Below are positions 1 to 34,581 of a stretch of DNA of 34,581 bases, piece by piece. The position numbers and the translations under genes were made by a program. The DNA is from an uncultured Geobacter sp. GTDB lineage: Bacteria; Desulfobacterota; Desulfuromonadia; Geobacterales; CAIOGM01. Within the stretch, counting starts at the first letter, position 1. Every line of letters begins with the position of its first letter. The DNA is taken from assembly GCA_903857795.1 (NCBI GenBank), contig CAIOGM010000159.1, positions 69,458-104,038 of the forward strand, given 5' to 3'. Under the pieces are notes generated by a model. It was not told the DNA's origin. It saw only the letters and a program-made list of their open reading frames with translations, and searched no databases.

Positions 1-1
1 G

Positions 2-379
2 ATCGGCGGGCTGGAACGCCGGGATTCGGAGCTGATCCGGGAAGGGACCACCCTCTACCTGCGGGATCTCTATGATCATACCGTCCAGATCATCGACACG
101 GTGGAGACCTCCCGGGAGATGCTCTCGGGGATGCTCGACATCTACCTCTCCAGCGAGGCCAACCGGACCAACGAGGTGATGAAGGTGCTCACCGTCTACG
201 CCACCATCTTCATGCCCCTGACCTTCATCGTCGGCCTCTACGGGATGAATTTCAAATATATGCCGGAGCTGGAGTGGCGCTGGGGGTATCCCGCAACCCT
301 TCTCCTCATGGCGCTCATCGCCGTGGGGATGATGCTCTATTTCAGGCGGAAGCAGTGGCTCGGCAGAAACTTCCGATGA
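2..379 (+). CDS. corA: CorA-family Mg2+/divalent cation transporter, C-terminal part (cut by window start)
   Basis: The reading frame is open from base 2, so the start lies outside the window. The visible 125 or so residues are the end of a CorA channel: a long amphipathic helix (SEANRTNEVMKVLTVYATIF), then the first membrane helix ending in the family signature YGMN (GMN motif) and a loop MPELEW, then a second membrane helix (TLLLMALIAVGMMLYF) and a short basic tail. In CorA proteins GMN forms the selectivity filter of a homopentameric inner-membrane channel that takes up Mg2+, and in some members Co2+ or Ni2+. Family assignment is firm; the exact metal cannot be read from this fragment. Confidence 0.93.
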   Translation: MGGLERRDSELIREGTTLYLRDLYDHTVQIIDTVETSREMLSGMLDIYLSSEANRTNEVMKVLTVYATIFMPLTFIVGLYGMNFKYMPELEWRWGYPATLLLMALIAVGMMLYFRRKQWLGRNFR

Positions 380-394
380 CCCCGGCACGATTTA

Positions 395-421
395 CCTCAA
401 CCTCAACCTCAACCTCAACCT
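395..421. repeat. CCTCAA hexamer tandem array A
   Basis: Four perfect CCTCAA units plus a partial one fill the gap between the corA stop and the tatD-radical SAM start. On the other strand the unit is TTGAGG, the same unit as in the arrays at 1836-1877 and 8797-8820. The array takes up most of the leader of the following gene, which has no recognisable Shine-Dalgarno sequence. Confidence 0.9.
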
Positions 422-439
422 GTTCCTCCATGTGATCCC

Positions 440-1828
440 ATGACCCCTGCACCCTTTCTCATAGACACCCATGCCCACATCTACGGGCACGAATTTATCG
501 CCGACTTCGACGCCATGCTGGAGCGGGCAACCGCCGCCGGGGTCGGACATCTGGTGGTTATCGGCGCCGACATCGAATCGAGCCTGGCGGCTTGCGAACT
601 GGCCAACCGCCACGACGCCATGAGCTGTGCGGTGGGGATTCACCCCCACGACGCGGGCCGGGTCACGGAGCGCTGCTACGACATCATCCGCTCCCTGGCC
701 ATGGAGAATCCCAAGGTGAGGGCCATCGGCGAGATCGGTCTCGACTTCTATCGGGACCGCTCCCCCAGGGAGGAGCAGGAGCAGGTTTTCCGGCGGTTCA
801 TCTCCCTGGCCCGGGAGCTCTCCCTCCCCATCGTGGTCCACGACCGGGACGCCCATGAACGGGTCATGGCAATTCTTCGGGAGGAGCGGGCGGCGGAGGT
901 CGGCGGAGTGCTCCACTGCTTCTCCGGTGACCTCGCCATGGCCCGGGAGTGCGTGGAGTTGGGGTTTCTCCTCTCCATCCCCGGCACGGTCACCTTCCCC
1001 AACAACGAGGCGTTGCGTGACGTGGTGCGGGGGGTGAAGATCGAACAGCTGCTTCTGGAGACCGATTCCCCCTATCTGGCGCCGGTCCCCTTCCGGGGGA
1101 AACGGAACGAGCCGGCCCATGTCCGGCTCACCGCCGAAAAGGTGGCGGAGCTGAAGGGGCTGTCGCTGGAAGATGTGGCCCGGATCACCACTCTCACTGC
1201 CCGGCGGCTCTTCCGGATCGGTCAGCCGGACCAGTCGGCGGGAATCGCCTACCGAATCAGGGATTCGCTCTACCTCAATATCACCAATCGCTGCTCCAAC
1301 CGCTGCAGCTTCTGTCCCAAGTTCGACGATTTCATGGTGAAGGGGCACCTGCTCCGGCTGGAGCACGAACCGGACGCCGCCGAGGTGCTGGCTGCGGTGC
1401 GCGACCACTCCGGCTATGACGAGGTGGTCTTCTGCGGCTATGGTGAGCCGCTCATCCGGCTCGATCTGGTCAGGGAGGTGGCGGCTGTGCTGAAGGGGGA
1501 GGGGCGGCGGATCAGGATCAACACCGACGGTCAGGCCAATCTGGTCCACGACCGCAACATCCTGCCGGAGTTGGCGGGATTGGTGGACAGCATCTCCGTG
1601 AGCCTCAACGCCGCCGACGCCGTGACCTATGCCCGGCTCTGCAATACCCCCTTCGGAGAGGCGGGCTTCCGGGGGGTCTGCGACTTCCTCATGGAGGCGA
1701 AACAGTATATCCCCTCGGTAACCGCCAGCGCCGTCACTGTGCCGGGGCTTGATGTGGCGGCGGTGCGCCGGCTGGCGGAGTCGCTGGGGGTGGCGTATCG
1801 GGAGCGGGAGTATGCGGAGGTGGGGTAG
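440..1828 (+). CDS. TatD-family metal-dependent hydrolase fused to a radical SAM domain
   Basis: This 462-residue protein joins two enzymes. Residues 1 to about 258 are a TatD-type TIM-barrel hydrolase: metal ligands HAH (H11, H13), E98 in GEIGLDF, H134, H159 in LHCFSGD and D209 in ETDSPYL. TatD proteins are DNases or 3'-5' exonucleases acting on nucleic acids. Residues about 270-462 are a short radical SAM domain with CSNRCSFC (C285, C289, C292), which should hold a [4Fe-4S] cluster, and a GEP motif (GYGEPL). A TatD-linked radical SAM family is known as a neighbour or fusion partner of TatD; its reaction is unknown to me. The ATG at 440 has no good ribosome site because a hexamer array lies upstream. 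The two halves are in one frame with no sign of an error. Confidence 0.9.
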   Translation: MTPAPFLIDTHAHIYGHEFIADFDAMLERATAAGVGHLVVIGADIESSLAACELANRHDAMSCAVGIHPHDAGRVTERCYDIIRSLAMENPKVRAIGEIGLDFYRDRSPREEQEQVFRRFISLARELSLPIVVHDRDAHERVMAILREERAAEVGGVLHCFSGDLAMARECVELGFLLSIPGTVTFPNNEALRDVVRGVKIEQLLLETDSPYLAPVPFRGKRNEPAHVRLTAEKVAELKGLSLEDVARITTLTARRLFRIGQPDQSAGIAYRIRDSLYLNITNRCSNRCSFCPKFDDFMVKGHLLRLEHEPDAAEVLAAVRDHSGYDEVVFCGYGEPLIRLDLVREVAAVLKGEGRRIRINTDGQANLVHDRNILPELAGLVDSISVSLNAADAVTYARLCNTPFGEAGFRGVCDFLMEAKQYIPSVTASAVTVPGLDVAAVRRLAESLGVAYREREYAEVG

Positions 1829-1835
1829 GGAGGCA

Positions 1836-1877
1836 GGTTGAGGCTAAGGTTGAGGTTGAGGTTGAGGTTGAGGTTGA
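1836..1877. repeat. GGTTGA hexamer tandem array B, partly coding
   Basis: Seven GGTTGA units (the second is GGCTAA) lie between two convergent genes. On the minus strand the array is read as the last codons of the histidine kinase, giving a Pro-Gln repeat, and the GGCTAA variant supplies its TAG stop. The left flank (GTAG, one base, GAGGCAGGTTGAG) recurs at array C near 8787, so the arrays look like copies of one element and not independent slippage products. Confidence 0.9.
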
Positions 1878-3043
1878 GAAAGCGGTTCACCGCTCTTGGT
1901 GATCGTGAAGGTGAAGGTCGTCCCTTCCGGTTCCTGGCTGGTGAACTCCACTGCTCCCCTCAGATACCGTTCTCCGAAGAGTCTGGCGCGGTAGGCGCCG
2001 ATCCCCCGCCCGCTCTCCTCTTTGGTGCTGAAGGAGCGCTGAAAGAGCTGGAGCTGTACCTCATCGGAGATTACACCGGGGTTGTTTATGATGAAGGTGA
2101 TGCACTCCTCACTCTTACGGGCGGAAAGGGTGACGCGCTCTCCCATGGAGGTGGCTTCAAGGGCGTTTTCCATGAGGTCACCGAGGATTCGCCGGACAAT
2201 CCGCTGGTCAGTGATCACGGCCCCGGAGGGGACATCGCCGAGGACCAGAATCCGTTCCCGGGCGCGGTCATGGGTGACATAGAAGGCATAGAGAGTGTGC
2301 ATGATCCGGGCTATGGAGACGGTTTCCAGGTACGGTTTGAAGCTCCCCCGTTCCGCGGCGAGGAGTTCCTGCTGTTGCCTGATCCCGTCGATGAGCGCGT
2401 CGGTGAGGTCGACCATGGTCTTCTTGAACCGCTGCTCCTCCTTCGGGTTCAGGGCGCCGTCGGTGAAGAGAAGTTCGGCCACTCCTCCGAGGCCGCAAGC
2501 GGAGGTGATGACATCGTGAAAGAAGATCCGCTCCAGCACCTCGCGCCGCTTCTGTGCGGCGATATCCCGCAGGGAGCAGACCAGCAGCGGATACCCGCCG
2601 ATCTCCACCGGGGTCGTCATGACCATCAGGTCTAAGGCGCTGCTGCTGTCGGCGCCGATGGTGATCCGGCACTCCCGGGAAGCCTGCCGGTTTTCGTGCA
2701 GCGCCTCCAGGATGGAGCCGACGGCGCCGCAGCTGTAGCAGCTGGCGCCGGTGCCGCAGCCGTCGGGACCGGCGTCGGAGTGGATGCACCCCAGGGCCTC
2801 GCCGGGGCGTTTTCCAAGGACCAGCCAGGGATCGCTGATCCCGAAGGTCCGCAGGAGGGCGTGGTTGACCGCCAGGATCTGACGCCGGGGATTGAGCACC
2901 AGGACAAAGTCTGGCATGGCCTCGATCATCTGGGCCATGACATCGCTCAGGCTGATGACCTGCCGCATGAGTTCGATCTCCTCCGGTTCGGCCCGGGAGG
3001 CAAATCTCAGGCTGCTCTCCGCCGCGGATTCATGCCGGTCCAT
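1844..3043 (-). CDS. PAS-domain sensor histidine kinase
   Basis: A 399-residue soluble sensor kinase. Residues about 36-160 form a PAS domain carrying a cysteine group (C86, C96, C102, C105), a pattern that could bind metal or sense redox. A phospho-acceptor segment with FFHD follows (H176 is the candidate histidine). The GHKL ATPase domain has an N box (DLMENALEA, N293), an F-box-like FQRSFSTKE and a G box GRGIGA at 345-350. There are no membrane helices, so the signal is probably cytoplasmic. The ATG has a good AGGAGAG site and overlaps the end of the upstream SRPBCC gene by 14 bases, which suggests translational coupling. No response regulator is adjacent. The last ten residues are a Pro-Gln repeat made by the hexamer array and are unlikely to be functional. 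Confidence 0.9.
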   Translation of the reverse strand: MDRHESAAESSLRFASRAEPEEIELMRQVISLSDVMAQMIEAMPDFVLVLNPRRQILAVNHALLRTFGISDPWLVLGKRPGEALGCIHSDAGPDGCGTGASCYSCGAVGSILEALHENRQASRECRITIGADSSSALDLMVMTTPVEIGGYPLLVCSLRDIAAQKRREVLERIFFHDVITSACGLGGVAELLFTDGALNPKEEQRFKKTMVDLTDALIDGIRQQQELLAAERGSFKPYLETVSIARIMHTLYAFYVTHDRARERILVLGDVPSGAVITDQRIVRRILGDLMENALEATSMGERVTLSARKSEECITFIINNPGVISDEVQLQLFQRSFSTKEESGRGIGAYRARLFGERYLRGAVEFTSQEPEGTTFTFTITKSGEPLSQPQPQPQPQP

Positions 3044-3518
3044 GTCTCTCTCCTTTTTTCCCCTCTGTCCAGCTCATCGTCTTGAGGCGCTTTTGCCGGA
3101 AATCGAAGATCTCCCGCACCCTGCGTGTCACCAACGGGGCAGCCAGAGCGCCCGCCGTACCGAACGGGAGCATATAGCTGACCAGGTCACGCATCTCGAC
3201 GCCGCCGGGGAGCTCCCGGAAATGATGCTGGTGGTGCCAGAAGCGGTAGGGGCCGAAGCGCTGCTCGTCCACGAAAAAATGCGGTTCATTGATATGGGTA
3301 ATCTCCGTGATCCAGCTAACCCTGGTCAGGGGGAACGGCCGCACCGTATAGCTAGCGATCATCCCCGGGTGCATCCGCTCCGGCAGGGGGGAGACGACGG
3401 AGAAGCCGAGCCACGGTGGTGTGATCAGCGGAAGGTTTCGCGGGTCGGAGAAAAAGGCCCAGGCGCTCTCGATCTTCGCGGGGAGGAGTTGGGTTCGTTC
3501 TAGCTGGTACAGACGCAT
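3030..3518 (-). CDS. SRPBCC (START/Bet v1-like) ligand-binding family protein
   Basis: About 162 residues starting MRLYQLERTQ. The opening (a strand, then AWAFFSDPRNLPLITPPWLGF) and the later EMRDLVSYMLPFG are typical of SRPBCC domains of the cyclase/dehydrase type, which hold a hydrophobic ligand in a deep cavity. The ligand is unknown. The frame is open further upstream, but a start at 3626 would fall inside the predicted -35 box, so I chose the ATG at 3518; the ATG at 3557 is also possible. Neither has a strong ribosome site. The gene is first in a two-gene operon with the PAS kinase. Confidence 0.82.
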   Translation of the reverse strand: MRLYQLERTQLLPAKIESAWAFFSDPRNLPLITPPWLGFSVVSPLPERMHPGMIASYTVRPFPLTRVSWITEITHINEPHFFVDEQRFGPYRFWHHQHHFRELPGGVEMRDLVSYMLPFGTAGALAAPLVTRRVREIFDFRQKRLKTMSWTEGKKGERHGPA

Positions 3519-3597
3519 ATCGGTCTCTGGAGGATGACGGCGCAACGCCGCGGTCATGGGAAGGGGGCCTACTACCTGAAATGGTTTATTTTTCGTG

Positions 3598-3626
3598 ATT
3601 ATAGATACTTCCCCGAGTGGATGCAA
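3598..3626 (-). promoter_or_regulatory. Sigma-70-type promoter for the SRPBCC-kinase operon
   Basis: On the minus strand a -35 box TTGCAT (3621-3626) is followed after 17 bases by a perfect -10 box TATAAT (3598-3603). The expected start of transcription is near 3591, upstream of the SRPBCC ATG. Confidence 0.72.
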
Positions 3627-3703
3627 CAGGTTTTACGCCGGATCATGGGGAGCGGCGGCGTTACAGGGTGGAGAGAGTCCGCCATTTTTCAGGAGGAGTC
3701 AGC

Positions 3704-5569
3704 ATGTCCGTAACCATCAGGATTCTGCCCGAGCAGATCACCAACAAGATTGCCGCCGGCGAGGTGGTGGAGCGTCCCGCATCGGTGGTGAAGGAGCTGG
3801 TGGAGAACGCCCTGGACGCCGGGGGGAGCGACATCACCGTGGAGATCGAGTCCGGGGGGAAGCGGCTCATCCGGGTGACCGATGACGGCCACGGCATGTC
3901 CCGCGAGGATGCCCTCCTCTCCTTGGAGCGTCACGCCACCAGCAAGATCTCCACGGACGGCGACCTTTTCACCCTTACTTCCCTCGGGTTCAGGGGGGAA
4001 GCGCTCCCCTCCATCGCCTCGATCTCGCGGCTCACCCTGGCCACCAGGGTGGAGGAGAGTATCGAGGGGACCGAGATCTACGTGGAGGGGGGGCGGGTCA
4101 GGGAGGTCAAATCGTGCGGCATGGCCAGGGGAACGGTGATCACCGTCAGGAACATCTTCTTCAACACCCCGGCGCGGCTCAAGTTCCTCCGGAGCGGCGA
4201 TACCGAGGGGGGGCATGTGGGAGAGTTCCTGAACCGGCTGGCGTTGTCGCGGCCGGAGGTCCGGTTCACCTTCATCAGCGACGGCAAGGTCAGCTTCACG
4301 CTGGGGAAGGGGGGGCTCAAGGCGCGGGCGGCGGCGCTCCTGGGGGCAAAGATCGCCGAGGGGCTCTATCCGGTCGAGTTTCGGGAAGGGGAGTGTACGG
4401 TGTCCGGGCTGGCGGGGCGCCCCGAGGCGAATCGCTCCACCCCCGGGCTCGTCTACACCTACATCAATGGCCGGTTCATTCGGGACCGGGTGGTGCAGCA
4501 TGCGGTGCTGCAGGCGTACCGGACCCTCCTGGAGCGGGGACGGTACCCCGTGGTGGCGCTCTTCATCCGCCTCCCCCCCTCTGAGGTGGACGTCAATGTT
4601 CACCCCACCAAGCACGAGGTCCGGTTCCGGAATCAGGGAGAGGTCCACGACATCATCCAGCGGGGGGTGGAATCGGTCCTGCGGGGGACGCCGTGGGTGC
4701 AGAAGGGGTTCGAGGTTCAGGGTTCAGGGTTCAAGGTTCAAGGTTTGGGGAGTGGGGGAAAGGGGGAGATGGGGGATGGGGCGCTCCCTGCTCCGCCGGC
4801 GGCGGAGCTCTCCGTGAGCGAGGCGCGGCGACAGTCGGTTCGGGAGAGCCTGGCCGCATACCGGCCGCCTCAGGAGCCATCGCCATCGTTCAATTTCCCT
4901 CCGGCCAGCCGGGTCGCTCCTCCGGAGCTTCCGACTGCTCTTCCCCCTCCGGAGTCACCGCCGGCGGCAGGGGCGGGGGGGGTGCCCGGGTTTTTCTCCA
5001 CCCTCACCGTGATCGGCCAATTTCATGCTTCCTACCTCCTCTGTCAGGAGGGGGAGAATCTGCTGCTCATCGACCAGCACGCGGCCCATGAGCGGGTCGC
5101 CTTTGAACGGCTTCGCAGCCAGCTCCGGTCGGGAAAGGTCGCCTCCCAGGGGCTTCTCTTCCCGGAGACGGTGGAGTTTACCTTCGGTGAAGCGGCCGCC
5201 ATCAGGGAGCACCGGGAGGAGCTGGAGCGGCTCGGTTTCGACCTTGAGCCGTTTGGCGGCGCCACTTGGTTGCTGAAGGAGATCCCTTGTCTCCTCTCCG
5301 GAGGGGAGTCTGTCCCGACGTTGCGGGATATTCTCGAGGAGCTGCGAGGGGTGGGGAGGAGTCGGGCCTTCAGCGACGTGGCGGAGGAGACGCTGACCAC
5401 TATCGCCTGTCACAGCGTGGTGCGGGGGAAGCGGATCCTGAGCCGGCCCGAGATAGCAGCGCTCTTTGCCCAGATGGACGAGGCCGGTTTCGCCGCCAAC
5501 TGCCCTCATGGGAGGCCGGTCTACAAGTCGCTGTCGCTGGGGGAGATAGAGAAGATGTTCAAGCGGTGA
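3704..5569 (+). CDS. mutL: DNA mismatch repair protein MutL
   Basis: A 621-residue MutL. The N-terminal GHKL ATPase has VENALDAG (E34, N35), DDGHGM and GFRGEAL. After residue 300 come the transducer end and a Pro-rich linker, then the dimerisation/endonuclease domain with the metal-binding motif DQHAAHERVAFE (residues 457-468), ACHSVVRG near 568 and CPHGRP near 600. These endonuclease motifs mean this MutL should nick DNA itself, as in bacteria without MutH. The ATG at 3704 has a strong AGGAGGAG site. No mutS is near. The linker (residues about 337-349) is encoded by a tandem heptamer array whose unit is not a multiple of three, so slippage there would inactivate the gene. Confidence 0.96.
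   Translation: MSVTIRILPEQITNKIAAGEVVERPASVVKELVENALDAGGSDITVEIESGGKRLIRVTDDGHGMSREDALLSLERHATSKISTDGDLFTLTSLGFRGEALPSIASISRLTLATRVEESIEGTEIYVEGGRVREVKSCGMARGTVITVRNIFFNTPARLKFLRSGDTEGGHVGEFLNRLALSRPEVRFTFISDGKVSFTLGKGGLKARAAALLGAKIAEGLYPVEFREGECTVSGLAGRPEANRSTPGLVYTYINGRFIRDRVVQHAVLQAYRTLLERGRYPVVALFIRLPPSEVDVNVHPTKHEVRFRNQGEVHDIIQRGVESVLRGTPWVQKGFEVQGSGFKVQGLGSGGKGEMGDGALPAPPAAELSVSEARRQSVRESLAAYRPPQEPSPSFNFPPASRVAPPELPTALPPPESPPAAGAGGVPGFFSTLTVIGQFHASYLLCQEGENLLLIDQHAAHERVAFERLRSQLRSGKVASQGLLFPETVEFTFGEAAAIREHREELERLGFDLEPFGGATWLLKEIPCLLSGGESVPTLRDILEELRGVGRSRAFSDVAEETLTTIACHSVVRGKRILSRPEIAALFAQMDEAGFAANCPHGRPVYKSLSLGEIEKMFKR
4714..4745. repeat. GGTTCAG/GGTTCAA heptamer array inside mutL
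   Basis: Two GGTTCAG units, two GGTTCAA units and a partial GGTT lie head to tail in the mutL linker. The same unit in the opposite orientation makes up the larger array just after mutL. Confidence 0.92.
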
Positions 5570-5577
5570 CCTGATAA

Positions 5578-5690
5578 CCCAGAACCCAGAACCTTGAACC
5601 TTGAACCCAGAAACCCAGAATCCGGAACCCGGAACCCGGAACCCGGAACCCAGAACCCAGAACTTTGAACCCAGAACCTAGAACCCTGCC
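5578..5690. repeat. AGAACCC-type heptamer array between mutL and the coiled-coil gene
   Basis: About 15 imperfect 7-base units, variants of AGAACCC, TTGAACC and GGAACCC, fill the space between the two convergent genes. The last units contain the stop codon and final codons of the coiled-coil gene (stop at 5678-5680). A simple hairpin terminator was not found here. Confidence 0.88.
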
Positions 5691-8188
5691 TTTAACACCT
5701 GGATTTTGCCCAGCTCCCTCTGGCGTGCAACGGGCTCCTCACTGAGCGGGAGCGGGTCGATGATATAGCCGACCATCTCCAGGAAGCCGATGGCGTCCTG
5801 GACCATCCGGGCGTAGTCGGCAGGTGTTTCGGGCTGACTGTCAGGACAGTAGATGAGCGGGCGCTTGCTTTCGGTGAGGAAGAGCGCGATTTCCACCGTC
5901 ATCCGGTCGTTCCTGAAGAGCGAACAGACGTAGCCGATGCATCCTTGCATGGGATATCCCTCGGGGGCCATTCGGGATACGTTGGCGCAGCGGTAGATCT
6001 CCATGATGTCTTCAGGGAGCCGGTATTCGATGGCTTCCCGCGACCGGTCAAAGCTGAAGATGATCGTCGCTTCCCGGGAGACGCCGAAACCGCCGAAGCC
6101 GGCGCCGCCGAAACCGATGTCTCCTCCCCCGGTTCCGAATGGATCGGCATCGAACCCGGCCAGGGGGCTGCATCTTTCCGGGGGGGTGAAGGAGGGGAGA
6201 GCCGTTCCCGTTGAGGCGGGGAACCCTTCATCTTCCCGCCACCTCCTGATGTCATCGACTTCCGGCGGTCGCCGCGCCGCGATCTCCTCCTCCAGCCGGA
6301 GCTTTTCCGCTTCGATTTCGGCGATCCTTCCCCGGGCGGAGCGCTCCGCCTGGCGAGTCTCGGCAAGCAGCAGCTCCAGCTCCGCCCGTTCCGCGGCGAG
6401 CCGTTCCCGGTACTGCTGCTCTGCGATGGTCCACTCCCGTGACTGCCGCTCGATCTCCGCCAGGAGCTCCTCTTTTGCCGACTGCTCGCGGTGAGCCTCC
6501 TCCCGTGCGAGCCGCTCTGCCAGGGACTTCTCGGCGAGGAGCCGTTGGGCCTCCCTCATCTCGGCGCTCAACTTCTTGCGCTCCTCCTGTTCGATGGCGA
6601 CCTGTTCCCAGCCGCATCGTTCGGAGAGAATCTTCTCCTCCAGCAGGAGCCCCATCTCCGCATGTTCCGCGATCAGTCGCACCAGCTCCGCCTGCGCCGT
6701 CGCCGCATGGTGTTGGGCTTCCTGTTCCGCCAGCACCTTCTCCTGCAGGAGCCGTTCGATCTCGGCCTTTTCCAGCGCGAGCCGATCCCAACGTGCCTGC
6801 TCCCGCTCCGCCTGCTCCCGGGCCAGCCGCTCCGAGTCGGCTTTCTCGGCGGCGAGCCGCTCATCGAGGAGCCGTTCCCGCTGGAGCTGTTCGCCGGCGG
6901 CGCGCAGCAGTGCACGTTGATCGGCTTCAGCCCGCTCGGCCAGGAGCCGTTCCATCTCCCCTTTTTCGGCTGAGAGCCGTTCCTTTTCCGCCTGTTCCAG
7001 CGCCGCCTTTTGGTGGGCTTGCCGCTCTGCTTCAACCCGTTCGGCAAGGAGCCGCTCCATTTCTGATTTTTCAACGGCGAGTCGCTGTCGCTCCTCCTTT
7101 TCGGCCCTGGTTCGTTCCCGATTCTGCTGCTCGGCCTCGGCCGTGATGGCGGCGATCCGTTCCGCCGCCAGTCGCTGCAGTTCGGCGGATTCTGCCGCGG
7201 CTCGCGCCCGAGCCAACCGCTCGGCCTCTGCCGTCTCGGCCAGGAGCCGTTCCATGTCGGTTTTTTCAGCGGCGAGGCGCTCCCTTTCGACCTGTTCGGC
7301 CTCCGCTTTTTCCCGGGCGAGTCGCTCGGCCTCACTCTTCTCGGCCAGGAGCCGTTCATAACGGAGCTTCTCGACCGCAACCAGCTCCTGCTCTGCCAGA
7401 AGCAGCTGTTGCGCGATGATGGCCTGTTCGCGGGAGTGACGCTCGGTCTCCGCCAGCTGCGCCATCTCTTCACTCTGACGTTTCAGCTCGTAGAGTGGCC
7501 CACCCCGGGGTTGCTGCTCGGCTGTTCCCGGCCCCGATGAAAATGTCTGCCTGGCAGCGGCGGAGTGCGGCTGGGCGGCGAGAGCCGCGCGCCCTGCCAG
7601 TATCCTGGCGGCCCGTTCCGCCAGAGTCCTGGCTGCCTTCGATTTTTCCGCAGCGAGTCGCTCCCGTTCGTTCGTCCGGTTCTCATCGCTCTCTCCGGGG
7701 ATCTCTCCAGAGTCACCCCCTGTCCGGCCGGGGAGGGAGATTCCGGTTTCCTGGCTGTTTTTCATTGCCTGCTGCTGTGCCGCCATTTTCCGGGAGGCTT
7801 TCTTGACCGGGTCGGGAGGCCGGACGATGCGGGTATCCCGGAGAACAACCTCGCGCAGCGCCTTGCTGAAGCTGAGATTGACCTTTTCCAAGGTGTAGCC
7901 GAAGGCGGTAAGGAAGTCGCTTCCCTCCTGGATCAGCCGGGCCTGGTCGATGGACTCTGCAGGGTTCCGGTCGGCCGCATAGATGAGACCCCGCCGGGTG
8001 TCGAGGAGATAGAGCGCCGCATGGACCCTTGTGTTCTCCTCTTCCCGGTCAACGCAGAGGTACCCCCGACACTGTTCGGCGCCGTAACCCGGGAGGTCGA
8101 GCCTCAGCGGCGCCGAGGAGCGGTAGAGTTCCAGAATGTCGGACTCATCGGCTTCTATGAAGGAGTGTGATCTGTTCAGTACGAACAT
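5678..8188 (-). CDS. Long coiled-coil protein with related globular domains at both ends
   Basis: I do not recognise this 836-residue protein. Residues 1 to about 115 form a globular domain. Residues about 205-640 are an almost unbroken charged helix full of repeats such as RLLAEKAEAERLA, rich in Glu, Ala, Arg and Leu, predicted to be a very long coiled coil. The last 130 or so residues are a second globular domain that resembles the first: both have a strand, ILELYR or IMEIYR, GYLC or GYVC, ALYLL or ALFLT, GLIY or PLIY, an acidic/Pro stretch, then ARLIQ or ARMVQ with FLTAFGY or FLEMVGY. No signal peptide or membrane helix is seen. I chose the ATG at 8188 because it begins the domain; the frame is open to a GTG at 8251. 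A structural or scaffolding role is possible but not shown. Confidence 0.8.
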   Translation of the reverse strand: MFVLNRSHSFIEADESDILELYRSSAPLRLDLPGYGAEQCRGYLCVDREEENTRVHAALYLLDTRRGLIYAADRNPAESIDQARLIQEGSDFLTAFGYTLEKVNLSFSKALREVVLRDTRIVRPPDPVKKASRKMAAQQQAMKNSQETGISLPGRTGGDSGEIPGESDENRTNERERLAAEKSKAARTLAERAARILAGRAALAAQPHSAAARQTFSSGPGTAEQQPRGGPLYELKRQSEEMAQLAETERHSREQAIIAQQLLLAEQELVAVEKLRYERLLAEKSEAERLAREKAEAEQVERERLAAEKTDMERLLAETAEAERLARARAAAESAELQRLAAERIAAITAEAEQQNRERTRAEKEERQRLAVEKSEMERLLAERVEAERQAHQKAALEQAEKERLSAEKGEMERLLAERAEADQRALLRAAGEQLQRERLLDERLAAEKADSERLAREQAEREQARWDRLALEKAEIERLLQEKVLAEQEAQHHAATAQAELVRLIAEHAEMGLLLEEKILSERCGWEQVAIEQEERKKLSAEMREAQRLLAEKSLAERLAREEAHREQSAKEELLAEIERQSREWTIAEQQYRERLAAERAELELLLAETRQAERSARGRIAEIEAEKLRLEEEIAARRPPEVDDIRRWREDEGFPASTGTALPSFTPPERCSPLAGFDADPFGTGGGDIGFGGAGFGGFGVSREATIIFSFDRSREAIEYRLPEDIMEIYRCANVSRMAPEGYPMQGCIGYVCSLFRNDRMTVEIALFLTESKRPLIYCPDSQPETPADYARMVQDAIGFLEMVGYIIDPLPLSEEPVARQRELGKIQVLKAGF

Positions 8189-8337
8189 GGCCGGCTGCTC
8201 AATTTCTGCGGGGTAGGGGGGCCAAATGACCGGGTGCGCGATGCGGAGCACTTCTGGCGCCGGTGGTGGTCACCAATAACCTAATTAAAAGCAAAAAGAG
8301 TGCCAGCTTCACCGGTCGGCGTCGGTGTTCCTGCTCC

Positions 8338-8366
8338 TTGAATTTGCGCGGCGATTGCAGTAGAGT
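8338..8366 (+). promoter_or_regulatory. Possible sigma-70-type promoter for the HIT gene
   Basis: TTGAAT (8338-8343) and TAGAGT (8361-8366) are separated by 17 bases, about 80 bases before the HIT start. The -10 match is moderate. Confidence 0.4.
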
Positions 8367-8444
8367 GGCAAAAACAAAAACGAGGCGGATGAGGTCGGAC
8401 CTCTTCAATCGCTCCAAACCCCATCCCATGGGAGGCTCTTCACC

Positions 8445-8789
8445 ATGAACGACTGTCTATTCTGCAAGATAATTGACGGAACCATCCCCGCGAAGACGGT
8501 CTATGAAGACGACCTTATTGTCGCCCTCCAGGATCTCGACCCCAAGGCGCCCCTTCACCTCCTCCTGATTCCACGCAAACATATCGACTCCTGTCTCCAG
8601 CTCGGGATCGAGGATCGGGAGCTGATCGGCCACATCCATCTGGTGGCGACGAAGCTGGCCCAGGAGCGGGGGATGGCGGAGTCGGGATTCCGGATCGTCA
8701 CCAATACCAATGCCGACGCCGGTCAGTCGGTTTTCCATATCCATTTTCATCTCCTGGGCGGGCGGCAGCTCCAGTGGCCTCCGGGGTAG
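8445..8789 (+). CDS. HIT-family nucleotide-binding hydrolase (HinT-like)
   Basis: A 114-residue histidine-triad protein of normal HinT length. It has the N-terminal CLFCKI, the PRKH segment and the defining triad HIHFHLLGG (H98, H100, H102; the middle His is the nucleophile in the family), ending in WPPG as is usual. HinT-type enzymes hydrolyse adenosine phosphoramidates and related nucleotidyl conjugates as homodimers in the cytoplasm. The ATG at 8445 follows GGGAGG at a suitable distance. It stands apart from its neighbours, with a possible promoter of its own. The physiological substrate cannot be deduced. Confidence 0.95.
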   Translation: MNDCLFCKIIDGTIPAKTVYEDDLIVALQDLDPKAPLHLLLIPRKHIDSCLQLGIEDRELIGHIHLVATKLAQERGMAESGFRIVTNTNADAGQSVFHIHFHLLGGRQLQWPPG

Positions 8790-8796
8790 AGAGGCA

Positions 8797-8820
8797 GGTT
8801 GAGGTTGAGGTTGAGATTGA
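8797..8820. repeat. GGTTGA hexamer tandem array C
   Basis: Three GGTTGA units and one GATTGA follow the HIT stop codon. The flank to the left matches that of array B, and the right end (TTGAGGTAA) matches array A read on the other strand. Confidence 0.88.
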
Positions 8821-8849
8821 GGTAACGCAGGTTGTACCCTGGAGGAATT

Positions 8850-9371
8850 ATGAGCCGTTATCTGCTGACGCTTCTGATGGTGGTGTGGGCCTGTTCCGCT
8901 GCGGCGGAGACCTGGGAGTGGATTGACGCTCAGGGGACCGTCAGCTTTACCGATGAGGTGCACAACATCCCGAAGCGGTACCGTGGTTCTGCGAAGAAAC
9001 TCGGAGGGGAGCGTCCGCCCGCTTCACCGGCGCCGCTTCTCCCGGGGGGGGATACGTCAGGGAGTTCCGCTCCGGGGCAACCGGTTGCCCCTCCGGCGGC
9101 CAAACCCCGGGAGAGCTACGGCGGGATGTCGGCGTCTCAGTGGCGCGAGGCGTTCACTTCCTTGAATGGCGAAATCAGGGGGGTGGATGGAGAGCTCAAG
9201 GAGAAACAGCGGCTGTTGAAGGAGCCCGGGACCCTCTCCCGGGGCGATTACCTGAGGCTCGAAGATGAAGTCAGGCGGCTCAGTGCCAGCCTTACCGCGC
9301 TTCTGGCCCGGTGGGAACTGCTCAATAAGTCGGCCACTGCCGCCAATGTCCCCGGTGAACTGAGGCAGTAG
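8850..9371 (+). CDS. Exported DUF4124-type protein
   Basis: A 173-residue protein. It starts with a signal peptide (hydrophobic LLTLLMVVWA, cleavage probably after CSAAA) followed by ETWEWIDAQGTVSFTDEVHNIPKRY, which is the W-x-D-x-x-G-x-x-x-(Y/F)-(T/S)-D pattern of DUF4124 domains found in many proteobacterial envelope proteins. A Pro/Ser/Gly linker (residues about 55-85) and a helical, charged C-terminal part that may form a short coiled coil follow. Function of the domain is unknown. The ATG at 8850 has a GGAGGA site; an upstream in-frame ATG at 8832 lacks one. Confidence 0.85.
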   Translation: MSRYLLTLLMVVWACSAAAETWEWIDAQGTVSFTDEVHNIPKRYRGSAKKLGGERPPASPAPLLPGGDTSGSSAPGQPVAPPAAKPRESYGGMSASQWREAFTSLNGEIRGVDGELKEKQRLLKEPGTLSRGDYLRLEDEVRRLSASLTALLARWELLNKSATAANVPGELRQ

Positions 9372-9467
9372 GAGCTCTCCCGCCCATTGTGTAGGAATCC
9401 ATGCCGTTATGAGTGGGGAGCGGAGCGTCTGCCATGAGCAAAACCGTTATCGATCGGGGCTTTATTC

Positions 9468-9496
9468 TTGACAAAGCAGAGGCTGACCGTTAGGGT
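9468..9496 (+). promoter_or_regulatory. Possible promoter for the hpnJ operon
   Basis: A perfect TTGACA (9468-9473) lies 17 bases before TAGGGT (9491-9496), about 45 bases before the hpnJ start. The -10 box is weak, so this is tentative. Confidence 0.42.
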
Positions 9497-9539
9497 GTCC
9501 GTTTCTGTCGGATCGTGAGCCACATTAAGGAGCAGTGAG

Positions 9540-10961
9540 ATGAAACCTCTTTTTCTGAACCCGCCCACCTTCGAAGACTTTGACGGCGGCGCCGGAGCCC
9601 GTTATCAGGCGTCGCGTGAAGTGACCTCGTTCTGGTATCCCACGTGGCTCTGTTATCCGGCCGGCATGATCGAAGGGAGCCGGGTGGTGGATGCTCCCGT
9701 CCAGAAGCTCAATCTGGAGGAGTGCCTGAAGATCGCTGCCGGTTTCGACCTGGTGGTCATGTACACGTCAACTCCGACCCTGGCCATCGATTGTGAGACC
9801 GCCCGCCGGATCAAGGAGCAGAAGCCCGCCACCGTGACGGTCCTCACCGGTCCCCACGTGACGATCCTGCCGGAAGAGTCTCTGATTGCGGCCGCAGGTT
9901 CAGTGGATATCGTCTGCCGAGGGGAGTTCGACTACTCGGTCAAGGAGCTTTGCGAAGGGAGGGGGAGGGAAGAGGTTCACGGCATCAGCTTTATGAAGAA
10001 TGGTGCGGTGGTTCATACCCCTGACCGCCCTCCTCTCGAGGATCTGGACGCGCTCCCCTTTGCCAGTCAGCTCTACAAGCGCGATCTGCTGATTCCGGAG
10101 TACGTGATTCCGCATTTTCTCCATCCCTATGTCTCCATCTACTCCAGCAGGGGGTGCCCCTCAAAATGCACCTACTGTCTCTGGCCTCAGACCTACTCGG
10201 GACAGCGGATGCGGACGCGGAGCCCCCAGAACGTCTACGAGGAGGTCCGCTGGATCAAGGAGAACCTCCCCGAGGTCCGGGAGATCTCCTTTGACGATGA
10301 TACCTTCAGCGCCGACCGGAAACATGCCCGGGCCGTGGCCGAACTGATCAAGCCGCTGAATGTCTCCTGGACCATCAACGCCCGGGCCAACTGCGATTTC
10401 GAGACGCTGAAGATCATGCGCGAGGCGGGACTGCGTCATGTGGTGGTGGGCTACGAGAGTGGCAACGAGCAGATCCTGAAGAACATCAAGAAAGGGGTGA
10501 CCAAGGAGCAGGCGATCCAGTTCACCCGGGACTGCAAGAAGCTGGGGATCTCCATCCATGGCGCCTTCATCATGGGGCTCCCCGGGGAGACACGGGAGAC
10601 CATCCAGGAGACCATTGCCTACGCCAAGATGCTGGATCTGGAATCCATCCAGGTGTCGCTGGCCTCCCCCTACCCGGGGACCGAGTTTTACGAGCAGTGC
10701 AAGCGGGAAGGGTGGATCTCCTCCGATTCGTTCCTGGACGAGACCGGTCATCAGACCTGCGTCATCAACTATCCCCACCTCTCCAACCGGGAGATCTTTG
10801 ACGCGGTGGAGCTCTTCTATAACAAGTTTTACTTCCGCCCCAAGTACATTGTCCGGAGCGTCATGAGGATGATTGTCGACGGCGCTGAGCGGAAGAAGCT
10901 GCTCAGAGAAGGGAAACAGTATCTGGCGTACATGAAGAAGCGGAAGCTGGTGAAGGTGTAG
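9540..10961 (+). CDS. hpnJ: Hopanoid biosynthesis radical SAM protein HpnJ
   Basis: A 473-residue radical SAM enzyme with an N-terminal B12-binding-like domain (about 1-170) and the cluster motif CPSKCTYC (C206, C210, C213). The opening (FLNPPTFEDFDGGAGARYQA, SFWYPTWLCYPAGM) is the recognisable start of HpnJ. In Burkholderia work HpnJ, with HpnI and HpnK, is needed to make the cyclitol ether head group of bacteriohopanetetrol: HpnI adds an N-acetylglucosamine, HpnK deacetylates it and HpnJ carries out the ring rearrangement. Here hpnJ and hpnK are adjacent and on the same strand, which supports the call; hpnI is not in the window. The ATG follows AAGGAG (9527-9532). Confidence 0.93.
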   Translation: MKPLFLNPPTFEDFDGGAGARYQASREVTSFWYPTWLCYPAGMIEGSRVVDAPVQKLNLEECLKIAAGFDLVVMYTSTPTLAIDCETARRIKEQKPATVTVLTGPHVTILPEESLIAAAGSVDIVCRGEFDYSVKELCEGRGREEVHGISFMKNGAVVHTPDRPPLEDLDALPFASQLYKRDLLIPEYVIPHFLHPYVSIYSSRGCPSKCTYCLWPQTYSGQRMRTRSPQNVYEEVRWIKENLPEVREISFDDDTFSADRKHARAVAELIKPLNVSWTINARANCDFETLKIMREAGLRHVVVGYESGNEQILKNIKKGVTKEQAIQFTRDCKKLGISIHGAFIMGLPGETRETIQETIAYAKMLDLESIQVSLASPYPGTEFYEQCKREGWISSDSFLDETGHQTCVINYPHLSNREIFDAVELFYNKFYFRPKYIVRSVMRMIVDGAERKKLLREGKQYLAYMKKRKLVKV

Positions 10962-10986
10962 TTGCGTGCAGTGTGCGGCGTGCAAC

Positions 10987-11007
10987 GTGAGGGGTGAGGG
11001 GTGAGGG
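10987..11007. repeat. GTGAGGG heptamer array containing the hpnK start codon
   Basis: Three perfect GTGAGGG units lie head to tail. The third begins with the GTG start of hpnK, and the G-rich part of the unit before it is the only Shine-Dalgarno-like sequence. A shorter copy (GTGAGGG plus a variant) occurs at 20347-20360 in the leader of the LysM gene. Confidence 0.88.
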
Positions 11008-11873
11008 GGAAGGAGCTCATCATCAATGCCGATGACTTCGGCCTCTCTTCCGGGGTCAACCGGGCAGTCATAAAGGCGTGGCAGGAGGGGATACTCACCT
11101 CGACCTCGCTCATGGCCACCGGCGATGCCTTTGACGAGGCGGTGCTTCTGGCTCGCAGCAATCCCGGTTTGCAGGTGGGTCTCCATCTGACCCTGGTGCA
11201 GGGACGGTCGGTCCTCTCCCCAGGGGAGATTCCGGGGCTGGTTGATCGTTTTGGTAACTTCACTGACAACCCGGTGGTTGCGGGAATCCGTTACTTCTTC
11301 CGGAAAGAGCTTCGCTATCAGCTCCGGAGGGAGATCGAGGCCCAGCTCAAAAAGGTCCGGGACGCCGGCGTTTCCCTCTCCCACGTGGACGGCCATCTCA
11401 ACATTCAGATGCAGCCGGTGGTCTTTGATCTCCTCATGGAGCTGGCCCCCTGGTACGGGATCACCTCCTTCCGGCTGACCCGGGAGCGAGTGACGCCGCT
11501 TCTTCTCAGCGATGGTCAGCGGACCATGGGAAAGCGGGTCGACGCCTTCATCTTCGACCGGTTGTCAGACCGGAGCAGGCCTCACCTGGAGCGACTGGGG
11601 ATCGGTTTTACCGGCGAGGTCAAGGGGTTGCTCAATTCGGGGAGGATGACTGAGGGGTACCTGCTCCCCCTCCTGGATGAGCTCCAGCCGGGGAGCACCG
11701 AGATCTATTTCCATCCCGGCTCTCTCCCCTGCGCCGAGATCACGAGAAGGATGCCGGAGTACCGGCATCAGGAGGAGCTGGCAGCCCTGCTCAGTCCGCT
11801 GGTGAAGCGGTCACTGGTGGAGAAAGGGATCAGGCTTGTCAATTATCGGGGAGAGGAAAAAACGGTATGCTGA
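11001..11873 (+). CDS. hpnK: Hopanoid biosynthesis deacetylase HpnK (YdjC/ChbG family)
   Basis: A 290-residue YdjC-type carbohydrate deacetylase. The family metal and active-site motifs are present: NADDFG near residue 8, GLHLTL near 61, and SHVDGHLN near 128. In the cyclitol ether pathway HpnK removes the acetyl group from bacteriohopanetetrol-N-acetylglucosamine, producing the amino sugar used by HpnJ. The start is GTG inside a heptamer repeat, 39 bases after the hpnJ stop; no ATG is available before the first motif. Its end overlaps the start of the next gene, so hpnJ, hpnK and the small membrane protein look like one operon. Confidence 0.92.
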   Translation: MRGKELIINADDFGLSSGVNRAVIKAWQEGILTSTSLMATGDAFDEAVLLARSNPGLQVGLHLTLVQGRSVLSPGEIPGLVDRFGNFTDNPVVAGIRYFFRKELRYQLRREIEAQLKKVRDAGVSLSHVDGHLNIQMQPVVFDLLMELAPWYGITSFRLTRERVTPLLLSDGQRTMGKRVDAFIFDRLSDRSRPHLERLGIGFTGEVKGLLNSGRMTEGYLLPLLDELQPGSTEIYFHPGSLPCAEITRRMPEYRHQEELAALLSPLVKRSLVEKGIRLVNYRGEEKTVC

Positions 11874-12250
11874 AAACGATTATTTTCATGGTACTTGCTG
11901 TCACTGCGGGGACGGTGGGGGATATCCTGCTGGCCAAGGGGATGAAGGAGATGGGGGATCTGTCCACCATGAACCTCCGGGGGCTGCTCACCGTGGCCGG
12001 TCAGGCCCTCGCCTCGCCCAAGCTGATCTTCGGCACGGCGATGCTGGCCGGGTTCTTCTTCCTCTGGCTGGCGGTCCTCTCTTGGGAGGACCTCTCCGTG
12101 GCGCTCCCCATGCAGGCCCTCAACTATGTCCTCGTGGCCTTTCTCTCCCAGTATTTCCTCGGCGAGACGGTGACGCCGCTCCGTTGGGCCGGCATCGTCC
12201 TCATCTGTGTCGGAGTGACCATTGTCACCAAGAGCGGCGGCGCCGCCTGA
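11867..12250 (+). CDS. EmrE/EamA-type small membrane transporter in the hopanoid operon
   Basis: A 127-residue protein with four predicted membrane helices (residues about 3-20, 44-64, 70-95 and 100-122), a size and pattern like SMR or ArnE/EamA half-transporters; the motif LAKGMKEMG after helix 1 is typical of EamA-like proteins. Such proteins work as dimers to move small cations or lipid-linked sugars across the inner membrane. The ATG overlaps the hpnK stop (ATGCTGA), so translation is probably coupled. A role in moving a hopanoid or sugar intermediate is an inference from position only. Confidence 0.82.
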   Translation: MLKTIIFMVLAVTAGTVGDILLAKGMKEMGDLSTMNLRGLLTVAGQALASPKLIFGTAMLAGFFFLWLAVLSWEDLSVALPMQALNYVLVAFLSQYFLGETVTPLRWAGIVLICVGVTIVTKSGGAA

Positions 12251-12317
12251 CCCGGCACGGTCATCTGCTTCATCCACCCCTTCCTTATTGCCGCATCCCT
12301 ACCCTCGGGTAATCTGT

Positions 12318-13955
12318 TTAGTACCGGTTCAGCTCCGTCAACTCCCTCACCCGCTCCCGGCAACGCCGGAGCTCGGCCCGGTTACCGGTTGTCCGGTGGA
12401 GCTCCGCCAGCGCCTCCCAGGCCGGGAGATGGGCCGGGAGCAGCTCCGCCAGCCGCCGGAAGGGGTGCAGCGCCTCACCGCTCTTTCCGCTTTCCAACAG
12501 CAGCTCCCCCAGCAGCAGCCACCCCCACGGGTTGTCCGGTTCCTCGCTGATGATCTCCCGGTACTGCGCCTCCGCACCCTTCAGATCCCCCCCTTCGGCC
12601 AACAGCTCGCCGGTGGTGATATTCCCCCCATGGCAGTAGCCGGTCCGTTGCCGCGCTGCTGTGGCCTCCCGTCGGGCTGCTCTGCCGTCCGGGGCGCATT
12701 TTTCGATCTTTTTGAGCAGCCTGGCCGTGGCCGCAGCCACAAAGGGATCACGCCGGAGATAGAGCGCCTCCTCGGTCGAGCTCTCGAAGAGGTCGGCGGG
12801 AACCTCCCCCTGCCGTACCCCCCTCTCGAAGAGGAGGGTCCCCGGGTAGTACGCCAGGGGGGAGACCTGACCATCGTCGGCCCTGACCGTTTCCAGGAGG
12901 AGCAGGCTCTCGGCCAGCTCGTTCTCTGTCTCCCCGGGGACACCGGTCATGAGGTAGAGGGAGAGCCTGATGCCGACCCTGCGGGTGGCGGCCGAGGCCC
13001 GGACGATCTGCTCCGGGGTGATCCGCTTCCCCAGAGCCGCCAGGATCACGGGAGAGCCCGACTCGACCCCGTACTGGATGCAGTCGCAGCCGGCGCGCCG
13101 CATGGAGAGGAGCATCTCGTCATCAACCGCGCTCACCCGGGACTGGCAGCTCCAGAGGATAAAGAGCCGCGCCTCCAGGAGGAGTCGGCAGAACTCCATG
13201 ACCCTCCTCCTGTCGGCGGTGAAGGTGTCGTCCCTGATGGCGAAGTAGATGAGCCCGTACCGGTCGGCCAGGGCGCGGATCTCGTCCACCATGCTTTGCG
13301 GGGAGCGGAAACGGAGGTTTCGTCCCCAGAACTGGGGGGAGTTGCAGAAGCTGCAGGCAGCCGGGCAGCCCCGGGAGGTGATGAGAAACTCCAGCTGCCG
13401 GCGCAGGTCGATGTTGATCCCCCCCTGGAAACCGGTGTAAGCGGCGGGGAGGAGGTCCAGGTTCGGGAGGGGAGGCCGGGGGGGGGTGACGCTGATCTCG
13501 GTCCCCTCCCGGAAGGCGAGGCCACGGATGGTGGAGAGAGGGAAGAGGGGGGAGCTGCTGAGCAGTTCTACGAGTTCCCGCAGAGTCTCTTCACCTTCCC
13601 CTATGACCACGGCGTCTACGGCGGTTGAGGAGGCGAGGAGCTCTCTGTAGCGGTGGCTCGCATGGGGTCCCCCCAGGACGACGAAACAGCCCGGGTTGAG
13701 CTCCTTGGCCAGCTCCGCCAGACGGATGGAGTCGCGCCGGTTGTGGGTCATGACCGAGATGCCGAGCAGGTCGGGCCGTTCCGCGGCGAGTTGCTTTAGG
13801 ATGACTGGGGGTGAGAGCGAGATGAAGTTGGCCGCTTTTGCCGTGAAACCGGCGCTCCGGAGCGTGGCGACCAGGGAGCCGATCCCAACGGGGAGGAGAG
13901 AGAGGAAAGGGTCGTCGCCACTCTTTCCGTACACACAACAGATCAGGCTCTTCAC
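12318..13955 (-). CDS. B12-binding-domain radical SAM protein with C-terminal TPRs
   Basis: A 545-residue protein. Residues 1 to about 150 are a B12-binding-like fold (LLPVGIGSLVATLRSAG, VLGGPHAS, VIGEGEETL), without an obvious cobalt-ligating DxHxxG motif. The radical SAM cluster motif is CPAACSFC (C197, C201, C204) and the barrel continues to about 400 (RDDTFTADR, GVESGSP, MTGVPGETE). Residues about 455-540 are helix-turn-helix pairs of TPR type (GDLKGAEAQYREIISEEPDNPWGW), which usually bind a protein partner. The substrate is unknown. Its start overlaps the end of the Nudix gene by four bases (ATGA), so the two are co-translated. Confidence 0.87.
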   Translation of the reverse strand: MKSLICCVYGKSGDDPFLSLLPVGIGSLVATLRSAGFTAKAANFISLSPPVILKQLAAERPDLLGISVMTHNRRDSIRLAELAKELNPGCFVVLGGPHASHRYRELLASSTAVDAVVIGEGEETLRELVELLSSSPLFPLSTIRGLAFREGTEISVTPPRPPLPNLDLLPAAYTGFQGGINIDLRRQLEFLITSRGCPAACSFCNSPQFWGRNLRFRSPQSMVDEIRALADRYGLIYFAIRDDTFTADRRRVMEFCRLLLEARLFILWSCQSRVSAVDDEMLLSMRRAGCDCIQYGVESGSPVILAALGKRITPEQIVRASAATRRVGIRLSLYLMTGVPGETENELAESLLLLETVRADDGQVSPLAYYPGTLLFERGVRQGEVPADLFESSTEEALYLRRDPFVAAATARLLKKIEKCAPDGRAARREATAARQRTGYCHGGNITTGELLAEGGDLKGAEAQYREIISEEPDNPWGWLLLGELLLESGKSGEALHPFRRLAELLPAHLPAWEALAELHRTTGNRAELRRCRERVRELTELNRY

Positions 13956-14347
13956 GCTCCGGGCTCCCGGCTGAGCCGGTGGATGAGGGGAAGGTCTGCC
14001 GGAAGAAAGTCAAATGAGGTCAGCTCTTCCGGCTGGACCCAGCGATGCTCGGTCACCTCCAGGTCGCTTATGGTGCCACCTTTCCAGCGGCAGTGGTAGG
14101 CGATGATCAAGACCGCTCTCTCGGGGTAGCGGTAGTAGACCACATCGAAGACGCTCTCCGCCTCGATGACCATGTTGAGCTCTTCTTTCAACTCCCGGAC
14201 CACGCACTCCTTGGGATCTTCATTCTTCTCCACCTTGCCGCCCGGGAACTCCCAGAGGAGCGGATAGGGGGCGTCGGCCCTGCGGCGCGCGATGAGTATC
14301 TTGCCGTTGTGGTGAATGATGGCGGCGGTAACGAGCAGGGGGAGCAT
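13952..14347 (-). CDS. Nudix hydrolase, MutT-like
   Basis: A 131-residue single-domain Nudix protein. The Nudix box is GGKVEKNEDPKE followed by RELKEEL, with all catalytic Glu residues present; the usual EExG ends in EELN. The short length and opening PLLVTAAIIHHNGKILIARR fit MutT-type (8-oxo-dGTP) pyrophosphatases, but the family is broad and other nucleoside triphosphates are possible. It is followed by the radical SAM-TPR gene with a four-base overlap. Confidence 0.9.
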   Translation of the reverse strand: MLPLLVTAAIIHHNGKILIARRRADAPYPLLWEFPGGKVEKNEDPKECVVRELKEELNMVIEAESVFDVVYYRYPERAVLIIAYHCRWKGGTISDLEVTEHRWVQPEELTSFDFLPADLPLIHRLSREPGA

Positions 14348-14387
14348 GGGACCTCGCGGTAACAGGTTGTGAGGGGGAGAGGCCGGC

Positions 14388-15434
14388 TTACCGCTTGACT
14401 GCCGCCTTCCTGGCCGGTCCGTTCATCCTGATGGCTGCGGCGAACTCCGTCCAGAAGATGAGGTAGATGGAGATCATGGCGGAGAGGCCGATGTTGGCGT
14501 TTTCCGGCCCCAGGGCCTTGGTGAGGATGGGTGAGGCGAAGCCGGCCCCCAGGGTTCCGGTGGCCCGCTCCAGGAGATAGAAGACGGGGAGGGTGGCGAT
14601 GGCGCCGCCGATCATGATGGCGATGCCCCGCCCCCGCTTGATCCAGTATTTGGGGGAGAAGCCGTATATCCTCATGAAGATAACCACCCAGATGATCCAG
14701 AGTGAGTAGTCCATGGCGGAGTCGGGAAGGGCCAGGTGCTCCCGTACAAGCAGAACCTCCAGGACGGTGACTGCCGCCAGCAGGGTGAAGAGCCACGAGA
14801 ACTTCTCGTTGGCCTGACTCTGCCAGTTGCGGCTGTCCGGGGCGGATACCTCCCTGAAGGAGTGGGTATGGGTTCCCAGGGCCGAGAAGAGGATCGCAAA
14901 CCAGATACCGGCGCTGTGGAAGAGGAGCGAGGCGTGGTTCCCGGAGATGTTGGCGATGCGCGCCATCGGTTCGCGAGAGAAGTCGGCGGCGACCCGCATG
15001 AGGAAGAGGTTTGCGATGACGGAGCAGGCGATGATTACGGCGATGGTATAGATACGGCGCGGCAGGAGGTAGGGGTCCACCTTGTCGGGGAAGCCGATGA
15101 TGGAGGCGAACCAGATCAGGTACATGATGAGCGGGATGCCGAAGCAGATGCCGTAGACCGATTCGCCGGCAAAGTCTCCGGACTGGGCGTAGATGATGTA
15201 GTCGTTCTTCGGGTCGGCATCGCTGTTGGCGGCCTTGACCGCCTCCCTGGGGAGCTTCTTGACATGGGGGAGCAGCCCCATGGCGTACCATCCGTGGTCC
15301 CCCTGGGTGGTGTCGATGACCCAGTACTGATCACCCATCATCTGGTCGAGACCGCGGAACAGCTGCATGTTGAAGGCGGTACAGGCGGTGACCACCACGA
15401 GCAGCAGCAGGATGTTTTTGAATGACATCGGCAT
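14388..15434 (-). CDS. Unidentified polytopic membrane protein
   Basis: I do not recognise this 348-residue protein. It has about eight hydrophobic helices: residues about 4-22, a cluster between 95 and 145, 165-185, 205-225, 235-255, 265-285 and 305-330. Between the first and second helix is a soluble loop of some 70 residues, likely periplasmic (residues about 28-90, GLDQMMGDQYWVIDTTQGDH). A conserved-looking GNHASLLFHSAGIW lies at a helix end, and several His residues could bind metal or heme, but no known motif was found. It starts nine bases after the stop of the small two-helix membrane protein upstream, so the two probably form one membrane complex or operon. Confidence 0.72.
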   Translation of the reverse strand: MPMSFKNILLLLVVVTACTAFNMQLFRGLDQMMGDQYWVIDTTQGDHGWYAMGLLPHVKKLPREAVKAANSDADPKNDYIIYAQSGDFAGESVYGICFGIPLIMYLIWFASIIGFPDKVDPYLLPRRIYTIAVIIACSVIANLFLMRVAADFSREPMARIANISGNHASLLFHSAGIWFAILFSALGTHTHSFREVSAPDSRNWQSQANEKFSWLFTLLAAVTVLEVLLVREHLALPDSAMDYSLWIIWVVIFMRIYGFSPKYWIKRGRGIAIMIGGAIATLPVFYLLERATGTLGAGFASPILTKALGPENANIGLSAMISIYLIFWTEFAAAIRMNGPARKAAVKR

Positions 15435-15443
15435 GGGGTTTCC

Positions 15444-15701
15444 TTACTCCTTGTGGGTGGTCCAGAACATGGAGACGGCGTTGGCGGCGAACAGGCCGTA
15501 GAGCCACATGGTGTTCCAGGCCGGGCCGGACCAGTGACCTCCCCTCCCTCCCCCCACGACCCCGGAGGCGACGACGATCCCGACCATGGCGGTGAAGGCG
15601 ACCATGGCCACCGACCTCAGGATCGCGCTGTTTCGCCAGGTGTGGCGCTCAAGCTCTTCGATCCTGGACAGCAGTTCAAGCTCTCTTTCGCTCATGCTCA
15701 T
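15444..15701 (-). CDS. Small two-helix membrane protein
   Basis: An 85-residue protein: a charged N-terminal helix (SERELELLSRIEELERH), a hydrophobic helix at about 27-48, a Gly-rich loop, and a second hydrophobic helix at about 62-78. A good AAAGGAG site precedes the first ATG. The shape fits a small subunit of a membrane complex, and its gene lies just before the eight-helix protein. No family was recognised. Confidence 0.7.
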   Translation of the reverse strand: MSMSERELELLSRIEELERHTWRNSAILRSVAMVAFTAMVGIVVASGVVGGGRGGHWSGPAWNTMWLYGLFAANAVSMFWTTHKE

Positions 15702-15745
15702 CTCTCTTCTCCTTTATCAACGCTACGATGAGTGGAGTAATTAAA

Positions 15746-15768
15746 AACGCCCCGCAGGGCGGGGCGTT
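15746..15768 (-). terminator. Rho-independent terminator of the LysM-dprA-topA operon
   Basis: A perfect 10-bp stem (AACGCCCCGC with GCGGGGCGTT) and a 3-base loop, followed on the minus strand by TTTAATTA. It lies 28 bases after the topA stop. Confidence 0.85.
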
Positions 15769-15795
15769 CGGGATTTAATGGTATCCCGGCGGAGT

Positions 15796-18126
15796 CTACA
15801 CGGCATTTTTGGGCGGCTTCCCCCCCTCCTTGTAGTCACACCCCTCCTTGGGGCACTTGAGGAACTCTCCCTCCCGTTTGTAAACCTTCTTCACCAGCAG
15901 CGGAAAACCGCATGTGGGACAGGGCTGTTTCACCGGGAGGTCCCAGAGGGCAAACTTGCAGTCGGGGTAGCGGTTACAGGAGTAGAACATCTTGCCGTAG
16001 CGTGACTTCTTCTCGATCAGCTCTCCCTCGTTGCACTCCGGGCAGACCACGCCGGTTGCCGTGGGCTTCACCAGCGGCTGGATATTTTTGCAGGCGGGGT
16101 AACCGGAGCAGGCCAGGTACTTGCCGAAGCGGCCATCCTTGATGAGCATCGGACTGCTGCACTTGCCGCAGAGCTCTTCGGAGATGACCGGTTCCTCCGG
16201 TTCCACCATCTCCCCGGTCTCCCTGTCGAAGTTGCGGGTGAACTTGCACCCCTCCTGGTAGCCGGAGCAGGCGATGAATTTCCCCCGTTTCCCCAGCTTC
16301 ACCACCAGAGGCTTGCCGCAGTCGGGGCAGAGCTCATCGGTGGCCTCGGTGGTGAGGTCCGACTTGCTGACCTCGCTCTCCTTCTGCTTCAGGAGGGTGG
16401 TGAACGGCCCCCAGAACTCACGGAGGAGCGGTTTCCACTGCTTCTCCCCCCGGGAGACCTGGTCCAGCTGCTCTTCCAACCCGGCGGTGAAGTTGTAATC
16501 CACATAGGTTCCGAAGTGGTTTACCAGAAGATCACTGACCACCATCCCCACGTCTTCGGGGAAGAAACGCTTCTTCTCCAGCCGGCTGTACTTCCGCTCC
16601 ACCAGGGTGTTGAGGGTGCTGGCGTAGGTGGAAGGGCGGCCGATGCCGTACTCCTCCAGGGTCTTGACCAGTGTTGCCTCGGTATAACGGGGAGGAGGCT
16701 GGGTGAAGTGCTGCTCGGGGAGGAGTTCCCGGGGAGAGAGCCGCTCACCTTCCGCAAGCGGCGGCAGGAGCCGCTCCTCGTTTTCGTCGCTTTTGGCGCC
16801 GGTGGACTCCTTCTCTTCGGACTTGTCGTCCACCCCTTCGATGTAGAGTTTCATGAAGCCGGCAAAACGGATCACCGTGCCGCTGGCCCTGAAGGTAAAG
16901 CCCGCGCCGGCGGAGATGTCCACACTGGTCTGGTCCAGAAGCGCCTCGGCCATCTGGGAGGCGACGGTCCGCTTCCAGATCAGATCATAGAGTTTGAACT
17001 GGTCAGGGGTGAGAAACTTCTTGACCTCCACCGGGGTCCGGGCGATGGAGGTGGGGCGCACCGCCTCATGGGCTTCCTGGGCGTTCTTGGTCTTGGTCTT
17101 ATAGATCCTCGGTTCGGGGAGGGCGTACTCCGCGCCGTAGAGGGAGGAGATAACCTCCTTCGCCTCGGCGGTGGCCACGGTGGAAAGGGCCACGCTGTCG
17201 GTACGCATATAGCTGATGAGCCCCACCGTCCCCTCGGCGCCGATGTCAAGCCCCTCGTAGAGCTTCTGGGCGGTGCTCATGGTCTTCTTGGCGGAGTAGC
17301 CGAGCTTCCGGGACGCCTCCTGCTGGAGGGTGGAGGTGGTGAACGGCGGGGAGGGGGTCCGTTTCCGTTCACTCTTCGTGACCTTGGCAACCCGGAATTC
17401 GGCTTCGGAGAGGAGTCCCACAAGCCGCTCGGCGCTCCCCTGATCGGGAATGTCGAATTTACCGAGCTTCTTCCCCTCGGCCTCGATGAGAGACGCGGAG
17501 AGGAGCTGTTTTCCCCCGTTCTCCAGCCGTGCGCCGATGGTCCAGTACTCCTGCTGGAGGAACGCCTGGATCTCCTTCTCCCGCTCGCAGACGAGCCTGA
17601 GCGCCACCGACTGGACCCGGCCGGCGGAGAGGCCGTACCTGATCTTCTTCCAGAGAAAGGGGGAGAGGTTGAAGCCGACCAGGTAGTCCAGGACCGAACG
17701 GGCCTGTTGGGCATCCACCAGCTCATCGGAGATCTTGCGGGGGTTGTTGACCGCGTGAATGATGGCGTCCTTGGTGATCTCGTGGAAGACCACCCGCTGG
17801 ATGGCGATGCCGGGTTTCTCGTTGTCAAGACCGAGAGCCGCCAGGAGGTGCCACGCGATCGCTTCCCCTTCCCGGTCGGGGTCAGTTGCGAGGAGGAGGG
17901 TGTCGGCCGTCTTGAGCTCTTTCTTGATCGCATCCAGATGTTTCTTGCTCTCGGGAAGGACCGCATACTTGGGGTCAAAGTCATGTTCCAGGTCAACCGA
18001 CCCCTGCTTGCTCGGGAGGGCCCGCACATGGCCGAAGGAGGCCAGGACCCGGTAGTCGCTGCCGAGAAACTTCTCGATAGTCTTGGCCTTGGCCGGGGAT
18101 TCTACAATAACAAGGTGTTGGGGCAT
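15796..18126 (-). CDS. topA: DNA topoisomerase I (type IA)
   Basis: A 776-residue type IA topoisomerase that relaxes negative supercoils. It opens with the TOPRIM domain (LVIVESPAKAKTIEKFLG; DPDREGEAIAWH), and the active-site tyrosine is Y306 in SYMRTDS. The C-terminal quarter holds four zinc-ribbon units: CPDCGKP to ACSGYQEGC, CGKCSSP to ACSGYPAC, CPECNEG to CNRYPDC, and CPTCGFP to CPKEGC. The ATG at 18126 begins the conserved domain and has GAGG upstream; 23 further in-frame codons upstream are unlikely to be used. It is the last gene of the LysM-dprA-topA operon. Confidence 0.97.
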   Translation of the reverse strand: MPQHLVIVESPAKAKTIEKFLGSDYRVLASFGHVRALPSKQGSVDLEHDFDPKYAVLPESKKHLDAIKKELKTADTLLLATDPDREGEAIAWHLLAALGLDNEKPGIAIQRVVFHEITKDAIIHAVNNPRKISDELVDAQQARSVLDYLVGFNLSPFLWKKIRYGLSAGRVQSVALRLVCEREKEIQAFLQQEYWTIGARLENGGKQLLSASLIEAEGKKLGKFDIPDQGSAERLVGLLSEAEFRVAKVTKSERKRTPSPPFTTSTLQQEASRKLGYSAKKTMSTAQKLYEGLDIGAEGTVGLISYMRTDSVALSTVATAEAKEVISSLYGAEYALPEPRIYKTKTKNAQEAHEAVRPTSIARTPVEVKKFLTPDQFKLYDLIWKRTVASQMAEALLDQTSVDISAGAGFTFRASGTVIRFAGFMKLYIEGVDDKSEEKESTGAKSDENEERLLPPLAEGERLSPRELLPEQHFTQPPPRYTEATLVKTLEEYGIGRPSTYASTLNTLVERKYSRLEKKRFFPEDVGMVVSDLLVNHFGTYVDYNFTAGLEEQLDQVSRGEKQWKPLLREFWGPFTTLLKQKESEVSKSDLTTEATDELCPDCGKPLVVKLGKRGKFIACSGYQEGCKFTRNFDRETGEMVEPEEPVISEELCGKCSSPMLIKDGRFGKYLACSGYPACKNIQPLVKPTATGVVCPECNEGELIEKKSRYGKMFYSCNRYPDCKFALWDLPVKQPCPTCGFPLLVKKVYKREGEFLKCPKEGCDYKEGGKPPKNAV

Positions 18127-18191
18127 AGTAGATCCTCTGGCAGATGACAGAAGGCCCAAGGCAGCGCCTTGAGCCCAGGTAGGTTTGCAGG

Positions 18192-19319
18192 TCACGAAAT
18201 CATGAAATAGTTGCCGGGAAGCCGGGTTACCGCACCCTTGAGCTCAAGGCGAAGTAACATAGCGGAAACCTCACCGGCTGTCAATCCGCATTTGACGGTG
18301 ATTTCGTCCGCGTGGAGCGGACTCTCCGCCAACAGGGTGTAGACGGACGCCTCCTGGGGGGTGAGGCTGAAGGAGGGGAGCGGCTCTTCCTGCAGGGAGA
18401 GTGGGGGGGTGCGGTGAGGGAGGTTGGCGATTATATCCTCGACACTCTCCGTCAGGGCTGCCCCCTCTTTGATGAGCCGATTGGGTCCCCGGCTACCGGG
18501 ATAGTTGATGTTTCCGGGGACGGCAAAGACCTCCCGCCCCTGCTCCAGGGCACAGCGGGCAGTGATGAGAGAGCCGCTCTTTTCAACGGCCTCGATGACG
18601 AGCACCCCCCGGGAGAGGCCGCTGATGATCCGGTTGCGCCGGGGAAAGTTCTCTGCCAGGGGGGCGGTTCCCAGGGGGAATTCGGAGATGAGCGCACCCT
18701 GGCCGGCGACCTGGTCGAAGAGTTTCAGGTTTTCGGGGGGGTAGATGAGGTCAATTCCTGAACCGAGGACGCCGATGGTCCGTCCCCCTCCCTTGAGCGC
18801 CCCCCGGTGGGCTGCGGTATCTATCCCCCGAGCCATGCCGGAGATGACGGTGATCCCCCTCAGGGCCAGATCACGGGCAAGGCGCTCGGTGGTGCTCAGG
18901 CCGCTGGACGAGGCGCGGCGAGAGCCGACCACCGCAATGGAGCACTCCGCGCTCCTGAGGCTACCGCGGACATAAAGAAAGGGGGGGTAGTCGGGGATCT
19001 CCAGGAGGATCTTCGGGTACTCTTCGCTGAGGAACTCCACGATCCGGATGTCGCTTCTTCTCAGAGCCTCGGACTCCCGGTCGGCGAACTTCCGGTAATC
19101 ATGAGAGTGGATCTGCCCGGCCGCCACGGCGGAGAGCCCCTGCACCGTGGCGAGTTCCTCGGGAGACGCCTTGAAGACCTGCTCGGGGCTTCCGAAGTGG
19201 TGGAGCAGTCGGCAGAACGTGACATTGCCGACCAGGGGGACAGATTTGAGCGCCAGCCAGTAGTAGTGATCCCTGGCACGAGGAGGGGGGGCGGCCGCCT
19301 CCTCCCGGCAGAGGGTCAC
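18192..19319 (-). CDS. dprA: DNA processing protein DprA (Smf)
   Basis: A 375-residue DprA. After a helical N-terminal part (residues about 20-90, helix-hairpin-helix-like LLHHFGSPEQVFKASPEELA) comes the Rossmann-like DprA domain: AVVGSRRAS, GMARGIDTAAH, GVLGSGIDLIYPPEN, FPRRNRIISGLSRGVLVIEA. The last 60 residues form a winged-helix domain. DprA loads RecA on incoming single-stranded DNA in natural transformation. The start is GTG in the overlap GTGA with the LysM gene stop, so the genes are translationally coupled; the dprA-topA pair is common in bacteria. Confidence 0.95.
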   Translation of the reverse strand: MTLCREEAAAPPPRARDHYYWLALKSVPLVGNVTFCRLLHHFGSPEQVFKASPEELATVQGLSAVAAGQIHSHDYRKFADRESEALRRSDIRIVEFLSEEYPKILLEIPDYPPFLYVRGSLRSAECSIAVVGSRRASSSGLSTTERLARDLALRGITVISGMARGIDTAAHRGALKGGGRTIGVLGSGIDLIYPPENLKLFDQVAGQGALISEFPLGTAPLAENFPRRNRIISGLSRGVLVIEAVEKSGSLITARCALEQGREVFAVPGNINYPGSRGPNRLIKEGAALTESVEDIIANLPHRTPPLSLQEEPLPSFSLTPQEASVYTLLAESPLHADEITVKCGLTAGEVSAMLLRLELKGAVTRLPGNYFMIS

Positions 19320-20329
19320 TGGGGGAGCACCGTCACGACCTGGTCCCCCGGGTAGATGGTCTCGACGCTCTTGACCACGAGGGCGGTGGCGGTGTCACGT
19401 CGAACCTCGACGATCACCACCGCTCCGAGGAGCTCCTGGGGGAGGGTGACGGTGTCGCGGTGTGCGCGGTCGGGACGGACCTTCCGGACCACATAGAGCA
19501 GATTGCCGACCTGCACCCCCTGGCTTTTCCCCAGGTCCAGGTAGACCACCTCTCCGGTCCCGATGGCCTTGATCCCGGGGAGAGAGTCGAGGATGATTCC
19601 CGAGAGGTCGGTCACGCTCCCCTTGAGGGGGATCTCTTGCCGACCATTGCGCCAGGGGAGGAGGAGCGCGCCGCTGCTGATCTCCCGAAAAGAGCCGGTG
19701 ATGACGGCCCGGGATCCGGTGGGGGTCACGGCGGTCAGCTCCAGAGTGCCGAGGGGGATGATCTTGCGGCCGACGGTGACCTGACGGATCGGGTGGGTTA
19801 TGACCTCCTGACTGCTGAAGATCGAGAACCGCTCACCTGTCCGACCGTCCCGGTTGGCGCCGATGTCGGTGTAGACCGTATCTCCTGCGCCGACCATTAC
19901 CCAGTCGTGGTTAGTGGCGACGATCCGCCCGACGCCGGTCAGCTCATCCTCGGTGAGGAACCCCTCGCTCCCGGTTACAGAGAATGTTTTCTCGGAGATC
20001 GACTCGGGTAAAGGGGGGGTAACCGTTTTGCCGGTGCTCTGTGCCGAGGGAGGGGGGGGCTGTTGGTTGGTGACCGATTCGATCCGGTCGGGAAGTATGC
20101 GGAGCTTCTGGCCGGGGTAGATGAAGTGGGGGTTACCGATGGTCTGATTACGCGACCAGAGGTTCGGCCAGAAGTACGGGTCTGAGAAAAACCGCTCCGA
20201 GAGCCCCCAGAGGGTGTCCCCCTTCTGCACGACATAGATGGTCGGCTCCGGCTGCGTTGCCGCGAAGAGTGGTGAAGTCACGCTGCCGACTATGGCGAGG
20301 ATGGCTATGGAGGCGATGAGTTTTTTCAT
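19316..20329 (-). CDS. Exported LysM-domain protein
   Basis: A 337-residue protein. It begins with a signal peptide (MKKLIASIAILAIVGSVTS, cleavage after LFAA). A LysM domain at about residues 30-80 (YVVQKGDTLWGLSERFFSDP, then IGNPHFIYPGQKLRI) should bind peptidoglycan in the periplasm. The remaining 230 or so residues are mostly beta-strand and resemble the region found after LysM in related proteobacterial proteins near dprA. It leads the operon with dprA and topA. The ATG at 20329 opens the signal peptide; the frame is open upstream but that part is not protein-like. Confidence 0.9.
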   Translation of the reverse strand: MKKLIASIAILAIVGSVTSPLFAATQPEPTIYVVQKGDTLWGLSERFFSDPYFWPNLWSRNQTIGNPHFIYPGQKLRILPDRIESVTNQQPPPPSAQSTGKTVTPPLPESISEKTFSVTGSEGFLTEDELTGVGRIVATNHDWVMVGAGDTVYTDIGANRDGRTGERFSIFSSQEVITHPIRQVTVGRKIIPLGTLELTAVTPTGSRAVITGSFREISSGALLLPWRNGRQEIPLKGSVTDLSGIILDSLPGIKAIGTGEVVYLDLGKSQGVQVGNLLYVVRKVRPDRAHRDTVTLPQELLGAVVIVEVRRDTATALVVKSVETIYPGDQVVTVLPQ

Positions 20330-20509
20330 GGGAGACCTCGCAGGGGGTGAGGGGTGAAGTTTCTGCATACCGCCTGCCGCGAAAAGCAGGGCGCAGGGTT
20401 GATCTTGGCCCAAATTTGGGGCAGGTGAGTAATTGGGCAGGTAATATGCAGGAAGTATGCCGGGAATGGCGGTGTGCGGACAGCGGCGCCCCTGGTGAAT
20501 TTTTTCGGC

Positions 20510-20539
20510 TATTTAGATCAATACGGTCCTGTTTGTCAA
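20510..20539 (-). promoter_or_regulatory. Sigma-70-type promoter of the LysM-dprA-topA operon
   Basis: On the minus strand a perfect -35 box TTGACA (20534-20539) and a -10 box TAAATA (20510-20515) are 18 bases apart. The long leader (about 175 bases) contains a short GTGAGGG repeat. The rest of the gap between this gene and the plus-strand gene at 20751 is very A+T-rich (20500-20660) and must also hold the divergent promoter, which I could not place. Confidence 0.68.
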
Positions 20540-20699
20540 GAGCTTTATTTTTAGCCCCATTTATTTTGTTTTTATTGATTATTTTTAATATATACTATGA
20601 TGTGTCTGGCCTGTAAAATTTCTGTTTTATTTTTTTTGTAACCATGTTATATAGCTTGCACGACAGTCTGGCTCCGGTTGTTGCCGAAATGTGATCCGC

Positions 20700-20721
20700 T
20701 TCGTCTCCCCGGAGGGACGAA
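20700..20721 (+). other. Hairpin in the leader of the cache-like gene
   Basis: An 8-bp stem (TTCGTCTC with GGGACGAA, one T-G pair) and a 6-base loop sit about a dozen bases before the AAGGAAAGGAG ribosome site. It could protect the mRNA or tune translation. There is no T-run, so it is not a terminator. Confidence 0.35.
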
Positions 20722-20750
20722 CTACCCTGTATAAGGAAAGGAGTATCATT

Positions 20751-21194
20751 ATGCGTAAAACAGTGTTCTCTGTAATCGCGACTTGTCTTCTGGCGATCAC
20801 CGCACCGGCGTTTGCCGGTAGCTTCGGCACGGCTGACGAGGCCAAGGCGCTGCTTGAGCGTGCGGCCACCGCACTCAAGGCTAACCAGGCAGACGCCCTT
20901 GCCAAGTTCACCAAGGGTGAAGACGGGTTCAAGGATCGCGATCTCTATCCGTTCTGCGGCGGCCCGGACGGCAACTTCACTGCCCACCCCTCCCTGGTCG
21001 GCAAGAGTCTGAAGGATCTCAAGGACAAGGCGGGCAAACCGCTCGGCCAGGAGATCTATGCTACTGCCAAGCCGGGAGCAATCTCGGAAGTCTCCTATAT
21101 GTGGCCCCGCCCCGGCACCACCGAGCCGGTGCAGAAGGTCTCCTATGTGACCAAGGTCAACGATCAGGTCTGTGCGGTGGGGTACTATAAATAG
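20751..21194 (+). CDS. Exported single-cache-like protein
   Basis: A 147-residue protein with a signal peptide (cleavage probably after APAFA). The mature part has the pattern of single cache (sCache_2-type) domains: a helix DEAKALLERAATALKANQADALAKF, then DLYPFCGGPDGNFTAHPSLVGK, an LKDLKDKAGKPLGQEIY helix and SEVSYMWPRPGTTEPVQKVSYVTKV. Cache domains bind small ligands such as carboxylates in the periplasm, usually as part of receptors; here the domain stands alone as a soluble or envelope-bound protein. The ATG follows AAGGAAAGGAG. A strong terminator follows the gene, so it is monocistronic. The ligand cannot be predicted. Confidence 0.85.
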   Translation: MRKTVFSVIATCLLAITAPAFAGSFGTADEAKALLERAATALKANQADALAKFTKGEDGFKDRDLYPFCGGPDGNFTAHPSLVGKSLKDLKDKAGKPLGQEIYATAKPGAISEVSYMWPRPGTTEPVQKVSYVTKVNDQVCAVGYYK

Positions 21195-21227
21195 GCGCCG
21201 GACCGGCGCACTCTTTCCGCTAATACA

Positions 21228-21256
21228 AAGAAAGCCCGCCTTGAGCGGGCTTTCTT
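21228..21256 (+). terminator. Rho-independent terminator after the cache-like gene
   Basis: A 12-bp stem (AAGAAAGCCCGC with its complement) and a 5-base loop, with A- and T-rich ends on both sides. It may work in both directions. Confidence 0.82.
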
Positions 21257-21271
21257 ATGTCAAAAATCGAC

Positions 21272-21301
21272 AAGGCCCGCCGGGAGCTCCCGACGGGCCT
21301 T
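21272..21301 (-). terminator. Terminator of acnB
   Basis: A long stem built on the palindrome CGGGAGCTCCCG, extended on both sides by AAGGCCCG and CGGGCCTT with one mismatch. On the minus strand it is followed by TTGTCGATTTTT, 28 bases after the acnB stop. Confidence 0.75.
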
Positions 21302-21328
21302 TCTTGGTTGAGATTCGCTAATAAGCTG

Positions 21329-23860
21329 TTACTTGTACTCGGGCATCTCGTCGAACTGGAGGTACCGGTAGATCTTCTCCTGGTTGGGTTCGATCTTGGC
21401 CTTGTAGATCTCCAGGAATTCGGCCGGGGTGGGGAGCCGTCCCAACATGGCGGAGACCGCGCCCAATTCGGCGGAGCCGAGGAAGACCTTGGCGCCGTCT
21501 CCCATCCGGTCGTCGAAGTTCCGGGTGGAGGTGGAGTAGACGAATGACTTGTCCGGCACACGGGCCTGGTTCCCCATGCAGAGGGAACAGCCGGCGATCT
21601 CGATTCGGCAGCCGAAGGCGCTGTAGACGGAGAAGTACGCCTCATCCTTGAGCTGCTGCTGATCCATCCGGGTGGGGGGGCAGATCCAGGTCCGGACGTT
21701 GGGGTTGAACTTCTGTCCCCGCCAGATCTCGGCGGCGGCGCGGAAGTGGCCGATGTTGGTCATGCAGGAGCCGAGGAAGACGTCGTTGATCTGGGCGCCG
21801 GCCACTTCGGAGAGGAGCTTCACATCGTCTGGGTCGTTGGGGCAGGCGAGGATCGGCTCGGTGATCTCGGAGAGGTCGATCTCGATGATGGCGGCGTACT
21901 CGGCATTCTTGTCCGCCTTCAGGAGGGTCGGGTCGGCCAGCCAGGCGTTGGCCGCATCGATCCGGTTCTGGAGGGTCTGGGGATCCTGGTAGCCGTCCAC
22001 GATCATCTTTTTCATGAGCGCCACGTTGGAGCGGAGGTAGGTGGCCACCGACTCCGTGGAGAGCTGGATGCAGCCGGCTGCTGCGGAACGTTCGGCCGCG
22101 GCGTCGGTCAGCTCGAAGGCCTGCTCGACGGTGAGGTCGGGGAGTCCCTCCATCTCCAGGATCCGGCCGTTGAAGATGTTGACCTTGTTCTTTTTGGGGA
22201 CGGTGAGGTGCCCCTGCTTGATGGCCCAGTAGGGGATGGCGTTCACCGCGTCACGCAGGGTCAGGCCGGTGTTGAGTTTTCCGGTGAAGCGGACCAGCAC
22301 CGATTCGGGCATATCCAGCGGCATGAACCCCATGGCGCCGGCAAAGGCGACGAGGCCGGATCCGGCCGGGAAGGAGATGCCGATGGGGAAGCGGGTATGG
22401 GAGTCGCCGCCGGTCCCCACGGTGTCGGGGAGGAGAAGGCGGTTGAGCCAGCTATGGATGACGCCGTCGCCCGGCTTGAGGGCCACGCCGCCGCGCTGGG
22501 CGGTGAAGCCGGGGAGGGCCTTGTGCATCTTCACGTCGGCCGGTTTCGGGTAGGCTGCGGTGTGGCAGAAGGACTGCATATACATGGGGGCCAGAAACTT
22601 GAGGCAGGCCAGCTCCTTAAGCTCGTCGGCGGTCATGGGGCCGGTGGTGTCCTGGGAGCCGACGGTGGTCATCTTGGGCTCGCAGGCGGTGTTGGGGAGG
22701 ATTCCCGCTACGCCGCAGGCCTTGCCCACCATTTTCTGGGCCAGGGAGTACCCCTGGTCCGCTTTGGGGACCGGGTTCACCGGGAGGGTGAAGATGTCGG
22801 TGGCGCCCAGGCCGAGGGCGGCGCGGGCCTGGTCGGTGAGGGCGCGGCCGATGATGAGCGGAATCCTGCCGCCGGCGCGGAATTCGTCGGGAACCGTGTT
22901 GGGGGAGAGCTTGAAGGTGGAGAGGAGTTCGCCGGCCTCATTTCTGATCTCACCCTTCACCGAATCGATGACGATGACGTCTCCGGTGTTGAGCTTGGAG
23001 ACGTCGGTCTTGATGGGGAGGGCGCCGGAATCCTGAGCGGTGTTAAAGAAGATCGGGGCGATGACGCCGCCGATGATGACCCCACCGCTCTTCTTGTTGG
23101 GGACGCAGGGGATCTCGTTGCCGATGGCCCAGAGGACGCTGTTGCAGGCGGACTTGCGGGAGGAACCGGTTCCCACCACGTCTCCCACAAAGGCGACCTG
23201 GAAGCCGTCGGCGCGGTACTGAGCGATGGTCTTGTTGCCGTCAGGGAAGCGGCTCTTCCCCATGGCCAGGGAGTGGAGCGGGATGTCGGGGCGGCTCCAG
23301 GCGTCGCCTGCCGGAGAGAAATCGTCGGTATTGATCTCCCCCTCAACCTTGTAGACCTTGACTTTGATGCTGGCGGGGACGCCGGCCTTGCTGGTGAACC
23401 ACTGGGCGTCGGCCCACGACTGGAGCACCTTCTTTGCCGCGGCGTTGGTGCCGGAGAGCTTGACCACTTCATCGAAGCCGTCGTATACGAGGGTCATGCC
23501 GGAGAGGGCACAGGCGGCCTCTTCAGCCAGGGCGCCGTCCGAGAGGGCTTCGATGAGCGGGGTCACGTTGTAGCCGCCGATCATGGTGCCAAGCATCCGG
23601 ATCGCAGCCACCGGAGAGATGATCGGAGAGGTGGCGCTCCCCTTCACGATTTTCGCCAGGAATGCGGCCTTGACCTCGGCGGCCGGGTCGACGCCGGGAG
23701 AGACGCGCTCCTTGATCAGGTTGAGCAGGAACTCTTCCTTGCCGGCCGGCGGCGCCGCCAGCAGCGTGCAGAGTGCAGCGGTCTGCTCAGGATTGAGCGG
23801 TAGCGCCGGGATACCCTGGGCTGCGCGTTCTGCTTCGTGGGCGAGATATGCTTCGATCAT
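21329..23860 (-). CDS. acnB: Aconitate hydratase B
   Basis: An 843-residue AcnB-type aconitase, slightly shorter than the E. coli enzyme. The N-terminal HEAT-like domain (residues 1-160) and swivelling domain characteristic of AcnB come first. The three ligands of the [4Fe-4S] cluster are C699 (GSCMTN) and C758, C761 (CSLCMGNQ), with spacing like the E. coli protein. It interconverts citrate and isocitrate in the TCA cycle in the cytoplasm, fitting an acetate-oxidising organism. The ATG has a GAGGAGGAG site, and a good promoter lies about 80 bases upstream. Apo-AcnB can bind mRNA in E. coli; nothing here tests that. Confidence 0.97.
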   Translation of the reverse strand: MIEAYLAHEAERAAQGIPALPLNPEQTAALCTLLAAPPAGKEEFLLNLIKERVSPGVDPAAEVKAAFLAKIVKGSATSPIISPVAAIRMLGTMIGGYNVTPLIEALSDGALAEEAACALSGMTLVYDGFDEVVKLSGTNAAAKKVLQSWADAQWFTSKAGVPASIKVKVYKVEGEINTDDFSPAGDAWSRPDIPLHSLAMGKSRFPDGNKTIAQYRADGFQVAFVGDVVGTGSSRKSACNSVLWAIGNEIPCVPNKKSGGVIIGGVIAPIFFNTAQDSGALPIKTDVSKLNTGDVIVIDSVKGEIRNEAGELLSTFKLSPNTVPDEFRAGGRIPLIIGRALTDQARAALGLGATDIFTLPVNPVPKADQGYSLAQKMVGKACGVAGILPNTACEPKMTTVGSQDTTGPMTADELKELACLKFLAPMYMQSFCHTAAYPKPADVKMHKALPGFTAQRGGVALKPGDGVIHSWLNRLLLPDTVGTGGDSHTRFPIGISFPAGSGLVAFAGAMGFMPLDMPESVLVRFTGKLNTGLTLRDAVNAIPYWAIKQGHLTVPKKNKVNIFNGRILEMEGLPDLTVEQAFELTDAAAERSAAAGCIQLSTESVATYLRSNVALMKKMIVDGYQDPQTLQNRIDAANAWLADPTLLKADKNAEYAAIIEIDLSEITEPILACPNDPDDVKLLSEVAGAQINDVFLGSCMTNIGHFRAAAEIWRGQKFNPNVRTWICPPTRMDQQQLKDEAYFSVYSAFGCRIEIAGCSLCMGNQARVPDKSFVYSTSTRNFDDRMGDGAKVFLGSAELGAVSAMLGRLPTPAEFLEIYKAKIEPNQEKIYRYLQFDEMPEYK

Positions 23861-23940
23861 CGGTACTCCTCCTCGTGGTGTGGTGATAAAGCTGATTTAG
23901 CTCTATTTATCGACTGGTTCCGGCACGTGGCCGATTGCAG

Positions 23941-23970
23941 TGTATACACCGGTTCCTGGCGGTTTGTCAA
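23941..23970 (-). promoter_or_regulatory. Sigma-70-type promoter of acnB
   Basis: On the minus strand a perfect TTGACA (23965-23970) and TATACA (23941-23946) are 18 bases apart. Transcription should begin near 23935, leaving a leader of about 75 bases. Confidence 0.75.
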
Positions 23971-24037
23971 TCGGTTTGCGCGGCGCCGCCGGCGCCGACA
24001 GCGTCGGGGAAGGGGGCGCCGGAGGGGAAAAGAGGGG

Positions 24038-24100
24038 GCTGCCGAACGACTCCGCCCGCTCCCTTCGACTCCGCTCGGGGAGGGGAGGTGAGTCGGCAGC
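24038..24100. repeat. Structured palindromic element between acnB and the lipid kinase gene
   Basis: A perfect outer stem (GCTGCCGA at 24038-24045 with TCGGCAGC at 24093-24100) encloses an inner palindrome, CTCCCTTCGACTCCGC followed by TCGGGGAG. The inner part resembles the widespread TTCGACTCCGCTC repeats of bacterial intergenic DNA. No T-run follows. The rest of the 500-base gap (24101-24374) shows no gene that I can support. Confidence 0.6.
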
Positions 24101-24374
24101 TTGACGGCTAGTGTAAAGAATCCCGACACAGGAGGGTGAAAAGTGTCGTGATTTCCGGTGATGACTGTCGGAAAAATTTACAGTTTCCTCCCGTTCGGAT
24201 CGCCATGATCGGCCCCAGACGGGTTGATCAATGAAAAAACTCGTTATATCAGCTTGTTGAGACCAAGAAAAAAATATCTGGGAGAGGGGACAAATGGGCG
24301 CTGTTCCTGCAGGCTCATGAAGGCGCCACAGGTTGCCTGGTGCTCTCCAACAGTTGTCATTAAGAGGATTTGTG

Positions 24375-25244
24375 GTGCCACGTACGTATCATCTGATAGT
24401 CAATACCCTTGCCGGAGCGTACACCGCGGAACGGGGCGAGTACCTCGTCAGGAACCTGGAGGGGGCAGGGGCGGTGACGGTTCATACGGTCACCAAGCCG
24501 GGTGAGGCGACTCGTTCCGCCAATCGGATCTGCGCTCAGGAAGAGCAGCCGTTCATCATCGTCTGCGGTGGGGACGGCACCATCAACGGCGTCATCAACG
24601 GACTCACCTTCGGCAAGGCGACGCTGGCTGTGGCGCCTCTGGGGACGGCCAACATCCTGGCCCGGGAGTTAGGGATCGTCTCCCTGGATGACGCCCTGGC
24701 GCGGATCACGGTCGGCGCCACCCGTTCCCCCGTGGTGGGGTTGCTCCAGGCGGAGCGGAAGAAGCAATATTTCCTGCTCATGGCAGGGGTGGGGTTCGAC
24801 GGTTTCATCTGTGAGAGTGTCCGACCGGCGGAAAAGAGTCTCCTGGGGAGAGGGGCATATCTTCTGGCGGCGCTGCGCCGCCTGGCGGCATGGGAACGGG
24901 AGCGTCTGGAGATTTATGTGGACGAGATGCGGATCGACTGCCACAGCGTCGTCGTCTGCAACGCCGCCCGCTATGGCGGCAGGGGGGTGCTGGCGCCGGG
25001 GGCCGATATCTTCTCCCCGGAATTTGAGGTCATCTGCGTGAAGGATGATCGGAGACGCTCGTACCTCCGGCTGATCCTGAATACTCTCGCGGGGAGATAT
25101 CCCGATACCCAGGATGTCCGGAGATTTGCCACCGCCAAACTGGTGGTCTCCGGCAAAAAGGCTGTTCAGGCGGACGGGGATTATATCGGCTATTCACCGG
25201 TTCGGATCAGCTGTGTGGAGCAGCTCTTCAAGCTCATCGTCTGA
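24375..25244 (+). CDS. Diacylglycerol/lipid kinase family protein (YegS/DgkB-like)
   Basis: A 289-residue protein of the diacylglycerol kinase catalytic family. It has the nucleotide-binding GGDGTINGV (residues 65-73), the PLGTANILARELGI motif (family PxGTxND/N), AGVGFDG, and a C-terminal beta domain ending ADGDYIGYSPVRI (family xDGE). Such enzymes phosphorylate diacylglycerol, sphingoid bases or other lipids at the inner face of the membrane. I chose the second of two adjacent GTG codons (24375), six bases after AGAGGA; the first is at 24372. Hemerythrin follows after 34 bases, so they may share an mRNA. The lipid substrate is unknown. Confidence 0.9.
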   Translation: MPRTYHLIVNTLAGAYTAERGEYLVRNLEGAGAVTVHTVTKPGEATRSANRICAQEEQPFIIVCGGDGTINGVINGLTFGKATLAVAPLGTANILARELGIVSLDDALARITVGATRSPVVGLLQAERKKQYFLLMAGVGFDGFICESVRPAEKSLLGRGAYLLAALRRLAAWERERLEIYVDEMRIDCHSVVVCNAARYGGRGVLAPGADIFSPEFEVICVKDDRRRSYLRLILNTLAGRYPDTQDVRRFATAKLVVSGKKAVQADGDYIGYSPVRISCVEQLFKLIV

Positions 25245-25278
25245 AGCGGTTTGTGAGTGTAAGGGAAGGGGGAGGGGG

Positions 25279-25686
25279 ATGAGGATCGAATGGAGTGAAG
25301 GGCTCTCCCTGGATGTGGATGAGCTGGACAGCCAGCATCAGGAGCTGTTTGCCCGCTTCAATGAGCTGCTCAAGGCCTGTGACCGGGGGCACGGGGGGGA
25401 TGAGGCGTACCGGATGCTGGAGTTTCTCAATGGTTACGTGGTGGAACACTTTTCCGAGGAAGAGGCGCTGCAGCACCGCTTCGGCTATCCCGCCGCTTCC
25501 CGGCACAAGGAGGAGCATGACCTCTTTGTCCGGGAGTTGACCGCTCTGGAGTTGCAATTCCGGGAGCAGGGGCCGATTCCGCGGCTGGTGGCAACCACCA
25601 ACCAGATCGTGGCGGTCTGGCTCATCGATCATATCTCCCGGGCGGACGCCGAATTTGCGCGTTTCCTCTCCATCGTCCACCGCTGA
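25279..25686 (+). CDS. Bacteriohemerythrin
   Basis: A 135-residue protein with the hemerythrin di-iron ligand pattern: QHQELF (first His), HFSEEEALQH (His and Glu), HKEEHDLF (two His), and HISRADAEF (His and Asp). The four-helix bundle binds O2 between two irons; in bacteria such proteins serve in oxygen sensing, delivery or detoxification. The length is that of a single-domain bacteriohemerythrin with no fused signalling domain. The ATG has a GGGAGGGGG site. Its neighbour upstream is the lipid kinase, with no obvious functional link. Confidence 0.94.
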   Translation: MRIEWSEGLSLDVDELDSQHQELFARFNELLKACDRGHGGDEAYRMLEFLNGYVVEHFSEEEALQHRFGYPAASRHKEEHDLFVRELTALELQFREQGPIPRLVATTNQIVAVWLIDHISRADAEFARFLSIVHR

Positions 25687-25846
25687 TTCTTTTCCTAACA
25701 CCGAACTCCTCCCTTTTCGTCGATACTACTGCCGCCCTGCACGTTATTATGTGGTACTGGAGAGCGGTCGCCCTGCCGATTTTCCCGCATGGTAACACCA
25801 GCGTAACGCTTCATATCAGCTTTTTCATCGGCCCGGCCAAAAAGAC

Positions 25847-25875
25847 TGGACAAGCGGTTCAGTGATGTCTATACA
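25847..25875 (+). promoter_or_regulatory. Sigma-70-type promoter of the 12-cysteine protein gene
   Basis: TGGACA (25847-25852) and TATACA (25870-25875) are separated by 17 bases. The start codon at 25924 follows after about 40 transcribed bases and an AAGGAG site. Confidence 0.68.
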
Positions 25876-25923
25876 CTTTCCACGTTCTTTCAACCTCAAC
25901 AGACAACAGAAGGAGTCAATCGA

Positions 25924-26337
25924 ATGAAAAAGTTTCTGGTAGTTCTCATGGTCATGGTCCTGGGTCTCGGATTTTCCGCACTCTCTTTTTCCGAACCGCT
26001 CAAGGGGGGGAAGCTTGAGGTGAAGGCCGGCGACGACATCTATGTCTGCGGCTGCGGCAAGGGATGCGACTGTTACACGGTCTCCAAGAAAGAGGGGAAA
26101 TGCGCCTGCGGTTCTAACCTGGCCAAGGTCAAGGTCGACAAGGTCGAGAAAGGGAAGGCCTTCTTCAAGCAGGACGGGAAGGAAGCATTCACCCCGTTGG
26201 CCGGTAAATACTCCTGCGCCTGCGGCGCCCAGTGTGATTGCCAGACCATCAGCCAGAAGCCGGGCAAGTGTGGCTGCGGCAAGGAGATGACCAAGGTCGG
26301 CGCCACCGCCGCCAAGGCGGAGCCTGCCAAGAAATAG
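25924..26337 (+). CDS. Exported 12-cysteine repeat protein, probably metal-binding
   Basis: A 137-residue protein with a signal peptide (hydrophobic core VVLMVMVLGLGFSAL). The mature part contains two copies of a six-cysteine unit of the pattern C-x-C-G-x-x-C-x-C-x-T-(I/V)-S-x-K-x-G-K-C-x-C-G, at about residues 40-62 and 95-117, separated by a lysine-rich linker, and ends in an Ala/Lys tail. Cysteine pairs in CxC form suggest binding of soft metals such as Cu, Zn or Cd in the envelope, as in metallothioneins, but no known family was recognised. A good promoter and its own terminator make it a separate unit. Confidence 0.82.
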   Translation: MKKFLVVLMVMVLGLGFSALSFSEPLKGGKLEVKAGDDIYVCGCGKGCDCYTVSKKEGKCACGSNLAKVKVDKVEKGKAFFKQDGKEAFTPLAGKYSCACGAQCDCQTISQKPGKCGCGKEMTKVGATAAKAEPAKK

Positions 26338-26379
26338 AAAGAGGTCGCCGGCTGCTGAGAAGCGGACGGTAGCGGGTTT

Positions 26380-27531
26380 TCACACGGGTCGGCGCTCATC
26401 TGCCGGCCCTTTTTTTAATCTCCTTTTCCCCTCCCGAAGCCATGGACGGCGCTGCGCCAGGGAGAACCAGAGCCGGACCAGGGCGGCGGTGACTATTTTC
26501 CCTAACCAATGGTCCGTCATCCGGTGGAGATACCGGTCATACCACTCCAGGAGCGGCGTTTCTCCCTCCCCTTCCTTCCCCCTCTGCCGACAGTTCAGCC
26601 GCAGATCCAAAATATATGCCAGCTGCCAGGCATTGGCCTGAACGTAGGCGCCGATCCGGTACCAGAAGACGAGCCGTTCCCGGAGCGGGAGGAGGGCGAT
26701 CATCGCGGCAATTTCTCGGAAGAACGGCTCCAACTCCAAAGGGCGACTCCGTTCCTGTCTCAGGTAAATCCCCGAGAGGGGATCGAGGAAGCGAGGGCGG
26801 CCTGCGGCAATAAGCCCCCTGATCAGGGCGTTGAGGGTCTGGCGGGCGCGATACCCTTCGGTCTCGAACCGGCGGGGGGAGGTGAGGATCTCGGCGGGGA
26901 AGAGCAGAATTGTGCCGCAGGAGCGGATCCGTTCCGCGAGGAGCAGATCCTCGGCGACGGGGAGGGTTTCGTCGAAGGGGCCGACGCTCTCGAAGAGTAC
27001 CCTGGAAAGTAGGAGTCCCTGGTCGCCCAGGACGCAGCCGGAGCGGTCGAGCCGGGCTTTCCCCTGGCAGAACGCGTAGCCGAGGGGCGTCTCGTTGTCG
27101 CCGGTGTCGAAGCGGAGGGTGAAGCGGCCGGCGACCCGATGATGTCCGGCACACTGCACCGTCTCCTTCAGTATGGCAAGTCCCGTGCGGAGCGCCGTGG
27201 TATCGGGGAGCAGGGAGTCGGCGTGGAGGAAGAGGAGCCACTCCCCCCGGGCCGCTGCAGCTCCGGCGTTCATCTGCCGTCCCCGTCCCCGGGGAGCTGT
27301 GATCAGGGTGAGATCAAAGGGGAGGGGGCCGACGAAGCCGTTGTCTCGGGCAATGGTCCCGTCGCTGGAGCCGCCGTCGCAGAGGATCACTTCGAAAGCG
27401 CACCCCTCCTGCCGGGCCAGCATCAGCAGGAGCGGGGCGATGGTCGGCGCCTCGTTGAGAACGGGGACGATGACGGAGAGGGTCGGGGGCAAGGGAGTGC
27501 TGAGGTTTCCCACTTTTGATGTATCAATCAT
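26380..27531 (-). CDS. Family 2 glycosyltransferase
   Basis: A 383-residue GT2 enzyme. The GT-A fold is complete: LSVIVPVLNEAPTI, ILCDGGSSDGT, GRGRQMNAGAAAARGEWLLFLHADS (HAD is the metal-binding DxD-like site) and VAEDLLLAERI. The first 235 residues resemble the TIGR04283-type glycosyltransferases. The remaining 145 residues are an extra helical domain, rich in Arg and Trp, of unknown role. The sugar and acceptor are unknown. The ATG shares a base with the stop of the recombinase gene (TGATG), so it could be read from that gene, but G+C content changes sharply here and this gene belongs to the core by composition. Confidence 0.85.
   Translation of the reverse strand: MIDTSKVGNLSTPLPPTLSVIVPVLNEAPTIAPLLLMLARQEGCAFEVILCDGGSSDGTIARDNGFVGPLPFDLTLITAPRGRGRQMNAGAAAARGEWLLFLHADSLLPDTTALRTGLAILKETVQCAGHHRVAGRFTLRFDTGDNETPLGYAFCQGKARLDRSGCVLGDQGLLLSRVLFESVGPFDETLPVAEDLLLAERIRSCGTILLFPAEILTSPRRFETEGYRARQTLNALIRGLIAAGRPRFLDPLSGIYLRQERSRPLELEPFFREIAAMIALLPLRERLVFWYRIGAYVQANAWQLAYILDLRLNCRQRGKEGEGETPLLEWYDRYLHRMTDHWLGKIVTAALVRLWFSLAQRRPWLREGKRRLKKGPADERRPV
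26386..26416 (+). terminator. Rho-independent terminator of the 12-cysteine gene
   Basis: An 8-bp stem (GGGTCGGC with GCCGGCCC, one T-G pair), an 8-base loop and seven Ts. It overlaps the last codons of the convergent glycosyltransferase gene. Confidence 0.8.
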
Positions 27532-28778
27532 CAGAAATCCAACGGGCTATTCGGTTCTTTCACCGTCCTGACCGGCACACAGTGAGTGTAGATCATGGTG
27601 GTTTTCAGACTGGCGTGTCCCAGCAGGTTCTGGATGACGCGGATATCGTAGCCGGCTTGCAACAGATGGGTGGCGAAGCTGTGACGAAAAATATGCGAAG
27701 TAACCTTTTTGAGGATTTTCGCCTTGCGCACGGCATGATAAAGCGCTTCCTGAAAGTCGGACTCATGGAGATATTTTTTCTCCACTGCATCATCAAGAAA
27801 AACCTCGTCATATCCGGCAGCCAGATCTCGCTCATGCAGTTCACCCACCACCTTTATCTGTGACTTCAGTTCGGGAATAATCGATTCGGGAAGCGGCACG
27901 GTCCGGTCCTTTTTCCCTTTACCATGCACCGTCAGCATCTCTGCGTCAAAATTAAAATCCCGTACTCTCAATTGCAACCCCTCGAACAGCCGCAGTCCAC
28001 AGCCGAACAGCATTTTCACCACCAGATCATTCGGATAGGAAAGTTGCGCCAGGATTGCATCGATCTCATCGCGTGAAAGGACCGCCGGGATATACAGTGA
28101 TTTTTTCGCCCGCGGCACATCGCGCAGTTCGCCGAATTCCCTATTCAGTCCATGCCGGAAGAAAAACAGCAAGGAATTGAAGGCCTGATTCTGGGTTGAA
28201 GCTGCAACCTTGCACTTGACGGCCAGATACGTCAGATATTCCTTCACATCCACCGTTGACAGCTCTTCAGGACGCTTGTTTTTCAGAAAACGCTGGAAAT
28301 TGCGGGACCAGTTGGCGTAGGTTTTCAAGGTTTTGCGGGAATAATGACGCACTTTGATTTCATCGGTCATGGATTCCATGACCTTGTCCCATTCCGGTGA
28401 ATCTGATTGTACCTGATAGCCGGCTTCGATATAGCAGGATTTTCTTGATGATGGTATAGCTTGACTCGGTTCAGACGGTCCGGTCTCGGCCGGATGAATA
28501 TTTGGCAACACCTCTTCACGTTGCATTGTCGAGTAGAGATTTACTGCATGAGCGGCGCACAAACGCTGTTCATCGTTCTGATTCTTTTCCCGGAGTTTTT
28601 CCAGAAAAAACTGGAGTCGTTCGGACACAGACGTGTCATCCGTAATCAGATTTTTTGCGCAAAAATCCAGGTAATACCGCACCCACTTCACATATTCAGG
28701 AACGATGGCGCTATCGACAGCATTGAGTTTCAAATATCCAAGATAACGGGCATAAACGGCTTTCGGTATCAGGATCAT
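27531..28778 (-). CDS. Integron-integrase-related tyrosine recombinase
   Basis: A 415-residue tyrosine recombinase with the full catalytic set: R263 (GCGLRLFEG), K287 (GKGKK), H362 and R365 (SHIFRHSFATHLL), H388 (LLGHAS) and Y397 (MIYTH). The C-terminal part (HLLQAGYDIR, LLGHASLKTTMIYTH, final SPLD) matches integron integrases. It keeps the start of their extra segment (GYDEVFLDDAVEKKY, residues 322-336) but lacks roughly 30 residues that normally follow before the helix leading to the catalytic His. Residues 1 to about 85 look like a second SAM-like DNA-binding domain before the usual one (about 137-215). The start has AGGAGG at 28785-28790. Lower G+C than the core marks it as acquired. A XerC/D-type relative is the alternative. 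Confidence 0.85.
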   Translation of the reverse strand: MILIPKAVYARYLGYLKLNAVDSAIVPEYVKWVRYYLDFCAKNLITDDTSVSERLQFFLEKLREKNQNDEQRLCAAHAVNLYSTMQREEVLPNIHPAETGPSEPSQAIPSSRKSCYIEAGYQVQSDSPEWDKVMESMTDEIKVRHYSRKTLKTYANWSRNFQRFLKNKRPEELSTVDVKEYLTYLAVKCKVAASTQNQAFNSLLFFFRHGLNREFGELRDVPRAKKSLYIPAVLSRDEIDAILAQLSYPNDLVVKMLFGCGLRLFEGLQLRVRDFNFDAEMLTVHGKGKKDRTVPLPESIIPELKSQIKVVGELHERDLAAGYDEVFLDDAVEKKYLHESDFQEALYHAVRKAKILKKVTSHIFRHSFATHLLQAGYDIRVIQNLLGHASLKTTMIYTHCVPVRTVKEPNSPLDF

Positions 28779-29127
28779 GGAGCGCCTCCTGAAAATAAAG
28801 GAGATCTCTAAAGCCTTGGATTTAAGGTGATATTTTAATTGAATGTCGTCAAAAGTAAATGGTATAGTTCCGGGCACGAAAAGAGACGAAACTCTGGAGC
28901 AATCCATGATTGCCTGTACCACTTAAAACTGAAAAACTGACCATAAGGGGACAGGGGAGCAAGTGAACTATTGGTTGTCATTCTGAACGTAGTGAAGAAT
29001 CTGCTTCTGTTTTAAAGGCTGCCCCATGTGGCTTTGGATGGCAGACAAGAGAGAAGACGTACAACTATGGCTCAACACAGGTTCAAGTGCGGCGATTATT
29101 GCGGGGTCCATTTCTGTGTTTAAGGAT
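28779..29127. other. Gene-poor leader of the recombinase; possible attI region
   Basis: A+T-rich DNA between the recombinase and the next gene, where an integron would have its attI site and cassette promoter. I could not identify a convincing attI core. At 28978-29002 lies a short palindromic repeat (TCATTCTGAACG, then TAGTGAAGAATC), a form common in intergenic DNA of many bacteria. A plus-strand frame is open through the right half but is not protein-like before 29128. Confidence 0.45.
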
Positions 29128-29469
29128 ATGAAAACATACGCCCATCTGAAGCCTGGACAAAAGGGCACGAAGCGACTGGTGGATCAATTCGGCGCCAAGC
29201 TTTTATGCGTTCGTTATCGTTACGATGAGATCCGGCACGTAAAATTAAAGACTGTCGAAATCATTGTCAATGAAAAGCCCTGCAAACCGCCCTTGAGATA
29301 TCAGGATCATGACATGGTTGCGGTAATGGTGCCGTTCTCTGACAAAGATCTTCGTGACAGGCTAAAGGCGGCACATGGGCGATGGGATCCGGAGGAAAAG
29401 CTTTGGCGAGTGCTGTTTGGTTCCATAAAGGGCGATATCCAACTGATGGAGAGAATTGTGTCGGAGTAA
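29128..29469 (+). CDS. Conserved-looking small protein next to the recombinase
   Basis: A 113-residue basic protein beginning MKTYAHLKPGQKGTKRL, with LLCVRYRYDE, VKLKTVEIIV, and a C-terminal LRDRLKAAHGRWDPEEKLWRV that looks like a small nucleic-acid-binding or domain-of-unknown-function motif. It has the feel of a conserved protein seen near mobile elements, but I cannot name the family. The ATG at 29128 has AAGGA upstream; the frame is open further left but that part overlaps repeat DNA. It lies just outside the recombinase, pointing away from it. Confidence 0.7.
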   Translation: MKTYAHLKPGQKGTKRLVDQFGAKLLCVRYRYDEIRHVKLKTVEIIVNEKPCKPPLRYQDHDMVAVMVPFSDKDLRDRLKAAHGRWDPEEKLWRVLFGSIKGDIQLMERIVSE

Positions 29470-29486
29470 GTGAAGACAATAAGTTG

Positions 29487-29620
29487 CCTATATAGGTTGC
29501 TTTAATTTTATCAAAAAACGCCTACAAAATATGAAAAACTTCCTATATAGCCAGCTTCAATGTTCACTATATAGGTAATCGATTTCCTATATAGTGAACA
29601 AGTTTCCTATATACGGAAAC
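29487..29620. repeat. Cluster of five CCTATATAGG-type palindromes
   Basis: Five copies of CCTATATAG or its complement occur in 134 bases: 29487-29496 (perfect CCTATATAGG), 29542-29550, 29567-29575, 29586-29594 and 29606-29613. The last lies in another palindrome (GTTTCC, 7 bases, GGAAAC). The cluster sits just before the membrane-protein gene at 29653. Such spacing suits an operator, a recombinase core site or a replication-type iteron set; the sequence alone does not decide. Confidence 0.85.
29562..29599. promoter_or_regulatory. 38-base near-perfect palindrome within the CTATATAG cluster
   Basis: GTTCACTATATAGG and its exact complement flank a 10-base centre that itself contains AATCGATT. 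Only the innermost flanking pair fails to match, so nearly the whole 38 bases form a two-fold symmetric site. Confidence 0.88.
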
Positions 29621-29652
29621 CGATGATAAACGAGTTGGCTACAAAGGAAGAA

Positions 29653-30282
29653 ATGACAATCACCCCTAAGATAAGAAAGCCAAGATGGAGCATTCAAACT
29701 CATTTCTGGGCTGCATTATGTATTGTCATTTTGACAAGTTCCGTTGTTATTTTTGTCATGAAGAGAGCACTTTGGGTTGAGCTTGAGGTTGTAGTTGGGC
29801 TCGTGAGTTTTCTTCACCTAGTTTATATGTATCTGCTCGTTTACGAAGGAGTGAGAGTTAATAAGAATGAGTCCTTTAGCATTTATTGGAAGCCCTTCAA
29901 GTTTGAGAATTCAGGAATTGAGCACCTCGGGGCAGTAGACACCGGCGGAGCCTTTACAACAGCATTCGCTGAAGCCGGGCCACTAGGCTGCTTGGCCGGA
30001 GTTGTGTTAGACGTAGTTGTCTCAATATTTCTGGTAGTTATTATTGCATTTCTGCTCTGGCTAGGAATGAATGTCATAACAAGTGGAATTTTAATCCTAT
30101 CCCTGCCAATTTTCATTCTTTTCAAACACAGCTTAAGAGTTGCAATAGCTAAAGGTAGAACTTGTCAAGGAAACTCCAGTAAATCTATATTATATGCTGC
30201 CTGGTCAACCATTATAAATATGACGTGGCTGTATGTAGTTGTATATCTGGGGCATTGTTTGCACGACTGGCTGAAAAGATAG
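29653..30282 (+). CDS. Membrane protein of the first cassette-like unit
   Basis: A 209-residue protein with about five hydrophobic helices (residues about 15-35, 40-65, 110-140, 142-165 and 180-200). No family was recognised. A loop with HLGAVDTGGAFTTAFAEAGPLG (residues about 90-112) is the most distinctive part. The ATG at 29653 has an AAGGA site; an in-frame ATG at 29623 lacks one and lies against the palindrome cluster. The stop codon is only three bases before an attC-like site, the normal layout of an integron cassette. Confidence 0.68.
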   Translation: MTITPKIRKPRWSIQTHFWAALCIVILTSSVVIFVMKRALWVELEVVVGLVSFLHLVYMYLLVYEGVRVNKNESFSIYWKPFKFENSGIEHLGAVDTGGAFTTAFAEAGPLGCLAGVVLDVVVSIFLVVIIAFLLWLGMNVITSGILILSLPIFILFKHSLRVAIAKGRTCQGNSSKSILYAAWSTIINMTWLYVVVYLGHCLHDWLKR

Positions 30283-30285
30283 AGG

Positions 30286-30345
30286 CGCCAACAAGGCGGC
30301 GGCACTCAGACGCTGACGCGCTGGTGCGCCCCAGCGACGTTAGTT
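30286..30345 (+). other. attC-like site 1
   Basis: Outer boxes GCCAAC (30287-30292) and GTTAGTT (30339-30345) frame a fold in which GGCG-G-CAC (30298-30305) pairs with GTGCGCC (30324-30330), leaving one G unpaired in the left arm, as in integron attC sites with their extrahelical base. R' departs from GTTRRRY at the sixth base. The next 9 bases (CAAAACCAG) also follow attC-like site 2. Confidence 0.6.
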
Positions 30346-30409
30346 CAAAACCAGAAAAGACAAAAACTAAGAAAACTAATGCTATAACAATGCAAATTAA
30401 GGAGGTTCT

Positions 30410-30856
30410 ATGTCACTTCACAAAGAAACAGTTGGGCTTGCAGGTGAATATGCAGTTGCGAGTGAATTATGTAAACGTGGTATGTATACACAGTTGACGC
30501 TCGGGAACAAAAAGCGAACCGATTTGCTTGTTGAGGTCGGTGATAACTTCATTAAGGTTGAGGTTAAGAGCAAGCAAGAAGGTACATGGCCTGCGGTGAA
30601 AGGAATATCGAGAGAAAATTACTTGCTGGTATTCGTTGATTTTCAAGATAAGAAACCTGAAGAAAGACCAGATTTTTACATCCTATCTGTTGCAGACTGG
30701 AAAAAGCTTGTCATCATAAAGTCAAAGAAAGACCCAACGATGGTTATTGACAAAGATTCTGTTCCCACTTGGCCAGGTATCTCTTGGAAAGGCATTGGTG
30801 TTAAACCTGAAAATATAAGTAAATTTAAAGAAAAATGGGATAAGTTCAGTTTTTAA
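30410..30856 (+). CDS. PD-(D/E)XK-like nuclease family protein
   Basis: A 148-residue protein with the arrangement of PD-(D/E)XK nucleases: E in GLAGEYAVASELCKRG (residue about 13), the acidic D in KKRTDLLVEV (about 37), and the E-x-K in VEVKSK (about 50-52). Proteins of this size and shape include restriction-like endonucleases and Holliday-junction resolvases found in mobile DNA. The start has AAGGAGG. It begins about 65 bases after attC-like site 1, so it is the gene of the second cassette-like unit. Its target and any partner are unknown. Confidence 0.75.
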   Translation: MSLHKETVGLAGEYAVASELCKRGMYTQLTLGNKKRTDLLVEVGDNFIKVEVKSKQEGTWPAVKGISRENYLLVFVDFQDKKPEERPDFYILSVADWKKLVIIKSKKDPTMVIDKDSVPTWPGISWKGIGVKPENISKFKEKWDKFSF

Positions 30857-31171
30857 CAATTTGCTAAAGTTTCAAGAAAGAGGAAGTGTGATTATCGCAT
30901 GGTCGTAGGGATAAGGAGCGTGAGGGGTCGGAGCGTGAGGGGTCGCGTCTACAAATTTCAAATTTAATCGTTGGTTCTTTGGGGGTCAAGTCAAACTGAC
31001 AAATCGTAATTATGAGGCAAGTTTCCATTCTTAACACTATTTACGACCTTAACAGCATGTTCTTGAAGGTAAAATAGGGTCTTTAAGAGTATCACGACAA
31101 ACAAAGATCCAACCAAGGGGGATGCGGGGACAACCTTTCATTCCCCTATTAAACGAAAGAAGAAAAACAAT
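30857..31171. other. Gap with a 15-base tandem repeat, no gene supported
   Basis: The only clear structure is GGAGCGTGAGGGGTC repeated head to tail at 30915-30929 and 30930-30944, followed by CGTCTACAAATTTC. G-rich pieces (AGGGGTC, GGGGACA) of the kind seen in REP-type repeats recur here, near 28945 and near 32380. No gene is supported. Confidence 0.5.
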
Positions 31172-31229
31172 TTCCAACAAGCGGCTGGACCGGCCGAAAA
31201 GACGCCGGTCAGCCTTACGACCGTTGGTT
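31172..31229 (+). other. attC-like site 2
   Basis: Outer boxes TTCCAAC (31172-31178) and GTTGGTT (31223-31229) pair over CCAAC/GTTGG. Inside, GGCTGGACCGGC (31183-31194) pairs with GCCGGTCAGCC (31204-31214) over 11 pairs, with one G left over in the left arm. This is the fold of an integron attC site in the same orientation as site 1. The bases after it repeat CAAAACCAG. Confidence 0.66.
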
Positions 31230-31407
31230 CAAAACCAGCGGAGGAGGTGGCGCTAGCGGAGTTGCTCGAATCAAGGAGTTGGTGGTGTCGTCTGTATCGC
31301 GGAAAAATCGGAAAAATCTGTAAGGTCGAATTTGTCACCAAGACAAAGACTCCGTCTTGGTGTTCAACTGTATTCCTCGGAGTCAACGAAAAAAAATAGG
31401 AGGTAAT

Positions 31408-31780
31408 ATGAAAAAGTGGTATGTAGTTGTTAGTATTATCACAACTGGTTGCTTGTTCAAAGAGTGCACCCAAATGCGGTGACAGCAAAACAAAGGATTT
31501 AGTTATCGAGATACTCACAGACAATGGTTATAAAAGCGATGAGTTTACTAATAAAGTTTTGAGAGTAGATGCTATAAGAACTTCAGGTGTCGATAAAGAT
31601 ACTGGCAAGAATAGCTGTGAAGGAAAATTAATTGTCGAAAATACAGTTATAAAACCACGTGGGTGGGCTTGGCTTGGTGAAAAAGATAGCGTGGGTTATA
31701 AAAGTACAGACGAAAAGAATATCCAATTCACCTCAGAGCTTACATCAGAAGGAAAACACTATGTGTCTATAAGAAGATAA
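31408..31780 (+). pseudogene. Small lipoprotein gene with an apparent frameshift in its signal peptide
   Basis: A strong ribosome site (AGGAGG) and ATG at 31408 open MKKWYVVV, but this frame stops after 24 codons. In the next frame, open from 31427, is LVLSQLVAC, a lipobox, then SKSAPKCGDSKTKDLV and about 100 residues ending at 31780. Removing one base near 31425-31431 would join them into a normal lipoprotein of about 123 residues. The gene may be broken, may start weakly at a TTG (31427), or the sequence may have an error. The mature protein family is not recognised. Confidence 0.65.
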
Positions 31781-31812
31781 TATAGGATATTGTTTTTATT
31801 GATATTTATGTT

Positions 31813-31848
31813 AAAAAGTCATAACTATCATAACAGTTATGACTTTTT
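31813..31848. terminator. Perfect bidirectional hairpin terminator
   Basis: A 14-bp perfect stem (AAAAAGTCATAACT with its complement) and an 8-base loop, with Ts on both strands. It separates the convergent lipoprotein and membrane-protein genes. Confidence 0.85.
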
Positions 31849-31878
31849 AATTATCTTACGATTAAATTTCTCACTCAT

Positions 31879-32250
31879 TTAAATAACTTCTGACTTCCAA
31901 TAAATACATTTTTTGCTTTTTGATAAGATTACATAAGAGGCGATGCATAATATAGCAAAGAATATATCTATTGCATTATCATACATAGCATATTCTAATA
32001 TGAAAATAATTGCGTTTAAAATAGATGTACCAAGCCCCCAATCTCTTGACCATTCCTTTAAATCTATTAAAGCTAAACCGATATAGCCAATTGCTATACA
32101 ACAAATAAATGATATTGAATTTATCAAAGCTACCAAAAAACTTATTGTTATTACATAATTAAAGAAGAATAAATCTATTATCCTAATTAACGTTATTATA
32201 GATATTGATATTAATATAATGCCAGCTATTTTTACTGCCTTAACGTCCAT
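31879..32250 (-). CDS. Small four-helix membrane protein
   Basis: A 123-residue protein made of four hydrophobic helices (residues about 8-27, 31-60, 70-90 and 96-112) in A+T-rich DNA. It lies on the minus strand, opposite to most of its cassette-like neighbours. The ATG at 32250 follows GAGGAA; upstream in-frame codons are not convincing. No family was recognised. Confidence 0.65.
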   Translation of the reverse strand: MDVKAVKIAGIILISISIITLIRIIDLFFFNYVITISFLVALINSISFICCIAIGYIGLALIDLKEWSRDWGLGTSILNAIIFILEYAMYDNAIDIFFAILCIASYVILSKSKKCIYWKSEVI

Positions 32251-32412
32251 CTTTAGTTCCTCGAAGGGATAGGAACTTGCTTTTTTGATTGGTGGAAAAA
32301 TACACCCGGCGCGAGGTAGAGTCAACGCATTTTCAAATGAACTGACGAGATTTTAAGGGCAACACAGATAAACATAAGGGGTCTCAACTATTAAACACAA
32401 CAGAGAAAACAT

Positions 32413-33441
32413 ATGATTATAAATCCAGATAAATTAATACCAGGCGACATCATTCTCACCAATCAAAAGGGATTTGTGAGTGTTTTAATTCGCTATTTCA
32501 CTTTTGGTAAATTCAGTCATGCGATGCTTTATCTGGGTAGGAGTTCTTACATAGAGGCAATCGGACTTGGTGTGCATGCAAGAAATTTACTACGCTTCAA
32601 TTTCAAGTCACAAGCAAGGTGCAGAGTTTATCGACTTAAAGATGAGCATCAATATTCAGTCAGTGACGCAATATGTTACGCAAGGTCTTGGCATGGTAGC
32701 GCTTACAGTGTTTGCGATGCTATGAAAGCAGGGTTGATAAATATTTTTGAATCAGTTCTGCCATTTAGATTCAGCATGACAAAGCAATTTTGTTCACGAC
32801 TTGTTACTGAAGCATATCACACTGCAGGAGTGAATCTATGCAACAAACATTTCACGCGCGTACGCCCGGTGGATCTCCAAAAATCTGACAAATTGATCTG
32901 CATCGAAGATTGTTACCTTGATATTGATTCGGATTTTACAGATAAAATAAAAAAACCAAGCTATATTGACATTCAAGACAAAGCAACTGTTGAGATGATG
33001 CGAGGTATTTGGAAAATTCTAAAAAAATTCAAGATTGAAATTGGTGGTGTTTCAGAAATTACAAAAGGGTTGTTACAAGTACCTTTATCCAAGCGAAATG
33101 ATATTGATCGAAAAATCTCTGAAATTATTAAAAAATCAGGCTACCTTGAGTTGTGGAAAGTTGAAATGGAGTTATGCCCCCAAAACCATGATATAATAAA
33201 ATTTATTCAGTATGTTAGAGGCGAAGACCCACTCGTGGGCATAAGAAAGGCAAAAATGCTCTATGAATCTGCACTTGAACAGCAAAAAAGACATAATAAC
33301 AATCTTATGATGTTACAGAGCGTCAAGAACGTGGAATTATACGAGACCATAACTCTACAAATCACACTAGAACAAAATCTTATCGATAACGCTACAAACA
33401 GAGTGAAACAGTTTGCACACTTTACTAACTTTCCCGGTTAA
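32413..33441 (+). CDS. Papain-like (YiiX/YebB-type) cysteine amidase-fold protein
   Basis: A 342-residue protein. Residues 5-170 follow the permuted papain-like fold of YiiX/NlpC-related proteins: KLIPGDIILTNQKG, FSHAMLYLG with the catalytic His (H36), YIEAIGLGV, and KQFCSRLVTEAY with the catalytic Cys (C127). Such enzymes hydrolyse amide or ester bonds in peptides or lipids. The last 170 residues are helical and charged and not recognised. No signal peptide, so it should be cytoplasmic. Composition is A+T-rich, as in the other accessory genes. The substrate is not known. Confidence 0.82.
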   Translation: MIINPDKLIPGDIILTNQKGFVSVLIRYFTFGKFSHAMLYLGRSSYIEAIGLGVHARNLLRFNFKSQARCRVYRLKDEHQYSVSDAICYARSWHGSAYSVCDAMKAGLINIFESVLPFRFSMTKQFCSRLVTEAYHTAGVNLCNKHFTRVRPVDLQKSDKLICIEDCYLDIDSDFTDKIKKPSYIDIQDKATVEMMRGIWKILKKFKIEIGGVSEITKGLLQVPLSKRNDIDRKISEIIKKSGYLELWKVEMELCPQNHDIIKFIQYVRGEDPLVGIRKAKMLYESALEQQKRHNNNLMMLQSVKNVELYETITLQITLEQNLIDNATNRVKQFAHFTNFPG

Positions 33442-33538
33442 ACTAATTTCAAGAACCTTTTCTAGCCATATCTAAGTATTTGATAAACCTACAAAACCAG
33501 CTGCAATAATACAGCAGCGGTACCAAGCCTACACTTTT

Positions 33539-34285
33539 TCAACGGGTCACAACTCTTATTCCGCTTCGTTGTGAAGCCTGTAATATCCGGCTTCCAAAGT
33601 ATGTTTCAGACCAAGAGAAATCACTATATTCATCAGGTCGTACTTTATGACAGGCAAGTTTTCCAATGAGACCGCACATCCAATCCGCACATTGAAGAGT
33701 CTGATATAAATGGCTTTCTGCTTGAATAGGTGGTTCAATTAATGTTTTCCTATTATCCTTGCCGAACATGCTTAGGGACGCAGTCTCAACGATTTTATGA
33801 CGGAAATTGCTTTCTTGCTCATCCAGTATTATCAGCATGTTATCGTTTGTCTTCGCAAAGTGTTGATCCAATCGCTTTATTGATTCCTTGACAGCGATTC
33901 GGTATACCTTTTCAGCATCATGCTCTTCCACAGAGCCGCTTTTTTCAAGACCAACATAAAACATGAAGCCGCCCATTCGTTCAATTTTTGTCAGTATTCT
34001 GTTTGTAGCAGCTCGAAGTTCTTGGTATTTTGAAATATTTTTTGTTGTATAAAGTGAAGAACCTTTTTTCTCCCATTTAGCTGGGTGAACTCCTGAATTG
34101 TCGATTTCAAATTTTAAGAGGTTCATCTTAAGCTTGTAAAACCACGTTGCAAAGGATCGAACTTGAGTGCTTGGCAAAACAATGCCCCCAAGGCCAAAAA
34201 CCGGACTTGTTTTGTGTTTGGGATCATTCCTGCCAATGTATGGCCCCACATGGCCAAATTCATCCAAGTACGCAATAAAAAGCAC
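33539..34285 (-). CDS. DUF3800 family protein
   Basis: A 248-residue protein with the DUF3800 pattern: an opening strand with YLDEFG (D8, E9), a central LIILDEQE acidic motif, and a late QCADWMCGLIGK acidic residue, together like the metal sites of RNase H-fold nucleases. DUF3800 proteins are often found in mobile islands and near defence genes, but their activity is not settled. I chose the GTG at 34285 because GGAGG lies just before it and the conserved strand starts there; the frame is open to 34357. It points toward the papain-like gene. Confidence 0.8.
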   Translation of the reverse strand: MLFIAYLDEFGHVGPYIGRNDPKHKTSPVFGLGGIVLPSTQVRSFATWFYKLKMNLLKFEIDNSGVHPAKWEKKGSSLYTTKNISKYQELRAATNRILTKIERMGGFMFYVGLEKSGSVEEHDAEKVYRIAVKESIKRLDQHFAKTNDNMLIILDEQESNFRHKIVETASLSMFGKDNRKTLIEPPIQAESHLYQTLQCADWMCGLIGKLACHKVRPDEYSDFSWSETYFGSRILQASQRSGIRVVTR

Positions 34286-34581
34286 ATTTCCTCCAAAAAC
34301 GCGAAAACCCACACAAAAAAAGTTGTATGGGCCTCGGAATTGGAGCAGCCAAGTCACCCTGACTGCGTCCGACTAGAATATACCAAAGGCTAAAAATTAT
34401 TACAAGAAAAAATTGACTCCCGAAATTCAAGCTTAATTCCCGGTCGTTGTCAAGAAAGTTGTCGCATTTCCTATGCAGCCTTGTTTTGAATTGCCATACC
34501 GTTCTGAGTCGATTTTTGCGGATTCAAGCAGACCACCGTTGGTCGTTTCCAGTTTCGGCACTTACCTGACCACCGCTCGGG
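34286..34581. other. End of window, no gene supported; possible IS-type terminal repeats
   Basis: No protein-like frame is seen. At 34531-34538 and 34568-34575 the word GACCACCG occurs twice, 37 bases apart, at the edge of the window. Repeats with GACCACC occur in the ends of some IS21-type elements, so an insertion sequence may begin here, but the element itself lies outside the window. Confidence 0.3.

Follow-up and report, generated by a model that had tools for sequence, protein, structure and literature searches.

The window, the whole 34,581-nucleotide stretch of DNA analysed here, is best explained, with good confidence, as a sedentary chromosomal integron of the Geobacterales long-IntI type whose sole integrase underwent a recent 93-bp in-frame deletion and is probably crippled. 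The deletion is found in this genome alone and affects the segment with which integron integrases hold folded attC sites. The integron itself has ordinary attC sites and an attI preceded by evenly spaced palindromes, which track a small neighbouring gene rather than the integrase.

An integron integrase by descent

The intI-type gene lies on the minus strand (27531–28778) and encodes a member of the long-IntI clade of 415 aa, in agreement with the limits first assigned to it in the preliminary description. Its ATG start codon (28776–28778) is preceded by AGGAGG at 28785–28790 (plus-strand numbering); a GTG further upstream would allow for a product of 463 aa, and conservation among the relatives begins at the ATG of the 415-aa form. 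The product matches TIGR02249, the NCBI integron-integrase model, with 288.9 bits as a single protein and 291.8 bits in the genome search (cut-off 265), the match being split into two pieces with a hole between them. It contains a normal IntI core-binding domain (28131–28379, minus strand; Pfam PF13495, 4.1e-27) and a tyrosine recombinase catalytic domain (27582–28082, minus strand; Pfam PF00589, 1.6e-34). All the catalytic motifs of the proposed IntI-like active site could be located, and the R-K-H-R-H-Y set is complete (R263 in CGLRLFE, K in GKGKK at 286–290, H362–R365, H388 and Y397).

The protein is an IntI by descent. A maximum likelihood tree inferred from the core-binding and catalytic domains placed it as sister (100/99) to the intact enzyme of locus L004, its closest relative, from the same genus. 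Both are within the long-IntI clade (96/99) on the IntI side of the tree (100/100). An Enterococcus phage integrase and the two Xer proteins fall outside IntI (100/100), so that the protein groups with IntI and not with Xer or phage enzymes. It is the sole IntI of its genome, which has two Xer-type recombinases as separate proteins.

Cassettes and attC sites

An attI core identified by comparison (see below) adjoins two attC sites, detected with a covariance model trained on 21 attC sites from other loci; both attC-like sites noticed previously were thus recovered. Site 1 (30286–30345; 27.8 bits, E 2e-5) has the minus strand as its recombinogenic strand; site 2 (31171–31229, minus strand; 45.3 bits, E 5.7e-10) is canonical, with an extrahelical base, and was supported by an independent stem scan whose highest threshold was reached in none of 20 shuffles. 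The first cassette gene (29653–30282, plus strand) is an ORF for a predicted membrane protein with no Pfam match, and the second (30410–30856, plus strand) is weakly PD-(D/E)XK-like (PF11645, 1.6e-4, below the cut-off). The array is visible up to the end of the window, which coincides with the end of the contig, and Rfam yielded zero matches within the window. Long IntI genes adjoin ordinary attC arrays in the relatives as well, indicating that the long IntI is part of a normal cassette system.

The same GTTCAAAACCAG follows both attC sites (30341–30354 and 31225–31238), beyond the usual R box, so that the two following cassettes start with identical bases. The lipoprotein-like frame of cassette 3 (31405–31780) shows an apparent frameshift near the signal peptide (MKKWYVVVSIITTGC... 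followed, in another frame, by ...LVACSKSAPKCGDSK), and a terminator-like, perfect 16-bp inverted repeat with a loop of 8 nt is found 3' of it, at 31811–31850. A third, isolated attC site occurs elsewhere in the genome (G000:C123:67301-67359, equivalent to L124:1501-1559; 39.1 bits), and represents a cassette once inserted outside the integron. It closely resembles site 2 of the window, and its surroundings contain no obvious array.

A predicted attI with phased palindromes and a partner gene

The predicted attI core, CCGATGATAAACGAG^TTGGCT, occupies positions 29620–29640 of the plus strand, with the crossover GTT at 29634–29636. Its consensus is CTAACCGGT(C/G)A(A/T)TAACGAG^TTRRRY; beyond this conserved motif the relatives diverge into unrelated sequence, which fits an attI followed by cassettes.

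Upstream of the core, CCTATATAG occurs five times in the window, always within 29487–29594, where 0.06 occurrences are expected, and the folding of the palindrome region is unusually stable (z = -5.6 / -7.4). The palindromes, taken without strand, form four boxes at 29602–29619, 29582–29599, 29562–29579 and 29538–29555 (boxes 1 to 4), centred 23, 43, 63 and 87–88 nt before the GTT, and a palindrome search revealed an outlying one, GTTGCCTATATAGGTTGC, at 29483–29500. Among 36 distinct loci with the partner gene described below, dyad scores show the 120 bp that precede the crossover to be more palindromic than their dinucleotide shuffles (mean z 3.2; 31 of 36 above 2), with boxes of about 18 bp placed there in a fixed register. 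Pooled over loci, the profile has its maxima 33, 53, 73 and 98 nt from the GTT and shows mid-box symmetry at 43 and 63. In the window and in some relatives the register is 23, 43, 63 and 88, one helical turn nearer. Strict counting of palindrome families, ill suited to imperfect boxes, gave a weak signal. The palindromes are real attI-associated boxes and part of the integron platform, as had been suspected, but are better assigned to the partner gene than to the integrase. Ten Geobacterales loci with a long IntI and no partner gene have the attI core and lack the boxes (Mann-Whitney p = 5e-6). In Geobacterales we observed a second type of attI, upstream of intI (L006, L010, L022, L027, L036, L042, L044, L046, L047 and L050), without partner or boxes and with its own partly conserved leader (TTGGCCAAT..., GTTACGTCAA, GGATCTGATCAATAACGAGTT).

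The partner is a small conserved gene (29128–29469, plus strand; 113 aa, MKTYAHLKPGQKGTKRLV...), recognized from its homologues beside intI. Of the 91 loci for which upstream sequence exists, 29 have a homologue adjoining intI in divergent orientation, and almost all of these 29 are from Geobacterales. Homologues are present in 65 of the 146 genomes of the class. The C-terminal part is weakly DUF5710-like: the domain was matched in 13 of 13 partners, that of the window scoring below the cut-off. A fold search with a model of the partner returned nothing significant, and no relative was found by sequence among solved structures. The partner, the boxes and the attI core also appear together at loci with no intI within several kb (L196, L198–L203), some of them with attC-like sites downstream. 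Partner, phased palindromes and attI core (e.g. L127–L156) look like a module in its own right. We found no description of it in the open-access literature searched, and this attachment-site module of a small gene and evenly spaced palindromes is apparently undescribed.

Box sequences vary between lineages, and the distances among them correlate with those among partners (Mantel r 0.62, p 0.0005; r 0.65 in a repeat). This coefficient was 0.41 with a single register, which mis-centred one group, and increased to 0.62 with two registers, so it includes some analyst freedom. The correlation of the boxes with the N-terminal domain of IntI was weak (0.33) and dropped to -0.001 once the partner was accounted for, and there was no correlation (0.10) with the catalytic domain. 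Since the boxes covary with the partner and not independently with the integrase, the simplest inference from these comparisons is that the partner binds the boxes, and its product is most likely what would occupy these putative accessory attI sites. The partner and the N-terminal domain of IntI also covary (r 0.53 with the catalytic domain controlled for). Third codon positions, however, correlate with the partner as well (0.465 at residues 49–92 and 0.09 at residues 93–135, in 463-aa numbering), and of the whole of intI it is the 5' end that lies closest to the partner; linkage may thus account for the correlation, which could reflect contact or merely physical linkage, and we claim no interaction.

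The palindromes might instead be operators of the partner or of a cassette promoter and no part of the recombination site, a reading compatible with any of those considered here for the integrase and to which we give somewhat less than an even chance. They do occupy the stretch that separates the partner gene from the first cassette, and are kept at partner loci without a nearby intI; nevertheless, their register is fixed to the attI crossover (23/43/63/88 or 33/53/73/98 nt) despite different box sequences, something that a plain operator would not need. More speculatively, the partner may bind the four boxes, about two helical turns apart, and dock the N-terminal domain of the long IntI, acting as an accessory protein at the attI of Geobacterales; the window would then keep its attI machinery even though its IntI lost the attC pocket. 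We regard this fuller scheme as possible but rather doubtful.

The extra N-terminal domain

Residues 1–89 of the integrase (28512–28778, minus strand) form an extra domain that is most likely a duplicated core-binding domain, the second SAM-like one in the protein. This is suggested jointly by Pfam matches, structural models and a profile comparison. Of 56 aligned N-terminal domains, 52 match PF13495 (Phage_int_SAM_4; best 8.9e-11), the window copy alone giving no match; AlphaFold2 predicts four helices (pLDDT 87); the best-probability Foldseek matches of this model are to Cre (probability 0.75–0.77, TM 0.61–0.64, with E values that are not significant); and the profile comparison with the normal core-binding domain gave an E of 2e-4, with a probability of only 47%. 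The extension consists of a conserved fold of 87–89 aa and a variable linker of around 45 aa, so that the previous estimate of about 85 residues is right for the fold and too short for the whole extension, of about 130.

A gene fusion of approximately 120 aa was already reported by Nemergut et al. 2008 (PMC2426708) for an IntI clade including Geobacter, and the window IntI carries this clade-wide extension. The domain could be aligned in 80 of the 92 sequences; its carriers belong to Geobacterales, Desulfobulbales, Nitrospirota, anammox Planctomycetes and others, and include relatives with the full IntI-specific segment. It is, hence, standard for the clade, unrelated to the deletion and no replacement for the lost segment.

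The deletion and the residues lost

The preliminary description estimated that some 30 residues are missing from the IntI-specific segment, and comparison with the L004 protein sets the figure at exactly 31, absent after VEKKY. These are equivalent to P211–H241 of VchIntIA (numbering through the alignment of L004 and 2A3V) and, as anticipated, belong to the segment that grips folded attC sites by contacting extrahelical bases. The gap takes out the positions of W219, P232, H240 and H241, and leaves the equivalents of K209 and Y210. In the VchIntIA structure, P232, H240 and H241 hold the extrahelical base T12'', and W219, with Q145, W157, K209 and Y210, contacts G20'' (PMC3053210). In the intact clade members the P232 position is A or E and that of H240 is W, Y or F, so their grip is already somewhat unlike that of VchIntIA; overall, their segment (QWFFPQ..LT....RRRYHLHE) is strongly conserved. 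The window protein lacks the complete segment for holding the extrahelical bases of folded attC, and we therefore file it as a deletion derivative of IntI and not as a functional member.

The IntI of a working relative binds attC as a folded bottom strand, holds the extrahelical bases with the region that extends from the alpha-I2 helix to beta-4,5, and recombines attC with attI. In the window IntI, the catalytic residues and both core-binding domains remain, and the T12'' pocket (positions P232, H240 and H241) and the contact of the W219 equivalent to G20'' are gone with the segment. Judging from the residues lost, we infer that the capture and excision of attC cassettes are abolished or severely reduced, and that the array, with its two linked attC sites and the one isolated elsewhere, is probably frozen.

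At the DNA level, 93 bp were lost in frame relative to L004. Comparison with L004 and others places the junction after Y336 and before L337, where one copy of an ATC(C/T)CCATG direct repeat remains (27764–27773, minus strand). The junction reads AAATATCTCCATGAG, and in L004 the ends of the extra 93 bp are ATATCCCCATG (left) and CATCTTCATGA (right), an imperfect direct repeat of around 9 bp marking both ends, as in slippage deletions. The remainder of the gene is under purifying selection: dN/dS against L004 is 0.055 upstream of the junction and 0.108 downstream, in the catalytic parts, and only one of 102 near-invariant columns is changed (G325E, beside the junction). These low values and the scarcity of such changes make the deletion look recent.

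IntI pseudogenes are common; a 2008 survey put their share at roughly one third (PMC2426708). Congener G001 has no IntI, and congener G003 contains two intI copies wrecked by internal deletions, one of them frameshifted. The breaks in these copies (L030; L204:2453-2976) occur at residue 382 (463-aa numbering), adjoining the junction of the window, in an A-rich GAGAAAAAATATC, which suggests that this area is a recurrent deletion endpoint. In L031, the 5' part of intI is apparently fused in frame to antitoxin-like sequence, a possible insertion within intI.

A gap private to one genome

The gap is present in none of the 91 aligned relatives. A search with a junction-spanning fragment against a 297-genome sample of the phylum produced, among the matches listed (56 other genomes), none crossing the junction, and all listed matches of other genomes begin at query residues 34–49. 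A search for the IntI family in the genomes of 58 relatives found over-threshold IntI in 30 of them, and the profile gap at 206–237 only in this genome.

The intact frame and the conserved rest of the protein would be compatible, too, with a functional protein whose substrate use has changed. One such protein would keep partial activity, for instance on double-stranded attI-type sites in an Xer-like manner, and have lost only the use of single-stranded attC. The catalytic and core-binding domains are indeed intact, and the Xer-type recombinases in the same alignment also lack the segment, but we consider this improbable: the lost stretch holds conserved residues of the fold, and the additional domain of IntI is needed for activity according to work cited in PMC3053210.

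The preliminary description suggested that this may be a distinct class of IntI, perhaps recognizing its sites through the palindromes; in its fuller form, this reading has a functional class that dispenses with the extrahelical-base pocket and uses the N-terminal domain as well. The open frame, the conserved catalytic residues, the purifying selection, the DNA-binding-like N-terminal domain and the fixed register of the palindromes adjoining attI are all in keeping with it. Nevertheless, a new class would show its gap in several independent genomes, and this one is private to a single genome and looks like a recent slippage deletion, which rules out a distinct class as the leading view. Besides, the N-terminal domain is also found on relatives with the full segment and on relatives without boxes, box sequence has no correlation with it given the partner, and the attC sites are ordinary, all of which leaves the proposal very unlikely. 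Least credible of all is an assembly or sequencing artefact absent from the organism, since, even if the genome is a draft of 179 contigs, the imperfect repeat of only about 9 bp is too short for an assembly collapse, the reading frame is exactly kept and the rest of the gene is clean.

Comparison with known systems

The enzymes examined here are very probably those of clade 15 of Nemergut et al. 2008 (PMC2426708), an identification made from taxon and size and not from the sequences of that clade: both are from the same taxon (Deltaproteobacteria, including Geobacter) and carry the same fusion of about 120 aa, and the window copy differs in lacking 31 residues of the IntI-specific segment. 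To the 2008 description we add the identification of the fused part as a second SAM-like domain, most likely a duplicate, and its occurrence in Nitrospirota, anammox Planctomycetes and others.

The closest solved structure is that of VchIntIA/IntI4 (PDB 2A3V; 5e-54), which has the core-binding and catalytic domains in common with the window protein but possesses the P211–H241 segment and lacks the extra N-terminal domain. Likewise, IntI1, from class 1 integrons, shows 38% identity over residues 180–462 and catalytic motifs identical in kind, but has the full additional domain and no N-terminal extra domain. XerC and XerD share the tyrosine recombinase fold and also lack the IntI segment, but the tree places them outside IntI (100/100) and the window protein inside. 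Because the attC-gripping segment was lost with the catalytic core otherwise intact, the window integrase is a clean natural experiment that could separate attC from attI recognition.

Lambda-type integrases have an arm-binding domain and arm sites, and the added N-terminal domain and the accessory sites near the core suggest, by analogy, a comparable architecture. However, the added domain is of the SAM-like core-binding type, and covariation points to the partner, and not to IntI, as the probable box binder. To our knowledge, IntI is the only protein that binds the attI sites studied so far, and it does so at simple repeats; if the partner does act at the attI boxes, the attI complex of these bacteria would be unlike that of any studied integron, and cassette capture in a large environmental lineage would be subject to a new level of control, exerted through a conserved accessory gene and its phased palindromes.
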